Source: Tissierellia bacterium
Lineage (GTDB): Bacteria > Bacillota > Clostridia > Tissierellales > Peptoniphilaceae
Direction of reading: 5' to 3'
Assembly: GCA_030538075.1 (NCBI GenBank)
Contig: JAUNUQ010000002.1
Location: forward strand, 1-64,000
DNA: 64,000 nucleotides
Positions 1 to 64,000 of the stretch are shown here, piece by piece. A program made the position numbers and the translations under genes. The notes under the pieces are model-generated. The model did no database searches, had not been told where the DNA came from, and saw only the letters and a program-made list of their open reading frames with translations. Each line of letters begins with the position of its first letter. Position 1 is the first letter of the stretch.

Positions 1-258
1 TATTCGTATTTGAAGCTTGGAAAATGGTGGAATGTTTCTGTAACCATTATATATCCGATATTAGCGATATTCATGTTGTTATGGCAGTTAATTCCACTAT
101 ATCAAAATGACCCAGAATGGTATAACCCTTTTGGAGTATATACAATCGGAACGTTGATACTTCAGATATTACTAATATGTGTCTTGGCATTTGTATTTAA
201 CGATAAAATATCAGATGCTGTTGGACTGCCAGTAACCAATCAAGATTATACAAAATAG
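1..258 (+). CDS. Sodium-dependent amino acid symporter (NSS/SNF family), C-terminal fragment
   Basis: The frame is open from base 1 and runs to a TAG at 256-258, so the gene begins outside the window. The visible ~85 residues contain two hydrophobic segments (about residues 12-28 and 47-66) separated by a short polar loop with NDPEWYNP, as expected for the last membrane helices of a neurotransmitter:sodium symporter-type amino acid importer. The identification rests partly on the next gene, a tiny MetS-like single-span protein that in Gram-positive bacteria accompanies such transporters. The substrate cannot be told from this fragment; the aminotransferase downstream fits an amino acid. It shares the AT-rich composition of the first 3 kb. 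Confidence 0.6.
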   Translation, partial: YSYLKLGKWWNVSVTIIYPILAIFMLLWQLIPLYQNDPEWYNPFGVYTIGTLILQILLICVLAFVFNDKISDAVGLPVTNQDYTK

Positions 259-274
259 AAATCGAGGTATAAAA

Positions 275-412
275 ATGAGTTTAAGTGCGATAATCACAAT
301 GATTGCAATCTTGGTGATTGTATGGGGTGGCCTAGGTGTTGCGATATTAAAGTTGATAAAAGAGGAATCAGCATTGCAAGATAAAGTCGGATTTGATGGA
401 AACAAAAAATAA
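275..412 (+). CDS. MetS-like small subunit of NSS-family transporter (45 aa)
   Basis: This is a 45-residue protein beginning MSLSAIITM, with one membrane-spanning segment (about residues 5-25, containing VIVWGGLGVAI) and a charged tail (KLIKEESALQDKVGF). The pattern of a single helix, WGG motif and short acidic/basic tail matches the MetS/NSS transporter small-subunit family, required for function of the methionine/alanine importer MetP in corynebacteria (family knowledge). It lies 16 nt after the symporter stop, with a weak GAGG ribosome site at 264-267, so it is probably cotranscribed. The gene is short and easily missed by gene callers. Confidence 0.7.
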   Translation: MSLSAIITMIAILVIVWGGLGVAILKLIKEESALQDKVGFDGNKK

Positions 413-426
413 TAATATATATTATG

Positions 427-454
427 TTGACAATAATAATTTTAAGTGTATAAT
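427..454 (+). promoter_or_regulatory. Promoter of the aminotransferase gene
   Basis: TTGACA (427-432), a 16-nt spacer and TATAAT (449-454), about 57 nt before the start codon. Both hexamers match the vegetative sigma consensus perfectly. The -10 is embedded in a palindrome listed separately. Confidence 0.75.
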
Positions 455-464
455 TTAATTATAC
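448..464. promoter_or_regulatory. Candidate operator palindrome over the -10 box
   Basis: GTATAATT-T-AATTATAC is a perfect inverted repeat with 8-bp arms that covers the -10 hexamer. Binding here would block transcription. The same half-site occurs as an inverted pair in front of the gntR gene (2133-2160), so the nearby GntR-family protein is the obvious candidate. AT-rich palindromes can arise by chance, so this is an inference. Confidence 0.45.
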
Positions 465-513
465 AGAAATGTCGACAAAAATTATTCGGAACAAATCTTG
501 AAAGGAGAGAATG

Positions 514-1875
514 ATGACAAAATTTACGAATGAAGAAATGCAAGAGAAGTACTTGGCAAAGAAGGCAAAGGTATTACTGCATCATCCACAGGGTATGGGC
601 AATTACTTTACGTTCCATGCAGCTGCTGAAATATTAGGGATTGATGGCCATGCATTAGCTATCGATGGTGCTTATAATGTCAATGCTCCAGGATACTATG
701 ATATGGGATATATGGCTAATTTAATAGGGCCACCACAATCGGCAATCGATGCTATGATAAAAGCAACTAATAAAGAGCTTTTGTCTGTATATCCACCGGA
801 TATCAGTGGTGAACTTAGAGAAATTGTCGCGAAAAAGAAGTTCCACCGAGAGATAGGAGAAGATTTTGATGTAATGGGAGTAGAAGGAGCTCAAGGCGGC
901 ATTGGTTATGCATATTTGACTTTCCTAGATCCCGGAGACGAAATCATCGTTACAGATCCTGGTTACTTCCATTTCTCCCCATCTGCAGAATCAATTGGCG
1001 CTGTGATTAAGACCGTAGAGCTGAATGAAGAGAACCAATTTAGGCTAAAGCCAGAACAAGTTGAAGCGGTCATAACTGATAAGACGAAGATGATAGTCGT
1101 TTGTGATCCTATCAATCCATTCGGTACTATTCAAACTAAAGAGGAGCTGTTAGAGATAGCTCGAATTGCTCGGGAAAGAGATATTATCATCTTCAATAAT
1201 ATCACCCATAATACTCACCATGTTGATGAGACAGTCGAGCAGATTCCAATGGCCTCTTTGCACTCTGAAGAACATCCGATGGACCATGTTATTTCGACGA
1301 GTGGTACTTCCAAAGGATATGGAATGCCCGCTGCACGTGTAGGATTTTTAGCAGGTCATCCAGCTCTTCTGAGGGGCGCTTTCTTGATTAAAATGGAAAC
1401 AACAAAAATCCATATCAACTATCAAGGGCAGATGGGTGCGATTGCAGCGATGAAGGATAAAGAGTATTTGGAGAAATCAACTGAGATTATTAAGAGGAAT
1501 TTAAAACATATTCAAGAGACAGTAGCTATGGTTGAAGGTGTGAAGATTCCAATTTTACCCAAATATGGATTTTCAATGATCATTGATGTATCAGAGACTG
1601 GCGCTACGGCACAAGAGATTACAGTTGGGTTATTAAAAAGGAAAGTTGTAGTTACTCCTGGTGATGGTCTTGGCGAGCGAGGTGCAACAGAGTATATTCG
1701 ATTGAACTATTCTTTCCCAGATATTGTGGCATTTGAAGCTCTTAGAAAAGCTTTGCCAGAAGCTATTGCAGAAGCAAAGGAAGGTGTCTATCGAGAGGGA
1801 GTAATTAAGTTTTATGAAAAGGTTGGAAGTACAAGAGGTAAGGAAATCATCGAGAAATTAAAATCGATGAATTAA
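514..1875 (+). CDS. PLP-dependent aminotransferase, class I/II fold, with unusual cofactor-site residues
   Basis: A 453-residue fold-type I PLP enzyme. Visible hallmarks are the small-domain/active-site motif DPINPFGT (N201), the Schiff-base lysine in STSGTSKGYGMPAARVG (K267, R275) and a C-terminal YIRLNYS arginine that would bind the substrate carboxylate. The usual SDExY motif, whose Asp contacts the PLP pyridine nitrogen and whose Tyr contacts the ring hydroxyl, reads FNNIT here (N228, N229, T231), so both contacts appear changed. Two ATGs are adjacent (511 and 514); the AGGAG at 502-506 is spaced 7 nt from 514, the better start. It has its own promoter and operator and a terminator after it. 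Substrate unknown; an amino acid imported by the upstream symporter is plausible. Confidence 0.8.
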   Translation: MTKFTNEEMQEKYLAKKAKVLLHHPQGMGNYFTFHAAAEILGIDGHALAIDGAYNVNAPGYYDMGYMANLIGPPQSAIDAMIKATNKELLSVYPPDISGELREIVAKKKFHREIGEDFDVMGVEGAQGGIGYAYLTFLDPGDEIIVTDPGYFHFSPSAESIGAVIKTVELNEENQFRLKPEQVEAVITDKTKMIVVCDPINPFGTIQTKEELLEIARIARERDIIIFNNITHNTHHVDETVEQIPMASLHSEEHPMDHVISTSGTSKGYGMPAARVGFLAGHPALLRGAFLIKMETTKIHINYQGQMGAIAAMKDKEYLEKSTEIIKRNLKHIQETVAMVEGVKIPILPKYGFSMIIDVSETGATAQEITVGLLKRKVVVTPGDGLGERGATEYIRLNYSFPDIVAFEALRKALPEAIAEAKEGVYREGVIKFYEKVGSTRGKEIIEKLKSMN

Positions 1876-1914
1876 TAAATGTATTCTGATTGATTTTGGA
1901 TACAGTAATGAACT

Positions 1915-1962
1915 GCTAGGAGGAATGAGCGCTTTACAGCCACATCCTCCTAGCTTCATTTT
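1915..1962 (+). terminator. Rho-independent terminator after the aminotransferase gene
   Basis: GCTAGGAGGA (1915-1924) pairs with TCCTCCTAGC (1945-1954), followed by TTCATTTT. It separates the aminotransferase from the gntR gene. Confidence 0.7.
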
Positions 1963-2109
1963 ATGATCGAATAATTCTATTCTAAAAACAACTTACTTAT
2001 CTTGGAAGTGTATAATATAAGCGGGGCTATGGAAAAGTTGCAAACAATCTAATAGTGTATTATAACATCATCAATGTTCTGTGGATAACAAAGTACTTCA
2101 TGTTAGTGC

Positions 2110-2160
2110 TTGCATGAAAGTGACTCCTGCGTTATAATTTAAGTAACAATCCAAATTATA
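2110..2160 (+). promoter_or_regulatory. Promoter and inverted repeat upstream of gntR
   Basis: TTGCAT (2110-2115), a 17-nt spacer and TATAAT (2133-2138). The -10 begins an inverted repeat, TATAATTT (2133-2140) with AAATTATA (2153-2160), which shares its half-site with the palindrome in front of the aminotransferase gene. This would allow autoregulation. The rest of 1963-2224 is AT-rich, with further TATAAT-like sequences (for example near 2010) but no gene. Confidence 0.5.
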
Positions 2161-2224
2161 CAATAGATTTAGTATGATGTTTTTAGTTGACGGATTAGAT
2201 ATAAAAGGGTAAAGGGGTACAAAT

Positions 2225-2938
2225 ATGACGAAGAGACGCTTAAAGCACCATAAAGAAGAAAAGGGCGTTACAACATTGGCAGTCAAACGCGCATATGATT
2301 ATGTAAAGCAAAATGCAATTGATTTTGCTGTTCATCCTGGGATGCAGATCAATGAAGTAGAAATTGCTAACACGTTAAAAATGAGTCGAGTTCCTGTTCG
2401 TGAAGCACTTAATCGACTAGTTGTTGGTCGTTTTGTGTTTTTTAAACCCGGAAAGGGTTTCTACTATCGAAAATTTAGCGAAACGGAAATGGCAAATTTG
2501 TATGAAATCCGTTATGATCTCGAAATTGCAATTATTAAAAATGCATGTAGAATGGAGAAAAGAGAGCAAATGGATGAAATCTTGCAGAGTTGGGAGGAGG
2601 TGTCTAAAGTATACAAAGATATGGATAATGCGGAGCTGATCATGGCGGATGAGGCTTTTCATCTGTCAATAGCTGATCTAGCTGATAATATGGAACGAAT
2701 TCATTTTTTACAAAATATTTATGAACGTACTCGCTTTGTTAGATGTATCAGTATAGAGAGCGAACTAAGATGTGATGAGTTTGTAAAGGAGCATATGAAT
2801 TTAATATTAGCCATTGCGGCACGAGATGAAGATGAGGCACTTAAACTGATGAAGTACCATTTAGGTGTTAATTCCCGTGAGCTAAAGGATAATATTAAAA
2901 TTGGAATGATGCGAATTTATGCAGACGAAATCTCGTAG
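2225..2938 (+). CDS. GntR-family transcriptional regulator (FadR/FCD type)
   Basis: A 237-residue regulator. Residues ~20-85 form the winged-helix domain (MQINEVEIANTLKMSRVPVR followed by EALNRLV, then the wing FFKPGKGFYYR). Residues ~90-225 are an all-helical FCD effector domain with the expected metal/effector residues: Asp and His in ADEAFHLSIADL, His in KEHMNLIL and His in MKYHLG. A ribosome site (AAGGGG) precedes ATG 2225. It is transcribed alone between two terminators. FCD regulators usually bind small organic acids or amino acids; the neighbouring aminotransferase and symporter are likely targets because operator-like half-sites are shared. Confidence 0.85.
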   Translation: MTKRRLKHHKEEKGVTTLAVKRAYDYVKQNAIDFAVHPGMQINEVEIANTLKMSRVPVREALNRLVVGRFVFFKPGKGFYYRKFSETEMANLYEIRYDLEIAIIKNACRMEKREQMDEILQSWEEVSKVYKDMDNAELIMADEAFHLSIADLADNMERIHFLQNIYERTRFVRCISIESELRCDEFVKEHMNLILAIAARDEDEALKLMKYHLGVNSRELKDNIKIGMMRIYADEIS

Positions 2939-3011
2939 CTATTTTTCCATTGATAATTGAAGTTGATATTGATAGTAATTCAGGATATAGATGTTTTTGA
3001 TATGCTATATT

Positions 3012-3057
3012 AAAGCGATCCCATATTGATTATGAGAACCATAAGGGATCGCTTTTT
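3012..3057. terminator. Terminator between gntR and the convergent Fe-S operon
   Basis: AAAGCGATCCC (3012-3022) pairs with GGGATCGCTTT (3045-3055) and is followed by T residues on the plus strand; A residues on the other side let it serve the minus-strand operon too. It also marks the boundary between the AT-rich first 3 kb and the GC-richer DNA that follows. Confidence 0.8.
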
Positions 3058-3066
3058 GTAATTAGC

Positions 3067-3984
3067 CTATTGCAAAAACCCTGCCACAATTTCCTTCTCG
3101 GCCTCTTCTTCACTCATTCCTAGGGTCATCAATTTGATGATCTGCTCTCCGGCGATTTTGCCGATGGCGGCTTCGTGGATGAGGGAGGCGTCAACATGGT
3201 TGGCGGTGACGTCGGGGGTGGCTTTGACCATGGCGTTGTCCATGATGATGGCGTCGCATTCGGAGTGGCCGTAGCATTTATTGTTACCGTTGATGACGGA
3301 TTTGAAGATCTGCTTGGATTCTCCTTTGGCTACGGAGCGGGAGACCACATTGCAACTGGAGTTCTCGCCATTGAGTTCGATGTGAAAGTCTGTGGTGGCG
3401 GACTGCTTGCCACTGGTCAAGATGATCTCTTTGGTGACAAGGCTGGCGCCTTCTGCCAGATCAGCTTTTGTGACGCGATTGGTCGAATCGACGCCTTCGA
3501 TCTGCACGCTCTCCATCTCCATCGTACTGTCTTTTGCCAGGTGGATCACGGTGACGGGGTTGAGGATATTCTCACCGCTGCCGCCGCCTTCTCCATAGTG
3601 TTTTTCTACATATTTGACTTTTGAGCCCTCACCGATGTAAAAGGTGTGGACGCCGTCGTGTTGAGTTAAATGCTGTCCTTCGTTGTGGATCCCACAGCCG
3701 GCGATGATCAACACATCACAATCTTCGCCGATGAAAAAGTCATTGTAGACCAGGTCATTGATCCCGCTCTGGTCGATGACGACGGGGATGTGGACGACTT
3801 GATTTTTCGTACCTGGCTGGACGTGGATGTCAATGCCAGGGTTGTCGGTCTTACTGGTGATTTCGATGGATTTGGTGCTGGCTCGTCCGGCGCTCTGGCC
3901 GTTGAGACGTATATTATATGCACCGTCGGGGGCTGAATCAATCCCTGCGACGGTGTTTAAAACATGTTTTACGACTGTGTCCAT
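3067..3984 (-). CDS. SufB/SufD-like Fe-S cluster scaffold protein, minimal (SMS) type
   Basis: A 305-residue SufB/SufD beta-helix protein, much shorter than SufB (~465 aa) because it lacks the N-terminal half. The C-terminal core is typical: SLIHEAAIGKIAGEQIIKLM and MSEEEAEKEIVAGF. Cysteines at 89, 97, 211, 237 and 243 (KCYGHSEC) are candidate sulfur/cluster ligands. Together with SufC it forms the two-gene SMS (SUF-like minimal system) found in methanogens and anaerobic Clostridia (family knowledge); no SufS, SufU or SufD is adjacent. It starts 1 nt after the sufC stop, so translation is coupled. It probably builds Fe-S clusters in the cytosol with the SufC ATPase. Confidence 0.85.
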   Translation of the reverse strand: MDTVVKHVLNTVAGIDSAPDGAYNIRLNGQSAGRASTKSIEITSKTDNPGIDIHVQPGTKNQVVHIPVVIDQSGINDLVYNDFFIGEDCDVLIIAGCGIHNEGQHLTQHDGVHTFYIGEGSKVKYVEKHYGEGGGSGENILNPVTVIHLAKDSTMEMESVQIEGVDSTNRVTKADLAEGASLVTKEIILTSGKQSATTDFHIELNGENSSCNVVSRSVAKGESKQIFKSVINGNNKCYGHSECDAIIMDNAMVKATPDVTANHVDASLIHEAAIGKIAGEQIIKLMTLGMSEEEAEKEIVAGFLQ

Positions 3985-3985
3985 G

Positions 3986-4717
3986 CTATGCCTCTTTTCG
4001 GTAGTAGTTACAGATGTCGATATTATCTAGGAGTTTGGGGAGCATCTTCACCGGATTGCCCTCGTCGGCTACCTGCCCTTCCTCTAAGAGGATGATACGG
4101 TCTGCAATTTCTAAGATCCTCTCTTGGTGGGAGATGACGAGAAGGGAGCCCTGGGTTCGCTCTCTGAGCTCTCCAAAGGTCTTGATCAAATTGTGAAAGC
4201 TCCATAGATCGATGCCCGCTTCCGGTTCATCTAGTACGGACAATTGTACATTTCTGGCCATCAGCATTGCGATTTCGACACGCTTCATCTCCCCGCCAGA
4301 CAGGCTGTCGTTGAGCTCTCGGTCCACATAGTCCAAGGCACATAGTCCGACCCGGGCCAGATAGCTACAGGCTTGTTCCGTAGACAGATCTCGACCAGCT
4401 GCAAAGCGGAGTAGATCGCGGATTAACAGTCCCTTGAAGCGGATGGGCTGCTGGAATGCGAAGCCGATACCGCGTTTGGCACGTTCGGATATGCTCAGCT
4501 CTGTGATGTCTTCCCCGTTTAAGAGGATTTGGCCCGTGGTTGGGGTTTCGATTCCCACGATGATCTTCGCCAATGTGGATTTTCCACTGCCATTGGGCCC
4601 AGTAATGGCCACAAAGCTGTCTTTATCTATCTTTAGATTGATCCCCTTGAGGATCCATCGCTCTTCGCCGTCCTTCTCCTCTTGGACTCGGAAGGAGATA
4701 TCTCTTAATTCAATCAT
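3986..4717 (-). CDS. sufC: SufC-like Fe-S assembly ATPase
   Basis: A 243-residue ABC-type ATPase. Walker A GPNGSGKST (residues 40-48), Q-loop QQPIRFKG, signature LSGGEMKRVEI, Walker B LSVLDEPEAGID and H-loop VISHQERIL are all present. The LSGGEMKR signature and the small single-domain architecture are typical of SufC rather than of transporter ATPases. It is the middle gene of a three-gene minus-strand operon: 3 nt after the MarR-type regulator and 1 nt before the SufB-like gene. It powers cluster assembly on the scaffold protein. Confidence 0.9.
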   Translation of the reverse strand: MIELRDISFRVQEEKDGEERWILKGINLKIDKDSFVAITGPNGSGKSTLAKIIVGIETPTTGQILLNGEDITELSISERAKRGIGFAFQQPIRFKGLLIRDLLRFAAGRDLSTEQACSYLARVGLCALDYVDRELNDSLSGGEMKRVEIAMLMARNVQLSVLDEPEAGIDLWSFHNLIKTFGELRERTQGSLLVISHQERILEIADRIILLEEGQVADEGNPVKMLPKLLDNIDICNYYRKEA

Positions 4718-4720
4718 CTA

Positions 4721-5209
4721 TTAGCCTCTTTTCTGGATATTTGTATTACATAGACCGGGAGAATTGCACTCGAAGTCATTGATCGGTAAGTAGCGGAGTT
4801 TTTCTAAAAATTCTAGGATTAACTCTCTATCCTGTGATCGAAGGGATGAGAGATAACTGCACATCTCGAGATTTGCATCCTGGTGATATGCTTCTCTCCT
4901 TCTACAAACTTCGATACCGCGCTCAGTGAGTGCATAGTACTTTTCCTTTTTATTTCCTGCTGTAGTATATCTACAGACCAATTCTTTTTTCTCTAATTTG
5001 TTCCCCAATTGGGTGATCGCACCTCGGGTCACCCCTAGTAGCTCCGACAACTGCTGTGCATTGCTGTGGGGGTTGAGATGAACTTGCTCAAGAAAGACGA
5101 GCTCTGCATGATATAGATCTCCTCCAGAACCATAGTCCATGGGCGATTTGCGCTTATCGAGGATCTGGTTCATCACTGAGAAATACTTGCCAACTATTTC
5201 ACATTGCAT
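4721..5209 (-). CDS. MarR-family regulator, cysteine-rich, first gene of the Fe-S operon
   Basis: A 162-residue winged-helix protein of the MarR fold. The recognition region is QQLSELLGVTRGAITQLGNK (residues ~52-71), followed by a wing with YTTAGNKKEKYYALTERG. It carries six cysteines (3, 79, 102, 117, 148, 154), including a C-terminal DFECNSPGLC pair, unusual for MarR proteins. As leader of the sufC-sufB operon it is probably its regulator, occupying the role IscR or SufR has elsewhere. Whether it senses clusters, iron or oxidants through the cysteines is an inference. Its promoter carries a strong palindrome. Confidence 0.8.
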   Translation of the reverse strand: MQCEIVGKYFSVMNQILDKRKSPMDYGSGGDLYHAELVFLEQVHLNPHSNAQQLSELLGVTRGAITQLGNKLEKKELVCRYTTAGNKKEKYYALTERGIEVCRRREAYHQDANLEMCSYLSSLRSQDRELILEFLEKLRYLPINDFECNSPGLCNTNIQKRG

Positions 5210-5227
5210 CGGATACCTCCTAGATAG

Positions 5228-5256
5228 ATTATAGCGGGTGAAAGGGCAGTTGTCAA
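5228..5256 (-). promoter_or_regulatory. Consensus promoter of the marR-sufC-sufB operon
   Basis: Read on the minus strand, TTGACA (5256-5251), a 17-nt spacer and TATAAT (5233-5228) match the sigma-70 consensus perfectly, just upstream of the ribosome site AGGAGG. Confidence 0.85.
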
Positions 5257-5280
5257 TATTGTTTAGCAGCTATACAATAT
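5256..5280. promoter_or_regulatory. 25-bp imperfect palindrome, candidate operator for the MarR regulator
   Basis: ATATTGTTTAGC (5256-5267) and GCTATACAATAT (5269-5280) are inverted repeats of 12 bp with one mismatch around a single central base. The element abuts the -35 box of the marR-sufCB promoter and lies ~35 bp from a TATAAT (5316-5321) that could serve queH on the other strand. Its size and symmetry fit a dimeric MarR protein. Confidence 0.6.
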
Positions 5281-5350
5281 ATTTATGGATGAAATTATTC
5301 TATAGGATCTTTTGGTATAATAGGGTCAAATGGGGAGGATGGTGCATGGG

Positions 5351-5968
5351 ATGAAGGTCAATTATCAAAACAAAATGGAGGAAATCCTCGGGTATGTACA
5401 GACCCAGAATAAGGTGTTTAAGCTGCTCTTACACAGCTGCTGTGGACCCTGCAGCACCTATGTATTGGAGTATCTGTCGGAGTATTTCGAGATTTTATTG
5501 CTGTATTTCAATCCAAATATTTACCCATCTGAGGAGTATTTCTTCCGTGAGCGGGAGCAGAGGGAATTGATTCAAAGGCTAGATCCTAAGCATCCCATCC
5601 ACATGCTCTCGGTCCGATACCAGCCAGAGGAGTATTATGATGCGGTTCGAGGACTGGAGGATACTCCCGAGGGGGGGAGCAGATGTGAGGTCTGTTTTCG
5701 TCTCAGGTTGACAGAGGCTGCCAAGGCAGCTCAGTCAGAGGGCGCAGAGTATTTTACGACGACCCTCTCGATCAGCCCCCATAAAAATGCGCAGCTCTTA
5801 AACCGTCTCGGTGAGGAAATCGGGGAGGAGTATGGCATTCAATACCTGTATTCGGACTTCAAAAAGAAGGGTGGATTTTTGCGATCGGTTCAATTGACAG
5901 AGCAGCTGGGAATGTATAGACAGGATTATTGTGGTTGTGAGTTCTCAAAGAGGAGGTTGGAAGAGTGA
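5351..5968 (+). CDS. queH: Epoxyqueuosine reductase QueH
   Basis: A 205-residue QueH (formerly DUF208) protein that reduces epoxyqueuosine to queuosine in tRNA, the last step of queuosine synthesis. Family cysteine motifs are visible: LLLHSCCGPCSTYV near the N terminus, RCEVCF in the middle and DYCGCEFSKR at the C terminus. These ligate an Fe-S cluster and a second metal site in the family. ATGs at 5330 and 5339 lie upstream in frame, but GGGGAGG (5332-5338) serves best as the ribosome site for ATG 5351, giving the usual MKVNYQNKMEEI N terminus. The stop overlaps the thpR start (GTGA). Confidence 0.9.
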   Translation: MKVNYQNKMEEILGYVQTQNKVFKLLLHSCCGPCSTYVLEYLSEYFEILLLYFNPNIYPSEEYFFREREQRELIQRLDPKHPIHMLSVRYQPEEYYDAVRGLEDTPEGGSRCEVCFRLRLTEAAKAAQSEGAEYFTTTLSISPHKNAQLLNRLGEEIGEEYGIQYLYSDFKKKGGFLRSVQLTEQLGMYRQDYCGCEFSKRRLEE

Positions 5969-6492
5969 GGGGCTTTGTAGCAATCGAGCTCAGCGAAGAA
6001 TTCCATCAGCAAGTCTACTCAGTGCAGGGGCAGCTAAGGGAAATCACTCGAAAAGCATCCATCACCAAACCCGAGAATATCCATTTGACTTTACGTTTTT
6101 TAGGGGAGATCTCGAAGGAGAGTGCAGCGGACTTTCTCTGTGAACTCAAGAGGATACGAAGGGCGCCCTTTGTAATTGAACTGGAGAGGGTGGGAAGTTT
6201 TCATAGAAGGGGCGAAGATCTGGTTTGGTTGGGGATCAAACCTGCTGCTGAGCTGGACGAACTCGCCGGTGAGATTCTCAGGATCCCCGTGGTTGGAAGC
6301 GAGAGGGATAGACGAAGCTTTCGGCCCCATATTACAATTGCCCGCAGGGTGCGATTTGGGGACCCTCTGGATTTTGAGAGATTGATGGTTCACCCCGTTT
6401 CTATGCAGGTGAGGCAGTTCACCTTTTTCGAAAGCCGGCTTCGCGCAAGAGGGGCTGAGCATATTCCCATAGACTCTGTTAAGCTGATGTAA
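5965..6492 (+). CDS. thpR: RNA 2',3'-cyclic phosphodiesterase ThpR (LigT family)
   Basis: A 175-residue 2H-phosphoesterase. The two catalytic histidine motifs are visible: NIHLTLRFLGE and RPHITIARRV. The family hydrolyses 2',3'-cyclic phosphate ends of RNA. The GTG start overlaps the queH stop by 4 nt, so the genes are translationally coupled; both act on RNA ends or tRNA. Confidence 0.9.
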   Translation: MRGFVAIELSEEFHQQVYSVQGQLREITRKASITKPENIHLTLRFLGEISKESAADFLCELKRIRRAPFVIELERVGSFHRRGEDLVWLGIKPAAELDELAGEILRIPVVGSERDRRSFRPHITIARRVRFGDPLDFERLMVHPVSMQVRQFTFFESRLRARGAEHIPIDSVKLM

Positions 6493-6602
6493 TGTCTGGA
6501 TTCATGTCAGATTAATACACAATTATAAAGGAATGATTAAGGATGTTATTTTCCTATATGAGTTGGGATATAATGGTCCCAACAACATATTAGGAGGGTA
6601 TT

Positions 6603-6923
6603 ATGATTATTACGACGACGGGTCATGTTCAAGGCAAAGAAGTCAGTGAATATTTGGGTATCGTATTTGGTGAGGTCATCACTGGAGTAAATATGATCAA
6701 GGACTTTGGAGCCGGTCTCAGAGATATCTTTGGTGGTAGAGCACAGGGCTACGAAGAGGAATTATCCAATGCCCGAGAACAGGCGATTGATGAGCTTCAC
6801 GCCAGAGCAGTTGCCATGGGTGCAGATGCGGTGATCGCCTGCAAGATGGACTACGAGGTGCTTGGCCAAGCGGGATCAATGCTGATGGTGACTATTTCAG
6901 GAACAGCTGTAAAATTGAGATAA
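6603..6923 (+). CDS. UPF0145 (YbjQ-like) protein
   Basis: A 106-residue protein of the YbjQ/UPF0145 family: [11 protein letters not shown] at the start, [23 protein letters not shown] in the middle, and [19 protein letters not shown]. The family is small, forms a pentameric beta structure, and is sometimes described as heavy-metal-binding, but its function is unknown. A TATAAT near 6568 and AGGAGG before the ATG suggest a single-gene unit; a terminator follows directly. Confidence 0.85.
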
Positions 6924-6931
6924 TCCAATAG

Positions 6932-6967
6932 AAAAACACTTGTCGATTTTTAGTGACAAGTGTTTTT
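6932..6967. terminator. Bidirectional terminator
   Basis: AAAAACACTTGTC (6932-6944) pairs with GACAAGTGTTTTT (6955-6967), with T-rich sequence on both strands. It ends the UPF0145 gene and the convergent minus-strand ddl-murF unit. Confidence 0.85.
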
Positions 6968-6971
6968 TTAT

Positions 6972-7319
6972 TTAGTCCTCTCTGCGCCGCTGGGATGGTC
7001 TGGTCCTGCGGGTTGAACTGGGCATGGCAGGTCCTTCTCGGAGCATCGCTTGGCATTTTGGACAACGGCTCAATCTCTGCTTATCCTTCATATACCATAG
7101 GAAACTACGACAGTCGGGGCAGCGATAGTTGATGGCCAGATAGAAGTAGATGGCGGCACCGACGCCCATGGCGATCAATACGCCCCACCACTTTCCGGTG
7201 ATATAGTAGACGATGATGCCTACGATAAAAGCGAGTAGTAGAACTAGTTTACCGTAGGCGGGATTGTTTCGCACTCGGCGAAATTCCAAAACGGTAATTG
7301 TGTCATCCTTCTTATTCAT
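6972..7319 (-). CDS. Small membrane protein with zinc-ribbon tail
   Basis: A 115-residue protein with two membrane segments (roughly residues 24-40 and 45-62, including YYITGKWWGVLIAMGVGAAI) followed by a CxxC-x(n)-CxxC zinc ribbon (YRCPDCRSF and SRCPKCQAM) and a basic arginine-rich tail. The start at 7319 is chosen because GAGAGGG lies just upstream; an earlier in-frame start at 7340 would overlap murF. It is the last gene of the ddl-murF unit. No function is known to me. Confidence 0.65.
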   Translation of the reverse strand: MNKKDDTITVLEFRRVRNNPAYGKLVLLLAFIVGIIVYYITGKWWGVLIAMGVGAAIYFYLAINYRCPDCRSFLWYMKDKQRLSRCPKCQAMLREGPAMPSSTRRTRPSQRRRED

Positions 7320-7336
7320 ATACTCACCCTCTCCAA

Positions 7337-8734
7337 TCAATCTCCCGTAAGTAGGGATAGTTCTCTGACGATGCTTTCCATATGCATATCCCTAGAGCCT
7401 TTGACCAAGATGAGCGTATTCTCGACCAAAAGATCCCTTAGTGCTGTCCATAGCTCTGCCTTTTCGTCAAAGGAGAGAACTTGCGCCTCGCCTAGGACTT
7501 CTACAGCTCCACGGGCGTACTGCTTCATGAGTGGTCCGTAGGTGAGCAGATAGTCGATGGTGTCTGGCTTGAGTGAGCGTCCTGCTGCGTAGTGAAGGGC
7601 AGCTGCATTTTCTCCTAAACCCAGCATATCGCCTAAGACGGCAATTCTGCGAGCATAGCTGGGAGATGTTTGCATGATGTCGAGTGCTGCGGACAGGTTT
7701 TGCGGGTTGGCTTTGTAGCTGTCATCTAGGACATCGAAACCGGAGTAATGTTTCCATTCATTCCGCATTCCGGTGAAGTTGACTTTCTGAAGCCCGCTGC
7801 GGATTTGGTCTGGGGTGAGACCCAGTAGTCTTGCGACACAAACGGCGAGGGCTCCATTGTAGATTTGGTGTCTTCCGCAAATGGACGCCTGATACTCCTC
7901 TTGTTCTATAGAGAACCGGATTTCATCTTGGCGGACCTGTATATCTTGGATTTGAAAATCGCTCTGGGATCTGGTGCCATAGCTCTTGATGTGAAAGTTT
8001 TCTGCGGCCTCTGAGGTGGAGAACTTCTTTTCTGCCTCCTCAGACAATATGGGATCATCTGAATTGTAAAGGAAGTAGCCCTGCTCTGGAAGGCCTAGCA
8101 CGATCTCCAGTTTTTCACGGGCGACGCCCGCCTTGCTCCCTAATTCCTCGAGGTGGGAATCAGCGACATTGGTGATCATGGCGATATTTGGTTCAGCCAT
8201 TCGGGTCAAGACCTCGATCTCCCCTGGGCGCTCAGTTCCCATCTCCGTAATACAGATTTCTGTGTCCACATTCATGGACAGCAGGGTTAGGGGGACGCCA
8301 ATCTCGTTGTTTTCGTTGCCACGATTCTCGACTACCCGGTACTTCTCTCTCAAGATGGGGCTTAGGATATCCTTGGTGCTGGTCTTGCCGTTGGAGCCAG
8401 TGATTCCAATGACCTGGACCGGTAAGCTCCTGCGATATTGATGGGCCAGCAGCTGCATTGCCAATAGGGGGTCACCTACGAGGATGAGTGGTAGATGAGT
8501 ATTTGGTATTGGCAGGTCCCTCGCCCAAAGTGAAGCAGTTGCTCCATTATCGATGGCGTCTGATAAAAAACTATGTCCATCAAAATGCTCCCCTCGAAGG
8601 GGAATGTATAGATTGCCGGATTCAAGGGTTCGGGTGTCTTTCGAGACGCCGCATATCACTTGGTCTGCAGCACTGGGCTGAGTGAGAGTTCCATTCACCC
8701 ATTCGGAGATCTGGCGAATTGTAGCTTGAATCAT
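7337..8734 (-). CDS. murF: UDP-MurNAc-tripeptide--D-Ala-D-Ala ligase MurF
   Basis: A 465-residue Mur ligase. The ATP loop is ITGSNGKTSTKD (residues 111-122); NRGNENNEIGVPLTLL, GDMLGLGE and the KGSRDMHMESI C-terminal motif are typical of MurF. It adds the D-Ala-D-Ala dipeptide to the cytoplasmic peptidoglycan precursor. Its start overlaps the ddl stop (TAATG), so the enzyme that makes the dipeptide and the one that attaches it are coupled. Confidence 0.95.
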   Translation of the reverse strand: MIQATIRQISEWVNGTLTQPSAADQVICGVSKDTRTLESGNLYIPLRGEHFDGHSFLSDAIDNGATASLWARDLPIPNTHLPLILVGDPLLAMQLLAHQYRRSLPVQVIGITGSNGKTSTKDILSPILREKYRVVENRGNENNEIGVPLTLLSMNVDTEICITEMGTERPGEIEVLTRMAEPNIAMITNVADSHLEELGSKAGVAREKLEIVLGLPEQGYFLYNSDDPILSEEAEKKFSTSEAAENFHIKSYGTRSQSDFQIQDIQVRQDEIRFSIEQEEYQASICGRHQIYNGALAVCVARLLGLTPDQIRSGLQKVNFTGMRNEWKHYSGFDVLDDSYKANPQNLSAALDIMQTSPSYARRIAVLGDMLGLGENAAALHYAAGRSLKPDTIDYLLTYGPLMKQYARGAVEVLGEAQVLSFDEKAELWTALRDLLVENTLILVKGSRDMHMESIVRELSLLTGD

Positions 8735-9813
8735 TACTCCCTCACCCTTGCCAATCTCTTTTTTTCACGATAGCTCTCTTCGCCGAGGGAGATCAGTCGA
8801 TCCAGTAGAAGGGGCAGTTTGGTACCATCGGTGACGGACCACAGGATGGGCACTAGACTGGAACCGGTCATGCCGGGAAAGGTGTTGATCTCGTTTACGA
8901 GCATGGCCTTATCGGAATCTCGCATGAAGATGTCCACTCGTGCAAAGGAATTACAGCCCATGACCTGATAGGCCTTGACGGCCAAGGCTCTGGCTTCATC
9001 TTCCAGTTCGGCGGGCAGTTCCGTTGGCGCTTTTAGCACCGTCGTCTTATCGTGATATTTAGCCTCATAGTCGAAAATGGCCCTTGTGACCACATGCTCT
9101 CCGGGAAGGGAGGAGATGGGGAAGTCATTTCCCAATACCCCAATTTCCAGTTCACGACCGATTACGGCTTCTTCGATCACGATCTTTTTATCAAAACGCA
9201 GAGCGCGCAGAATCCCTGCTTCTAGTTCCTCGCGGTTTTCCACTTTAGAGACACCGACGGAGGAGCCAGCATTGGCAGGTTTGACGAAGATGGGGTAGTT
9301 GAGCTTCTGCTCGATCTCCTCATGAATCTCATCCGGCCTAGCATCGTATTGGAATTTTTCTAGATTATAAAAGGGAGTCTTTGGAATTCCCTGGGCCTGC
9401 ATCATGATATTGGCGAAGCATTTGTCCATGCAAGCAGCAGAAGAGAGCACGCCATTTCCCAAATAGGGCAAATCGAGAATCTCAAACATCCCCTGAATGG
9501 TTCCGTCCTCTCCGTTGGTTCCGTGAAGTACGGGTAGAAACAGATTGTCTTCGCCGTGGAGATAGTGATCCTTGAAGAAGACGCCGATGGATTCGCAGGG
9601 GGAGAGCTCCGTTTCTCTACGCAGTTGTTCCTGACCCACAGTTTGCTCTTTGACTTCTTCTAAAGGTACCCAACTGCCAGTTCCTGTTATGTATATGGGA
9701 TAGACCTGATACTTTTCTTTGTTTAAGGCATTTAGTACATTTGCTGCACTCACTATGGAAACGTCATGCTCAGCGCTGACCCCACCGTAGAGTACATATA
9801 TATTCTTAGCCAT
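8734..9813 (-). CDS. ddl: D-alanine--D-alanine ligase
   Basis: A 359-residue ATP-grasp ligase. N-terminal YGGVSAEHDVSI, HGTNGEDGTIQGMFE, the ATP-binding FVKPANAGSSVGVSKV and the metal-binding VNEINTFPGMT are all present. It makes D-Ala-D-Ala for the peptidoglycan stem. An in-frame ATG at 9825 exists, but the GGAGG between it and 9813 makes 9813 the start. It is the first gene of ddl-murF. Confidence 0.95.
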   Translation of the reverse strand: MAKNIYVLYGGVSAEHDVSIVSAANVLNALNKEKYQVYPIYITGTGSWVPLEEVKEQTVGQEQLRRETELSPCESIGVFFKDHYLHGEDNLFLPVLHGTNGEDGTIQGMFEILDLPYLGNGVLSSAACMDKCFANIMMQAQGIPKTPFYNLEKFQYDARPDEIHEEIEQKLNYPIFVKPANAGSSVGVSKVENREELEAGILRALRFDKKIVIEEAVIGRELEIGVLGNDFPISSLPGEHVVTRAIFDYEAKYHDKTTVLKAPTELPAELEDEARALAVKAYQVMGCNSFARVDIFMRDSDKAMLVNEINTFPGMTGSSLVPILWSVTDGTKLPLLLDRLISLGEESYREKKRLARVRE

Positions 9814-10023
9814 AGTTGCCTCCATTCAATTTTTATGGGGTAATCGTATCATAAACAGAGGCATAAATCAATTCGGCGATGACGAACTCAACGGGAAAAT
9901 TCAGGGAAAAAAGAATGTCGTTTTGACGAGTATTTGGGAAAAAGCCCGGTTTTCACGAAATGGGAGTATGCATTTTATGGATTTAGGGTATAATCAATAT
10001 AGTTAAATGACGAGGGGTGTATT

Positions 10024-10305
10024 ATGGATATTTATAGAAAAGATGGTCTGTTTTATATCGGCGATGAAGACAACCCGACTGCCTTCATAAAATACACATT
10101 AGAAGAGGGCGTGCTGAACTTGAATTCCACCTTTGTAGGGGAGTCCCTGCGCGGTGGTGGCATTGCGGGTAAGTTGATGGCGAAGGCCATCGATTATGCA
10201 CGGGAGGAGGGACTTCTGATTCGTCCCATATGTTCCTATGCAGTAAAATATTTTGAGAGACATCCAGAGGATCGGGATGTAGAGTTCCAGTCCAATCAAG
10301 ACTAA
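10024..10305 (+). CDS. YjdJ-type GNAT N-acetyltransferase
   Basis: A 93-residue mini-GNAT. NLNSTFVGESLRGGGIAGKL is the acetyl-CoA loop (R/Q-x-x-G-x-G/A form), followed by MAKAIDYAREEGLLIRPICSYAVKYFERHPE, which is typical of the short YjdJ family. The substrate is unknown. A TATAAT at ~9991-9996 and an AGGGG ribosome site precede the ATG. It lies just before malQ, with no clear functional tie. Confidence 0.8.
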   Translation: MDIYRKDGLFYIGDEDNPTAFIKYTLEEGVLNLNSTFVGESLRGGGIAGKLMAKAIDYAREEGLLIRPICSYAVKYFERHPEDRDVEFQSNQD

Positions 10306-10331
10306 GGCGAATCAGTGACATCAGATCGGAG

Positions 10332-11921
10332 ATGAGTAGTAAAATGACAGAGAAAATGAGCACTCAGGACATGTCCATCGCCGAAGTGGTCCCCGGTACG
10401 GCCGAGGCAGATCGAGTGGACATGGACAATCGAGCAAAGCGCAGGGCTTCCTGTATCATCCTGCATATCTCATCATTACCAGGCCCTTATGGCATTGGGA
10501 CGATGGGGAAATCCGCCTGCAATTTTGTCGATTTTTTAGCGGAGGCGGGTCAAAAATACTGGCAGATTTTGCCCTTGGGGCCGACTAGCTATGGAGATTC
10601 CCCATACCAGTCCTATTCCTCTTTTGCAGGCAATCCCTATCTGATCGACCTGGACCTATTAGAAGAAGAGGGTTTATTGGAGAGGACGGAGTTTGAAAAT
10701 GTAAATTTTGGATCCGATGAGACCTCCGTGGACTATTCCCTATTGTATCTCTACCGTTTTCGTGTACTCAAACTCGCCTACCATCGCAGAACGGAGGACC
10801 ATCTCAAGGAGATGGCGATTTTTCGCGAGGAAAACGCCTATTGGGTAGAGGATTATGCCATGTATATGGCCATTAAAAAGGAGCTATTGGACATCTCCTG
10901 GGTGGAATGGCCTGATGACATCCGCCAACGGCAGCCAGAGGCCATGGATAAGTATCGTGAGCAATTGGCTGACGAGATCGACTACTATGTATTTATCCAG
11001 TACTTGTTCTTTAAACAGTGGAAAGCCCTGCGGAAATACGCCCATGATCACCATGTGGAGATCATCGGAGACATCCCCATTTACATCTCTCTGGACTCAG
11101 CAGATGCCTGGGCAAATCCAGAGATTCTGGCATTGGATTCAAAGACCTGTCTACCGATTGAGGTGGGGGGCTGTCCACCCGATGGTTTTTCCGATGATGG
11201 ACAGCTCTGGGGAAATCCCATATACAATTGGGACCATCTAAAAGAACAGGACTTTGAATGGTGGATGCGCCGCATTGAAATCAATTTGGAATTCTTCGAT
11301 ATCCTACGATTAGATCATTTCATCGGTTTCAGTTCCTATTGGGCTATCCCCTATGGGGACAAAAATGCGAAATACGGCAAGAGGAGATTGGGACCGGGGA
11401 TTGCCTTCTTCGACGTCCTGCAGGAGCGCTTGGGAGAGGTTCCCATCATCGTAGAGGATTTGGGGACTCAATCCAAGGAATTATTGGAACTAAAGGCCGC
11501 AGTCGGTTATCCGGGAATGGCCGTTCTCCAATTTGGTTTCTTCCCCTTTGAAAATGCGGACTATGTCCCTCATAATGTAGAGGAGAACACTATTGTCTAC
11601 ACGGGAACCCATGACAATGAGACAATCCGCGGTTGGCTGGAGAATTTGGACTCCGATAGTTTTGAATATGTTAGGGAGTACTTGAATTTAACCGAAGAAG
11701 AAGGTTATAATTGGGGTCTGGTTCGCGCTGCCATGATGACTCATTCCCGATTGGCCGTCGTGCAGATGCAGGACTATCTCAATCTGGGCAACGAGGCGCG
11801 GATGAATGAACCCTCCACTCTAGGAAAGAACTGGAAGTGGAGAGTGAGAAAAGATGATATTACGCGGGAATTAGCCGCAAAAATCAAACTAGTGACGAGA
11901 ATTTACGGGAGGGCGAATTAG
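10332..11921 (+). CDS. malQ: 4-alpha-glucanotransferase (amylomaltase)
   Basis: A GH77 enzyme of 529 residues. The diagnostic segments are ILHISSLPGPYGIGTMG, ILPLGPTSYGDSPYQSYSSF, RLDHFIGF (nucleophile Asp), IIVEDLGTQ (acid/base Glu) and YTGTHDNETIRGW. It disproportionates maltodextrins. About 38 residues precede the usual N terminus (RASCIILHISS), and GGAG touches the ATG at 10332 directly, so the true start may be one of the later in-frame ATGs (10344, 10356, 10371 or 10422). It overlaps the phosphorylase start by 1 nt (TAGTG), indicating a maltodextrin-use operon. Confidence 0.92.
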   Translation: MSSKMTEKMSTQDMSIAEVVPGTAEADRVDMDNRAKRRASCIILHISSLPGPYGIGTMGKSACNFVDFLAEAGQKYWQILPLGPTSYGDSPYQSYSSFAGNPYLIDLDLLEEEGLLERTEFENVNFGSDETSVDYSLLYLYRFRVLKLAYHRRTEDHLKEMAIFREENAYWVEDYAMYMAIKKELLDISWVEWPDDIRQRQPEAMDKYREQLADEIDYYVFIQYLFFKQWKALRKYAHDHHVEIIGDIPIYISLDSADAWANPEILALDSKTCLPIEVGGCPPDGFSDDGQLWGNPIYNWDHLKEQDFEWWMRRIEINLEFFDILRLDHFIGFSSYWAIPYGDKNAKYGKRRLGPGIAFFDVLQERLGEVPIIVEDLGTQSKELLELKAAVGYPGMAVLQFGFFPFENADYVPHNVEENTIVYTGTHDNETIRGWLENLDSDSFEYVREYLNLTEEEGYNWGLVRAAMMTHSRLAVVQMQDYLNLGNEARMNEPSTLGKNWKWRVRKDDITRELAAKIKLVTRIYGRAN

Positions 11922-14299
11922 TGACAGATGTATTAGACGTGAAGAATTTGAAGTCCGTCTTCGAGTTCATGTTGAAATCGAAGTTCGGAAAGAGCAATGA
12001 AACGGCGACAAAAGCGGAGAAATACAATGCATTGGCATCCGCCGTCATGTCCTTATTAGCAGATGCATGGAATGATACCAGACAGAAGCAGGCAAATAAG
12101 AAAAGGGCCTTTTATTTCTCTGCAGAGTTTTTAGTAGGTCGTGCACTTGGAAATAATATCCTGAATTTAGACATTGAAAATGAGGTTCGGGATCTATTGA
12201 ATGAACTTGGCATGGAACTCAATGAGATCGAGGAACTGGAAGAGGATGCGGCACTTGGAAATGGTGGACTTGGAAGGTTGGCGGCCTGTTTCATGGAGAG
12301 TGGCGCCACAGAAGCCCTTCCCTTGGACGGCTATGGAGTCCGCTATTCAGAGGGGCTCTTCAAACAGTCCTTTGTAGACGGCTTTCAGCATGAAGAGGGA
12401 GACACCTGGATCAAACATGGATATCCTTGGGCCATTCGCATGGAGAGTGATTCCCAGGTCATTCACTTTAAAAATCAATCCGTTGTGGCCGTGCCCTATG
12501 ACATGCCCATCATCGGATACCGAAATGGTGTGATCAACACCCTCAGACTCTGGCAATCAGAGGCGATCGATGGATTTGACTTCGCAAAATTCAATAATTT
12601 TGAATACGATCAATCGGTACGTGAGCAGTCCAGAGCCGAGGATATCACAAGAGTCCTCTATCCCAATGACATCCAGCGCGCAGGTAAGGTGCTCAGGCTG
12701 AAACAACAGTATTTCTTTGTCTCCGCATCCCTTAAGGATCTGGTCAAGAAGTACAAGCAAGCCCATCCAGAGGATCCCGAGTTCAAGAACTTTGCAGATT
12801 ATCACGCCATTCAGTTGAATGACACCCACCCCGTTGTGGGGATACCAGAGTTAATGCGGATTTTCCTCGACCATGAACACCTAAAGTGGGAGGAGTCCTG
12901 GAAGACTGTGACCCAAGTCTTCTCTTTTACAAACCACACTATCCTGCAAGAGGCCATGGAGGTATGGTCGATCGATATTATGGATGAGATCAGCCCGCGC
13001 ATTGTGGAAATCATCCGAGAGATCGATAAGAATTTCATCGCTTCATTAAAGGATAAGAATTACTGGCAGGATAAGATCGACCGATTGCGCATTATCCGCG
13101 GCGACGCAATCCATATGGCAGCCCTTGGTCTATATGGAGCGAGCGCTGTAAACGGCGTGGCTGCGCTGCATACGAATATCCTGAAGACAGAGACCCTACG
13201 GGAGTGGTATGAATTATATCCCGAGAAATTCCAAAATAAGACCAATGGAGTTACACCAAGACGTTGGCTGGTATACAGCAACCCTGAGCTGGCTGCCTTT
13301 ATCACTGAGCTACTCGGCAGTGATTCCTGGATCGTCAACCTCGAAGAGCTCAAAGGTCTGGAGAAATTTGTGGATGACGAAAAGGTCCTCAAGAGAATCA
13401 ACGACATCAAATTTGACAACAAGGTCAAGTTGGCAGCCTATATCAAAGAGGTAGAGGGCATTGAAATCGATCCGAACTCCATCTTTGATGTACAGGTAAA
13501 GAGACTTCATGAATACAAAAGGCAATTGCTCAACGCCCTGCATATCGTAGATCTCTACAAAAGACTCAAAGAAAATCCCGATCTGGATATCGTACCGCGC
13601 ACCTTTATCTTTGGCGCCAAAGCGGCACCGGGGTATTTCCGAGCCAAGGCAATCATCAAATTCATCAATGAGATCGCAAGGGTTATCAACTCCGACGATA
13701 GTATTCAAGGAAAGATCAAGGTCGTCTTCGTACAAAACTTCCGCGTCTCCTATGGAGAGAAGATCTACCCAGCAACAGATGTCTCCGAGCAGATCTCAAC
13801 AGCTGGCAAGGAAGCCTCTGGCACTGGGAATATGAAGTTCATGATGAATGCTACTCCGACTCTGGGCACCTTCGATGGAGCCAATGTGGAAATCGTCCAA
13901 GAGGCAGGGGAGGAGAATAATTTCGTGTTTGGAGCGCGGGTTGAAGAGATCCGAGAGATCAGGGATAATTATAACCCCATCGAGTTCTACGCCAACGACT
14001 ACAATATAAAAAGGGCGGTGGACTCCCTAATCAGTGGCGAATTCACTGACAATGGCAGCTATATGTTCCTGAATATTTACAATTCCCTGGTACAACGGGA
14101 CTTCCCCGAGAAGCTGGACCAGTATTTCATCTTGAAGGACTTTGAGTCCTATCGAGATGCCCAGATGAAGATTGATACTGCTTACCGCGATCGAATGGGT
14201 TGGGCAAAAAAATGCCTGATGAATGTCGCAAATTCCGGCAAGTTTTCATCTGACCGCACCATCCTGGAATATGCCAGGGAGATTTGGAAGGTAAAATAA
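11921..14299 (+). CDS. glgP: Glycogen/maltodextrin phosphorylase
   Basis: A 792-residue GT35 phosphorylase starting with GTG. Visible motifs: GNGGLGRLAACFMES, NDTHPVVGIPELMR, GVTPRRWL, VQVKRLHEYKRQLLN, FGAKAAPGYF and the PLP lysine in STAGKEASGTGNMKFMMN (about residue 630). It releases glucose-1-phosphate from alpha-glucans. It is coupled to malQ, the standard pair that degrades maltodextrin; the malEFGK-like importer is 33 kb away in this window. Confidence 0.95.
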   Translation: MTDVLDVKNLKSVFEFMLKSKFGKSNETATKAEKYNALASAVMSLLADAWNDTRQKQANKKRAFYFSAEFLVGRALGNNILNLDIENEVRDLLNELGMELNEIEELEEDAALGNGGLGRLAACFMESGATEALPLDGYGVRYSEGLFKQSFVDGFQHEEGDTWIKHGYPWAIRMESDSQVIHFKNQSVVAVPYDMPIIGYRNGVINTLRLWQSEAIDGFDFAKFNNFEYDQSVREQSRAEDITRVLYPNDIQRAGKVLRLKQQYFFVSASLKDLVKKYKQAHPEDPEFKNFADYHAIQLNDTHPVVGIPELMRIFLDHEHLKWEESWKTVTQVFSFTNHTILQEAMEVWSIDIMDEISPRIVEIIREIDKNFIASLKDKNYWQDKIDRLRIIRGDAIHMAALGLYGASAVNGVAALHTNILKTETLREWYELYPEKFQNKTNGVTPRRWLVYSNPELAAFITELLGSDSWIVNLEELKGLEKFVDDEKVLKRINDIKFDNKVKLAAYIKEVEGIEIDPNSIFDVQVKRLHEYKRQLLNALHIVDLYKRLKENPDLDIVPRTFIFGAKAAPGYFRAKAIIKFINEIARVINSDDSIQGKIKVVFVQNFRVSYGEKIYPATDVSEQISTAGKEASGTGNMKFMMNATPTLGTFDGANVEIVQEAGEENNFVFGARVEEIREIRDNYNPIEFYANDYNIKRAVDSLISGEFTDNGSYMFLNIYNSLVQRDFPEKLDQYFILKDFESYRDAQMKIDTAYRDRMGWAKKCLMNVANSGKFSSDRTILEYAREIWKVK

Positions 14300-14321
14300 T
14301 AAGAGAATATGAGCGAGCAAG

Positions 14322-14355
14322 AAGCCCCTTACAGAATAAATTCTGTAAGGGGCTT
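14322..14355. terminator. Terminator after the phosphorylase gene
   Basis: A perfect 15-bp stem, AAGCCCCTTACAGAA (14322-14336) with TTCTGTAAGGGGCTT (14341-14355), around a 4-nt loop. Confidence 0.85.
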
Positions 14356-14371
14356 GTCTTATGCGTCAGAT

Positions 14372-14995
14372 TTAGAAGATATGTCTTCTGGGGTCGAGTT
14401 CAATATCTTCCTTTGGATCGCCTGGTACATCCCTTAGTTCCTCATTATACTGTGCATTGAGATCTGTCGGAAGCACATCGGAGAGGAGCTCCGGTGGGAT
14501 ATCTGTTCGGCTACTCAGATTAGGTGGAGCGGCAGGATCTATGGGCGCTGCCTCTTCAAAGGGATATGCTTCTTGGGGCTCGGTGGTAGCTGGCTCTTCT
14601 TCCTTGACGGAGTCGAATACATATTCACCTTCGGGCACCAGATATTCCCTCCACTGTTCACCTATGACTGGATTGGGGCTTTCGAGAACCAGTAAGATCT
14701 TGCCGAAATTTACGGCATCCTCGTAGGCATCCGATACCTGTTCTGTAACTCCGAGGCGGTTCCACATATCGCTCACGGTCTCTTCGCCTCGAAAGAAACC
14801 TTTGATTCTCTTCCAAAAATTATCGTCTTCTTGTGTGTGGGTGTGTATGGATCGCATATGTGAGAGCCTCTGGATCATATCCTCTTCTCTGGCCATAACA
14901 TATAGGTCCTCGCCTGTGGTCCCTTCGGATCGCAGGGTCGCTATGCGATTGATTACTTCAATTTCTGAATCATAAATCTCTACCTTATAGTCCAT
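14372..14995 (-). CDS. YflT-domain (general stress protein 17M-like) protein
   Basis: A 207-residue protein. The N-terminal ~110 residues follow the heat-induced stress protein YflT pattern (VEIYDSEIEVINRIATLRSE, then GTTGEDLYVMAREED, and DAVNFGKILLVLE). The C-terminal ~80 residues are low-complexity, acidic and proline-rich (EEEPATTEPQEAYPFEEA) and probably disordered. A GTG at 15004 is possible, but AGAGGTG is correctly spaced for ATG 14995. Stand-alone gene; function unknown. Confidence 0.65.
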   Translation of the reverse strand: MDYKVEIYDSEIEVINRIATLRSEGTTGEDLYVMAREEDMIQRLSHMRSIHTHTQEDDNFWKRIKGFFRGEETVSDMWNRLGVTEQVSDAYEDAVNFGKILLVLESPNPVIGEQWREYLVPEGEYVFDSVKEEEPATTEPQEAYPFEEAAPIDPAAPPNLSSRTDIPPELLSDVLPTDLNAQYNEELRDVPGDPKEDIELDPRRHIF

Positions 14996-15089
14996 TCCGC
15001 TCACCTCTTTCCGATCTTGATATTTTATTTATACCACGAACGGGGAAGATTCAAACGGAGGATCGATCTATAGATCGCAATTATTGAAT

Positions 15090-15947
15090 CTATTTACCGA
15101 TCGCCCAAAAGGGTCCGCCTGCACTGGAGACGGGGGAAGCCTCTGCTAGGAGCTCTTCGGGGGTCCATTCCATGCTCAAGTGCTCAAAGACCACGGAGTC
15201 AGAGATGCGAATCTTGCCGTCCTGGGTGACCTCCCGCAGAATGATGAAATGTCCGTCATCTGGAGAGAAGATCCCATGTCCAGCGAGCTGTACGACCAGC
15301 TTTCCTGAGTTCAGAGTGTCCACTAATTGCTGGGGTGTGGGATAGTAAAGGGGCTCTACTGTCAGTCCAAATGCCTGCGCCGCCCCAGAGATCAGGCTGT
15401 GGGCGGACCCATTTCCCACGGCGCAGTATCCGTTTTCGTAGGCCCACTGGCCCATGGTGTAGGGATCATAGTCTTGTTCTGTTAGACTGTCTACAATAGT
15501 TGCCATGACCGCAGGTCCGCAGCCATGGGTGACAATCGGATCGGATGGGCCATAGAGTAGCTGTGCCCACCGATCATCTCCTTGATTATAGTAGTTGAGG
15601 GGTCCGGCCACGGAACTGAGCTGAATGTCATAGGGGTTCTTTTCAGCAGCTTCGCTCTCAGCGACTTCGCTTGCCGCCTCGGCTTCAGCTTTGGCCTTCT
15701 CCTCCGCATTTTTTTGTTGCTCAGCCTCAATCCGTCGACTCTCTTCTTCTTGGCGCTGCTTTTCCTCTTGGATTTTCGCCAGCTCCAGCTTTGAGACATA
15801 CTGCTCCTTGTCCTTTTCCAGATATCTCAGACCGATGGCTCCCGCTGTGATGGCAGATAAAAGCAGCAGGGACACGATCAAGAACTTGATCGCAGAACTG
15901 CTCTGGCTCTGTCTTCTATGATTTTTCTTTCTGTTTTTCTGATCCAT
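15090..15947 (-). CDS. Membrane-anchored C39-like cysteine peptidase-family protein
   Basis: A 285-residue protein. A basic N-terminal stretch is followed by one membrane segment (FLIVSLLLLSAITAGAIGLRY, split here at residue 23-43), a Glu/Ala/Lys/Arg-rich coiled coil (~45-115) and a C39_2-type domain. The papain-like Cys is in THGCGPAVMATIVDSL, the His in DDGHFIILREV and the Asp/Asn region in RISDSVVFE. It is probably a surface-anchored protease or bacteriocin-peptidase relative. GGAGG precedes ATG 15947; an open frame upstream to 16103 has no proper ribosome site. Substrate unknown. Confidence 0.75.
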   Translation of the reverse strand: MDQKNRKKNHRRQSQSSSAIKFLIVSLLLLSAITAGAIGLRYLEKDKEQYVSKLELAKIQEEKQRQEEESRRIEAEQQKNAEEKAKAEAEAASEVAESEAAEKNPYDIQLSSVAGPLNYYNQGDDRWAQLLYGPSDPIVTHGCGPAVMATIVDSLTEQDYDPYTMGQWAYENGYCAVGNGSAHSLISGAAQAFGLTVEPLYYPTPQQLVDTLNSGKLVVQLAGHGIFSPDDGHFIILREVTQDGKIRISDSVVFEHLSMEWTPEELLAEASPVSSAGGPFWAIGK

Positions 15948-16180
15948 AATATCCTCCCTGGGCGATGGCTTCTGCCCAGTCTCTACATTATACTGAAAAT
16001 CTGGATGGAGGGCAAATATCCTACAGGATTGAAAGGAGATAGAAATGCCGAAAATCAGCGGTTTAAACAGTTTATTATGGTTTAAAAAACATATTTTACC
16101 CAAAAGCTCTTCATAATTCAGACAAAATCAGTTGGTATGATAGGTTCATCATCAAGAGGAAATCATAAAGGAGGAAGAAA

Positions 16181-17644
16181 ATGACAGACGATAAAAGAGA
16201 TCAAAATTTCGAAGGAGACCATCGCCATGTAGATGACACCCAGCGGGATCCAATGGGCTATGACTCTCGAAATAATAATGAAGAATATGAAAAATTCAAT
16301 ACTGAGCGCATTTATCGCGATGAGCGCTATATGCAGGATAAAATTGACTCCTATGCCCATTATTCAGATTATCACCACAGCCCAGAGGATGCAGAAGAGC
16401 AGGATCATCAGGAGATCATCGGAGAAGCTAGAGGGTATTCTCAGGAGAGTGCTGAAGATTACCGGAGTGTCTACATGGACAATCTGGATTCAGGAGATGT
16501 GCGCAGGATCATCAAAGAGGAATACGAGACCAAGTATAGACCGAAGAGCAGATGGTTTAGCTATTTTCTCGCTTCACTGTTCGGAGCAGCCCTGGGAATA
16601 CTCCTATTCGCCTATGTGATTCCAGGTTTCACTTCTCAGGAGTCCACGATTAAGGAGATCTCCACAAATGGAGTCCAGAGTATCCAAATCAATACCTCCG
16701 AAGACATGAGCATCGAGGCTGCAGTCAATGCGAAGGCCAGCAACTCCGTCGTGGGAATCACGACGATGTCGGAGATGACCAATCAGTTCTTCATGCAAAA
16801 ATATATGACCGAAGGCGTCGGCTCGGGAGTCATCGTCAGTTCAGATGGATATATCTTGACCAATTCCCATGTGGTCAATGACGGAAGAGCGAAGGAGATC
16901 AATGTCGTCTTCGCCGATAAACAGATGGAGCCAGCCACTCTGATGTGGTATGAACCAGAGCTGGACCTGGCGGTCATCAAGGTTGAAAAGTCTGGACTTA
17001 TACCCATCGAGATTGGAAATAGTGACGAGATCATGGTCGGTGACAAAGCCATTGCGATTGGCAATCCCCTTGGACTAGACCTCCAGTCCACGCTGACCTC
17101 GGGATATATTTCGGGACTGGATCGCACGATCACGGTATCTACGGGTAACACCATGGATGGGCTGATCCAAACGGATGCGGCCATCAATAGCGGGAACAGC
17201 GGCGGGGCATTGCTCAATTCCAAGGGACAACTGATCGGCATCAACACCGCAAAGGCCCAGGGAGGGGAGGGAATCGGCTTTGCCATCCCCATCAATGTCG
17301 CCCAGGCCATCGTCCATCGCATTGAGACCAGTGGAAATTTTGAACCGGTGCTCCTGGGGATCAAGGGCGTCAATCTGGACTACTATGTCAGTATGACTGG
17401 AACGAAATTTGAGACCAAAGAGGGCATTATCGTACTAGAAGTCATTGGCGGCGGACCGGCAGAGGAAGCTGGCGTGCAGAATATGGATGTCATCACGGCC
17501 ATCAATGGTGAGCCCATCGAGTCCATGGGAAAATTGAAACAGGTATTATTGGGTTACAATGTCGGCGACAGCGTTACGGTGCGCGTTCTGAGAGATCAAT
17601 TGGAAGAGGAATTAAATCTGACCTTTAGTAGCAATGTCCAATAG
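16181..17644 (+). CDS. HtrA/DegP-like membrane-anchored serine protease
   Basis: A 487-residue protein: a hydrophilic acidic cytoplasmic N terminus (~1-124), one membrane span (~125-147), a trypsin-like domain with catalytic His230 (LTNSHVV), Asp262 (LDLAVIKV) and Ser340 (NSGNSGGALLN), and a C-terminal PDZ domain (~380-485; GGGPAEEAGVQNMDVI). This is the HtrA/YyxA type of Gram-positive envelope quality-control protease. The N-terminal cytoplasmic region is longer than usual. AAAGGAGGAAG precedes the ATG. Confidence 0.92.
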   Translation: MTDDKRDQNFEGDHRHVDDTQRDPMGYDSRNNNEEYEKFNTERIYRDERYMQDKIDSYAHYSDYHHSPEDAEEQDHQEIIGEARGYSQESAEDYRSVYMDNLDSGDVRRIIKEEYETKYRPKSRWFSYFLASLFGAALGILLFAYVIPGFTSQESTIKEISTNGVQSIQINTSEDMSIEAAVNAKASNSVVGITTMSEMTNQFFMQKYMTEGVGSGVIVSSDGYILTNSHVVNDGRAKEINVVFADKQMEPATLMWYEPELDLAVIKVEKSGLIPIEIGNSDEIMVGDKAIAIGNPLGLDLQSTLTSGYISGLDRTITVSTGNTMDGLIQTDAAINSGNSGGALLNSKGQLIGINTAKAQGGEGIGFAIPINVAQAIVHRIETSGNFEPVLLGIKGVNLDYYVSMTGTKFETKEGIIVLEVIGGGPAEEAGVQNMDVITAINGEPIESMGKLKQVLLGYNVGDSVTVRVLRDQLEEELNLTFSSNVQ

Positions 17645-17690
17645 GGATTCCGAGCAGGACCAATAGGGTCATGACTCGTTCATATACACT

Positions 17691-17738
17691 CCCCAAATAT
17701 AAAAGCAGCCAATGTACTGGCTGCTTTTATATTTGGGG
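17691..17738. terminator. Long perfect hairpin (terminator) after htrA
   Basis: CCCCAAATATAAAAGCAGCC (17691-17710) is exactly complementary to 17719-17738 around an 8-nt loop: a 20-bp perfect stem. There is no T tract after it, but the AAAA/TTTT inside the stem could act once a partial stem forms. Confidence 0.6.
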
Positions 17739-17821
17739 AACAAGATGGAATTCCCTTTTCGAAAGCCTCCAACTAGGATAAGATATACTTTAGAATAAAC
17801 AAGTATTTCAGGAGGCGAAGG

Positions 17822-18748
17822 ATGGACTTTTTCTTAACCCTACAAAATGTAAGTGTGCTCTTTCTCTTAATCCTCATCGGCTATATCGTCGGGAGACTCG
17901 GGATTGTCTCCGAGGGAGGACAGCGAGAATTGACCGCCCTGATTTTGAATGTGACCATGCCGGCGACGATCATCCTGTCGATGCAGGTCCCCTTTACGAT
18001 GGAGAAGCTCAACCAGGCGATCTGGCTGAGTCTCATCATGATCGGATGTTATCTATTTATGGTCCTGTTTTCCAGTCTGGCTGTGCGCCTGTTTCCGAAG
18101 CTGTCAGCGGGGCGTGTGGACATCTTACAGGCGGGCATGATCCTATCGAACACATCCTTTATGGGATATCCCATCGTGCTGGCTCTGCTCGGCGAAGGTG
18201 CCCTGTTCTATGCGGTGATCTGTGGGAGTTTTATTTTTGAGATCTTTGCATGGACTTATGGCACCTATCTCATCGGAAGAAATGCAGGTGGAGGAGGGGT
18301 CTCCCTCAAAAGGGCGGTTTTGAACCCTGGCGTTTTATCCATCGGGGTCGGCGTGATTTTATTTTTGACGGGGCTCACCATACCAGAGCCGATCAATTCC
18401 ACGATGGAGCTGCTCAGCAAAGCCACTTCGCCGATGGCGATGATGATGGTGGGTATGATTCTCTCTAGAACGAAGCTATCCGAGGCGCTGGGAGATCGAA
18501 ATATCTATATCGCCTCAGGGTTTAAGCTATTGGTCCATCCGCTGCTCATCCTTTTCGCCCTGCGGGCTTTAGGCTTTTCGGATGTCTTCATCACTGTCCC
18601 CATCATCTTGCTCAGTATGCCCACTGCAGCCTATGTGGCGATGTTCAGTGCCAGTTTGGACAATGATGAGGCATATGCAGGTCAATTGGTATTTGTAAGC
18701 TCCCTGCTCTCTCTGATCACAATCCCCATCGTGACGAGTCTATTGTAG
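17822..18748 (+). CDS. AEC-family transporter (auxin efflux carrier type)
   Basis: A 308-residue membrane protein with about ten hydrophobic segments. Typical AEC features: GYIVGRLGIVSEGGQRELT and LILNVTMPATIILSMQ near the N terminus, SNTSFMGYPIVLALLGEGAL, and MMVGMILSRTKL with PTAAYVAMFSASL later. Bacterial members export or import malate, lactate or other organic acids; the substrate here is unknown. GGAGGCGAAGG precedes the ATG. Confidence 0.85.
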   Translation: MDFFLTLQNVSVLFLLILIGYIVGRLGIVSEGGQRELTALILNVTMPATIILSMQVPFTMEKLNQAIWLSLIMIGCYLFMVLFSSLAVRLFPKLSAGRVDILQAGMILSNTSFMGYPIVLALLGEGALFYAVICGSFIFEIFAWTYGTYLIGRNAGGGGVSLKRAVLNPGVLSIGVGVILFLTGLTIPEPINSTMELLSKATSPMAMMMVGMILSRTKLSEALGDRNIYIASGFKLLVHPLLILFALRALGFSDVFITVPIILLSMPTAAYVAMFSASLDNDEAYAGQLVFVSSLLSLITIPIVTSLL

Positions 18749-18762
18749 GGAGTCTGAATGTA

Positions 18763-18788
18763 AAAAAACAGCCGATCGGCTGTTTTTT
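18763..18788. terminator. Bidirectional terminator between AEC gene and moeA
   Basis: AAAAAACAGCCGATCGGCTG followed by TTTTTT: a compact palindrome with A and T runs on its two sides, placed between convergent genes. Confidence 0.85.
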
Positions 18789-18793
18789 GTGGT

Positions 18794-19990
18794 CTATAGA
18801 TACCAAAAGGTCAATTCATCTCCCACCTGAATGGATTGGGTGCCCTCGGGGATGTCGACGAGGACATTGCAGTTGAGCATGGACGAGAGGACCCCAGCAT
18901 GATGCTTTTCTGGGAGATAGACAGTGCTCTCCTCCAATCTGCCCCTTAAAAATCGGCGGATATTGGATTTTTTGGCGAAGGCCGTTCCCGCTATGCCCTT
19001 TCCAGGTCGCAGCAAGAGCTTGTCCGTGTTCAGGAGTTTGGCGAGTATCTCCCGCCCGAAGATCTCAAAAGTGCTCAGAGCGGCGAAGGGATTACCAGAC
19101 AGGCTGAGAACGGGTTTGCCCTTTAACATGCTGTGGTGAATGGGGGAGCCTGGTTTCAGCTTGAGCTTCCAGAAGACCTCATCCGCCCCCAATTCCTCCA
19201 GGGCCTTGGGGACTAAGTCATAGTCTCCGACGGATACGCCTCCAATGGTGATCAAAAAATCACAGCTTTCGATCAACTCGGCCATCTGGGCCTTGAGAGA
19301 GCTGAGCTTGTCGATACTGCGGGCTTTGCGTAGTTCTGTTATGCCCAATTCCTTGAGTCTGTGGAGGATGGTCATCTGGTTGGAGTCATAGATCTTTCCG
19401 GGAGGGAGCGGACCACTGTCGTAGTCGATGACCTCGTCCCCGGTGCTGAGCACTCCGACGATGATGGGGCGGTAGACGAGCACCTCTCGAATACCCATAC
19501 CGGCCAATAGACCGATATGGATTGCGCTGAGTCTCTCGCCCGACCTCAATATCTCCTGACCCTTTTTCAGGTCTTCTCCCCGATTGACGAAGTTTTGATA
19601 GGGAGTGAGGCTGATCTGTGTTGTGAAGGAGCTTTCCCCTTGGATGGTGTCTTCAAATTTGACTACATTATCTGCAAACTCGGGCATCATGGAGCCCGTC
19701 ATAATTCGGATGGCCTGTCCTGCCTTTAGCGCCTGTGTTGGACAGTAACCTGCATGGATCTCTTCAATGACCTGAAATTCTTTGATGCCCTCCCCTTCTA
19801 AGTCTTCGGTCCGAATGGCGAAGCCGTCATAGGGGGAGCGGTCATAGCCGGGGATGTCGATAGGGGAGCTCAGGTCTTCGGCTAGGACCCTTCCCAGGGC
19901 TTGGGAAATTTCGATTTTTTCGGTTTCTGTAATCGGCTGGATGCTATCGATGATCAGCTCCGTAGCCGTCTCTAATTCTATTCGTCTCAT
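18794..19990 (-). CDS. moeA: Molybdopterin molybdenumtransferase MoeA
   Basis: A 398-residue MoeA. SPIDIPGYDRSPYDGFAIR, IMTGSMMPEFADNVVKFE, VGVLSTGDEVI, TIGGVSVGDYDLVP and KPVLSLSGNPFAAL are characteristic. It inserts molybdate into adenylated molybdopterin. An ATG at 20002 lies upstream, but GGAG is spaced 6 nt from ATG 19990. It is divergent from a MobB-like gene, so the two define a small molybdenum-cofactor locus. Confidence 0.92.
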   Translation of the reverse strand: MRRIELETATELIIDSIQPITETEKIEISQALGRVLAEDLSSPIDIPGYDRSPYDGFAIRTEDLEGEGIKEFQVIEEIHAGYCPTQALKAGQAIRIMTGSMMPEFADNVVKFEDTIQGESSFTTQISLTPYQNFVNRGEDLKKGQEILRSGERLSAIHIGLLAGMGIREVLVYRPIIVGVLSTGDEVIDYDSGPLPPGKIYDSNQMTILHRLKELGITELRKARSIDKLSSLKAQMAELIESCDFLITIGGVSVGDYDLVPKALEELGADEVFWKLKLKPGSPIHHSMLKGKPVLSLSGNPFAALSTFEIFGREILAKLLNTDKLLLRPGKGIAGTAFAKKSNIRRFLRGRLEESTVYLPEKHHAGVLSSMLNCNVLVDIPEGTQSIQVGDELTFWYL

Positions 19991-20116
19991 GTCACTCTCC
20001 ATATCTGAGTATAATTACCAATATTTTACCATATATTTCCTTCCCCTTCTTGAAAGCTTTGCTATGCTAATGGAAATTGCCCGCGCTTTCCTTTATAATG
20101 GAGGGGAGGTGGAAGC

Positions 20117-20668
20117 ATGTACAAAGACAATCAACTGATTTTAATCGGTTCGACCGGCCGTAATAGTGGCAAGACCACTCTGGCAGAAGCCCTTATTCGG
20201 GCTGCATGTGAAACGGAAAAACCCATTGGACTCAAGGTGACGACGATACAGGATCGACATGCCCTCTGCCCCCGTGGCGGTGAGGGCTGCGGAGCCTGCG
20301 GTTCTCTGGAAGGGGATTTTTATTTAGAGCGAGAGGACGGCTCGAATCCTAGCAAGGACACAGCGAGGCTGTTGGCGGCTGGCTGCGCGGAGGTGTATTG
20401 GCTTCGCGTTCGAAAGGACTGCCTACTTGAGGGCTATCTCAGATTTAAAGCCCAGTTGAAAGGGGATCCCCTGATCATCTGTGAATCCAATTCTCTACGC
20501 CATGCAGTGATCCCTCGCAGTTTTATTATGATCCAAAATACGACAATCAACAGGGCGAAGCAGACTGCCCTCGATGTGATGGAATATGCTGATGTGGTCT
20601 ATGAGGGTGAGTTTCGATTGAATTCGGAGCTTCCCATCGACCTGATGAAAGGAGAAGACCATGAATGA
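20117..20668 (+). CDS. MobB-like P-loop protein with a cysteine cluster
   Basis: A 183-residue P-loop NTPase. Walker A GSTGRNSGKTT (residues 11-21) is followed by an Arg/Cys-rich stretch with C51, C58 and C61 (CPRGGEGCGACG) that could bind metal, then IICESNSLRHAV where MobB proteins have their catalytic region. MobB helps attach GMP to molybdopterin. The adjacent divergent moeA supports a role in molybdenum cofactor synthesis, but the protein could be another GTPase of that superfamily. It overlaps the first mgtE gene by 8 nt. Confidence 0.6.
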   Translation: MYKDNQLILIGSTGRNSGKTTLAEALIRAACETEKPIGLKVTTIQDRHALCPRGGEGCGACGSLEGDFYLEREDGSNPSKDTARLLAAGCAEVYWLRVRKDCLLEGYLRFKAQLKGDPLIICESNSLRHAVIPRSFIMIQNTTINRAKQTALDVMEYADVVYEGEFRLNSELPIDLMKGEDHE

Positions 20669-22013
20669 GACGGTGGAGCTGCAGGAACAGGATATTCTGC
20701 TGCTAATTCAAGAGAAGAAACTGGCGATTTTGAAGGGCTATATCTCCGAGATGAACCCCGTGGATTTGGCGGAGATTCTAGAGGACTTGAATATCCAGGA
20801 CTCCCTGTTACTCCTGCGGTTGATGCCCAAGGAACTGGGGGCAGAGGTGTTCTCATACTTTGATGTGGACAAGCAAAAAGAGATTGCAACTCGCATCACA
20901 GATGCCGAACTCAAGTATATCCTCGATGAGCTCTACTTTGATGATATGATCGACCTGTTGGAGGAGATGCCGGCTGAATTCGTCGCCGATGTATTAAAGA
21001 ACGCCCCATATGAAGAACGGCGCCTGATCAACGAATTTTTACAATACCCAGAGGACTCCGCTGGTTCTCTGATGACCATTGAATATGTGGATTTGAAAGT
21101 GAATATGACAGTGGCAGAGGCCATCGATCACATTCGGGCGATCGGTATGACCAAAGAGACGGTCTATACCTGCTATGTCACCTCCCAGCATAACAAGCTG
21201 GTGGGGATCGTGTCCCTGCGGACTCTGGTCACGGAGGATCGAGAAAAGACGATTGGAGAGATCATGGGGACGGAGATGATCTCTGTTCATACCCTAGATG
21301 ACCGGGAGGAAGTGGCGGAGGTCTTCAAAAAGTATAATTTTTTGGCTGTGCCCGTCGTGGATAAGGAATATCGCCTGACGGGGATCATCACAGTAGACGA
21401 TATCATGGAGGTCATCGAAGAAGAAGCGACAGAGGACTTCCAGAAGATGGCGGCGATGTCGCCGACGGAGGAGGAGTATTTGGATGCGGGGGTGATGACC
21501 CTTGCGAAAAACCGGGTGTCTTGGCTGCTCATCCTGATGATCTCAGGTGCCTTTACAGGGGCTGTTGTCAAAGGCTATTCGGACCTGCTTTCAAAGGTCA
21601 CAGTACTTGCAGTATTTGTGCCGATGCTGATGAACTCAGGGGGGAACGCCGGCTCCCAGAGTGCTACTCTTATCATTCGCTCCATGTCCTTAGGGGAGAT
21701 AGAGATCGCAGACTTCTTAAAAGTGATCAGCAAGGAAGCAGGCGTGGCACTGCTCTGCGGGAGCACTCTGGCGGTGGTGAATTTCTTCCGCTTGGTATTT
21801 ATTGAACGCATCGATGTATTGATCGCTTTTGTGGTCTCTGTGACGCTGATCTTAACCGTTATGATGGCAGAGTTAATTGGGGGTGCACTTCCCATAATCG
21901 CCAAGAAATTCAATTTGGACCCGGCGATTATGGCCGGACCTGTGATCACCACCATCGTAGATGCGGGGAGTCTGATGATCTACTTTGGATTTGCCCAGGC
22001 AGTGCTCCGGTAA
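20661..22013 (+). CDS. mgtE: Magnesium transporter MgtE, copy 1
   Basis: A 450-residue MgtE: N-terminal superhelical domain (~1-130, with EEMPAEFVADVLKNAPYEER), two CBS domains (~135-255; CYVTSQHNKLVGIVSLRTLV and FLAVPVVDKEYRLTGIITVD), a connecting helix and five membrane segments (~285-450, with VPMLMNSGGNAGSQSATLII). The family is a Mg2+ channel gated by cytosolic Mg2+ through the N and CBS domains. It starts inside the MobB-like gene and is followed by a second mgtE. No M-box riboswitch is visible upstream. Confidence 0.93.
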   Translation: MNETVELQEQDILLLIQEKKLAILKGYISEMNPVDLAEILEDLNIQDSLLLLRLMPKELGAEVFSYFDVDKQKEIATRITDAELKYILDELYFDDMIDLLEEMPAEFVADVLKNAPYEERRLINEFLQYPEDSAGSLMTIEYVDLKVNMTVAEAIDHIRAIGMTKETVYTCYVTSQHNKLVGIVSLRTLVTEDREKTIGEIMGTEMISVHTLDDREEVAEVFKKYNFLAVPVVDKEYRLTGIITVDDIMEVIEEEATEDFQKMAAMSPTEEEYLDAGVMTLAKNRVSWLLILMISGAFTGAVVKGYSDLLSKVTVLAVFVPMLMNSGGNAGSQSATLIIRSMSLGEIEIADFLKVISKEAGVALLCGSTLAVVNFFRLVFIERIDVLIAFVVSVTLILTVMMAELIGGALPIIAKKFNLDPAIMAGPVITTIVDAGSLMIYFGFAQAVLR

Positions 22014-22057
22014 GGGATCAGCAGCAGACATCACCAGCCTAGCTGGTGGAGGTGAAA

Positions 22058-23419
22058 ATGAAAGATTTAAGATTGCTCCAAGAGCAGGACATCCATCAAC
22101 TGATTGAACAGAAAAAAATAGCTGAGCTCAAAGATTATCTCATTAGGCTGAATCCTGTGGATCTAGCGGAATTGATGGAGGAACTAGATCAGCCCAGCGC
22201 CCTCCTCGTACTTAGGATTCTGCCGAGGGAGCTTGGGGTGGAGGCATTTGCCTATATGGAGGTGGACAAACAAAAGAGGCTCGCTTCCCTGATCACAGAT
22301 GCCGAACTCAAGTCTATTCTAGAAGAGCTCTATTTCGACGATATGATCGACCTCTTAGAGGAGATGCCGGCAGAATTTGTCGCCGATGTGCTGAAAAATG
22401 CACCTTTTGAGCGGAGAGAACTGATCAACGAGTTCTTGAAGTACCCAGAGGACTCCGCAGGGTCCATCATGACCATCGAATATGTGGACCTCAAGGTGGA
22501 TATGACCGTGGCAGAGGCCATCGATCATATCCGTGAGGCGGGCATGACCAAAGAGACCGTCTACACCTGCTATGTCACGTCAGATTTCAACGAATTGGTG
22601 GGCATCGTATCCCTGCGCAAGTTGGTGACCGTGGATCGAGAAAAGACCATTGGCCAGATCATGGACAAAGAGATCATTACAGTTGGCACCTTAGATGATC
22701 AAGAGGATGTCGTTGAAGTATTTAAAAAATATGACTTCTTGGCGGTGCCCGTTGTGGATGGGGAACTGCACCTCACTGGGATCGTCACAGTCGATGATAT
22801 CATGGAGGTCATCGAAGAAGAGGCTACCGAGGACTTCCAGAAAATGGCGGCGATAGCCCCAACGGAAGAAGAATACTTAGACGCTGGCGTGTTGACTCTA
22901 GCGAAGAACAGGCTTCCCTGGCTACTCGTGCTGATGATCTCTGGAACCTTCACGGCAGCCATCATTCGTGGTTATGAAGATGTCTTAGCCCAGGTGGCCA
23001 TCCTGTCGACTTTTGTGCCGATGTTGATGGATACTGGGGGGAATGCCGGTTCTCAAAGCTCCACTCTGATCATCCGAGGGATTGCCATCGGAGAGATCAA
23101 GCTCAAGGATATCTTTAAAGTCATGAAAAAGGAGACGGCCATCGCAATAATCTGTGGCCTCATATTAGCAGTAGTGAATTTCTTTCGGCTGGTACTGATC
23201 GAAAATGCAGATAGTTCCGTGGCCTTTGTCGTATCGGCGACTTTGGTATTCACTGTGCTCATGGCGAAGTTGATCGGAGGGGCACTGCCCCTAGCTGCTA
23301 AGAAGCTCCATGCGGACCCAGCGATCATGGCTGGACCGCTACTCACCACCATCGTAGATGTGGGCAGCCTGATCATCTATTTTATCTTTGCAACAAGATT
23401 TCTCAATCTACATGGTTAG
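22058..23419 (+). CDS. mgtE: Magnesium transporter MgtE, copy 2
   Basis: A 453-residue paralogue of the preceding gene with the same domain order. Some blocks are identical (YFDDMIDLLEEMPAEFVADV, MTKETVYTCYVTS, VDDIMEVIEEEATEDFQKMA); the membrane domain differs more (VPMLMDTGGNAGSQSSTLII, where copy 1 has MNSGGNAG). This points to tandem duplication followed by divergence. GGAGG, 5 nt before ATG 22058, marks the start; an in-frame GTG at 22046 is less likely. Confidence 0.92.
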   Translation: MKDLRLLQEQDIHQLIEQKKIAELKDYLIRLNPVDLAELMEELDQPSALLVLRILPRELGVEAFAYMEVDKQKRLASLITDAELKSILEELYFDDMIDLLEEMPAEFVADVLKNAPFERRELINEFLKYPEDSAGSIMTIEYVDLKVDMTVAEAIDHIREAGMTKETVYTCYVTSDFNELVGIVSLRKLVTVDREKTIGQIMDKEIITVGTLDDQEDVVEVFKKYDFLAVPVVDGELHLTGIVTVDDIMEVIEEEATEDFQKMAAIAPTEEEYLDAGVLTLAKNRLPWLLVLMISGTFTAAIIRGYEDVLAQVAILSTFVPMLMDTGGNAGSQSSTLIIRGIAIGEIKLKDIFKVMKKETAIAIICGLILAVVNFFRLVLIENADSSVAFVVSATLVFTVLMAKLIGGALPLAAKKLHADPAIMAGPLLTTIVDVGSLIIYFIFATRFLNLHG

Positions 23420-23437
23420 AAAGGTAGGAGGTAAGGA

Positions 23438-23920
23438 ATGAAACTGATGTTTATTCGCCATGGCAAGGCGGAAGAACGTGGGACAGTGGAGGAGCTCATA
23501 CGCCCTCTCACCCTCGAAGGGGAGGAAAAGCTATGGAAGTATTTCCCGGATCTACAGGAAAAACTGCGAGGCCACAATGTAGAGATCTGGATATCACCCC
23601 TAAAGCGATCTAGGCAGACAGGAGTAATCCTGGCTTCCGTGTTGGGAACGGAGCGAATAGTAGTCCAGGACTTCGTGTCCAATGGCAAGATTGAACAGAT
23701 GCTAGAGGCCCTGTCCAAAGTGCCAGAGGGTACCCTGCCCATCCTCGTAGGACATGAACCTCATCTGTCCGTTTGGACCTATAAGTTGACGGGAGAAGAG
23801 CAGTATTTTAAAAAGGGTGCCGTAATGCTATTGGAAACCAGCGGGACATTAGGCGGAGGCTCGGTTCTAGACTACAAGACGATTAAGAATCTAAGGGATT
23901 TGGAGCTGGATTTGGATTAG
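23438..23920 (+). CDS. SixA-like phosphohistidine phosphatase
   Basis: A 160-residue histidine-phosphatase-fold protein. FIRHGKAEERG carries the catalytic R7-H8; R57 (SPLKRSRQTG) and H106 (VGHEPHLS) complete the phosphate pocket. Its small size matches SixA, which removes phosphate from phosphohistidine in signalling or PTS proteins. It is 18 nt after the second mgtE gene and probably cotranscribed with it. The physiological target is unknown. Confidence 0.82.
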   Translation: MKLMFIRHGKAEERGTVEELIRPLTLEGEEKLWKYFPDLQEKLRGHNVEIWISPLKRSRQTGVILASVLGTERIVVQDFVSNGKIEQMLEALSKVPEGTLPILVGHEPHLSVWTYKLTGEEQYFKKGAVMLLETSGTLGGGSVLDYKTIKNLRDLELDLD

Positions 23921-24005
23921 CTCTGCATATTGAAGAGTATTCTTTTGAGTGCGAGGCGAATTCGATTGCCTGCAGAGTAAAAAAGCATCGAAAATTTGAT
24001 AGCTG

Positions 24006-24058
24006 AGCTTAGATTTTCTCATCTCAAAAAGGGGATTGGCGGAATTCTAAGCTTTTTT
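24006..24058 (+). terminator. Terminator after sixA
   Basis: AGCTTAGA (24006-24013) pairs with TCTAAGCT (24046-24053), which is followed by a T run. The loop is large, so the structure may be branched. Confidence 0.55.
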
Positions 24059-24070
24059 TGTGTTTTTGAA

Positions 24071-24123
24071 TTGAAAAATTAATTTCAAATTACCTTTACA
24101 AAGGATTTCCCGTGTGGTATAAT
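24071..24123 (+). promoter_or_regulatory. Promoter and candidate operator of the meta-cleavage hydrolase gene
   Basis: TTTACA (24095-24100), a 17-nt spacer ending TGTGG and TATAAT (24118-24123) form a strong promoter. Just upstream is the perfect inverted repeat TTGAAA-(6)-TTTCAA (24071-24088), a plausible site for the IclR-family protein encoded next. Confidence 0.55.
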
Positions 24124-24174
24124 TTGATTAAAGAAGAACGGGGTTCAGTAATATAGAACAAACAGGAGGGTAAA

Positions 24175-24996
24175 ATGTCAAACGCAGGAATTGCAAAATC
24201 GGTAAAAACAGGTGATTTCCAGACAAATTATCATGATTATGGAGAAGGACGCCCGGTAGTATTGGTCCATGGTTCTGGTCCAGGGGTCAGTGCCTGGGCA
24301 AATTGGAGACTGGTCATCCCAAAACTCGCAGAAAAATACCGCGTCCTTGCTCTGGACATGGCGGGCTTTGGATACACGGACCGACCAGAGGGGCAAGAGT
24401 ATAATTTTCAAGTTTGGGTAAAGCAGCTGATCGACTTTCTAGACGCATTGGAATTGAGCGAAGTGGATATCGTAGGGAACTCCTTTGGAGGATCCTTGGC
24501 CCTGAGTGCAGCGATCGAACATCCAGGTCGAATCCGCAGGATGGTCTTAATGGGGGCTATGGGCGTGAACTTCGAGATCACAGAGGGCTTGGATTCCGTT
24601 TGGGGCTATACTCCCTCTTTTGAGAACATGAGAGATATGCTCAATCTATTTGTAGACAATAAGGCGATCGCAACAGATGAATTGGCGCAGCTTCGTTATG
24701 AAGCCAGCATCGAACCTGGGTTCCAAGAGTCGTTTTCGGCAATGTTCCCCGCACCAAGGCAACAATGGGTGGACTTCATGGCCAGAACAGATGAAGAGAT
24801 TCGGGGACTGAAGCAGCCGACCCTGATCGTCCACGGCAGGGAAGACCAAGTCATTCCTCTGAGCAATTCCTATAAATTGATGGAACTAATCGACAATGCC
24901 CAGCTTCACGTCTTTGGACATTGTGGACATTGGACGCAGATTGAACAGACGGACCGATTTAGCCAACTGGTTAGCGACTTTTTAGCAGAGGAATAG
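24175..24996 (+). CDS. Alpha/beta hydrolase, meta-cleavage-product hydrolase type (XylF/TodF/DmpD-like)
   Basis: A 273-residue alpha/beta hydrolase. The oxyanion segment VHGSGPGVSAWANW, the nucleophile elbow VGNSFGG (Ser103), Asp224 (HGREDQVIP) and His252 (GHCGHW) form a complete triad. HGSGPGVSAWANWR and the GHCGHW ending are typical of 2-hydroxymuconic-semialdehyde or related C-C bond hydrolases that cleave the ring-fission product of catechol. Together with the dioxygenase and ferredoxin 1-2 kb downstream it forms a compact meta-cleavage set. Substrate preference is inferred from context. Confidence 0.8.
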   Translation: MSNAGIAKSVKTGDFQTNYHDYGEGRPVVLVHGSGPGVSAWANWRLVIPKLAEKYRVLALDMAGFGYTDRPEGQEYNFQVWVKQLIDFLDALELSEVDIVGNSFGGSLALSAAIEHPGRIRRMVLMGAMGVNFEITEGLDSVWGYTPSFENMRDMLNLFVDNKAIATDELAQLRYEASIEPGFQESFSAMFPAPRQQWVDFMARTDEEIRGLKQPTLIVHGREDQVIPLSNSYKLMELIDNAQLHVFGHCGHWTQIEQTDRFSQLVSDFLAEE

Positions 24997-25138
24997 TAGT
25001 CTCTAGAGTAGGATGATTTAGAAGCAGCGCATTCTTTCACCTAATGCAGGCACCTCCAGGAATGCGTTTACAAACCAAATGGGCTGTGCTAATATAATTT
25101 GTATGTGACTTGCACAATCTTTGGTACGGGAGGTAATT

Positions 25139-25903
25139 ATGAGTAAGGCGGTCAGAATTCAATCGATCGAACGAGCGATCCGGATACTGAATTGTTTTTC
25201 AGAGAAGAGAAGAGAACTGGGGCTCACTGAGCTTTCGTTGATGCTGGATCTGAATAAGTCCACGCTCCATGGCATCGTGTCCACCCTCAAGGAGCATGGA
25301 TTTATGGATCAGGATCCTGAGACCCAAAAATACAGGTTGGGATTAAAATTGGCGGAGCTTGGAAATATCGTACAACAGTCCATGGATATCGTACGGATCT
25401 CAAAGCCCTATATCGATCATGTTTCAGAGATATTGGAGGAGACGGTACATATCGCAGTACTGGACGGAAAAGAGGTCATCTATCTGGAGAAGAAGGAGTC
25501 CTATCAATCCATGCGCATCATGACGAATATTGGCGCACGGAATGTCGCCTATACGACGGGGGTGGGCAAAGTGATTTTAGCGTACTTGGAACCAGAAGAA
25601 CTGGAGAATCATCTGCCAGAAACCCTTATTTCCCTCACTCCTCATACGATCTCGAACCGAGATGCGCTGATAACAGAACTACAGAGGATTAGGGAACAGG
25701 GCTATGGAATGGACAATGAGGAAAATGTCTTAGGACTCACCTGTGTGGCGGCGCCGATCTTTGATAAGGGGAGAGTGATCCGCTACGGTCTGTCCGTATC
25801 CGGACCAAGCGTTCGGATGACCCCAGAAAAGGTCGATGAATCCATCCGCCTTGTCAAAGAAGCGGCTTCGAAAATAACGGATATCTTGAACTTTAGCGAA
25901 TAG
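25139..25903 (+). CDS. IclR-family transcriptional regulator
   Basis: A 254-residue IclR protein. The winged-helix N terminus (QSIERAIRILNCFSEKRREL; LDLNKSTLHGIVSTL) precedes an effector domain (~80-250; NVAYTTGVGKVILAYL, YGMDNEENVLGLTCVAAPIF). IclR members often control aromatic catabolism, and this one lies between the hydrolase and the ferredoxin-dioxygenase pair, so it is their probable regulator. GGGAGG precedes ATG 25139; the in-frame TTG at 25121 precedes that site and is unlikely to be used. Confidence 0.88.
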   Translation: MSKAVRIQSIERAIRILNCFSEKRRELGLTELSLMLDLNKSTLHGIVSTLKEHGFMDQDPETQKYRLGLKLAELGNIVQQSMDIVRISKPYIDHVSEILEETVHIAVLDGKEVIYLEKKESYQSMRIMTNIGARNVAYTTGVGKVILAYLEPEELENHLPETLISLTPHTISNRDALITELQRIREQGYGMDNEENVLGLTCVAAPIFDKGRVIRYGLSVSGPSVRMTPEKVDESIRLVKEAASKITDILNFSE

Positions 25904-25947
25904 TACTCGTACTGGGCTGCAGCCGATGATAGGGGAAGGCTGCACCC

Positions 25948-26274
25948 ATGAGAAGAAACGATATTCGGCAATGCCGAACGAATGGAGGAATCGATATCTT
26001 TCAACTACAGATAGAAGATCGAGAGGAACGGATTCCCTGTGCAGAAGATCAGAGTATCTTAGATGCATTGAGGAAGAGCGGAGTCCATGAAATCGTTTAT
26101 GGCTGTTTGGGTGGAGGATGTGGAGTCTGCAAAATAGAAATCCAGAAAGGTGAACTGCGAAGAGAAAAGGTCAGTCGTGAACACCTATCTGAAGAAGATG
26201 CGAAAAAGGGTATGGCATTGGCCTGTAAATCCTACCCAACTACGGATTTAGTACTTAGAATTATTAAAAAATAG
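25948..26274 (+). CDS. XylT-like [2Fe-2S] ferredoxin
   Basis: A 108-residue plant-type ferredoxin. The cluster ligands are C53, C58 and C61 (VYGCLGGGCGVC) and C93 (ALACKSYP). GCxGGGCGxC and LACxxxPxTDL closely resemble XylT of the Pseudomonas TOL plasmid, which re-reduces the iron of catechol 2,3-dioxygenase after oxidative inactivation (family knowledge). It sits 12 nt before the dioxygenase start, as expected for a dedicated repair partner. The first ~14 residues are not conserved, so a later start is possible. Confidence 0.85.
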   Translation: MRRNDIRQCRTNGGIDIFQLQIEDREERIPCAEDQSILDALRKSGVHEIVYGCLGGGCGVCKIEIQKGELRREKVSREHLSEEDAKKGMALACKSYPTTDLVLRIIKK

Positions 26275-26285
26275 GGGGAAGAAAA

Positions 26286-27215
26286 ATGACAATTAAAGGC
26301 GTAATTCGAACAGGTTTAATCCAACTCAGAGTGTTGGATATGGAGAAGTCCATCCGTCACTATGTGGACATCATCGGATTGGAATATGTGGGAAAGGCCG
26401 AGGATGGAAGAGTCTTTTTAAAGGGTTATGACGAATTTGATCATCACTGTGTAGCACTTCGGGAGACGGATACCGCAGGGATGGATTTCATTGCGATGAA
26501 GGTGGAGAGCGATGAGTACTTGAAAGAGATCACTGAAAAGACCATTGCCTTTGGGCTAACGGTAGAGCATATTGAAGCCAATTCTGATCAACCTGGCTTT
26601 GGCCGTAGGGTTGCTGTAACTCTGCCCATGGGCCATCGACTGGACCTCTATGCTGAGGTGGAAATGGCAGAGGACACACCGATGACGATGAATCCAGATA
26701 TCTGGAAACAAGCTCCAAGGGGAATGGCGGCTCTGGGGATTGACCACGCCTTATTGTTTGGGCCAAATGTGGATCTGACAACGAAGTATTTCACGGAAGT
26801 ATTGGAGTTGAGCATCACAGAGGTACTTAAGAATCCGGAAAATACTGGTAATATGACGGTTTGGCTGACTGCCAACAACAAAGGTCATGATCTGGCTATT
26901 TTAGAGTATCCAGAACCTGGAAAACTCCATCATATCGGCTTTAAGCTAGAGGACTGGCATGCGATTGGCCATGCGGCAGACCTGATCTCCGTCAACGACG
27001 TTGCCCTGGATGCGGGACCGATGCGCCATGGTATCACAAGGGGACAGACCATCTATTTCTTTGATCCATCAGGAAATAGAAATGAGACCTTCGCAGGTGG
27101 CTATGCACATTATCCAGATCATCCCGTTCGGGAATGGGATTTCGCCCATGTCGGCAAGGGTATTTTCTACTATACAAGAGAACTGAATGAGCGGTTTATC
27201 AACGTCGTCTCTTAA
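26286..27215 (+). CDS. Catechol 2,3-dioxygenase (XylE-like extradiol dioxygenase)
   Basis: A 309-residue, two-domain vicinal-oxygen-chelate enzyme that closely follows XylE along its length (for example VIRTGLIQLRVLDMEKSIRH near the start, RHGITRGQTIYFFDPSGNRN and ELNERF near the end). Predicted iron ligands are H154, H216 and E267; H201, H248 and Y257 match the XylE active-site H199, H246 and Y255. It should cleave catechols next to the hydroxyls using Fe(II) and O2. The preceding XylT-like gene and the hydrolase upstream complete the set. An O2-requiring enzyme is unexpected beside so many oxygen-sensitive systems. Confidence 0.92.
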   Translation: MTIKGVIRTGLIQLRVLDMEKSIRHYVDIIGLEYVGKAEDGRVFLKGYDEFDHHCVALRETDTAGMDFIAMKVESDEYLKEITEKTIAFGLTVEHIEANSDQPGFGRRVAVTLPMGHRLDLYAEVEMAEDTPMTMNPDIWKQAPRGMAALGIDHALLFGPNVDLTTKYFTEVLELSITEVLKNPENTGNMTVWLTANNKGHDLAILEYPEPGKLHHIGFKLEDWHAIGHAADLISVNDVALDAGPMRHGITRGQTIYFFDPSGNRNETFAGGYAHYPDHPVREWDFAHVGKGIFYYTRELNERFINVVS

Positions 27216-27238
27216 TTAGATCGACCAATTTTACGCAA

Positions 27239-27278
27239 AAAACCAGAGGATCTGTGGCTTAGCCCATCCTCTGGTTTT
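27239..27278. terminator. Bidirectional terminator after the dioxygenase gene
   Basis: AAAACCAGAGGAT (27239-27251) pairs with ATCCTCTGGTTTT (27266-27278), between convergent genes. Confidence 0.85.
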
Positions 27279-27322
27279 GTCTTTCAAATATATGGATGAT
27301 CACTGGATTTTCCATGAATGCA

Positions 27323-28819
27323 TCATTTTTTCAGATTGCCAAAGACCCCTCGAAATAGGGCACGACCAACTTCACGGCCGACGGTGGACATGATATTTTT
27401 TGTGAAGCGATCCATATGGGAGTCCGTACGTCGGGTGGAGGTTTTTTGCTGCTTCTGTTCCAGTTTCTTCTCCTGTTCCTCGAGCTTTTTTCGCTCTGCT
27501 TCCAAGGCGGCGCTCTGTTTTTCTTCAGTCTCTCTAATCTGGCTCTGCTTGGCTGCCAATTCTAGCATTTCATAGGCGCTCTCTCGGTCGATGACCTCGG
27601 CGTATTTCTGCTCAAAGGGACTGTTGTTGATGATGCGCATTCGCTCGGAGCCTTCGACTGTTCCGAAGGCCGACTTTGGTGGTGCGATCAGGACTCTCTT
27701 GGCAAAGCTCGGAGTTCCGGTCTCGTCGAGGGTTGACACGAGGGCCTCTCCAACCTGTAATTCTAAGATCTGCTTTTCGATATCTGCACCGGTTTCCTGT
27801 CTGAAGGTCTCGGCGACGGCTTTGACCACCTTTTGTTCCTTTGGGGTATAGGCCCTGAGTGCATGTTGAACTCGGTTTCCCAGTTGGGAGGATACGCTGT
27901 CGGGGATGTCCTTGGGGGACTGGGTGATAAAGAAGACACCCACACCCTTTGAGCGTACGAGACGTACGATGAGCTCAATCTTTTCGAGCAGGGCATCCGG
28001 TGCATCCTGAAAGATCAGATGGGCTTCATCAAAGAAGAAGACGAACTTGGGTTTGTCCAAATCCCCTACCTCCTCGAGGGTTTCGTATAGTTCAGAAAGG
28101 AGCCAGAGCAGGAATGTGGAATACAGCTTTGGTGAATTGAATAGTTTTTCTGCGGCTAGGATATTGATGATTCCTCTGCCATCTGAAGAGCTCCTCAAAA
28201 AGTCTCGAATATCCAGCGCCGGCTCGCAGAAGAACTGGTCTGCCCCCTCCTGTTCCAGCACCAATAGACTGCGCAAAATGGCACCAACGGATGCAGAGCT
28301 GATATTTCCGTAGTTTCGTCCCAGCTCCTTAGAGTGATCGTTCACGTAGTTGAGCATCGCTCTGAGGTCTTTTATATCCAATAGGAGTAATCCCTGTTCA
28401 TCCGCTACTCTATAGGCGATATGCATGATGCCCGTTTGGATTTCGTTTAATCCCAGGAGCCTTGAGAGCATCAGGGGACCCATTTCAGAGATGGTGGAGC
28501 GTACGGGTAGACCGAGCTCGCCGAAGATATCCCAAAACTCGACAGGATAGCTGGAAAAGGAAAAATCCTCGATCCCTATGGTTTGCATTCTCTCTAGGAG
28601 CTTGTCATTCATCTCGCCTTCTCTAGCCAAGGAAGCCAGATCTCCCTTTACATCTGCCATAAATACGGGTACGCCCCAGTCGGACAGGGCCTCTGCGATC
28701 ACCTTTAATGTGACGGTCTTACCAGTTCCCGTGGCACCGGCGATTAAGCCATGCCGATTCATCATCTTAGAATAGAGGAAGACCTTTTCTTCTCCTCCGC
28801 CCAATAAGAATTGTTCCAT
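27323..28819 (-). CDS. HerA-like ATPase of the YjgR/DUF853 family
   Basis: A 498-residue P-loop ATPase. Walker A is AGATGTGKTVTLKVIAEAL, Walker B KFVFFFDEAHLIF, then FITQSPKDIPDSVSSQLGNR. This arrangement is typical of the YjgR (DUF853) branch of HerA/FtsK-like helicases, whose role is not settled. The C-terminal ~100 residues are a charged coiled coil (KQSAALEAERKKLEEQEKK). GGAGGG is placed before ATG 28819, so the nine-residue upstream extension is not used. Stand-alone gene. Confidence 0.82.
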   Translation of the reverse strand: MEQFLLGGGEEKVFLYSKMMNRHGLIAGATGTGKTVTLKVIAEALSDWGVPVFMADVKGDLASLAREGEMNDKLLERMQTIGIEDFSFSSYPVEFWDIFGELGLPVRSTISEMGPLMLSRLLGLNEIQTGIMHIAYRVADEQGLLLLDIKDLRAMLNYVNDHSKELGRNYGNISSASVGAILRSLLVLEQEGADQFFCEPALDIRDFLRSSSDGRGIINILAAEKLFNSPKLYSTFLLWLLSELYETLEEVGDLDKPKFVFFFDEAHLIFQDAPDALLEKIELIVRLVRSKGVGVFFITQSPKDIPDSVSSQLGNRVQHALRAYTPKEQKVVKAVAETFRQETGADIEKQILELQVGEALVSTLDETGTPSFAKRVLIAPPKSAFGTVEGSERMRIINNSPFEQKYAEVIDRESAYEMLELAAKQSQIRETEEKQSAALEAERKKLEEQEKKLEQKQQKTSTRRTDSHMDRFTKNIMSTVGREVGRALFRGVFGNLKK

Positions 28820-28995
28820 GCTATCCCTCCATTTTATCAACTGCAATTCATATAATTATCATAGCAGTTTTAACTGGAAATGAAAAGGTAGGGGATGAGG
28901 ACGGCTTTCGTGTAAAGGGCGGAGAATTTTGCATTTTCGGTAGTTCTTCGGTATAATTTAGACAATGATACAGAGAGATAAATTGGAGGAGGTTC

Positions 28996-30171
28996 ATGGT
29001 GAATATTCGAGAAGAAGCGCTGGCGCTTCATAGGGAGCATAGGGGAAAAATTGAAGTGGTATCGAAGGTCCCGGTGGAGGATGCCCATCAGTTGAGTTTA
29101 GCTTATACGCCGGGAGTGGCGGAGGTATGCAAGGAGATCTATTTTGATCCTCAACAGGCCTATGCCTACACGAATAAGGGAAATATGATCGCCGTGGTCA
29201 CCGACGGCTCGGCTGTTCTGGGGTTGGGGAATATTGGGTCTCTGGCGGGAATGCCAGTCATGGAGGGGAAGGCGGTGCTCTTTAAGGAATTTGGAGGAGT
29301 GGACGCCTTTCCGATCTGTCTGGAGGGACAGGATACCGATACAATTGTGGAGACGATCAAGCAGATCGCACCCTCCTTTGGAGGGATCAATTTAGAGGAT
29401 ATTGCTGCACCGCGCTGTTTTGAGATCGAACGTCGATTGATAGAGGAATTGGATATCCCCGTGTTTCACGATGATCAACACGGAACGGCGGTGATCGTTT
29501 TGGCGGCGGTAGTAAATGGCCTCAAACTGGTGGCAAAGGAATTAGGTCAAGTGCGCATTGTCCTCAGCGGAGCGGGAGCCGCAGGGATTGCCATAGGAAA
29601 TCTCTTGATGGATGCAGGCGTGAAGGATGTCCTCCTCTGCAATCGAAGGGGGATTTTAGATCCTGAGGATGAGCAGTTGGACGAGGAGCGCAGACGGATG
29701 GCATCGATCACGAATCCAACTAGAAAAAAGGGAAGCTTAGCAGACGCATTGGTGGGTGCTGATGTCTTCATTGGCGTCTCCGCTCCTGGTCTTTGTAATC
29801 GGGACATGGTTGCAAAGATGGCCTCCGATGCCATCGTATTGGCGATGGCCAATCCCATACCGGAGATCTATCCAGAGGAGGCCTTGGCTGGAGGAGCTCG
29901 TATAGTAGGGACAGGCCGGTCTGATTTTCCCAATCAGGTGAATAATGTGCTGGTATTTCCAGGTCTGTTTCGGGGGGCATTGGATGTCAGAGCCACAGTG
30001 ATCAATACTCAGATGAAGCTGGCAGCAGCCTATGGGATAGCTGAGCTGATCGCAGATGAGGAATTGAGAGAAGACTATATCGTGCCAGCAGCCTTCGACA
30101 GGAGAGTGGGACCCATTGTGGCAGCAAGGGTTGCAGAAGCAGCTCGGCTCACTGGGGTAGCGAGGGTATAA
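28996..30171 (+). CDS. NAD(P)-dependent malic enzyme
   Basis: A 391-residue decarboxylating malate dehydrogenase of the short bacterial type. SLAYTPGVAEVCKEI, GLGNIGSLAGMPVMEGKAVLF, the metal/substrate region EDIAAPRCFEIERRL and FHDDQHGTAVI, and the Rossmann motif LSGAGAAGIAIGNLL are conserved. It converts malate to pyruvate and CO2. GGAGGAGG precedes ATG 28996. Single gene, not coupled to the AEC transporter 10 kb away. Confidence 0.94.
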   Translation: MVNIREEALALHREHRGKIEVVSKVPVEDAHQLSLAYTPGVAEVCKEIYFDPQQAYAYTNKGNMIAVVTDGSAVLGLGNIGSLAGMPVMEGKAVLFKEFGGVDAFPICLEGQDTDTIVETIKQIAPSFGGINLEDIAAPRCFEIERRLIEELDIPVFHDDQHGTAVIVLAAVVNGLKLVAKELGQVRIVLSGAGAAGIAIGNLLMDAGVKDVLLCNRRGILDPEDEQLDEERRRMASITNPTRKKGSLADALVGADVFIGVSAPGLCNRDMVAKMASDAIVLAMANPIPEIYPEEALAGGARIVGTGRSDFPNQVNNVLVFPGLFRGALDVRATVINTQMKLAAAYGIAELIADEELREDYIVPAAFDRRVGPIVAARVAEAARLTGVARV

Positions 30172-30361
30172 ACAGCTGGAGAAGAAGTTTTATAGTTTGG
30201 CGGAATAAATATTTAACGATTGTATAAAACGCTTATATTGAGGATGTGTTGGGCTTTTCAATGCCAATGCATCCTCTCATTGTAAGCGGTTTGTAAGATT
30301 ATTTCACAGGTCGATGGGTATATGTTTAATACGGAAAAATGTATACTCGGCAAGTGAGGTG

Positions 30362-30751
30362 ATGAGGAGGATGGTGGATTTTAGGGAATATAAGGGAGAG
30401 GTTTTTCAGACGATCATGATTGGGATAGCTATGCTGACCTTGACTCTGCCATGGCTCTACATGCAGGGGAGAGAAGTCGCTGGTTTTGAGATAATGGCAG
30501 ATATATTGCCGGCATTTGTAATCGCTGTATTTGGTTTCTTATTAGGGGTTTGGAACGGGAAGAGGCTGGGCCGCATTCAGAGCCTCCTCGTCAAAGGTTT
30601 GAGTTTGTTCGCCTTATTTCTACTCAGTGGGAGTAGCGTCGGTTGGTGTTTTACTGACTGTACTCCTTTTTTTATGATTTGGGTGGTTCTCCTCATCATT
30701 ACGGGGCTGGTCTCTGTCTTGATGTCAACGCGAATCGGAGCGGATCTATAG
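30362..30751 (+). CDS. Small membrane protein of unknown function
   Basis: About 129 residues, with four hydrophobic segments (roughly 17-34, 42-60, 76-92 and 100-118) and a GVWNGKRLGRIQ loop. I do not recognise a family. The start is uncertain: an open frame extends to 30314, ATG 30362 follows GAGG closely and ATG 30371 follows AGGAGG directly. It lies alone after the malic enzyme gene, with a hairpin behind it. Confidence 0.5.
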   Translation: MRRMVDFREYKGEVFQTIMIGIAMLTLTLPWLYMQGREVAGFEIMADILPAFVIAVFGFLLGVWNGKRLGRIQSLLVKGLSLFALFLLSGSSVGWCFTDCTPFFMIWVVLLIITGLVSVLMSTRIGADL

Positions 30752-30771
30752 CAATTATTAAACATTAAGAG

Positions 30772-30799
30772 ACGAGGCCTAGGTGAACCTAGGCCTCGT
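30772..30799. terminator. Hairpin overlapping the end of the metallo-hydrolase gene
   Basis: ACGAGGCCTAGG (30772-30783) and CCTAGGCCTCGT (30788-30799) form a perfect 12-bp stem with a TGAA loop. The minus-strand metallo-hydrolase stop codon (30789-30791) lies inside the 3' arm. Confidence 0.65.
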
Positions 30800-31553
30800 A
30801 ATTGATTAGAAAGATCTGATTCCGCTTGATGACCGGTCGATAGATCTGCTTGTATTTCTCATGTTGGGTGAGGAAGGAGATATTATAGGTCATATCGTCT
30901 CGAAAGTGCATCGGAAAAAAGAGGGTTGGTTTGACCTCGTCTAAGAAGATGCGCGCTCCATCGGAGTATCTCTTCTTGAGACGGGGGTCTAAGGGGAAGA
31001 AGGCAATATCCACGTCGTAGTTTGAGATTTCCTTGATCTCCTTTAGGAAGTCTTTTTGCATCTGTGCTCGCTCCCTTTCGGTGTCCTCATCCCAGATCCA
31101 AAGATTTAAATCCCCCGCATGGAAGATATGAATCCCGTCCACCTCGACTAAATAGCTGAGACCTTGATCCGTGGAGCCGAAGGTGCGGACAGTTAAATTG
31201 TCGAATTCTTTAAAGCTATTCGGGTGCATATAATGCACATTTTTCTGGAATAGGGGCTTGATGCTCTGCACATCAGCTGTATTTTCTCCGAGGTAGATGA
31301 CATTGTCTCTCTTTTCTAGAGCGGGGATGTCATCGGAGAGGACATAGCGATAGAATTCGCTGCCAGGCAGTTCGAGGATGGAGCGATCAAAGTGATCTGG
31401 GTGGCGGTGGGTTGCGAAGAAGGTCACATCCTTACGCTGTGGATTCAGGTCAGAGAGATCCCCCTCAAAATAATCGAAGATGAGTACCTGGTTTCCGATG
31501 CTGATTTGATAGCAGCTATGATAAATGTATTTTACAATGACTTGATTGGCCAT
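30789..31553 (-). CDS. MBL-fold metallo-hydrolase (UlaG-like)
   Basis: A 254-residue metallo-beta-lactamase-fold protein. The metal site is visible in FFATHRHPDHFD, with later ligands in IHIFHAGDLN and FFPMHFRDD. The family includes UlaG-type lactonases and many uncharacterised hydrolases, so the substrate cannot be named. GGAGGTG precedes the ATG. It is transcribed alone, divergently from the M55-fold gene. Confidence 0.8.
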   Translation of the reverse strand: MANQVIVKYIYHSCYQISIGNQVLIFDYFEGDLSDLNPQRKDVTFFATHRHPDHFDRSILELPGSEFYRYVLSDDIPALEKRDNVIYLGENTADVQSIKPLFQKNVHYMHPNSFKEFDNLTVRTFGSTDQGLSYLVEVDGIHIFHAGDLNLWIWDEDTERERAQMQKDFLKEIKEISNYDVDIAFFPLDPRLKKRYSDGARIFLDEVKPTLFFPMHFRDDMTYNISFLTQHEKYKQIYRPVIKRNQIFLINYEA

Positions 31554-31697
31554 AGGACACCTCCAGTGGTCTAGATTGATAGATTACATACTCTTTATAC
31601 CCATTCAGGGAGTTTTTAGGCAGGGCATTTTACTTTTTCTAGAAATGGGTATATATTACTAGAATGAGATATTGTGAGAAGAGAAGAGGTGTGTGTT

Positions 31698-32492
31698 TTG
31701 AAAATATACATAAGTGTGGATCTGGGGGGGACCAGTGGCTCTGTTGGATACGAGACATGGCATTTTTCACCACAGGATTTGGAAAATCAACTACTCATCA
31801 TGAACAACGAATTGGTGGTGGTATGTAACGCCATCAATGATCTGGATCAGACCTCGGAGATCACCATCAAGGATTCCTTTGGCGATGCAACGGGGGTCAA
31901 CCTCAATATCCTACCTGCGAACACGACCATCATCAGGGGCTGGGATGGTGGACCCTTGGGGATGATGCAGGGGATCAATGAGAGCTATGACATGACTTTG
32001 CTCGTGGGCTTCAACCGCGAGGCCTTTACCCGATCCACCTGTACCTTGGGCCGGATCGAACGAGAGATCACCGACGTAAAAATCAATGGAATCGTGGCAT
32101 CGGAGTTTTTAATCAGCTACTATACCTCTTTGTATTATGGTGTGCCAGTGCGCTTTGTCTCTGGCGACAAGAGCCTCTGTGATATGGTGGAGATCTTCGA
32201 CCCGAGCATTAACACCGTCTATGCCGTGGAGAGGGTGGGGAGTTCTGTCATCTCGGATACCCCGGAATTTATCAATCAACTGATTTACAAAGAGGTACAA
32301 CGCGCCCTGACCAATGATAGCTATATGATGGCGCAGTTACCCACCGCCTTTGAACTGGAGTTGGAATACAGAGAATCTGCATATGCCTATCGGGCGAGCT
32401 TCTATCCTGGGACCATCTTGACGGATTCCAGGACGATAAAGTACATTACAGGTGACTTTATGGAGATCCTCCGGCTTCTGATGTTTATTTAA
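31698..32492 (+). CDS. M55 (DppA-fold) protein lacking most zinc ligands, probable pseudoenzyme
   Basis: A 264-residue relative of the D-aminopeptidase DppA. The fold is recognisable: MKIYISVDLGGTSG aligns with the DppA start, then EITIKDSFGDATG, MTLLVGFNREAFT and the GVPVRFVSGDKSLC region. In DppA zinc is held by D8, E10, H60, H104 and E133. Here D8 and E136 remain, but E10 is G10, H60 is F61 and H104 is N106, so no normal dinuclear site can form. It starts with TTG 31698, 8 nt after AGAGG; that numbering reproduces the family's D8 position. It is followed 52 nt later by a TIM-barrel gene. Function unknown; a binding or regulatory role is possible. Confidence 0.7.
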   Translation: MKIYISVDLGGTSGSVGYETWHFSPQDLENQLLIMNNELVVVCNAINDLDQTSEITIKDSFGDATGVNLNILPANTTIIRGWDGGPLGMMQGINESYDMTLLVGFNREAFTRSTCTLGRIEREITDVKINGIVASEFLISYYTSLYYGVPVRFVSGDKSLCDMVEIFDPSINTVYAVERVGSSVISDTPEFINQLIYKEVQRALTNDSYMMAQLPTAFELELEYRESAYAYRASFYPGTILTDSRTIKYITGDFMEILRLLMFI

Positions 32493-32544
32493 CCATATCG
32501 CCTTTCGGGGGCACATCGGATACCATTTTGAAAGAGGTGAATAA

Positions 32545-33360
32545 ATGAAAGAGAAAGATAATAAGATATTTGTAGAGAAGATGAATATTCATGGGAAGGT
32601 AGTTGGCCCAGATGAGGAGCAGATTTCGAAGAGGGGAAAGTATATTCCAGAGATCAAGTCCGTCCTCAGGAATAAGATCATCCGCGTCCCAGAGGCCGTA
32701 TACAAATGCAGTGGGATCTCGATTTTAGGGACGAGGATTAAATCCTTACTCTTTACGACGGATATCGCCCTGCTAAAGAATCATAATGCCAATTCTGTGA
32801 TTGCCGTCTATCCCTTTACACCGCAACTATCCATCATGCAGGCCATTATCCACAATGCATCCGTACCCGTGTTCACTGGCGTGGGAGGGGGGCTGACGAC
32901 GGGCCCCAGGGCGGTGAATTTGGCCATGCAGGCGGAGCTCCTCGGCGCCTATGGCGTGGTGGTCAATGCGCCGATGAAACACGATGTAATCAAACAGATT
33001 ACAGATGCCATCGACATCCCGTTGATCGCCTCTGTCGTCTCGATGGAGGATGACTATATGGGCAAGATCGAGGCTGGCACGAAGATCCTAAATGTATCCG
33101 GCGGCAAACACACTGCAGAGCTGGTTCGCCAGATTCGTAGGGACGTGGGGAGCAAATTCCCCATTATCGCCACCGGGGGCAACCGAGATGAGCTCATTTT
33201 GGAGACGATTGAAGCCGGTGCAAATGCCATCACCTACACGCCTCCCACTTCTGCGGAGATGTTTAACGAGATCATGCGGATTTACCGAACTAAGATGGGG
33301 GATTACGATACCGTCTCTTTTGTAAATGGCAATATCCAGGACCAGGAAGAAAAGGAATAG
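32545..33360 (+). CDS. TIM-barrel protein, phosphate-binding-barrel type, unknown function
   Basis: A 271-residue protein with alternating strands and helices: SVIAVYPFTPQLSIMQAII, PVFTGVGGGLTTGPRAVNLA, GAYGVVVNAPM, IPLIASVVSMEDD, KILNVSGGKHTAELV, FPIIATGGNRDELI and ANAITYTPPTSAEMF. The paired glycine motifs near the C terminus resemble the phosphate site of ribulose-phosphate-binding barrels. I do not recognise the substrate; such proteins are often annotated only as 'hydrolase'. Probably cotranscribed with the M55-fold gene, with a terminator directly after it. Confidence 0.55.
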   Translation: MKEKDNKIFVEKMNIHGKVVGPDEEQISKRGKYIPEIKSVLRNKIIRVPEAVYKCSGISILGTRIKSLLFTTDIALLKNHNANSVIAVYPFTPQLSIMQAIIHNASVPVFTGVGGGLTTGPRAVNLAMQAELLGAYGVVVNAPMKHDVIKQITDAIDIPLIASVVSMEDDYMGKIEAGTKILNVSGGKHTAELVRQIRRDVGSKFPIIATGGNRDELILETIEAGANAITYTPPTSAEMFNEIMRIYRTKMGDYDTVSFVNGNIQDQEEKE

Positions 33361-33368
33361 AACAACAG

Positions 33369-33393
33369 ACCTCAAGCGGTTTTTGCTTGAGGT
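33369..33393 (+). terminator. Terminator after the TIM-barrel gene
   Basis: ACCTCAAGC (33369-33377) pairs with GCTTGAGGT (33385-33393), loop GGTTTTT. Confidence 0.65.
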
Positions 33394-33435
33394 TTCTGGA
33401 TTCTTATGATATACTTTTGCAGTAAATCTCTGGCG

Positions 33436-33481
33436 AGCACTCAAGCATCCGGATTCCCAGGAGTTCGGCTACTTGAGTGCT
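33436..33481 (+). promoter_or_regulatory. Leader hairpin upstream of rpsF (candidate S6:S18 autoregulation site)
   Basis: AGCACTCAAG (33436-33445) pairs with CTTGAGTGCT (33472-33481). The interior contains ATCCGG and TTCGGC. A stem with a CCG-containing bulge in the rpsF 5' leader is the known binding site of the S6:S18 complex in many bacteria. The position (29 nt before the rpsF start) and shape fit, but the motif has not been aligned. Confidence 0.4.
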
Positions 33482-33509
33482 TGCCCATAGTCCACAGGGA
33501 GGTGAAGGA

Positions 33510-33794
33510 ATGAGAAAGTACGAAGGAGTTTTTATCTTCAAGAATACCCTTGAAGAAGCTACCAGAACGCAATTGTTTGAGAGAATCACCGACATCATCA
33601 AGAATGGCGGAAATATCACGGAAATTGCTGAGTGGGGAACGAGAAAGCTGGCTTATGAGATCGACTATAACCGTGAAGGTTATTATTATATCGTCAGTTT
33701 TGAAGCAACTCCGGAAATCGTCGCTGAGATGGACCGTAGATCTAGAATCACGGATTCCCTACTCAGATTCATGATTACCAGAGTAGAAGCATAA
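33510..33794 (+). CDS. rpsF: 30S ribosomal protein S6
   Basis: 94 residues, MRKYEGVFIFKNTLEEATR through RRSRITDSLLRFMITRVEA, a typical short S6 without an acidic tail. The start at 33510 follows GGGAGGTG; an open frame upstream to 33477 is not coding. First gene of rpsF-ssb-rpsR. Confidence 0.95.
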   Translation: MRKYEGVFIFKNTLEEATRTQLFERITDIIKNGGNITEIAEWGTRKLAYEIDYNREGYYYIVSFEATPEIVAEMDRRSRITDSLLRFMITRVEA

Positions 33795-33807
33795 GCGGGA
33801 GGGAGAA

Positions 33808-34374
33808 ATGAACAGCGTTGTATTGATCGGCAGATTAGTTAGAGATCCTGAACTGCGCTATGCCGCAGAGACGGGAAACCCCTTTGGGAATTTCACCATA
33901 GCCGTAGATCGAATGCTCTCCAGAGAGAGAAAACAGGAGAACGAAGCGAAGGGCCTTCCAACTGCAGATTTTATCCGCATTCTCGTGTCCGGCAAGACGG
34001 CTGAGAACTGTGGGAATTTCCTGGCAAAGGGAAGACTGGTTGCCGTACAGGGCCGCATCGAAACCGGCAGCTACACCAATAATCAGGGACAAAAGGTCTA
34101 CACTACCGATGTTCGGGCAGACCGTGTACAGTTCTTGGAGTGGGGAGACAAAGCTGCGAATCAAGGCGCATTCAATAATTCCTACCAGCAAGGTTACCAA
34201 CCCCAGGGCGGTTTCCAAGGTGGAGGGGCCAATCGATCCGGAGGAGCTTCCGGCGGTGCAACCCCCAACTTTTACAATTCGCCAGGACAAAACCAAGATT
34301 TTAACGATGGCGGTTTTAATGACGGAGACGATGATTTCATCCCATTCGACGATGATTCCAAAATTCCGTTCTAG
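33808..34374 (+). CDS. ssb: Single-stranded DNA-binding protein
   Basis: A 188-residue SSB: OB fold (~1-110: MNSVVLIGRLVRDPELRY, FTIAVDR, ADFIRILVSGKTAEN, YTTDVRADRVQFLEW), a Gly/Gln/Asn-rich flexible linker and the acidic C-terminal tip DDDFIPFDDDSKIPF that recruits partner proteins. It is between rpsF and rpsR as in most Firmicutes. Confidence 0.96.
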   Translation: MNSVVLIGRLVRDPELRYAAETGNPFGNFTIAVDRMLSRERKQENEAKGLPTADFIRILVSGKTAENCGNFLAKGRLVAVQGRIETGSYTNNQGQKVYTTDVRADRVQFLEWGDKAANQGAFNNSYQQGYQPQGGFQGGGANRSGGASGGATPNFYNSPGQNQDFNDGGFNDGDDDFIPFDDDSKIPF

Positions 34375-34391
34375 TAGAAAGGAGAACATAA

Positions 34392-34616
34392 GTGCAACGA
34401 AGATATCGACCTAGAAAAAAGGTCTGCGCTTTTTGTGCCGATAAAAACAAGGAAATCAACTACAAAGATGTCAATACACTGAAAAAATACGTCAGTGAGC
34501 GCGGTAAGATCCTACCCAGAAGAGTATCTGGCAACTGTGCAAAGCATCAAAGAGAGTTGACGGCAGAGATCAAAAAGGCAAGACAAGTCGTACTTCTTCC
34601 GTATTCAGCGGATTAA
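34392..34616 (+). CDS. rpsR: 30S ribosomal protein S18, zinc-binding form
   Basis: 74 residues with a GTG start. [11 protein letters not shown]-like N terminus, [19 protein letters not shown] core. C12, C15, C49 and H52 make a likely zinc site (the C+ form of S18). Confidence 0.94.
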
Positions 34617-34621
34617 GAGAC

Positions 34622-34648
34622 AAAACCGGGGCAGGACCCCGGTTTTTT
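34622..34648 (+). terminator. Terminator after rpsR
   Basis: AAAACCGGGG (34622-34631) pairs with CCCCGGTTTT (34637-34646), followed by a T run. Confidence 0.85.
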
Positions 34649-34763
34649 TATTGGGAGGATCGCCCCAAGTCGATTGAAGCCTTACATGGATGAAGAAGAT
34701 CATGAAAAAATATGGAAAGGGTTCGCAGCATTGGCTAAACTCGTAAAGATAGGAAAATTGTTG

Positions 34764-34796
34764 TATAATATAAAGAAGGTTCCAAAATAGGGAACC
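34764..34796 (+). promoter_or_regulatory. Promoter -10 and small leader hairpin of the yybS operon
   Basis: TATAAT at 34764-34769 is followed by GGTTCC (34778-34783) and GGAACC (34791-34796), which can pair in the leader. The -35 is weak. Confidence 0.4.
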
Positions 34797-34819
34797 GAAT
34801 GTTTCAAATGGGAGGAATT

Positions 34820-35767
34820 ATGTTCGGGAAACTTAACCCACATATTGTAAAAGAGACGGTGATATCTGGACTGGTCGCCTTGCTCATCTATTATGTCAGT
34901 GTGAGCTTCCTGCCATTTATCATCTTCGCCTATCCAGTCCCCTTCGTATTGATGGGGGTCAAGCGGGGATATGAATACAGTGGGATCGCACAACTCCTAG
35001 CTTTTGCGGGAGTATATATCTTGGATGGTCTCTCCGGCGGCGTCCTGATGGCCGGCCTGGGCATTTTGGTCGCCTTTCCGATGATTTACGCCCTTCGTAG
35101 GGGCTACACGGCCTTTCAATCCATCGCAACGGTCACTGTGATCTGTTTGGTCGCAGTGATGGGGTTGTCCTTTTTAGTGTCCAATTTTAAAGGTGTGGAC
35201 ATCCTCAGCAATCTGGAGACTTCGGTACGCGTTGCAATTGATGAACAGGTCAATGTCATCAAACAGTTGAATATTGATATCTCGATTGAAGAGTTTAAGA
35301 GCTATATGGAATCTGGTGTAGATATGATGCTGGCGCTACTTCCATCCCTCTTGTTCATTCTGTCCATGGTCGTGGCAATGCTCAACTATTATGCCTCCAC
35401 GGGACTGCTCAGGAGAATTGGCTTTGGAATCATCGACGTACCCAAGTTCCGAAATTTTCGCCTGCCCAAGGATATCCTCAGGGGATCTCTATTGATGATC
35501 ATCGGCGTGTTCGTTTTGGATTGGTTTGGATTTGGATTTACAACGGAATTGTCCCTGAATCTGACCTTGGTCTTTAGCTTTCTATTCCTGATGCAGGGTT
35601 TGGCGGTAACAGTGTATCTGCTGGGAATACGGTTTAAATCGGCAACGGTGTTTTTATTCGTCGTGCTGTCCCTGCTACTCAACTTCCGGTTGATCTATGT
35701 CGTCATTGGCGCTTTGGATACCGCCCTGGACTTTAGAAACCGATTAGGGAGGAATCGAAATGAATGA
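34820..35767 (+). CDS. YybS-like (DUF2232) membrane protein
   Basis: 315 residues with about eight hydrophobic segments. MFGKLNPHIVKETVISGLVA, AYPVPFVLMGVKRGYEYSG and the C-terminal RGSLLMIIGVFVLDWFG pattern match YybS/DUF2232. The gene precedes gdpP and rplI in many Firmicutes, as here. Function unknown. The start is 34820, after GGGAGG; it overlaps gdpP by 8 nt. Confidence 0.8.
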   Translation: MFGKLNPHIVKETVISGLVALLIYYVSVSFLPFIIFAYPVPFVLMGVKRGYEYSGIAQLLAFAGVYILDGLSGGVLMAGLGILVAFPMIYALRRGYTAFQSIATVTVICLVAVMGLSFLVSNFKGVDILSNLETSVRVAIDEQVNVIKQLNIDISIEEFKSYMESGVDMMLALLPSLLFILSMVVAMLNYYASTGLLRRIGFGIIDVPKFRNFRLPKDILRGSLLMIIGVFVLDWFGFGFTTELSLNLTLVFSFLFLMQGLAVTVYLLGIRFKSATVFLFVVLSLLLNFRLIYVVIGALDTALDFRNRLGRNRNE

Positions 35768-37781
35768 TAAAAAAACCCCTACTCTGCGCTGGGATGATGC
35801 GTTCTGGATCATAGCCTTTGCGTTTATCTTGTCGGTGGTCTTGTTCATATTTAATAAGCCCCTGGGGGCGATTGGATTTGCAGGCGTCATCTACACGATC
35901 TACTATATCAATGCACTTGTCAATAAGAAGAGGGAGGCCTTTGTCCAGAAGATGGAATCCTTGGAGACCAGCTTCAGCGATGCGACCCGCTCTTCGCTAT
36001 TTGGCATGCCCTTTCCCATGTGCATTCTCAACGAAGAGGGCGAGATCCTCTGGTACAATACGCGCTTTAAAAAGCTGGTCGTCTACGAGGACCTGCTCAA
36101 CAAACAGGTGGACAAGCTGATCCCTGCGATTGATGTCCCTAAAATCCTAGACAAGAAGATGCCCGAGATCATCGAGGCGACCATCGGCGAGCAGAGCTTT
36201 CAGTTCTATTATAATATCATCGACAGCTACAAACAGGAGGAGCAAAATCAGATACTGCTCTATGGCGTGGACAATACCCAAGACGCGATCACCGCAAGGA
36301 AATATCTCAACGAGGCTCTGACGGTGATGGCCATTCAGATCGACAACTTCGACGAGGTGTATCAGTCTACGGAGGAGAGTTCCAGACCACTGCTCTTTGC
36401 GGAAATCGATAAGGCGATCAACACCTTTGCCATGGAATACCGTGGATTTGCACGAAAATACGATACGGAAAAATACCTATTGATCTTCCAAAAGGCAGAT
36501 CTGATGGATATGATCCAAGATAAGTTCCCCATGGTGGAGCAGGTGCGGGAGATGCAGTTTGGCAATCGAATCCCACCCACGATGTCCATTGGGATTGGGG
36601 CCTCTATTGACACGCCTCTGGAGATCTACAAGATCGCCAGATTGGCGGTGGATGTGGCTCTGGGTAGAGGAGGAGATCAGGTCGTCCTCAACGACGGAGA
36701 AAATCTGACCTATTATGGTGGAAAGAAAAAGGCCATCGAAAAGCACAACAAGGTCAAGTCCCGTGTCATCTCCCAGGCGCTGACCCAATTGGTCGAGCAG
36801 GCAGATGGCGTATATATCATGGGACACAAGAACCCGGACATGGACTCCTTTGGATCCTGCCTGGGAATTTACTATTTTGTTAAAGCACAGGGAAGGGATG
36901 CGAAGATCATCTTGGAGGAAATTCCTCCGACGATTGACAGCGTCTATAATATGACAGTTGAGCATCTACCGGAGCTGCCCCAGGATATCTTGAAGCCAGC
37001 TGCAGCTGTGGAACAGGCAAATTCCAGTTCGCTGGTCATCGTAATGGACAATCACCGCAAACACTCTACGGAGGCGCCGGAGCTATTGGATATATCGGAC
37101 CAGGTGGTCCTCATCGATCACCACCGCAGAGGGGCGGACTATATCGAAGATCCAACCCTGATCTATTTGGAGCCCTATGCCTCATCGGCATCGGAGTTGG
37201 TGACGGAGCTGATCCACTATTCAGAGCATGAGTTTCAACTGCCAAAGGCAGTGGCGGATGCTCTTCTGGCTGGAATCACGGTGGATACAAAATCCTTCAG
37301 CATCCAGACGGGGGTTCGCACCTTTGAGGCGGCTTCCGTACTCAAGCGATTTGGAGCGGACTCCATCAGCGTGAAAAAGCTGTTCAGAGAGCCTGCGGAT
37401 ACGGTGAAGTATCGATCCCATGTGGTCGCAAATTCCCAGATTTATCGTAATACCATTGCAATTTCTAGGTTTGAAGAGAGATTGGACAACTCCGTCCTGA
37501 TTGCCGCCCAAGCAGCGGACAGCATGCTGGATATCCGTGGAGTGAAGGCGTCTTTTGTCTCCACCTATAGCGGAGACAAAATCCACATCAGTGGTAGGAG
37601 CGTCGGGGAGATGTCGGTGCAGATCATCTTAGAGAAGATGGGCGGCGGCGGACACCAGACATCTGCTGGAGTACAATTGAAGAATATGGATATGGAATTT
37701 GCCGAGGAGCGGCTGCGAGCTGCAATCGACGAATACCTGGACGAAGAGGAGGAAAAAGTTGAAAGTAATTCTGAAAAGTGA
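35760..37781 (+). CDS. gdpP: Cyclic-di-AMP phosphodiesterase GdpP (YybT)
   Basis: 673 residues: two membrane helices (~15-52), a PAS-like domain (~85-160), a degenerate GGDEF domain (~175-300; the catalytic motif reads YDTEKY) and a DHH/DHHA1 phosphodiesterase (~335-660). Key motifs are [32 protein letters not shown] and [10 protein letters not shown]. The enzyme degrades c-di-AMP, controlling potassium and cell-wall homeostasis. It overlaps rplI by 23 nt. Confidence 0.94.
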
Positions 37782-38202
37782 TGTAAAGGGCTTGGGAAAA
37801 GCAGGGGAGATGGTGGAGGCCAAGATCGGCTATGCCAGAAACTTTCTGTTTCCCAAGAAACTGGCGATAGAAGCAACACCAGAAAACAAAGCTGCTTGGG
37901 AGCAAGAGCAGCAGGAGATGGAGGAAAAGCGCGCTACGGAAAAAGCGGCCGCCCTCAAACTGAAGGGAGAGCTCGAGGGACTGAACGTCGAGATCCGAGC
38001 TAAGGCGGGAAAAGGGGACAAGATCTTTGGTTCCATCACCAGCCAGGACATCGCAAAAGCCCTCAAAGACAAGGGATATGATGTGGAGAAGAAGCGCATC
38101 GAGCTCAAGGAGAATATCAAAGACACCGGCACCCATGTGGTGGTGGTTCGAGTATATCCGGAGATCACGGCAGATCTAAAGGTAACGATCAGTAAGGAGT
38201 AG
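37759..38202 (+). CDS. rplI: 50S ribosomal protein L9
   Basis: 147 residues starting at TTG 37759: (M)[31 protein letters not shown], then a long helix and the C-terminal domain ending with [10 protein letters not shown]. The start is fixed by the family N terminus and GAGGAGGA upstream; it lies within the end of gdpP, so expression is coupled. Confidence 0.95.
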
Positions 38203-38204
38203 GC

Positions 38205-39533
38205 ATGGAGACAGCTGCGAGGATACTGCCCCACGACGAAAACGCGGAGAGGTCCGTTCTCGGATCCATGCTCTTAGATGTCTCCGCAATAGGCGTGGCG
38301 GAGGAGATGCTGATCCGTCAGGATTTCTACAATCCGCGCAATGCCGAGATATTTAAGGCCATACTGACCCTATCTGGCAACCGGACCCCAGTGGAGATCC
38401 TGTTTCTTTCCAATGAACTGAAGAAACAGGGCCAATTGGAGAATGTTGGCGGCATCGAATACCTCCTCAGCCTCAGCGAAAATGTGGGGCTGACTTCAAA
38501 TATACGCAATTATTGTAAGATCGTCGCGGAGAAGTCAACCCTTCGCGACTTAATCAAGGCCAGCGACGAGATCATGGCCAAGGCCTATGAGGACCGAACC
38601 GACGGCAGTGATGTGGTAGAGCTGGCGGAAAAGTCCATCTTCGACATCACGCAAAAGTCCCATTCCGATGGTTTGACTAAGTTGGAAGAATCCCTCTTGG
38701 ACACGTTGGATCTGATGGAGCAGATGTATGACAAAAAAGGAGGCCTGACGGGGGTAACCACTGGTCTTGTGGATTTGGACCGGGCACTATCCGGTCTGCA
38801 AAAGTCAGACCTGGTGCTCCTGGCCGCCAGACCCTCCATGGGAAAGACTGCCCTAGGAGTCAATATCGCCGTCAACGCCGCCCTAAAAGATCATGTCGTG
38901 GCGATCTTCTCCCTGGAGATGAGCAAGACCCAGTTGGTGCAGAGGATCCTGGCTTCCATGTCCCTAGTGAGCTTGACCAAGGTCATCAGTGGGGATATCG
39001 ACGACTGGGAGACCATCGGCAGCGCCGTCTCCGTGATGGAGGGGATGGACCTTTACATTGACGACACGGCGGGCATCTCCTTGACGGAGCTGCGAGCAAA
39101 ATCCAGGCGATTAAAGGCGGAAAAGGGACTGGATCTGATTGTCATCGACTATTTGCAGTTGATGACGGTGGCTGGACATGTGGAGAGTAGACAGTTGGAA
39201 GTATCGGCGATATCCAGAGGCTTGAAGGCATTGGCAAAGGAATTGAAATGTCCGGTTCTCGCCTTGTCTCAGCTCTCGAGGGCAGTGGAGAAGAGGACAC
39301 CGCCCAAACCGGTGCTCTCAGACCTTCGGGAATCCGGCTCCATCGAGCAGGATGCGGACGTGGTCATGATGCTTTACCGCGAGGATTACTACGATGAGGA
39401 GAGTGAACGGCCCAATACCGCTGATGTGATCATAGCAAAGCACAGAAATGGGGCCACTGGGACGGTGGGTCTATTCTATAATAAGGAGATTACGAAATTT
39501 GGTAATCTGGAACAACACCATGCAGCGGAGTAA
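38205..39533 (+). CDS. dnaB: Replicative DNA helicase DnaB (DnaC of Gram-positives)
   Basis: 442 residues: N-terminal helical domain (LPHDENAERSVLGSMLLD), linker, and RecA-like domain with ARPSMGKTALGVNIA, FSLEMSKTQL, LIVIDYLQLM, SQLSRAVEKR and SDLRESGSIEQDADVV. It unwinds DNA at the fork. 3 nt after rplI. Confidence 0.96.
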   Translation: METAARILPHDENAERSVLGSMLLDVSAIGVAEEMLIRQDFYNPRNAEIFKAILTLSGNRTPVEILFLSNELKKQGQLENVGGIEYLLSLSENVGLTSNIRNYCKIVAEKSTLRDLIKASDEIMAKAYEDRTDGSDVVELAEKSIFDITQKSHSDGLTKLEESLLDTLDLMEQMYDKKGGLTGVTTGLVDLDRALSGLQKSDLVLLAARPSMGKTALGVNIAVNAALKDHVVAIFSLEMSKTQLVQRILASMSLVSLTKVISGDIDDWETIGSAVSVMEGMDLYIDDTAGISLTELRAKSRRLKAEKGLDLIVIDYLQLMTVAGHVESRQLEVSAISRGLKALAKELKCPVLALSQLSRAVEKRTPPKPVLSDLRESGSIEQDADVVMMLYREDYYDEESERPNTADVIIAKHRNGATGTVGLFYNKEITKFGNLEQHHAAE

Positions 39534-40143
39534 GCCCATCAACGGAGTCGTCTTTCAGGGAGAGGGGTTGGTCTTTAAAAAACTGACTCTAGATCACTCC
39601 CGTAGACTATCGGAGTGGGGAGTTCACGAGAACAAACTCTTGTCGGACTATAACCTATCCCTGATGGGGGAAGAGCAGGTGAAGGTTTGGTTTTTACTTC
39701 GAAAGGAAGATCTGTTCACCAAATACTTCGCCGTATTTACGAAAGAGGACCAATTCATCGGCTATGTGGGTATCAAGGACATCAATGTGCTATTCAAGAC
39801 GGCCCTATTGGGCATCGTCCTCGATCCGAATTGGGTGGATATGGGCTATGGAAAGCTGATTATGAGGCTCTTTCTGGACTACTATTTCAATGTGCTCAAG
39901 ATGCGCATTTTGTATTTGGAAGTCAACGAGTTTAATCGCCGGGCGATTCGCCTATACGAGGGTCTGGGCTTTATCCATGAGGGAGAACATCTGGAGCCTT
40001 TCGATGTGGAAGTGGACCTCACAGGTGACCCGGACTACCTTCATGACAGGGACTGCTTCGTCGAAGTGGATGGAGAAATCCATACCCGGATCTTCCATAT
40101 GAAACTGGATCTGCATCGGTATCTAGGGAGGCCAATAAAATGA
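39520..40143 (+). CDS. GNAT-family acetyltransferase embedded in the replication operon
   Basis: 207 residues, start ATG 39520 overlapping the end of dnaB by 14 nt. The GNAT core is visible as GIVLDPNWVDMGYGKLIMRL (acetyl-CoA loop), LYLEVNEFNRRAIRLYEGLG and FIHEGEH. About 50 additional C-terminal residues follow (DLTGDPDYLHDRDCFVEVDG). It resembles ribosomal/N-terminal acetyltransferases of the RimJ/RimL type, but the substrate is unknown. It also overlaps dnaD by 4 nt, so it is firmly part of the operon. Confidence 0.78.
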   Translation: MQRSKPINGVVFQGEGLVFKKLTLDHSRRLSEWGVHENKLLSDYNLSLMGEEQVKVWFLLRKEDLFTKYFAVFTKEDQFIGYVGIKDINVLFKTALLGIVLDPNWVDMGYGKLIMRLFLDYYFNVLKMRILYLEVNEFNRRAIRLYEGLGFIHEGEHLEPFDVEVDLTGDPDYLHDRDCFVEVDGEIHTRIFHMKLDLHRYLGRPIK

Positions 40144-40922
40144 ACTACAAATTACAGAGTCTAAAAATCGATTTGGGTACGACGCCCATTGAGAATATAT
40201 TCATCAATAACTTTCTCCATTTTGCCGATGGCAATGCGGTGAAGGTCTATTTGTATGCCTATAAATTGGCCTACGATCAGAACAACAGCTCTAAACAGCC
40301 CCATGATATCACCCAAGAACTGGGAATGAGTCAGGAGGAGGTGGAGGAGGCCTTTGACTTTTGGATTGAGCAGGGAATCGTCCAGAAGGACGGGGAAGGC
40401 AGCTATATGTTCTTGAGCCTGCGAGAACTGTTTCTGGGGATTACCCAACATGAGGCCCCCCAGGCGGCTAAGGTGGAACCACAGCAGATGGAGGCTGTGG
40501 TCGAATTGACGAATCGACAGATGTTTGATCGGGTGGAGGAGGTGCTGGAGACCAAACTGACCCCCAACGAGATCATGAAGATCCTAGAACACCGCGAGGA
40601 ATTTCATCAACAGAGCGATTTGATTGCCTACGGTTTTGTCTATTGTAGAGATAAGACCAGTAAGAGAAATGTCAACTATGTGATCTCCGTGCTACGCAAC
40701 TGGGCGATCGACGGCATTCTGACCATGCAGGACCTACAGGTGATGCTCGAAGAGAAGGAGTCCACCAAGGCGAAGAGGACGAACACAGCGAAGCCGAAGA
40801 AAAAAGCGCTGACGAACACAGCGGCCCCCTCGGATGTCACTGGAGATGCCCTCCGTGATATATTAAACCGAAAGCTGCAAGAGGATATAGAAAGGGCGAT
40901 GGGAGATGAAAAGAGTCGTTGA
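40140..40922 (+). CDS. DnaD-domain replication initiation protein
   Basis: 260 residues: an N-terminal winged-helix-like domain (NAVKVYLYAYKLAYDQ; ITQELGMSQEEVEEAFDFW) and a C-terminal DnaD/DnaB2 domain (~115-200; TPNEIMKILEHREEF, LIAYGFVYCRDKTSKRNVNY followed by VISVLRNWA). It probably helps load DnaB. It overlaps its neighbours on both sides. Confidence 0.88.
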   Translation: MNYKLQSLKIDLGTTPIENIFINNFLHFADGNAVKVYLYAYKLAYDQNNSSKQPHDITQELGMSQEEVEEAFDFWIEQGIVQKDGEGSYMFLSLRELFLGITQHEAPQAAKVEPQQMEAVVELTNRQMFDRVEEVLETKLTPNEIMKILEHREEFHQQSDLIAYGFVYCRDKTSKRNVNYVISVLRNWAIDGILTMQDLQVMLEEKESTKAKRTNTAKPKKKALTNTAAPSDVTGDALRDILNRKLQEDIERAMGDEKSR

Positions 40923-41883
40923 GGCCGTCAATGAGAGGCTGGAGAGAGTGCGCCGTCGCCATACGCTAGAATTAGAGGAGCGTAGGCGAGAAATTGCCCG
41001 AAAGATCCCGCAGATCACCGAGGTGGAAGCCCAGCTTCGAAAAAACGGCTATGAGCTGGTCCGTACAGCTGTGGGAAATCGAGGTGTTTTACCCGAGCTC
41101 AGGAAGCGGGGAGAACAGTTACAGATAAAGCGGAAAGCGCTCCTCCGTGAACACGGCTATCCAGAGGATTATCTGGAGATGGCCTATGATTGTCAGATCT
41201 GCCGAGATACCGGGGTGGTAGAGACCAGAATCTGTGATTGTAAGCAAAGGCTAGTTGCCAGCGAGCTCTACAGCATGAGCGGCATCGAATACGCCATTCA
41301 GCGGGAGAACTTCCAGACATTTGATCTCAAGCGCTTTCGGGCCAATCGAAACCAGGGAGAGACCATCAGCCCGAGGGAGGCCATGGGCCATTATCTGGCA
41401 GATGCACAAAAGTATGTCCGAGACTTTGATGGGGGAGCAGCTAAAAACCTGCTCTATAACGGTCCCGTTGGAACGGGAAAGACCTTTTTATGCAATTGTA
41501 TCGCCAAGGAATTACTGGATCAGGGAAAGGTCGTCATCTATCAGACCTCACCTAAACTGATGAGCTTCTTGGCGGATTACCGTTTTTCTAAGCCTGAGGA
41601 TAAAAGGGAGTTGGCCACCAAGGTGGAACTGCTCCAGGAAGCAGATCTATTGGTGCTGGATGACCTCGGCACAGAGCCCGTCAATTCCGTGACCATATCC
41701 AATCTATTTGAACTGCTCAATGACCGGATTCTCTCTGGTAAGGGGACCATTATCTCGACGAATCTGGAGCTGGAGGAAATCGCCAGCGTCTATGATCGCA
41801 GGATCTTTTCTCGTATACTGGGAGAGTTTAAGATATATCGCATTTTTGGGGACGATCTTCGCATGAAAAAATTCGGACTATAG
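40906..41883 (+). CDS. dnaI: Helicase loader DnaI (DnaC-like AAA+ ATPase)
   Basis: 325 residues. N-terminal coiled coil, a zinc site C96, C99, C110, C112 (YDCQICRDTG; RICDCKQRL), then AAA+ with Walker A GPVGTGKT (186-193) and Walker B LLVLDDLGTEP, and arginine region YDRRIFSRILG. It loads the DnaB hexamer onto DNA. Overlaps dnaD by 17 nt. Confidence 0.92.
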   Translation: MKRVVEAVNERLERVRRRHTLELEERRREIARKIPQITEVEAQLRKNGYELVRTAVGNRGVLPELRKRGEQLQIKRKALLREHGYPEDYLEMAYDCQICRDTGVVETRICDCKQRLVASELYSMSGIEYAIQRENFQTFDLKRFRANRNQGETISPREAMGHYLADAQKYVRDFDGGAAKNLLYNGPVGTGKTFLCNCIAKELLDQGKVVIYQTSPKLMSFLADYRFSKPEDKRELATKVELLQEADLLVLDDLGTEPVNSVTISNLFELLNDRILSGKGTIISTNLELEEIASVYDRRIFSRILGEFKIYRIFGDDLRMKKFGL

Positions 41884-41892
41884 GAGGAGATT

Positions 41893-42567
41893 ATGCGCGT
41901 AATAACTGGCGACGACATGGCCGCCATCGATCGCTATTCGATCCAAGGGCTCGGGATCCCGGGCATTATTTTGATGGAGAATGCGGCACTCAAGGTGTTA
42001 AAACACATCGATGTGGTGCGGCATACTGACTTCGTCGTGGTTTGCGGAACTGGCAATAATGGGGCGGACGGATTGGCTATCGCCCGTCATTTACTCAATT
42101 ACGATCACCACGTGAAGATCTATATCATTGGGGATATCGATCCCCACAACGAAGAATACATGACCTATTACCGGATCCTGCAGAGCCTGGGACAGGAATT
42201 CAAGGAGATTCACACCATTGGAGATCTGGAGAATTTCGAGCAGGAGATCTCGCGGGCAGATCTGATCATCGATGCGATCTTTGGCACAGGGCTGGGCTCT
42301 CAGGTGCGCGGCGTGCAGGAATATGTCATCGATATGATCAATCATAGCAAAGTTGAAATCCTATCCGTGGATATGCCCTCTGGCATGGATGCGAATAATG
42401 GCAGAATTCACGGTGTCTGTGTCCATCCTAACCGAACGGTCACCTTTCAGTTTATGAAAAAGGGCCTCGAGCAAAACCCCCTGATCGCCGGAGATGTCGT
42501 CGTCGAGTCCATCAGCATTCCCAAGAAGGCAGTGGAGCGTGTCTTGGGAAGAGAAATCATTCGCTGA
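41893..42567 (+). CDS. nnrE: NAD(P)H-hydrate epimerase (YjeF N-terminal domain)
   Basis: 224 residues containing only the epimerase domain: RVITGDDMAAIDRYSIQGLG, VVCGTGNNGADGLAIARHL, LIIDAIFGTGL, SVDMPSGMDANNG and TVTFQFMKKGL. It converts R-NADHX to S-NADHX for repair. The usual C-terminal dehydratase (NnrD) is not fused. 9 nt after dnaI. Confidence 0.9.
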   Translation: MRVITGDDMAAIDRYSIQGLGIPGIILMENAALKVLKHIDVVRHTDFVVVCGTGNNGADGLAIARHLLNYDHHVKIYIIGDIDPHNEEYMTYYRILQSLGQEFKEIHTIGDLENFEQEISRADLIIDAIFGTGLGSQVRGVQEYVIDMINHSKVEILSVDMPSGMDANNGRIHGVCVHPNRTVTFQFMKKGLEQNPLIAGDVVVESISIPKKAVERVLGREIIR

Positions 42568-42568
42568 G

Positions 42569-42597
42569 TTGAATCTAGAAACACCTTGTGATATAAT
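42569..42597 (+). promoter_or_regulatory. Promoter of the T-box-serS unit
   Basis: TTGAAT (42569-42574), 17-nt spacer, TATAAT (42592-42597), immediately before the T-box leader. Confidence 0.75.
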
Positions 42598-42604
42598 GAA
42601 TTCA

Positions 42605-42797
42605 AATTGAAAAAAAGCGATGACTGAGACTAGTATCTCTTCGATTCCGTTTAGAGAGGCGGCGTTTGGTGCAAGCCGTTCGGATAGTTGGGTGAATCCA
42701 CTTGGGAGCTTTTGCTATTGAGTGAACTTAGGTTAAATTGGGTGGCAACGCGGGAGTAACTCTCGTCCCTTTGTGGATGGGAGTTTATTTTTTTATA
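42605..42797 (+). promoter_or_regulatory. T-box riboswitch (tRNA-Ser sensing) controlling serS
   Basis: A complete T-box leader. Stem I contains AGTA (42631-42634) and, on its 3' side, GAA followed by the specifier codon UCC (42697-42699, serine) and a purine. The T-box core TTGGGTGGCAACGCGG spans 42738-42753. A terminator, ACTCTCGTCC (42759-42768) with GGATGGGAGT (42775-42784) and a T run, is in competition with it. Uncharged tRNA-Ser should prevent termination and raise seryl-tRNA synthetase. Confidence 0.92.
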
Positions 42798-42816
42798 AAA
42801 AAACAGGAGGTTAATT

Positions 42817-44088
42817 ATGCTGGATATCCGAAGAATTAGAGCAAACACACAGGAAGTGAAGGACGCGCTGAAAAAGAGGGGCGGGGATTATCCCCTGGAC
42901 CGAATACTGGAACTGGATGAGGAGCGCCGTCAGCTGATCGTACAGGTGGAGGCGAAAAAGGCCAATCAAAACGCCGTCTCCAAGGAGATCCCCAAGCTGA
43001 AAAAAGAGGGCAAAGACGTCGCGCCCATCTTGGAGGAGATGAAGGGATTATCCGATGAGATCGCCGATCTGGACACAAAGGTCAAGGCCATCGATGAGGA
43101 GATCAAAGAGACATTGCTCGGCATCCCTAACACCCCAGCACCGGAAGTTGCAGAGGGAACGGACGACTCTGACAATGTAGAAATGCGAAAATTTGGCACA
43201 CCGACAGAATTCACCTTTGAACCGAAAGCGCACTGGGACCTGGGAGTGGATTTGGACATCCTGGACTTTGAACGAGCTACAAAGATCTCCGGTACGAGGT
43301 TTTCCGTATTTAAGGGTTTAGGTGGTAGGCTGGAGCGTTCCATCGTCAACTTTATGCTCGATCTACACACCTTCGATCAGGATTATATCGAAGTGGCAAC
43401 CCCCGTTCTCGTCAATCGAAACTCCATGATTGGCACGGGACAATTGCCGAAGTTTGAACAGGACATGTTCCATGTACCCAGCAAGGACTTCTTCTTGGCA
43501 CCGACGGCAGAAGTGCCTGTGACCAACCTGCACCGAGATGAAATCCTAGACTACAAAGACCTGCCCATCAACTATACGGCCTACACACCCTGCTTCCGTC
43601 AAGAAGCCGGCTCTGCAGGTAGGGACACCAGAGGACTCATTCGTAATCATCAATTCGACAAAGTAGAGCTGGTCAAATTCGCCAATCCAAAGGATAGTTT
43701 TGAGCAGTTGGAGAGACTGACAGGAGATGCTGAGGAAGTACTGAAATTATTGGAAATCCCCTACCGAGTCGTCATGCTCTGTACGGGAGATCTGGGCTTC
43801 TCTTCCACCAAGACCTATGATATCGAGGTGTGGATGCCCAGCTATGGCCGCTATGTGGAGATCTCTTCCTGTAGTAATTTCATCGACTATCAGGCTCGCC
43901 GTGGGAATATGCGTTATCGCAACGAAGAGGGCAAGGTGGAATACCTGCATACATTAAATGGATCCGGTCTGGCGGTGGGTCGTACCTTCGCTGCGATCTT
44001 GGAAAACTACCAGAACGAGGATGGCACGATTCGCGTACCCAAAGTACTACAAAAGTATATGGGCGTAGAAGTAATTGAGAAAAAATAG
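42817..44088 (+). CDS. serS: Seryl-tRNA synthetase
   Basis: 423 residues. N-terminal coiled-coil arm (~1-105), then the class II core: [35 protein letters not shown] and the motif 3 region [26 protein letters not shown] precedes the ATG. Controlled by the T-box leader. Confidence 0.97.
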
Positions 44089-44117
44089 GTTTTGGTGTAG
44101 TATATAAGCACAGGGAA

Positions 44118-44144
44118 ATGAGAGATCCACCTTGGATCTCTCAT
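44118..44144 (+). terminator. Hairpin after serS
   Basis: ATGAGAGATCC (44118-44128) with GGATCTCTCAT (44134-44144), 11-bp perfect stem, 5-nt loop; no T run follows. Confidence 0.6.
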
Positions 44145-44147
44145 TCT

Positions 44148-44176
44148 ATTGACAATATGTCAATACCCCTTCAATT
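44148..44176 (+). promoter_or_regulatory. Probable dacA promoter region with inverted repeat
   Basis: TTGACA at 44149-44154 is a perfect -35, within the inverted repeat ATTGAC-(5)-GTCAAT (44148-44164). The -10 (TCAATT, 44171-44176) is weak, so an activator or a different -10 may be involved. Confidence 0.4.
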
Positions 44177-44211
44177 TTTGGGACCATGTCCCGCTTGATG
44201 AGGTGCTGCAA

Positions 44212-45393
44212 TTGAGAGAAAAACTGAGAAAGGGATTGGTCGTCTTCATGATGCTTGCCCTTTTGCTACAACCAGTGACTGCCTCTACGGCTCTGGGCAT
44301 TGAGGATCGCCTACAGAGTTATCTGGTTGGCGACTTCGAATCCGGTCGTCTTTTAGAGGAATACAATATCGATCAGCCAGTGAGCATAGCCAGTGTATCG
44401 AAGCTGATGACCTATCTGGTGGTCATGGATAAGATCCAAGGGGGCAGTATCAACCTGACGGATCGAGTCACCATCACGCCAGAGATCGAAGCCGTAGGTG
44501 GCTCCAATTTCCGGCTCCTAGAGGGAGAGGTGCTGACGGTTGACGAACTGTTAACGGGTTTAATGGTCGTCAGCGGCAACGACGCCGCCTATGCCCTTGC
44601 AGTCCATACGGCAGGCACAGAAGCCGCTTTTGCAGAGATGATGAATGCAAAGGCACAGGAACTGGGACTCGTCAACTCGAGATTCTATAATTCCTCCGGC
44701 TTGCAAGAAGGTGCCAACCAAAACACCATGAGCACCCGGGAGATCTTTGAGATGTCCAGGCATATCATCCAAGCCTATCCTCAGGTGTTGGAATATGCAG
44801 CGGTGCGCGTAGTCAATATGCCTGAGAGAAATTACAGCGCAGAATCCACCATCCCCCTCGTGGGAGAAGTGCCCGGTGTGGATGGGCTCAAGACTGGCTT
44901 TACCGAAGAGGCGGGTTACTGCCTAGTCTCCACAATCGATGCCAGGAAGAGCGCCCAGGGCGGGGAATTTCGATTGATCACCATCGTCATGGGTACCGCG
45001 GACCTCAGCGAACGCAGGGATCTGTCCAAGTATTTAATTGACTATTCCCTTGAAAAATACGGCATTCGAACCATCGTCGATGCCAATATGCCCTACACCC
45101 AAGTGGAGATCAACTCCGCTCAAAACCCGACAGTACAGGTTTTCCCGGCCCAGTCCTATCGACTGTTGACGGAAAAAGCCAAGCGCTATATCTTTAAATC
45201 CGAGATCAACGAGGGCCTGACAGCCCCATTAACAGCAGGGGATTCCGTGGGGACCCTCAGGGTCTACGCCGATGATCAGGAGATCATGACAGCCGATCTG
45301 ATCGTTCAGGAGGATGTTCCGGCGGCCAATCTCTTTGCTCGAATCATCCGGTTTATCGAGACCATCTTCAGCTCCATAGGAAAACTACTATAA
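44212..45393 (+). CDS. dacA: D-alanyl-D-alanine carboxypeptidase (PBP5-like, S11)
   Basis: 393 residues with TTG start, chosen because a proper signal peptide (REKLRKGLVVFMMLALLLQP, cleavage near TAS-TALG) begins there and GAGGTG precedes it; the frame upstream contains the -35 box. Catalytic motifs are S61-x-x-K64 (ASVSKLM), S121-G-N and K227-T-G. A C-terminal beta domain and an amphipathic tail (NLFARIIRFIETIFSSIGKLL, last residues) anchor it to the membrane. It trims D-Ala from peptidoglycan stems. Confidence 0.92.
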   Translation: MREKLRKGLVVFMMLALLLQPVTASTALGIEDRLQSYLVGDFESGRLLEEYNIDQPVSIASVSKLMTYLVVMDKIQGGSINLTDRVTITPEIEAVGGSNFRLLEGEVLTVDELLTGLMVVSGNDAAYALAVHTAGTEAAFAEMMNAKAQELGLVNSRFYNSSGLQEGANQNTMSTREIFEMSRHIIQAYPQVLEYAAVRVVNMPERNYSAESTIPLVGEVPGVDGLKTGFTEEAGYCLVSTIDARKSAQGGEFRLITIVMGTADLSERRDLSKYLIDYSLEKYGIRTIVDANMPYTQVEINSAQNPTVQVFPAQSYRLLTEKAKRYIFKSEINEGLTAPLTAGDSVGTLRVYADDQEIMTADLIVQEDVPAANLFARIIRFIETIFSSIGKLL

Positions 45394-45404
45394 CAAAATT
45401 GTGC

Positions 45405-45451
45405 GGCAGGACCTGACAACTGGTTCCAAAGACCAGATCTCAGGTCCTGCC
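45405..45451 (+). terminator. dacA terminator hairpin, its 3' arm within the IS target repeat
   Basis: GGCAGGACCTGA (45405-45416) pairs with TCAGGTCCTGCC (45440-45451); an inner CTGGT/ACCAG pair extends it. The entire 3' arm belongs to the direct repeat copied at the far side of the insertion sequence. Confidence 0.75.
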
Positions 45452-45457
45452 ACCTAT
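45430..45457. repeat. Left copy of the 26-28 bp direct repeat flanking the IS
   Basis: Identical for 28 nt to 46525-46552 (starting AGACCAGATCTCAGG, ending CTGCCACCTAT). Interpreted as target-site duplication; exact length is 26-28 bp depending on which terminal bases belong to the IS. Confidence 0.85.
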
Positions 45458-46525
45458 GTAGGGATATAATAGATATGTTACAGAAATAAAGAGTCATACA
45501 GTGACCGCTCTGATACAATGGTTTCGACCAAGAAATCATGAAAAGAGGATCTCTGTATGACAACTCCTATTATACACGAAAAAGTGATGATCACGGAAGA
45601 AATGCGCTACCGTGAACGTCTATGTAAGTATGCGCAAACCCATGGTGTAACGAAGGCAGCGAGGCGATACCATACGAACCGTCAATTCGTCTACCGACAG
45701 CTCCAAAAGTATGACGGAACGGTTCAGAGTCTCGCGCTGAAGAGCCGTCGGCCGCACAGCCATCGTAATCAGCATACGGAGGATGAACTGGTCTTAATCC
45801 GCCGGATGTATCATCGCAATGGCAAATACGGTCTGGCGGAAACCTATGTCCGATGTCGTGCCAAGGGCTATACTCGTAGCTTCGGCAGTATGTGCCGTCA
45901 AATCCGAAAGCGGGGTTATCAAGCCAAGCCCGCAGTCAAGCGTAGAAGCTATGTCAAGCACGTGCGTGAGGATGGTCAGTATCCAGGGGATAAGGTCCAG
46001 ATCGACATCAAGTACGTCCCCACGCAGTGTGTCCGTTTTCCGACTTATGGTTGTCGCTATTATCAAATCACCGCGATAGACGAATACTCTAGGAGTCGGG
46101 TTCTGAAGATTGTCCGAGAGAAGAGCACCTATGAGACAGCGAAGTTCTTGCAAACACTGGAGGAGTCCTTTGGCTTCAAGATCCGCTGCATTCAAGTCGA
46201 TAACGGCCGAGAGTTCGCGAATGATGATGACATCACAGATAAAATCTCCGCATTTATGCGGGTCTGCCTGGAAAAAGGCTATGAGCTGAAACGTACCAGA
46301 CCGTATTCCCCTTGGCAAAACGGCAAGGTCGAACGCTCCCATCGAGAAGATGAAAAGATCTTTTATCATGGTCAGATATTCTACAGTGAAAGAGAGCTAG
46401 TGACAAAGGTTGGCAAACATCAACGACGCTGGAATAAAACGGCGAAGAAGGTGTTAAACTTTCGAAGCCCGAATCAAGTGGTCACTGAGTTCTTTGCTTT
46501 GTAACATATGTCTTGACACTCTAGA
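45457..46525 (+). mobile_element. Insertion sequence with DDE transposase and long target duplication
   Basis: About 1,069 bp. The left end (TGTAGGGATATAATAGATAT...) and the inverted right end (TCTAGAGTGTCAAGACATAT...) align without gaps over ~40 bp, with the best block ATATGTTACA (45473-45482; complement 46500-46509). One transposase gene fills the element. It inserted just after the dacA terminator stem and duplicated 26-28 bp. The left end carries an inward TATAAT (45465-45470) and the right end an outward TTGACA (46513-46518). The transposase resembles IS481/IS3-type integrases; the long duplication recalls the IS1202 group. Confidence 0.85.
45557..46504 (+). CDS. DDE (rve-type) transposase of the insertion sequence
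   Basis: 315 residues, intact. An N-terminal helix-turn-helix (YAQTHGVTKAARRYHTNRQF; residues ~25-44) and a second basic domain precede the integrase core. Likely catalytic residues are D150 (VQIDIKY), D215 (IQVDNGREF) and E259 (NGKVERSHRED). The architecture matches IS481-type transposases. No frameshift is needed for expression. Confidence 0.88.
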   Translation: MTTPIIHEKVMITEEMRYRERLCKYAQTHGVTKAARRYHTNRQFVYRQLQKYDGTVQSLALKSRRPHSHRNQHTEDELVLIRRMYHRNGKYGLAETYVRCRAKGYTRSFGSMCRQIRKRGYQAKPAVKRRSYVKHVREDGQYPGDKVQIDIKYVPTQCVRFPTYGCRYYQITAIDEYSRSRVLKIVREKSTYETAKFLQTLEESFGFKIRCIQVDNGREFANDDDITDKISAFMRVCLEKGYELKRTRPYSPWQNGKVERSHREDEKIFYHGQIFYSERELVTKVGKHQRRWNKTAKKVLNFRSPNQVVTEFFAL

Positions 46526-46552
46526 GACCAGATCTCAGGTCCTGCCACCTAT
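46525..46552. repeat. Right copy of the direct repeat flanking the IS
   Basis: Exact copy of 45430-45457. It carries only the 3' arm of the dacA terminator, which shows that the uninterrupted hairpin is on the left and this is the duplicated piece. Confidence 0.85.
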
Positions 46553-46600
46553 CATTTGACAAGGATCCCATTTAGGAGTAATATGATACGGATAACTCTT

Positions 46601-46677
46601 GTCCCCGTAGCTCAGCAGGATAGAGCGTTCGCCTCCTAAGCGAAAGGCCGTGCGTTCGAATCGCACCGGGGACGCCA
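46601..46677 (+). tRNA. tRNA-Arg (anticodon CCU)
   Basis: Cloverleaf: acceptor GTCCCCG (46601-46607) with CGGGGAC (46667-46673); anticodon stem TTCGC/GCGAA with loop CTCCTAA, anticodon CCT at 46635-46637; T-loop GTTCGAATC; G discriminator and encoded CCA (46675-46677). Reads AGG codons. Confidence 0.95.
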
Positions 46678-46681
46678 CCGA

Positions 46682-46706
46682 CCTCGCAGATTTTGCGGGG
46701 TTTTTT
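46682..46706 (+). terminator. Terminator after tRNA-Arg
   Basis: CCTCGCA (46682-46688) pairs with TGCGGGG (46694-46700, one G-T pair), then TTTTTT. Confidence 0.75.
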
Positions 46707-46912
46707 GTTTTCTATGGGATCGATTACTCTCATTATCCGATTGGCAAAATGCTTTTTTTAGTCGAATGAGATGGTTTCAATGCTGTGAGGAGACTAGAAA
46801 TATCCTAAAATTAGGCTGTTGATGAGCTTCTACAACAGTGAAACCACAATGATAGACAAGATCAATGTTTGAAAGGACCAATAATGGATATAAATTATAG
46901 GAAAACAATTGC

Positions 46913-46934
46913 AAAATCCGGGGTTCCGGATTTT
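46913..46934 (+). promoter_or_regulatory. Leader hairpin directly upstream of the mal operon ribosome site
   Basis: AAAATCCGG (46913-46921) and CCGGATTTT (46926-46934) form a perfect 9-bp stem with a GGTT loop ending in four T residues, just before the ribosome site TAAGGAGGG. It may be a weak attenuator, stabiliser or protein site. The rest of 46707-46912 has no gene and no clear consensus promoter. Confidence 0.4.
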
Positions 46935-46954
46935 AGTATGTAAGGAGGGATTGC

Positions 46955-48343
46955 ATGAAGAATAAGAGAATTTGGTTGGCATTACTATTGGTGTTTACTC
47001 TGGTTCTAGGGGCTTGTGGTCAAAAGCCTGAGGAACCGGCAGCGACAGAGCCCGCAACACAGGAGGCTGGCGCTGAGACCACGGAAGAGCAAGAGGATAC
47101 AGAAAAGCCAGAAGAGACAGAGGCTGCTGGTGCTGTTGCTGGGGAATTGACGGTTCAAGCAGAAGAGGCTTGGGTGCCCTATTATGAGGCAGCTATCGCC
47201 AGAGTCAAAGAGGCGAATCCAGATGCGAATATCCGCATCATTGAAATGGGTGCCTTTGACCACTTGGACACGATTGACAAGACAGACCCGACGAATCCAG
47301 ACGTGGCAGACCTGTTTGCACTACCTGCAGACCGAGTGTATGGGCTGGTCAATAATGAGATCCTAGGGGCAGTCGATTCGAAGGCCATCGCAGAAAAAGT
47401 CGGTGGATGGGACGATTTTGATGCAGGGATCGGCGGAAACTTCAACATCGATGGCGAGTATTTTGCGTTCCCATACAATATTGAAACCCTGATTTTATTC
47501 ATCAATAAGGCGAATGCCGAAGCTGCAGGCGTGGACACGACGCAGCCGATGGAAGCGATGGAAATGGGTGCGGATCAATTGCTGCTTCCGCTATTTGATG
47601 CATGGTATGGCGTTGCCGTTACGAACTCATCGGATATCGATCTACTCGGCAAGGATGGCGATGCATTTGTCTCTGACATGACACTGCCATTTGAAGAATT
47701 GCCCGCTGAAAAGCAAGCTACGATGAAGGGAATCTTCGACTACTGGAAGGCAAACTATGATGCTGGATCTTCTCTATTTGATACAGATGCAGGCTGGGGT
47801 TACATCGACACCACCTTCACCAGTGGCAATGCTGGGATTGTTCGACTGGGTGGTCCTTGGGAGACGAATGCCATCAGTGGATTTACCAATGAGGGCGCAG
47901 ATATGGAAGTTCAGCCCATTGGCAATTTGACCTTTGCAGGCAAGCCCCTCAGACACTGGCAAAGTGGTTGGGGACTGGGTATCAATGTGCGCATTGAAGA
48001 GGATGCCGACAAGGTTGCATTGGCAGAAGCGCTGATCGCAGAGATCGTCAATCCCGAATATGCAGTGGATCTGTTCAAAGCCACAGGCAAAATCTTAGAA
48101 AATGTTGGACCGGAAGTCTATACAGGATCCGATCTTTCTGATTCGGACAAGGCTGTTATTGAATCCGTCATCCTGTCCTATCAGGACGCACCAGCCAGAC
48201 CTCTATTCTTAGAGTGGGGCAGTGTTTGGGATACATGGAAAAACGCCGTCTTATCCTGGAACTCTGTGACACCTGCAGATGAAGCGGCAGCATACAACGA
48301 GATCAAAGCATCCTTTGACGCGATGATGCTAAATGTCCAATAG
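46955..48343 (+). CDS. Sugar ABC transporter substrate-binding lipoprotein (MalE-like)
   Basis: 462 residues. Signal peptide and lipobox LVLGAC (lipidated Cys21), then a Glu/Thr-rich linker (~25-65) and a family 1 solute-binding fold (FALPADRVYGLVNNEIL, FAFPYNIETLILFINKANAE, GNAGIVRLGGPWETNAI). With MalF-, MalG- and MalK-like genes it forms a maltodextrin-type importer; the malQ-phosphorylase pair elsewhere in the window supports this substrate. Confidence 0.85.
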   Translation: MKNKRIWLALLLVFTLVLGACGQKPEEPAATEPATQEAGAETTEEQEDTEKPEETEAAGAVAGELTVQAEEAWVPYYEAAIARVKEANPDANIRIIEMGAFDHLDTIDKTDPTNPDVADLFALPADRVYGLVNNEILGAVDSKAIAEKVGGWDDFDAGIGGNFNIDGEYFAFPYNIETLILFINKANAEAAGVDTTQPMEAMEMGADQLLLPLFDAWYGVAVTNSSDIDLLGKDGDAFVSDMTLPFEELPAEKQATMKGIFDYWKANYDAGSSLFDTDAGWGYIDTTFTSGNAGIVRLGGPWETNAISGFTNEGADMEVQPIGNLTFAGKPLRHWQSGWGLGINVRIEEDADKVALAEALIAEIVNPEYAVDLFKATGKILENVGPEVYTGSDLSDSDKAVIESVILSYQDAPARPLFLEWGSVWDTWKNAVLSWNSVTPADEAAAYNEIKASFDAMMLNVQ

Positions 48344-48463
48344 ACTTTCCCTTTCGTTGATGGGGAAATCCGTCAATAAATGAGAACAGTGCGGGTCTGA
48401 TAGAATTCATCGGATCCGCCTTGATTTTCATATGTGAACGAGGGATTAGGAGAAGAGAAAGCG

Positions 48464-48907
48464 ATGTTTAGCGAGATAACGGAGACAAAAAGGGTAACGA
48501 CAGAAAAATTGATAATAGTACTAGCTGCCGCGGGTTTGCTGATCTTAATTGCCTCCATCGAGGCTCTCGTCAATGCCAGGATGGTCATCGCAGAGTTGGG
48601 ACCATTGGATAGCACCCATGAAGCCTCGTTTGACGCGCTGATCTCCACGGTCCTTATGAACTATTTTCAGACGATTGGAATCCCCATACTTCTCAGCCTG
48701 ATCACCTATTCCTTTAACCGATCCTTTGGTCTGAATGGACTGATTCGATTGGTTGCTATTATTCTATTGATTCTCAATGCTGCGATCATTTTTCTACGCA
48801 TCGGTGAATCAGGTTGGATCAACTTGGCATATCTAGTCTTACACGGGATCATGCTCTGGGTCTATCTATCGCCAGGGCCGAAAAATCCCGACGAAATGGG
48901 AGGATAA
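48464..48907 (+). CDS. Unknown four-helix membrane protein within the sugar transport operon
   Basis: 147 residues from ATG 48464 (AGGAGA 10 nt upstream; a GTG at 48434 is in frame). Four hydrophobic segments: ~15-33, 62-80, 85-107 and 115-137. It lies between the binding protein and the MalF-like gene, 1 nt before the latter, so it is cotranscribed and probably coupled. I recognise no family; it might be an accessory or regulatory subunit. Confidence 0.6.
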   Translation: MFSEITETKRVTTEKLIIVLAAAGLLILIASIEALVNARMVIAELGPLDSTHEASFDALISTVLMNYFQTIGIPILLSLITYSFNRSFGLNGLIRLVAIILLILNAAIIFLRIGESGWINLAYLVLHGIMLWVYLSPGPKNPDEMGG

Positions 48908-48908
48908 T

Positions 48909-50963
48909 ATGAACCGAAATGCCCTTCTATACGACGATATCGGGCGGGAATATCCACGAAAAAACGCCTACCTCATCGACTTGATCGAACTGAAGAAACA
49001 GGGGAGTCAAGACGAAATACGAAGCTTTATCGCCTCGCGCAGTGCACATCCCCATATCATCGCCCTAGAAGAGGCGAAAAATGCCGTGCGAGATTTTGAA
49101 GGGAAATTGGTGAGCGAACTCGCTGAGTTTAAGGCGGGGCTCACAACCCAGACCGATGAGAAGCGCAGAGAGCTGCTCCTAGCAATCGAGGAAGCCGCAA
49201 AAAAACGGGATTTTTATGAAGCATACCAGGACTTGGATTATGAATACAGCTATCAGTACCGCATAAATGAGAAGAAGAGGGAGGACCTCTTAGATATCCT
49301 CACGGAGTACGATGGACTCACTGCGCAGTTGACCCAGGCGAAGGAAGAGCTGGCTGCTGTTACGGAAGGTGAAGAGAGGCGGATCCAAATTGAAATCACC
49401 GATCAGATTCAGCAGGTGGAAAAAAAGCAGCAGGAACTCTTAAATCAACTGGAGGAGAAAAAACGGCAACGCATCATCTCCAAAAAGGCCTATAAGACGG
49501 AAGAAAAGGCCCTTAGACGAAGGACCCAGGACGAGATTCAGAGCATCCGATTCCTATCTGATCGAGCCAGACTGACCGAACGCATTCAGAGCTTGGAACA
49601 TAGGATCGTCCATGGAATCAAAAATAAATACAAGGTCATGGAGGATAATCTCTCTTCGATTCGGCGCAGTACGCCGATCGAGACGGAAGAGAGGGGAGTG
49701 CTCAAATACTTTGCGACAATTCCCCTTCCGGGATTGGGACAGCTGCTCAATGGACAATTAGTCAAGGCGATATTCTTCTTTCTCCTTGGCTTGGCCGCCT
49801 ATCTCATTGCAGTTCCATATGCCCTTGGCTTTGGAAACTACCAAGGTAAGGGCGTCCTGGGACTCATCTCCCTAGCAGAAGGGGCGCCTAGGGTTCACAA
49901 ATCCCTCATCTATATGATTGAGGGGATTATCGCGGTGATTCTCCTCGTAATTGCGGCATTAATCCTCTATCTGGCTTTTCGAGACGCAAAAAAGGTAGGC
50001 GAACAGCGGGTTCTGGGGATCCGACCAAAGTCTTGGTATGAGACGAAAAGCGGTCTCTCAAAGGAGGGACTACCTATGATGGTGAATATCCCAGCGCTGA
50101 TTATGGTGGTATTTATCATCTTGGTGCCGATAGCGACGGCCCTTCTCCTCTCCTTTACCGGAATGGATCCAAAGCATCAGTCGAAATTCCCCTGGGTGGG
50201 GCTGGCGAATTATCTGAGCATTGCCACAGGAAAAGGTTTAGCGGGATCGGTGTTCTGGAAGATCCTCATCTGGACCATCATCTGGACGATTGGGGCATCG
50301 AGTCTTGCGATCTTTATCGGATTTGTGTTGGCCATCATCGCCAACAATGACCGAATCAAGGGCAAGGGACTGTTTCGATCCATCTTTATCCTGCCCTGGG
50401 CGGTGCCAGCGTTTATCACGATCATGTTTTTCAGTATCATGGTATCACCGAATGGGATTCTGACGGAACTATTCCAAGATACTCTGGGAATAGGTACAGC
50501 TATTAAGAACTCCACCCTCGGCACTCGCGTCTTTTTGATCCTACTACAGGCATGGCTAGGTAGCTCCTATATCTTCCTGCTCACTACAGGAGTACTGCAG
50601 GCGATTCCCCATGATCTGTATGAGGCGGCTGAGATCGACGGTGCTACGGGGTTGCAGCAGACACTGAAGATCACCATCCCCTTGGTGCTATTTCAAATTG
50701 CCCCGCTTCTCGTCACCCAGTACACCTTTAATTTCAATAATTTCTCCATCATCTTCCTGTTTAACCAGGGTGGTCCCTTCAACCCTACGGAGTATGGGAA
50801 CCTAGCAGGGTCTTCAGATATTCTGATCTCCTATATCTACAAGCTGACGATGGAGAATCAGTACCAGGCGATGGGGGCCGTCATCACAATCTTGATCTCA
50901 TTTGCGCTGATGGTCGTCACCTATATTGGATTCCGCAATTCTGCGGCTTTGAAGGAGGATTAG
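48909..50963 (+). CDS. MalF-like sugar permease with long N-terminal coiled coil
   Basis: 684 residues. The first ~245 are strongly charged and helical with heptad-like Glu/Lys/Arg/Leu patterns (KEELAAVTEGEERRIQIEIT, QQVEKKQQELLNQLEEKKRQ), predicted coiled coil. Membrane segments start near residue 265. The last ~300 residues are a normal MalF permease with the EAA loop YEAAEIDGATGLQQTLKITI. The MalF-family norm is ~300-500 residues, so the cytoplasmic extension is exceptional. 1 nt after the unknown membrane gene and 1 nt before malG. Confidence 0.85.
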   Translation: MNRNALLYDDIGREYPRKNAYLIDLIELKKQGSQDEIRSFIASRSAHPHIIALEEAKNAVRDFEGKLVSELAEFKAGLTTQTDEKRRELLLAIEEAAKKRDFYEAYQDLDYEYSYQYRINEKKREDLLDILTEYDGLTAQLTQAKEELAAVTEGEERRIQIEITDQIQQVEKKQQELLNQLEEKKRQRIISKKAYKTEEKALRRRTQDEIQSIRFLSDRARLTERIQSLEHRIVHGIKNKYKVMEDNLSSIRRSTPIETEERGVLKYFATIPLPGLGQLLNGQLVKAIFFFLLGLAAYLIAVPYALGFGNYQGKGVLGLISLAEGAPRVHKSLIYMIEGIIAVILLVIAALILYLAFRDAKKVGEQRVLGIRPKSWYETKSGLSKEGLPMMVNIPALIMVVFIILVPIATALLLSFTGMDPKHQSKFPWVGLANYLSIATGKGLAGSVFWKILIWTIIWTIGASSLAIFIGFVLAIIANNDRIKGKGLFRSIFILPWAVPAFITIMFFSIMVSPNGILTELFQDTLGIGTAIKNSTLGTRVFLILLQAWLGSSYIFLLTTGVLQAIPHDLYEAAEIDGATGLQQTLKITIPLVLFQIAPLLVTQYTFNFNNFSIIFLFNQGGPFNPTEYGNLAGSSDILISYIYKLTMENQYQAMGAVITILISFALMVVTYIGFRNSAALKED

Positions 50964-50964
50964 C

Positions 50965-51849
50965 ATGAAAAAACAAGAGGCTATGTACCTATCCGACAAA
51001 CCGCCACTGTCCATTGCGGGTAAAATCAACTTAGCCCTCAGCTATGGGGTGCTGGTACTCTGGAGCATTGTCATCATCTGGCCTCTGACGCAGATGATCA
51101 TCTCTGCTTTTAATGGAAGGCAGGGGAGGAATATCGTCATGAATGCTGATTACGAGTTCTCCCTAAAGCATTTCGAGTATCTATTCACCAAGACGGAATA
51201 CTTGAAATGGACCTGGAATACCATCGTCATCTCTGTGGCGACGGCTATTTTGACCCTGATCATCGTATCCTTTACCGGATATGTCTACTCTAGATATCGG
51301 TTTAAGGGAAAGCGCATCTCCCTGATCGCCATCCTATTGATCCAGACCATACCCACCTTTGCTGGGATCACGGCGTATTTTACGATGCATTCCATCGTCA
51401 CCTCCATCTTTCCATTTTTTTCACGGCAGATGATGTTGGTATTGATCTACTCAGCCGGGGGAATCGCATCGAATACCTTCATCCTGAAGGGTTATTTGGA
51501 TTCTATTTCTACGGAGTTGGACGAGGCGGCCAAGATCGACGGATGTTCAAGTCTACAGATCTATTATCTGATTTTGATGCCAATTGCCAGACCCATGTTG
51601 GCGATCATTGGGCTATGGTCCTTTATCGGACCCTTTATGGATCTATTGCTCCCGAAGGTGCTATTGACCAGTGTGGAATCCTATACCTTGACCGCAGGGC
51701 TATTCACCTTGATCAATGATGTCAGCAAGATGAATCAACCAGCCTATGCAGCAGGTGGGCTACTCACGGCCATCCCCATAGTCATACTGTTTATCGCCCT
51801 GCGGAAACAACTGGTATCCGGCTTGGCGTCCGGTTCTGTGAAAGGATAG
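50965..51849 (+). CDS. MalG-like sugar ABC permease
   Basis: 294 residues, six membrane segments, EAA loop ELDEAAKIDGCSSLQIYYLI, C-terminal RKQLVSGLASGSVKG typical of MalG. Partner of the preceding MalF-like protein in the sugar channel. Confidence 0.9.
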   Translation: MKKQEAMYLSDKPPLSIAGKINLALSYGVLVLWSIVIIWPLTQMIISAFNGRQGRNIVMNADYEFSLKHFEYLFTKTEYLKWTWNTIVISVATAILTLIIVSFTGYVYSRYRFKGKRISLIAILLIQTIPTFAGITAYFTMHSIVTSIFPFFSRQMMLVLIYSAGGIASNTFILKGYLDSISTELDEAAKIDGCSSLQIYYLILMPIARPMLAIIGLWSFIGPFMDLLLPKVLLTSVESYTLTAGLFTLINDVSKMNQPAYAAGGLLTAIPIVILFIALRKQLVSGLASGSVKG

Positions 51850-51858
51850 GAGGCAAAT

Positions 51859-52944
51859 ATGAAAGTCACCCTAAAGAACCTCGGAAAGAAATACGAGGGA
51901 AGAGAAAACTTCACCATCCGAAATATCGATCTAGAAATTGGCGATCAGGAATTTTGCGCCATCCTCGGTCCCTCTGGATGCGGAAAGTCCACTTTGTTAC
52001 GCATGATCGCCGGCCTCAACTCCATTACCGAAGGAGAGCTCTATTTTGACGAGAGGCTGATGAATAATATCGAACCAAAGGATCGCGATATCGCCATGGT
52101 CTTTCAGAGTTATGCCCTGTATCCCCATCTGACAGTTTACGATAATATGGCATTCTCCCTAAATATGAAAAAAGAGAGCAAAGACATCATCCACAAAAGA
52201 GTCTTAGAGGCGGCAGAGATCCTGCAGATCACTGATTATCTCTACTCTAGACCCTCGGATATCTCCGGTGGACAAAGGCAGCGCGTGGCCCTAGGACGGG
52301 CGATGGTCCGCAAGCCCAAGGTGTTTTTGATGGATGAGCCCCTCTCGAACCTAGACGCAAAACTTCGAGAGCATATGCGCGTTCAGATCAGTCGTCTGCA
52401 TAAAAACCTGGGCACGACCTCCATCTACGTTACCCATGACCAGACCGAGGCGATGACCATGGCAGACAAGATCATCCTATTGGATGGTGGAATCATTCAG
52501 CAAGTGGGCACGCCATACGAATTTTACAACAAACCCAGAAATGTCTTTGTCGCATCCTTTATCGGATCTCCTACGATGAACTTCATTGAAGGCAATATGA
52601 AAGATGGGGTCTTCACTTCCAAAAGTGGTCTGGTCACCATTCATCCCGTTGGAGAGGACATCCAAATCCTCAAACCCTACGAGGGAAAGGGGATCAAAGT
52701 TGGGATCCGCGGTGAACGATTCCTTCGGGGACAGGAGCAGGGCAGCGTTTTTTTCGCCACCGTGGATGTCATCGAGATGCTGGGGAAAGAGCAGCTCCTC
52801 TATACCAAACTCGACGACGGCAGTGAAATCGTCGTATCCATGCCAGGTCATTATGACTACGAAGACGATGGAAGATATGAATTTGGCTTCGATGCAACTG
52901 CTCTGCACTTCTTCGATGCAGAGACGGGGGAGAGAATAAACTGA
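51859..52944 (+). CDS. MalK/MsmK-type ABC ATPase
   Basis: 361 residues: Walker A LGPSGCGKSTLLRMIAG, signature ISGGQRQRVALGRAM, Walker B VFLMDEPLSNLDAKL, H-loop YVTHDQTEAM, and a C-terminal TOBE regulatory domain (~240-355). It energises the importer encoded upstream. Having the ATPase in the operon differs from species that share one MsmK. Confidence 0.93.
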   Translation: MKVTLKNLGKKYEGRENFTIRNIDLEIGDQEFCAILGPSGCGKSTLLRMIAGLNSITEGELYFDERLMNNIEPKDRDIAMVFQSYALYPHLTVYDNMAFSLNMKKESKDIIHKRVLEAAEILQITDYLYSRPSDISGGQRQRVALGRAMVRKPKVFLMDEPLSNLDAKLREHMRVQISRLHKNLGTTSIYVTHDQTEAMTMADKIILLDGGIIQQVGTPYEFYNKPRNVFVASFIGSPTMNFIEGNMKDGVFTSKSGLVTIHPVGEDIQILKPYEGKGIKVGIRGERFLRGQEQGSVFFATVDVIEMLGKEQLLYTKLDDGSEIVVSMPGHYDYEDDGRYEFGFDATALHFFDAETGERIN

Positions 52945-53005
52945 AGTTTCAACTCTGCGCAAAAATAGATCATTTCTTTCCCTGCGTTATTCTACAATAA
53001 AAAAA

Positions 53006-53064
53006 GAGCAACCAAAAAGTCGATTTCATCTTAAACTCAATTCGAAATCGACTTTTTATTGCTC
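53006..53064. terminator. Strong bidirectional terminator after the sugar operon
   Basis: AAAAAGTCGATTTC (53014-53027) pairs with GAAATCGACTTTTT (53044-53057), and outer GAGC/GCTC (53006-53009/53061-53064) extend it. Confidence 0.85.
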
Positions 53065-53930
53065 GTTTGTCACGCTGCACCAGTATTCTGTTTTAGGCTC
53101 AATCACTCTTTTTTATCATCCTTTCTGTCCGATTACCGCTTCTACTTTCGATCATCCACTTCCAACAAATTTCTCATACTCATTGAAAATAGTTTCCACC
53201 CGGTATCGGTCATCCCTTGCATTAAATAGATCTCTACGGTTATTCTCTATATCATTCACATTCACATCGTATCCTTAAAACCTAACTGAAACGAAAAACT
53301 AAAACCAGGATACGGTTACTTCAATTAACCGCTTCGAAATATTTGGGACTTCAAGGTTCATACCTCTTCTTGATGTTTGGTCCATATCTAAAATCCACAA
53401 TCCTAAACACAAAACCAAATCAGATACTTTCCAATCACCTTTTTCATTGACGCTAGGAGAACCGTCAACGTACTGCTGTACTTTCACTGGACCACCCGCT
53501 CACTCCTCTTCATCTATACCGACACCATCTGCAAAACCAATCCACAACCACTAATAGATGGACTTCAGTCGATTAGGAACAGTCGCTTCAAGCAATCCCT
53601 TAGGTGCAGCGTTCCAACGAGCTTCAAAGAAAGATGGTACTCAGAAACTCTCTTCCTTTGGTATAAGATATATACCCAGGAAACGGACTTTAAACCAACT
53701 ATTTAAAAAATAAGTAAAAAAAACCAAAAGTTTTGAGGCCTCTATTAAAAGGTGAGGGATCAGCGCTTTTCCTTTCAAATCGGATTCGAGAACGACAACA
53801 TCTATCCTCGCTCAATGAAAACATGGATATTATTTCAAAAAGTTTTTCGCGTGAATTCAAGTGTTTATTGTGAAACAAGCGTAACAGGATCCGAGGTAAT
53901 TGACACTAATTAGCAATTTCTACTTAACTA
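53065..53930 (-). pseudogene. Gene-poor region with a decayed minus-strand reading frame
   Basis: About 870 bp without an intact gene. On the minus strand, from ~53710 down to 53299, one frame reads as protein-like sequence broken by TGA, TAG and TGA stops: pieces include VPSFFEARWNAAPKGLLEAT, FADGVGIDEEE and VQQYVDGSPSVNEKGDW, the last in an uninterrupted 62-codon stretch (53299-53487). Further protein-like sequence (NRRDLFNARDDRYRVETIF) follows below 53260 in another frame. This looks like a mutated gene or remnant of foreign DNA; I do not recognise the ancestor. Composition is more AT-rich than the flanking operons. Confidence 0.35.
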
Positions 53931-53933
53931 TAT

Positions 53934-53985
53934 GGATATTTATATCCTTTTTGTTGACATTTTTAATATATAACCTTAATATTAT
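53934..53985 (+). promoter_or_regulatory. Promoter and palindrome upstream of the arsR-type gene
   Basis: GGATAT-TT-ATATCC (53934-53947) is a perfect palindrome directly before TTGACA (53953-53958). A -10 is present in the TTAATATTATATT tract about 17 nt later. The palindrome is a candidate operator for the ArsR protein. Confidence 0.5.
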
Positions 53986-54011
53986 ATTATCACTTTGAAG
54001 GGAGGGGTTCC

Positions 54012-54302
54012 ATGACTTCTAACGATACAGACCTTGAACGATTACACTATAGTGCAGAATGGCTCAAAGCTCTTGCACATCCGATGCGTTTATGTATTGT
54101 ACAGGGACTGATTAAAGAGAGCAGCTGTAGTGTAAATTACATTCGAGAAATTCTTGGACTTCCGCAATCAACTGTTTCACAGCATCTTCAAGTACTGCGC
54201 CATGCGGGAATCGTCAAGGGAGCAAAAACAGGCACCATGATTCACTATAGTATTTCTGATGACCGGGTAATAGACTTACTTAGAATAATTGAATTGGCCT
54301 AG
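54012..54302 (+). CDS. ArsR-family regulator
   Basis: 96 residues: LKALAHPMRLCIVQGLIKES, recognition helix LGLPQSTVSQHLQVLRHAG, then the wing KTGTMIHYSISDDRV. The classical ELCVCDL metal motif is missing; cysteines occur only in MRLCIV and ESSCSV, so it may not sense arsenic or cadmium. It is followed 120 nt later by a peptide-binding lipoprotein gene in the same direction, a possible target. Confidence 0.85.
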   Translation: MTSNDTDLERLHYSAEWLKALAHPMRLCIVQGLIKESSCSVNYIREILGLPQSTVSQHLQVLRHAGIVKGAKTGTMIHYSISDDRVIDLLRIIELA

Positions 54303-54422
54303 CGGTATATTCTGCTCTGATGAATGGGTCGATTCTTCAGTGAGGATTATCTGAAATCCTAATTCTGATCCTGCGACTATATTTTACTCAATTGGGTATA
54401 AAGCCACCATGGAGGTGGCGTA

Positions 54423-56198
54423 ATGAAGAAATATCTAAAAGGTCTTATATTGATTTGTATTCTGGCCTTGATGCTGGTTACGGCTTGTGGGAAAGAAACA
54501 GAACGAACGGAAGTCCAAGCTGACCAGACAGAGCAAGTTCAGGAGGAAAATGCAACAGAGGAATCAACAGAACCAGAAGAGACTTCAGGAGAGATCGTCA
54601 TCAATCCAGAGGATTCTACCGGTTCCAAGGCTGTTGAGACAGGCCAGCACCTAAATGCCTATTCCTATGACTATTCACCGTCATTGGATCCCGCTAACTT
54701 AAAGAATTACCAGGACAAACAGTTTGTGTTCAATATTTTGGAGCCTTTGGTTTTGACGGAGATTGATGAGAGCGGGGATTTGATCGTGCATCCTGGCGCA
54801 GCAAAAGTTTGGAAGGCCAACTTCAATTCCACCGTATACACCTTTACGATTCGTGACTTTAACTGGTCTGACGGTACACCGGTCAGCGCATATGACTACG
54901 AATATGGGATTAAGCGGGTTATGGATGCCAGCGCTACAAGTGTCTATCAATCCGATCTGTTCTTAGTGGATGGTTATAATAATCTATTAGATGGAAAGAT
55001 CTCGATCGAGGAGTTTGGCGTAAAAGCCCTCGATGATAAGACCTTGGAGATTCGGGCGAATATCATCGACGAGTATCCAGTATTTAGTGCCTTTGCCCAC
55101 CCATCTTTCCTGCCTGCACGAAAGGATCTGGTTGAGCAGCATGGCGCCCTATACGGCACTGCACCAGAGTATACCGTATCAAATGGCCCATTTCTATTTG
55201 ATTCAATTACCTCAGATGAATCAGGGAGTTCGATGGTCTTCAAGAAGAACATGGACTACTGGAATGGGGGAGCCGTTGCCCTCGACATCGTGAATGTGAA
55301 GGACTATGAATACGAAGAGGAGATGATGGAGGATTTTGAAGGGGGTATTCTAGATGAGGCCTATATCTATGATCGCGCCTATGCGGAGTTTCTGGAGCAA
55401 AGTCCAGAATTCAATGGCAATAGAGCCCTGTCTAGCGAGTCCTCGTTCTTAGCCTTTAATATGAGCCGCGTACCAGAAGCCAAAGTCAGGCGCGCAATTT
55501 CCGCAGCCATTGATCGAAGTATGCTCTCTGAGTACATGTATCCCTATATGACAGAACCAGTATACAGTGCAATCAGCCCGGTGGTCTTTGCAGGTTCAAA
55601 GAATTACGCATCGACATTTCCTGATAATATGGTGGACAAACTCCTTGACCAGGTCCCCGATCCAAAAGCTCTCCTCACAGAAGGGCTTGGGGGTGCTGAT
55701 CCAGCCACGACGGTCTTTGAGTTGATGACCCTGTCGACTTCGGATTACAATCTGAGAATTGCAGATTTCTTGAAACAAGAATTGGAGACCAAACTGGGAG
55801 TCCAAGTCAATATTAAACCCGTCAATGACTCTGAATACAATACCGCTTTTAATGGAACGGGGGAATTTGATATGGCGATCTTCTTCACCAGCCCTGTCCA
55901 CTCCGTTCCAGGTCAGGCTCTGGATTTTATGCTCCAGATTTACAATTCCTACCCTGGGCTCTACTACTCCAGCGACCGCTTTGACGATCTATTCATCAAG
56001 GCGGCAGAGCAGAGGGATGATGGTAGGAGAATACAGCTGTATCACGAACTAGATGAGCTTCTAGTCGTGGAGGAGGCCGCATTGGTCCCCCTACTAGTGG
56101 ACTACGCGGAGCATTTTTCCAAAAATTATGTACAGGGTTATTCCGTTCATGAGTTCGTCAATATGGCGTGGAGAAGTGTCCACACTGAAGGTAGATAA
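54423..56198 (+). CDS. Peptide ABC transporter substrate-binding lipoprotein (OppA-like), orphan
   Basis: 591 residues. Lipobox LMLVTAC (Cys22), acidic linker, then a family 5 solute-binding domain: DPANLKNYQDKQFVFNILEP, YTFTIRDFNWSDGTPVSAYD, VSNGPFLFDS, KVRRAISAAIDRSML. Such proteins bind oligopeptides or similar. No permease or ATPase gene is adjacent, so it either uses a transporter encoded elsewhere or has a sensing role. Confidence 0.88.
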   Translation: MKKYLKGLILICILALMLVTACGKETERTEVQADQTEQVQEENATEESTEPEETSGEIVINPEDSTGSKAVETGQHLNAYSYDYSPSLDPANLKNYQDKQFVFNILEPLVLTEIDESGDLIVHPGAAKVWKANFNSTVYTFTIRDFNWSDGTPVSAYDYEYGIKRVMDASATSVYQSDLFLVDGYNNLLDGKISIEEFGVKALDDKTLEIRANIIDEYPVFSAFAHPSFLPARKDLVEQHGALYGTAPEYTVSNGPFLFDSITSDESGSSMVFKKNMDYWNGGAVALDIVNVKDYEYEEEMMEDFEGGILDEAYIYDRAYAEFLEQSPEFNGNRALSSESSFLAFNMSRVPEAKVRRAISAAIDRSMLSEYMYPYMTEPVYSAISPVVFAGSKNYASTFPDNMVDKLLDQVPDPKALLTEGLGGADPATTVFELMTLSTSDYNLRIADFLKQELETKLGVQVNIKPVNDSEYNTAFNGTGEFDMAIFFTSPVHSVPGQALDFMLQIYNSYPGLYYSSDRFDDLFIKAAEQRDDGRRIQLYHELDELLVVEEAALVPLLVDYAEHFSKNYVQGYSVHEFVNMAWRSVHTEGR

Positions 56199-56216
56199 TG
56201 ATCTGCATGATGATAG

Positions 56217-56265
56217 GACAGCCCCCGAGGAGACTGCAATAGAGCAATCTCCCTGGGGGCTGTCC
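56217..56265. terminator. Terminator between the OppA-like gene and prxU
   Basis: GGACAGCCCCC (56217-56227) pairs with GGGGGCTGTCC (56255-56265), with additional internal pairing. Confidence 0.75.
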
Positions 56266-56300
56266 TGATTCTTTATCGAGGAGTGATGCATTTGGTATAT

Positions 56301-56909
56301 TTATCTAGCTTCGTCGACCTTCCAAGTCTTCCATACATTCCCGATGAGTTCATCACTTGGTTTTAAGGTCTGCTTACCCGGGGTCCAACCTGCGGGAGCA
56401 GCTTCAGCTCCATTGGTCTTGCGGTTCATCTGATATCCCTGGATTTGACGGAGTACCTCATCTACATTTCTACCAACGGCTGGGCTTAGCACTTCAAAAG
56501 CCTGTAATACGCCATCTGGATCGATGATAAAGCTACCCCGTACATCCACGCCGCCCTCTTCATCATAGACCTCGAAGAGTTCACCCAGGCGTCCACCTGC
56601 GTCAGAACCGAGGACATAGGGCACACCTCCATCGACCATATGGGAGATTTCTTCTTCATCCCACACTTTGTGTACATAGGGGCTGTCCGTGGAGATTCCC
56701 AATACTTCGATACCCAGTTCCTGAATTTCAGCATATCTGTCGGCAACTGTCGACACTTCCGTACCTCAGACAAAAGTGAAGTCACCTGGATAGAAGAAGA
56801 TCCACAGCCATTTTCCCTTGTAATCCGATAGGGAGACCTTAGTCACTTTCCCATTACAATATGCCGGAATTGTAAACTCCGGTACCAATTTTCCAACTCT
56901 TGTGCTCAT
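56301..56909 (-). CDS. prxU: Selenocysteine-containing peroxiredoxin (in-frame UGA at codon 48)
   Basis: A 202-residue AhpC/Prx-type peroxiredoxin if the in-frame TGA (56768-56766, minus strand) is read as selenocysteine. The context is FYPGDFTFV-U-GTEVSTVADRYAEI, where peroxiredoxins have FYPxDFTFVCPTE, so the UGA is exactly at the peroxidatic cysteine. Both sides align in one frame without indels. Selenoprotein peroxiredoxins are known in amino-acid-fermenting Clostridia. AAGGAGG precedes ATG 56909. The usual C-terminal resolving cysteine (VCP) is replaced by EAAPAGWTPG; the only remaining cysteine is C18. A hairpin follows the UGA. It probably reduces peroxides with a thiol partner. Confidence 0.9.
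56738..56755 (-). promoter_or_regulatory. Candidate bacterial SECIS hairpin in prxU
   Basis: On the minus strand, TGTCG (56755-56751) and CGACA (56742-56738) form a stem around an 8-nt loop (ACAGTTGC), starting 10 nt after the UGA, as expected for a bSECIS that recruits SelB. The stem is short, so boundaries are uncertain. Confidence 0.5.
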
Positions 56910-57039
56910 TCAATATCCTCCTTGTTATTTCGTTCGACGGGAAATCCCGATAATCCATAAGCATAGCTTATGAAAAAAGATTTAGCATTTACAATTCTTA
57001 TTTTACCCTGTTCTACAGAAATGAAACCAGAAAATTAAA

Positions 57040-57056
57040 ATAAGAATTATTCTTAT
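57040..57056. promoter_or_regulatory. PerR-box-like palindrome upstream of prxU
   Basis: ATAAGAAT-T-ATTCTTAT is a perfect 8-1-8 palindrome; its 7-1-7 core resembles the PerR box (TTATAATNATTATAA). A half-site, AATTCTTAT, recurs at 56993-57001, nearer prxU. The window also encodes a PerR protein (63.6 kb). The remaining 56910-57290 stretch has the inverted repeat CATAAGC-ATA-GCTTATG (56956-56972) but no gene. Confidence 0.5.
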
Positions 57057-57294
57057 ATTATTTATTAAAAACCCAGCTCCTTCGATTCAGAAAATAGCAT
57101 CTATCTCACATGCATATCTGAAGGATCCATAGAGAGGGAATCAGAAGCGGGATAATTGGTGACAAAGAGCTGCCAAATGCAAATGACAGGTTACGAATCG
57201 TCCATTCCGATCGATATTGTAGGATTTATTTCAATGGGAATATAACGAAATGTCCAATCTATCATTAGGAGCTATTCTCAATATAAAATCGTGG

Positions 57295-57300
57295 TATAAT
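57295..57300 (+). promoter_or_regulatory. -10 box of the lrp-type operon
   Basis: TATAAT preceded by TGG, 19 nt before the start codon; the -35 is weak. AGGAGGAGG at 57308-57316 is the ribosome site. Confidence 0.5.
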
Positions 57301-57318
57301 GACTAAAAGGAGGAGGAA

Positions 57319-57783
57319 ATGGACGAACTGGATATCAAAATTTTAAATTTACTTCTGCATGATGGGAAGATGACCCATGAGGAGATTTCCTCCCGATTGA
57401 ATCTGTCGAGGCCTGCGATTCATAGGAGGATCAACAACCTGATGGCAGAGGGAGTCATAAAAGGATATAGCGTGTTGCTCGATTGGAGTGAGCTGGGGTT
57501 CAAAATTGACACCTTCATTCTCGTCGATGTCAAGACGCATAATTTTAATGTGCTGATAGACCGTATTATGAGTCTACGAGATGCGGACTATATCATTCGC
57601 AACGGCTATCGAGTGACGGGCAGCAGCTGTATTCTGCTCAGAGTGGCAGCAAAGTCCACCAACGACCTGACTCGATTGCACGATCGGATGAAAGAGATGG
57701 ACGAGGTGGTCGATACAAATACCATGCTCGTATTGCAAAAGATCCGCCGAGAGTTGATCGGGATCAGGGAAGAGAATCAGTAA
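57319..57783 (+). CDS. Lrp/AsnC-family regulator
   Basis: 154 residues: N-terminal helix-turn-helix (MDELDIKILNLLLHDGKMTH, EEISSRLNLSRPAIHRRINN) and a C-terminal RAM effector domain (FILVDVKTHNF, YRVTGSSCILLRVA). It heads the cluster for hydroxyproline/P5C use, 33 nt before the dehydrogenase, so it likely senses an amino acid of that pathway. Confidence 0.9.
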   Translation: MDELDIKILNLLLHDGKMTHEEISSRLNLSRPAIHRRINNLMAEGVIKGYSVLLDWSELGFKIDTFILVDVKTHNFNVLIDRIMSLRDADYIIRNGYRVTGSSCILLRVAAKSTNDLTRLHDRMKEMDEVVDTNTMLVLQKIRRELIGIREENQ

Positions 57784-57816
57784 TGCTGATGATATGGAAA
57801 CAGGAGGAGAAAGACG

Positions 57817-59409
57817 ATGAATAACAGTTATGCGAAGGTGCATCCCTTCGTCAACGAAAAAGTATTGACTTATGAAGAAAACAGCTTAGAATATCAAGAG
57901 CTCATCCGAGAATACGACAGGATGAAATCAGAGAGGATTTCCATTCCCCTGGTGATCGGCGGCAGGGAGATTCATACGGAGAAAAAGGGAGTATGCGTCA
58001 TACCCCATGATAAGAACCATGTCTTAGCGGAATTTTCGATGGCCGGCGCCAAAGAGGCAGAGGAGGCGATAGAAGCAGCGCTGGAAGCAAAAGTGAAATG
58101 GGACAAGATCCCTTGGGATGAACGCGCCTCCATTTTTATGCGTGCCGCAGCCCTTGCTTCTGGCTCCTATCGCTCAAAGCTCAATGCGGCGACGATGTTG
58201 GGACAGAGTAAGACCTATCGCCAGACAGAGATTGACGCAGCGGCAGAGCTCTGCGATTTCTTCCGCAGCAATGCGAGACTGCTTCATGATATCTATGCAA
58301 ATCAACCCCTATCACCGGATACGCACTGGAACCGGGTCGACTACAGACCGCTAGAAGGCTTTATTTTTGCTGTTTCCCCTTTTAACTTTACATCCATCGC
58401 GGCGAACTTGGCTGGCGCACCGGCTATTGCTGGGAATACCGTTGTTTGGAAGCCCTCTTCCACGGCTGTGTACTCCAACTGGATCGTCTATCAACTCTTT
58501 AATGAAGCGGGTCTGCCCGATGGGGTTATCAACTTCATCCCGGCGTCCTCTGGGGACATCTCCGATGTGATCTTCCAGAATAAGCATTTGGCAGGGGTGC
58601 ATTTCACTGGCTCCACAGCGACTTTTAACCAGATGTTTCGGACGGTTGGCGAGAATATTGACCTGTATCGCACTTATCCCAGACTCGTCGGAGAAACAGG
58701 CGGGAAGAATTTTGTCGTCGCCCATGAATCTGCGAATCTAAAGTTGCTGGCCAGAGGCCTACGTGATGGTGCGTTTGAATTCCAAGGACAAAAATGCTCA
58801 GCGGCCTCCCGCGCCTATATTCCCGTAAAGGTCTGGCCTCAACTGAAGGAAATCCTGATCGAAGACATGAAAACCGTCAAGATGGGCGATGTTCGAGAGC
58901 GGGACACCTTCTTAGGTGCGGTGATCGATACAGCCTCCTTCAATCGAATTAAGGGGTATATCGAAGCTGCCAAGGAATCCGATCAAGCGGAGATCATCTA
59001 TGGCGGAAATTGTGATGATCATGTAGGATATTTTGTGGAACCCACTATCATCCTGACAACTGACCCTCATTTTCTCACTATGGAAGAAGAGATCTTTGGA
59101 CCGGTGTTGACGGTCTATCTATATGATCAAGACTATGATGAGCTCCTAGAGCTAGTGGATAATACCTCCCAGTATGGCTTGACCGGATCCATCTTTGCAG
59201 AGGATCGCTATGCGATCGTCCGCGCGCAGGAGGTACTGGTGAATGCAGCGGGCAATTTCTATGTAAATGTCAGGCCGACCGGAGCTGTAGTGGGACAACA
59301 GCCCTTTGGTGGAGCTAGAAAATCTGGCACCAATGATAAGGCAGGTGCCTTGAACAATATGCTTCGATGGCTCAGTCCTCGAGCGATCAAGGAAGAATAT
59401 TTAAAATAG
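57817..59409 (+). CDS. 1-pyrroline-5-carboxylate dehydrogenase (glutamate semialdehyde dehydrogenase)
   Basis: 530 residues, the long P5C-dehydrogenase type. Catalytic C327 (EFQGQKCSAASRAY) and E293 (RLVGETGGKNFV), AVSPFNFTSIAANLAGAPAI, VWKPSSTAVYSNW, and VNVRPTGAVVGQQPFGGARK. It oxidises P5C/glutamate semialdehyde to glutamate with NAD. In this operon the P5C would come from hydroxyproline by HypD. Confidence 0.92.
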   Translation: MNNSYAKVHPFVNEKVLTYEENSLEYQELIREYDRMKSERISIPLVIGGREIHTEKKGVCVIPHDKNHVLAEFSMAGAKEAEEAIEAALEAKVKWDKIPWDERASIFMRAAALASGSYRSKLNAATMLGQSKTYRQTEIDAAAELCDFFRSNARLLHDIYANQPLSPDTHWNRVDYRPLEGFIFAVSPFNFTSIAANLAGAPAIAGNTVVWKPSSTAVYSNWIVYQLFNEAGLPDGVINFIPASSGDISDVIFQNKHLAGVHFTGSTATFNQMFRTVGENIDLYRTYPRLVGETGGKNFVVAHESANLKLLARGLRDGAFEFQGQKCSAASRAYIPVKVWPQLKEILIEDMKTVKMGDVRERDTFLGAVIDTASFNRIKGYIEAAKESDQAEIIYGGNCDDHVGYFVEPTIILTTDPHFLTMEEEIFGPVLTVYLYDQDYDELLELVDNTSQYGLTGSIFAEDRYAIVRAQEVLVNAAGNFYVNVRPTGAVVGQQPFGGARKSGTNDKAGALNNMLRWLSPRAIKEEYLK

Positions 59410-59423
59410 GAAGTGGTGATGGG

Positions 59424-60323
59424 ATGGAAGGCACGATCTTTAATATTCAAAAGTTCTCCATCCACGATGGTCCCGGGATTCGGACGACGATCTTTTTAAA
59501 GGGATGCCCTCTGCATTGCCTATGGTGTCATAATCCGGAGGGAATGAACCCAAAGATCGAGTTGATCTACTATGAGGATCGCTGCAAGAGATGTGGGGCT
59601 TGCATCCTTGCATGTAAATTTGGGGTCCTCTCAATGGGTGAGAATGCCTTGGAGCTGGACCGCGACAAGTGCACCGCTTGCGGGAAATGCCAAGAGGCAT
59701 GTAATTACGGCGCCATCGAACTGGCAGGGAAAGAAGCCTCCATCCAACATATTGTGGATGAGGTGATGAAGGATTGGGTATTTTACAAAAACTCTGGAGG
59801 TGGGGTCACCATCTCTGGAGGTGAGCCCTTTATGCAGTGGAAATTTATGCTGGAGCTGGTGAAGGCTTTAAAGGCAAAGGGCGTACACGTGGCTGTGGAT
59901 ACCTCCGGATATACCCTGTGGCGCAGGATTCAAGAGGTGGCAAGCTATACGGATCTCTTCTTGTATGATCTAAAACTGATCGACAATGAGAAACACTTGA
60001 AATATATTGGCGTGGATAACACCGCCATCTTGGACAATCTGATGAAGCTCTCAGAGAGTGGGGCCAAGATACGATTGCGGATTCCCCTGATCAAAGGGGT
60101 GAACGACTCGCCGAAGGACTTGGATGACACCGTGGAATTTGTCAAATGTCTCCGATTGGAGGATATTCAGATCCTTCGATACCATAGCATGGGGATGGAA
60201 AAATACCCACGTCTAAATGAAGAGTATCAGATGCAGGGAGACGAAGTGCCCGAACCAGTCGTCGTCGAGGAATTCGCCGAGCGCCTTCGAGCACTGGGAA
60301 ATACCGTGAGCATCGGAGGTTAG
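59424..60323 (+). CDS. Glycyl-radical enzyme activase (HypD-activating radical SAM enzyme)
   Basis: 299 residues. Radical SAM motif C28-x3-C32-x2-C35 (KGCPLHCLWCHNPEG) and two ferredoxin-type 4Fe-4S sites (C54, C57, C60, C64; C83, C86, C89, C93), TISGGEPFMQ and the DLFLYDLKLID region. It generates the glycyl radical on its partner, encoded 37 nt downstream. The start at ATG 59424 is preferred; the frame upstream lies in the end of the dehydrogenase gene. Confidence 0.93.
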   Translation: MEGTIFNIQKFSIHDGPGIRTTIFLKGCPLHCLWCHNPEGMNPKIELIYYEDRCKRCGACILACKFGVLSMGENALELDRDKCTACGKCQEACNYGAIELAGKEASIQHIVDEVMKDWVFYKNSGGGVTISGGEPFMQWKFMLELVKALKAKGVHVAVDTSGYTLWRRIQEVASYTDLFLYDLKLIDNEKHLKYIGVDNTAILDNLMKLSESGAKIRLRIPLIKGVNDSPKDLDDTVEFVKCLRLEDIQILRYHSMGMEKYPRLNEEYQMQGDEVPEPVVVEEFAERLRALGNTVSIGG

Positions 60324-60360
60324 TACATACCCATTCAGGGTTATGTGGAAAGGAGAAGCT

Positions 60361-62721
60361 ATGAAATCGCAGCGAATAGAAGCTCTGAGGCACAAGAGCG
60401 TAAATGAAGTGCCGACGATCTCCATGGAACGTGCAGTCGCGGTAACCGATGCATATAAGAGACATTTGGGAAGTGTCTCCTATCCAGTGCTCAGAGCACT
60501 TGCTTTTAAAGAGATCATGGAGACGAAGACCATTTATTTGGGAGAGGGAGAACTGATCGTTGGAGAACGGGGAGAAGCCCCCTGTGCCACTCCCACCTTC
60601 CCTGAACTCTGCTGTCATACACTACAGGACTTCACGGTTATGGATCAGCGGGAGAAGATCTCCTTTAAGGTCAGACCGGAGTATTTCGACATCCAGCGTG
60701 ATGAGATCATCCCATTTTGGGAGAATCGCTCCACCCGCTATATGATGCTGGAGGAGTTGGATGAGGAGTGGAAGGAAGCCTATGGCGCAGGCATTTTCAC
60801 AGAATTTATGGAGCAACGCGGGCCAGGTCATACTGCGGGAGATGGCAAGATCTACAAAAAGGGATTCCTGAACTTCAAAGAGGAGATCAGAGAAGCCATC
60901 CTCGCTCTGGATTTTTACAATGACCCCGAGGCATATGACAAGAGGGAACAGCTGAAGGCGATGGACATCGCCTGTGATGCGATCATCATCCAGGGTAAGC
61001 GCCATGCGGAAAAGGCCAGGGAACTGGCTGAGGGCGAGGAGAATCCCCTCCGCAAGCAGGAGCTGCTGCAGATCGCAGAAATTTGCGATTGGGTACCTGC
61101 ACATGCGCCGAGAAATTTCCACGAAGCCATCCAGATGTATTGGTTTGTGCATTTGGGTGCGATAACAGAGCTAAACCCATGGGATGCATATAATCCAGGC
61201 AGGCTTGACCAACACCTCTATCCCTTCTATAAAAAGGAAGTGGAAGAGGGGACGATGACGCGGGAAAAAGCAGAGGAGCTCCTTCAATGTCTGTGGATCA
61301 AATTCAATAACCATCCGGCACCTCCAAAGGTGGGCATCACCTTAAAGGAGAGCTCCACCTATTTTGACTTTGCAACCATCAACAGCGGTGGACTCACCAC
61401 CGATGGAGAGGATGGGGTCAATGAAATCAGCTATATCGTCATGGATGTCATTCAGGAGATGCGTATGCTCCAGCCTGGATCCAATGTGCAGATCAGCCAC
61501 AAGACCCCTGAGGAATTCTTGAAACGTGCCATCGACATCACCCGTACCGGATATGGACAGCCCTCGATCTTTAATGCGGACATGGTCGTCAAGGAGATGA
61601 TCGCCATGGGCAAGAGCCTTGAAGATGCCCGTGACGGTGGTACAAGTGGATGCGTGGAAACAGGTGCTTTTGGAAAAGAAGCCTATATCCTGACGGGATA
61701 TTTTAATCTGCCGAAGGTCTTTGAACTGACCTTGAATAATGGGGTCGATCCGAGAACTGGCAAACAGCTGGGACTGAAGACGGGAGAAGCCGCAGAGTTT
61801 GAGACCATTGAAGAACTTTATGAAGCCTTTAAGACACAGCTCAAGCACTTTGTGGATATCAAGATCAAGGGGAATAATATCATTGCCAAGATCTTTGCAG
61901 AAGTCATGCAAGTGCCCTTCCTATCGGTCATCACCGATGACTGTATCAAAAACGGGCTGGACTATAATGCCGGAGGCGCCAGATACAATACCACCTATAT
62001 TCAAGGGGTGGGGATTGGAAATATCACAGATGCCATGTCCGCGGTGAAATACAATGTGTACGATCATCAGAACTTCACCATGGTTGAGTTGATGCAAGCT
62101 GTAAAAGATAATTTTGTCGGCCACGATCGCATTTGGAACCTGGTCATGAACCGAACGCCGAAATACGGAAACGACGATGATTATGCAGACGCCCTTCTGG
62201 TTCAGATCTTCAATGAATACCACGATATGATCGAAGGTAGACCAGCGGGACGAGGTGGACAGCATCATATCAATATGCTTCCGACGACCTGTCATGTCTA
62301 TTTTGGCTCTGTGATCGGAGCGACTCCCGATGGCAGATTGTCGGGCAAGCCCCTGGCCGATGGGATCTCCCCTTCAAAAGGTGCAGACATCAACGGGCCG
62401 ACTGGCGTGATCAAATCCGCCGCCAAGATGGATCATTCCAAGACGGGCGGAACCCTTCTAAATCAAAAATTCATCCCCTCCGTGGTCGCTGGGGAAGAGG
62501 GTCTAAGCGGGATGGCAGCAGTTGTCCGCGGCTATTTTGAACTGGGAGGCCACCATGTACAGTTCAATGTCGTAGGTAGAGACACCCTGCGAAAAGCACA
62601 GGAACATCCAGAGGAATTCAAAGATCTCATCGTCCGGGTTGCAGGCTATAGTGACTATTTCAACAATTTGGACAAGGCCCTACAAGACGAGATCATCGAA
62701 CGAACAGAGCAGTCTGTATAG
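60361..62721 (+). CDS. hypD: trans-4-Hydroxy-L-proline dehydratase (glycyl radical enzyme)
   Basis: 786 residues from ATG 60361 (AAGGAGA upstream). Thiyl Cys431 and Glu433 in GGTSGCVETGAFG, glycyl radical Gly762 in RVAGYSDYF. Counting shows F149, H157, D275, C431, E433, Y447 and T642, each exactly three less than the Clostridioides difficile HypD active-site residues as I recall them (F152, H160, D278, C434, E436, Y450, T645). This is strong support over other glycyl radical dehydratases. It removes water from hydroxyproline to give P5C, which the dehydrogenase upstream can oxidise. Confidence 0.93.
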   Translation: MKSQRIEALRHKSVNEVPTISMERAVAVTDAYKRHLGSVSYPVLRALAFKEIMETKTIYLGEGELIVGERGEAPCATPTFPELCCHTLQDFTVMDQREKISFKVRPEYFDIQRDEIIPFWENRSTRYMMLEELDEEWKEAYGAGIFTEFMEQRGPGHTAGDGKIYKKGFLNFKEEIREAILALDFYNDPEAYDKREQLKAMDIACDAIIIQGKRHAEKARELAEGEENPLRKQELLQIAEICDWVPAHAPRNFHEAIQMYWFVHLGAITELNPWDAYNPGRLDQHLYPFYKKEVEEGTMTREKAEELLQCLWIKFNNHPAPPKVGITLKESSTYFDFATINSGGLTTDGEDGVNEISYIVMDVIQEMRMLQPGSNVQISHKTPEEFLKRAIDITRTGYGQPSIFNADMVVKEMIAMGKSLEDARDGGTSGCVETGAFGKEAYILTGYFNLPKVFELTLNNGVDPRTGKQLGLKTGEAAEFETIEELYEAFKTQLKHFVDIKIKGNNIIAKIFAEVMQVPFLSVITDDCIKNGLDYNAGGARYNTTYIQGVGIGNITDAMSAVKYNVYDHQNFTMVELMQAVKDNFVGHDRIWNLVMNRTPKYGNDDDYADALLVQIFNEYHDMIEGRPAGRGGQHHINMLPTTCHVYFGSVIGATPDGRLSGKPLADGISPSKGADINGPTGVIKSAAKMDHSKTGGTLLNQKFIPSVVAGEEGLSGMAAVVRGYFELGGHHVQFNVVGRDTLRKAQEHPEEFKDLIVRVAGYSDYFNNLDKALQDEIIERTEQSV

Positions 62722-62741
62722 GCCATCTAGGATACAGCAAT

Positions 62742-62781
62742 AAAACTGGGATCAGAGCCATATTCTCTGATCCCAGTTTTT
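62742..62781. terminator. Terminator after hypD
   Basis: AAAACTGGGATCAGAG (62742-62757) pairs with CTCTGATCCCAGTTTT (62765-62780), a perfect 16-bp stem. Confidence 0.9.
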
Positions 62782-62836
62782 GTTATGTTATTGAGAGCAA
62801 TTAGACAAAGCCCCTGCGAGAGAATAATTAGTGCGA

Positions 62837-63430
62837 TCACAGCTCCGATAATTCCCTCAAGAGGTCTCGCAGGTCCTCTTTCGTGAGCTCGATGAGTGCA
62901 TAGAGATCTTCTACTGCTTCCGAAGCAGCGCTTTCCCTTTGAAGTATGCGGATCTCATGAAGTAGCTGAACATATTCCCTATCGAAGCGCTGATAACGCG
63001 ACTCTAAGTCCCTTCGGATATAGGAGGATAAAAAAGGAGCCAATCCATCCGTGGAGTGATAGAGGTGGATCCCCCCGAGAGAGATCTCAGCTGGCACTGA
63101 AAAATCAGAAGCAGCTTGATCATCCGCGCGATTCACCCATATACCGAGCTGATTTGCCCTCTGTGAAACCGCCTCATTGATGTTGGGGTCATCGGTGCAG
63201 ATAAAAACCAGGTTGTATACATCTATCTCCTGGTTAGAATATGGCTCGGGAACCCAATCCAGATCGGCTCCCTCCTCAATGAAATCCTGGATTCCTGGAG
63301 TGATCTGGGGACTGATCAGGGTGACGATGCCTCCCTCGGCCAACACGCGAGCGAGTCTGCGCTCCGCTACAGCCCCTCCTCCAATGAAGAGGATTTTTTT
63401 GTTTCGGATATTAAGTAGTAAGGGATACAT
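62837..63430 (-). CDS. Precorrin-2 dehydrogenase / sirohydrochlorin ferrochelatase-like protein
   Basis: 197 residues. MYPLLLNIRNKKILFIGGG is the NAD-binding start, then AERRLARVLAEGGIVTLISP, FICTDDPNINEAVS and SDFSVPAEISLGGIHLYHST. It matches the CysG N-terminal/Met8/SirC family for siroheme or cobalamin precursors. The start is 63430 after GGAGG. No other tetrapyrrole gene is nearby. It is divergent from perR. Confidence 0.88.
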   Translation of the reverse strand: MYPLLLNIRNKKILFIGGGAVAERRLARVLAEGGIVTLISPQITPGIQDFIEEGADLDWVPEPYSNQEIDVYNLVFICTDDPNINEAVSQRANQLGIWVNRADDQAASDFSVPAEISLGGIHLYHSTDGLAPFLSSYIRRDLESRYQRFDREYVQLLHEIRILQRESAASEAVEDLYALIELTKEDLRDLLRELSEL

Positions 63431-63610
63431 GATCTGCCTCCATTTCTGGTTCATTATATCATAGGCTGGTCATAATAATGCAGATACATTTGACGAAATA
63501 CACATTTGCGGTTAAGATATATTTAGAGAATGCTATCCATTCTTAGACCATATCAATCTAGAATAGTTAGAGACGGAGTCAGTCTGAATTATCTAAGTCG
63601 AGGAGGAGCC

Positions 63611-63982
63611 ATGACAAAACAAAGAAATCTCATATTGCAGATCATTCGTGAATCCAACGAACATCTAAATGCGGAAGAGATCTATTTGCTTGCCAAAATG
63701 CAGATGCCCTCTATTGCCATCGGCACTGTCTATCGAAACTTGAATTTGATGGTGGATGCAGGAGAGATCAATCGGCTACACATCCCGAAGGAGCCAGATC
63801 GCTTCGATCGAAATATCCATAGACATGACCATTTGATCTGTGAGCGCTGCGGGGACATTCGAGACGTAAAGCTAGCAGATCCGATGAGGATGGAAGAGCT
63901 ATTGAAGACCTCAACAGGGGAAGAGATCAGCTCCTATGACCTGACGATTTATTATGTCTGCGAGAAGTGTAGGGCACATTAA
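63611..63982 (+). CDS. perR: Peroxide-responsive repressor PerR (Fur family)
   Basis: 123 residues. Regulatory-metal ligands expected in PerR are all present: H18 (EHLNAEEIY), D66 (RFDRN), H72 and H74 (HRHDHLIC) and D85 (DIRDVK). Structural zinc cysteines are C77/C80 and C117/C120. Asp rather than Glu at the fifth ligand favours PerR over Fur. The N terminus is short, without the TPQR segment. ATG 63611 follows GAGGAGG; the open frame upstream to 63530 is probably leader. Confidence 0.87.
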   Translation: MTKQRNLILQIIRESNEHLNAEEIYLLAKMQMPSIAIGTVYRNLNLMVDAGEINRLHIPKEPDRFDRNIHRHDHLICERCGDIRDVKLADPMRMEELLKTSTGEEISSYDLTIYYVCEKCRAH

Positions 63983-64000
63983 GGCGAGAAGTATCATAGA

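Follow-up and report, generated by a model that had tools for sequence, protein, structure and literature searches.

A short-form PrxU peroxiredoxin with a predicted UGA-encoded selenocysteine at its active site in a Tissierellia bacterium

The prxU locus

The window analyzed here is a 64,000-nucleotide stretch of DNA from a Tissierellia bacterium. Reading the sequence places prxU on the minus strand at 56301..56909, with an ATG start at 56909-56907 and a TAA stop at 56303-56301. When TGA is read as selenocysteine (Sec), the frame is predicted to encode a selenocysteine-containing peroxiredoxin of 202 residues that matches NF040737 and the Pfam families AhpC-TSA and 1-cysPrx_C, and its single internal stop codon is the TGA at 56766..56768 (minus strand). 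This TGA is codon 48 and, by alignment to homologues and to the AhpC protein 1we0, it occupies precisely the peroxidatic position in the motif PxxxTxxC/U, which reads PGDFTFVU in the window protein. A Shine-Dalgarno sequence, AGGAGG, read directly from the sequence at 56917..56922 (minus strand), precedes the ATG. Immediately upstream of the ATG there is another in-frame TGA, and therefore the protein has no N-terminal extension.

Under translation table 11 alone, the only open reading frame listed for this frame is one of 151 residues that starts at GTG (56756-56301). The original prediction described a continuous peroxiredoxin frame with TGA replacing the peroxidatic cysteine codon, which standard gene calling would render as a truncated 151-residue protein, and we find both statements to be accurate, including the coordinates and counts that placed codon 48 at 56768-56766. 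The prxU reading corrects the annotation of a gene that standard gene callers would overlook or label a pseudogene. Six other frames in the window cross a TGA, and inspection by eye found a recognizable Sec active-site context in none of the six.

The space between convergent genes holds an inverted repeat rich in G+C, GGACAGCCCCC...GGGGGCTGTCC, at 56216..56265 (no strand assigned), which was identified by reading the sequence and is likely a bidirectional terminator. An Rfam scan of 56000-57300 returned only chance microRNA-like matches, and these fell on the terminator repeat. Adjoining prxU on the plus strand (57817-62721) is a hydroxyproline-use locus that includes a P5C dehydrogenase (TIGR01236, 730 bits), the trans-4-hydroxy-L-proline dehydratase HypD (NF043068, 1405 bits with a cut-off of 1100) and a glycyl-radical activase scoring slightly below the T4HPD activase cut-off.

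The encoded protein belongs to the PrxU family

The NCBIfam equivalog model NF040737 (peroxi_PrxU) matched the window protein with 318.3 bits, above its curated cut-off of 270 bits, and aligned residues 3-199 to positions 36-232 of the 233-position profile. The AhpC model TIGR03137 gave 176 bits, which is under its cut-off of 272, and the Pfam models AhpC-TSA and 1-cysPrx_C gave 114 and 28.8 bits, respectively. The best solved relative is AhpC (PDB 1we0), where the peroxidatic cysteine in FYPADFSFVC aligns with Sec48. At the level of sequence, the family of the window protein is settled.

The comparison covered 249 genomes from the order of the window's organism, and in 54 of them a match exceeds the PrxU cut-off. 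A TGA lies inside the PrxU frame in 52 of these 54, including the genome of the window, and in the remaining two, G065 and G003, the codon at the Sec position is TGT. Ten further loci taken from the genome collection, among them loci from Acidobacteriota, Ignavibacterium, a Proteobacteria metagenome-assembled genome (MAG) and Clostridia, all carry TGA at the Sec codon (10/10). Close homologues have a TGA aligned with codon 48 of the window, and TGT or TGC occurs in an outgroup of more distant AhpC-like proteins. These results bear out the proposal that the gene encodes a selenoprotein peroxiredoxin. The accompanying statement that such proteins are known in amino-acid-fermenting Clostridia was right in that the family is well known, although its range is wider than Clostridia and takes in Acidobacteriota, Ignavibacteriota and the Proteobacteria MAG. 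Identity between the window protein and most relatives is ~0.5-0.6 both upstream and downstream of the UGA, as expected for a frame that is translated throughout. In the tree the window protein sits on a long branch, and the tree does not place it.

Two relatives depart from the common pattern. The locus L070 of G065 encodes a Cys-PrxU that scores above the PrxU cut-off and groups with the Sec forms L073 and L074, and a search of that genome for selA gave no match; L070 likely represents a Sec-to-Cys replacement plus loss of the hairpin described below. In L053 (genome G189) the fifth codon past the Sec TGA is TAA instead of the Ser or Ala codon of relatives, which points either to a disrupted gene or to an error in sequencing.

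The genome encodes the selenocysteine machinery

Family searches of the window's genome, which is 2.5 Mb and 98% complete, recovered all four selenocysteine genes whose presence the original prediction had made its check: selD, selA, selB and selC (tRNA-Sec, anticodon UCA) form one cluster on contig C19. The selD gene has an in-frame TGA of its own, in TSGUAAKVG, and the glycine reductase gene for GrdA is present with one TGA. Across the same-order genomes, selA was found in 51 of the 52 with a TGA-containing prxU, versus 163 of all 249 (Fisher p = 4e-10, a value that ignores relatedness). The sole TGA-PrxU genome without a selA match, G006, is 71% complete. Cys-PrxU and selA occur together in G003.

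A hairpin downstream of the UGA covaries among relatives

A putative bSECIS hairpin, UGUCGAC-AGUU-GCCGACA, was located at 56738..56755 (minus strand) by alignment to the hairpin of relatives, which reads UCAGC-AGUU-GCUGA or UCAGC-GGUC-GCUGA. Its 5-bp stem UGUCG/CGACA begins 10 nt past the UGA, and in the register shared with relatives there is one A.C mismatch in the stem. In the window, the region after the UGA does not fold better than its shuffled versions (z 0.03 and -0.51), and for this reason the window hairpin taken alone is no evidence. In an alignment of 30 distinct sequences, 90% of cells are paired and changes on both sides occur at 4 of the 6 pairs. The covariation score is 0.338 as compared to 0.100 in shuffles (0/500) and <=0.089 in slid versions of the alignment; the slid versions preserve relatedness, which the shuffles do not. 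Randomization of synonymous codons in each sequence separately gave weak support (window 5/6 pairs, P 0.087; most relatives 0.09-0.6), and we therefore used the covariation count instead. Thus the hairpin that the original prediction saw 10 nt past the UGA does begin there and is homologous to the covarying hairpin of relatives, but its own fold is like that of shuffled sequence and is weaker than theirs. The hairpin that covaries over 30 relatives provides a usable bSECIS model for the PrxU family.

The published bSECIS model calls for an apical loop of 3-9 nt with a G at either of the first two positions, a stem of 4-16 bp, a distance of 16-37 nt between the UGA and the apical loop, and a free energy <= -7.5 kcal/mol (PMC13188914, Fig. 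2A). In the homologous register, which carries the A.C mismatch, the window hairpin has the loop AGUU with G second, 17 nt from the UGA. The minimum-energy form is 0.6 kcal/mol better and has an 8-nt loop, ACAGUUGC, with no early G, 15 nt from the UGA. The free energy is -9.2 for a 48-nt segment and -4.6 for the 18-nt hairpin alone. In another short-form clade (L059-L062 and L069) the hairpin after the UGA lies several nt further downstream, with AUAGCC-GUU-GGCUAU in L059, which suggests a shift of the bSECIS along the gene in that clade.

The mismatch raises the possibility that prxU is a decaying selenoprotein gene, in which Sec is still encoded and is poorly inserted due to a weakened bSECIS, as a step to the loss of Sec represented by the Cys form in G065. 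Among the 30 sequences, that of the window alone is unpaired at pair 19-26, where the A.C mismatch lies, and the Cys form L070, from the same taxonomic family, has the same GTEVSTVA that causes the mismatch and has lost the stem after the codon. Against decay, the lower G-C pairs of the window hairpin partly offset the mismatch, the outer stem is strengthened by these G-C pairs with a change on both sides at pair 18-27, both the apical loop AGUU and its closing C-G are retained, and the reading frame is otherwise intact. On balance, we consider decay unlikely.

Predicted decoding of UGA48 as selenocysteine

An alternative would be that TGC or TGT was converted to TGA in an ordinary Cys peroxiredoxin, through an error of sequencing or assembly or by a nonsense mutation that arose naturally, so that the gene is a pseudogene. 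A single base change would be enough, and both the long branch of the protein and a hairpin weaker than those of relatives would be in keeping with such an event. However, TGA stands at this very codon in the nearest relatives, which come from other species and phyla, the frame is undamaged elsewhere and has a ribosome-binding site and conserved residues on either side of the TGA, and the genome decodes UGA as Sec, such that we regard error or mutation as very improbable. That the real product is instead the 151-residue protein started at GTG 56756, which is the longest local open reading frame under the standard code and would have no active site, deserves hardly any credence, as the peroxidatic motif would be missing, the good Shine-Dalgarno sequence sits at the ATG at 56909, and residues 1-47 are conserved at ~0.5-0.6 identity, for which there would be no cause if they were untranslated.

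We conclude from the sequence that prxU is a real, intact gene, predicted to encode a peroxide-removing enzyme with an active-site selenocysteine specified by UGA. The sequence basis for this reading consists of the open frame with its codon, the family assignment, the Sec machinery, and a hairpin that is conserved and covaries. It is almost certain, in our judgment, that tRNA-Sec and SelB, aided by the hairpin just 3′ of the codon, would insert selenocysteine at UGA48 of this AhpC/Prx1-type peroxiredoxin.

Long and short forms of PrxU

Cys18 is the only cysteine in the window protein besides Sec48, and it is not conserved. Relatives mostly have a cysteine ten residues before Sec, which is absent here, and the C-terminal resolving cysteine, found in the VCPAxW of AhpC, is replaced by alanine (AAPAGW). 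Long-form relatives have an xCxRP motif ~74 residues before Sec that the window protein also lacks. An N-terminal extension that bears a conserved xCxRP or GCGKP at that distance is present in most PrxU relatives, from several phyla (L029-L058 and L003-L011), and it is possible that the conserved cysteine is a resolving cysteine. The xCxRP extension is absent from about a dozen short forms, among them the window protein, and it is not a defining feature of the whole PrxU family. How the selenenic acid is resolved can be tested directly through the contrast between short forms and the long forms that carry xCxRP near the N terminus.

In the proposed cycle, the selenolate of Sec48 would attack the peroxide and be converted to a selenenic acid. 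Since the window protein has no C-terminal resolving cysteine, no xCxRP cysteine and only the non-conserved Cys18, we infer that direct reduction of Sec48 by an outside thiol, for example thioredoxin, in a "1-Sec" cycle would be most likely.

A palindrome shared with catalase and Prx6-type peroxiredoxin genes

A perfect palindrome, TAAGAATNATTCTTA, lies ~130 nt upstream of the prxU ATG at 57041..57055 (no strand assigned), and the palindrome around it extends to 8-1-8 at 57040-57056. We take its core, AATNATT, to be similar to Fur/PerR operators, which makes the site a Fur/PerR-like operator candidate. Three exact copies of the 15-mer occur in the genome versus none for the reversed control, and ~0.01-0.1 are predicted from composition. 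The other two copies are ~160 nt upstream of a catalase gene (L081) and ~110 nt upstream of a gene for a Prx6-type peroxiredoxin (L082; PRK13189, 302.6 bits, cut-off 211). A scan that allowed 2 mismatches was not enriched (9 matches versus 18 in the reversed control), and the case for an operator is therefore built on the exact copies. Three Fur-family genes were found in the genome. The one within the window, at 63530..63982 (plus strand), is a candidate regulator of prxU whose nearest NCBIfam models are PerR and Fur, with scores under their cut-offs.

The palindrome links prxU to the likely peroxide regulon of its genome, and on this sequence pattern prxU, catalase and the Prx6-type peroxiredoxin likely form one such regulon. 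A PerR-like repressor of the Fur family may switch prxU on under peroxide together with the other two genes. As a tentative and rather doubtful extension, the short-form PrxU may rely on Sec48 as its sole essential redox residue, reduced by an outside thiol, with the xCxRP cysteine of most relatives a potentially unrecognized resolving residue, in a probable anaerobic amino-acid fermenter that would control prxU along with catalase by peroxide-responsive regulation of the Fur/PerR type.

Comparison with known selenocysteine peroxiredoxins

The window prxU is a divergent short-form addition to the known PrxU family, and its description is a correct annotation and not a new kind of system. Among its closest known counterparts is PrxU, the selenocysteine peroxiredoxin described from Eubacterium acidaminophilum in 2001 (Sohling et al., doi 10.1515/BC.2001.123, as cited in PMC13188914). 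Like that protein and the model NF040737, the window protein scores above the equivalog cut-off, has Sec in a TxxU peroxidatic motif and comes from a genome with a selenocysteine GrdA; unlike them, it is known from sequence alone, is divergent and on a long branch, and has no N-terminal extension, leaving profile positions 1-35 unmatched. CLOST_2406 of Clostridium sticklandii, a listed selenoprotein peroxiredoxin of an amino-acid fermenter (PMC3091704), is a long form of 240 residues with Sec84 and ~36 extra N-terminal residues, whereas the window protein has 202 residues and Sec48. Selenocysteine peroxiredoxins also appear in two genome surveys (PMC1088965, PMC1794560).

With AhpC and the typical 2-Cys peroxiredoxins (TIGR03137; PDB 1we0) the window protein shares, by sequence, the family and the peroxidatic site, but it has Sec for the peroxidatic cysteine and Ala for the C-terminal resolving cysteine, and its 176 bits fall below 272. 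COG1225 is the PrxQ/Bcp-like group. The selenoprotein peroxiredoxins of the Sargasso Sea set, which have a TXXU motif with Sec at the peroxidatic site, were filed under COG1225 (PMC1088965), whereas the window protein is of the AhpC/Prx1 type.
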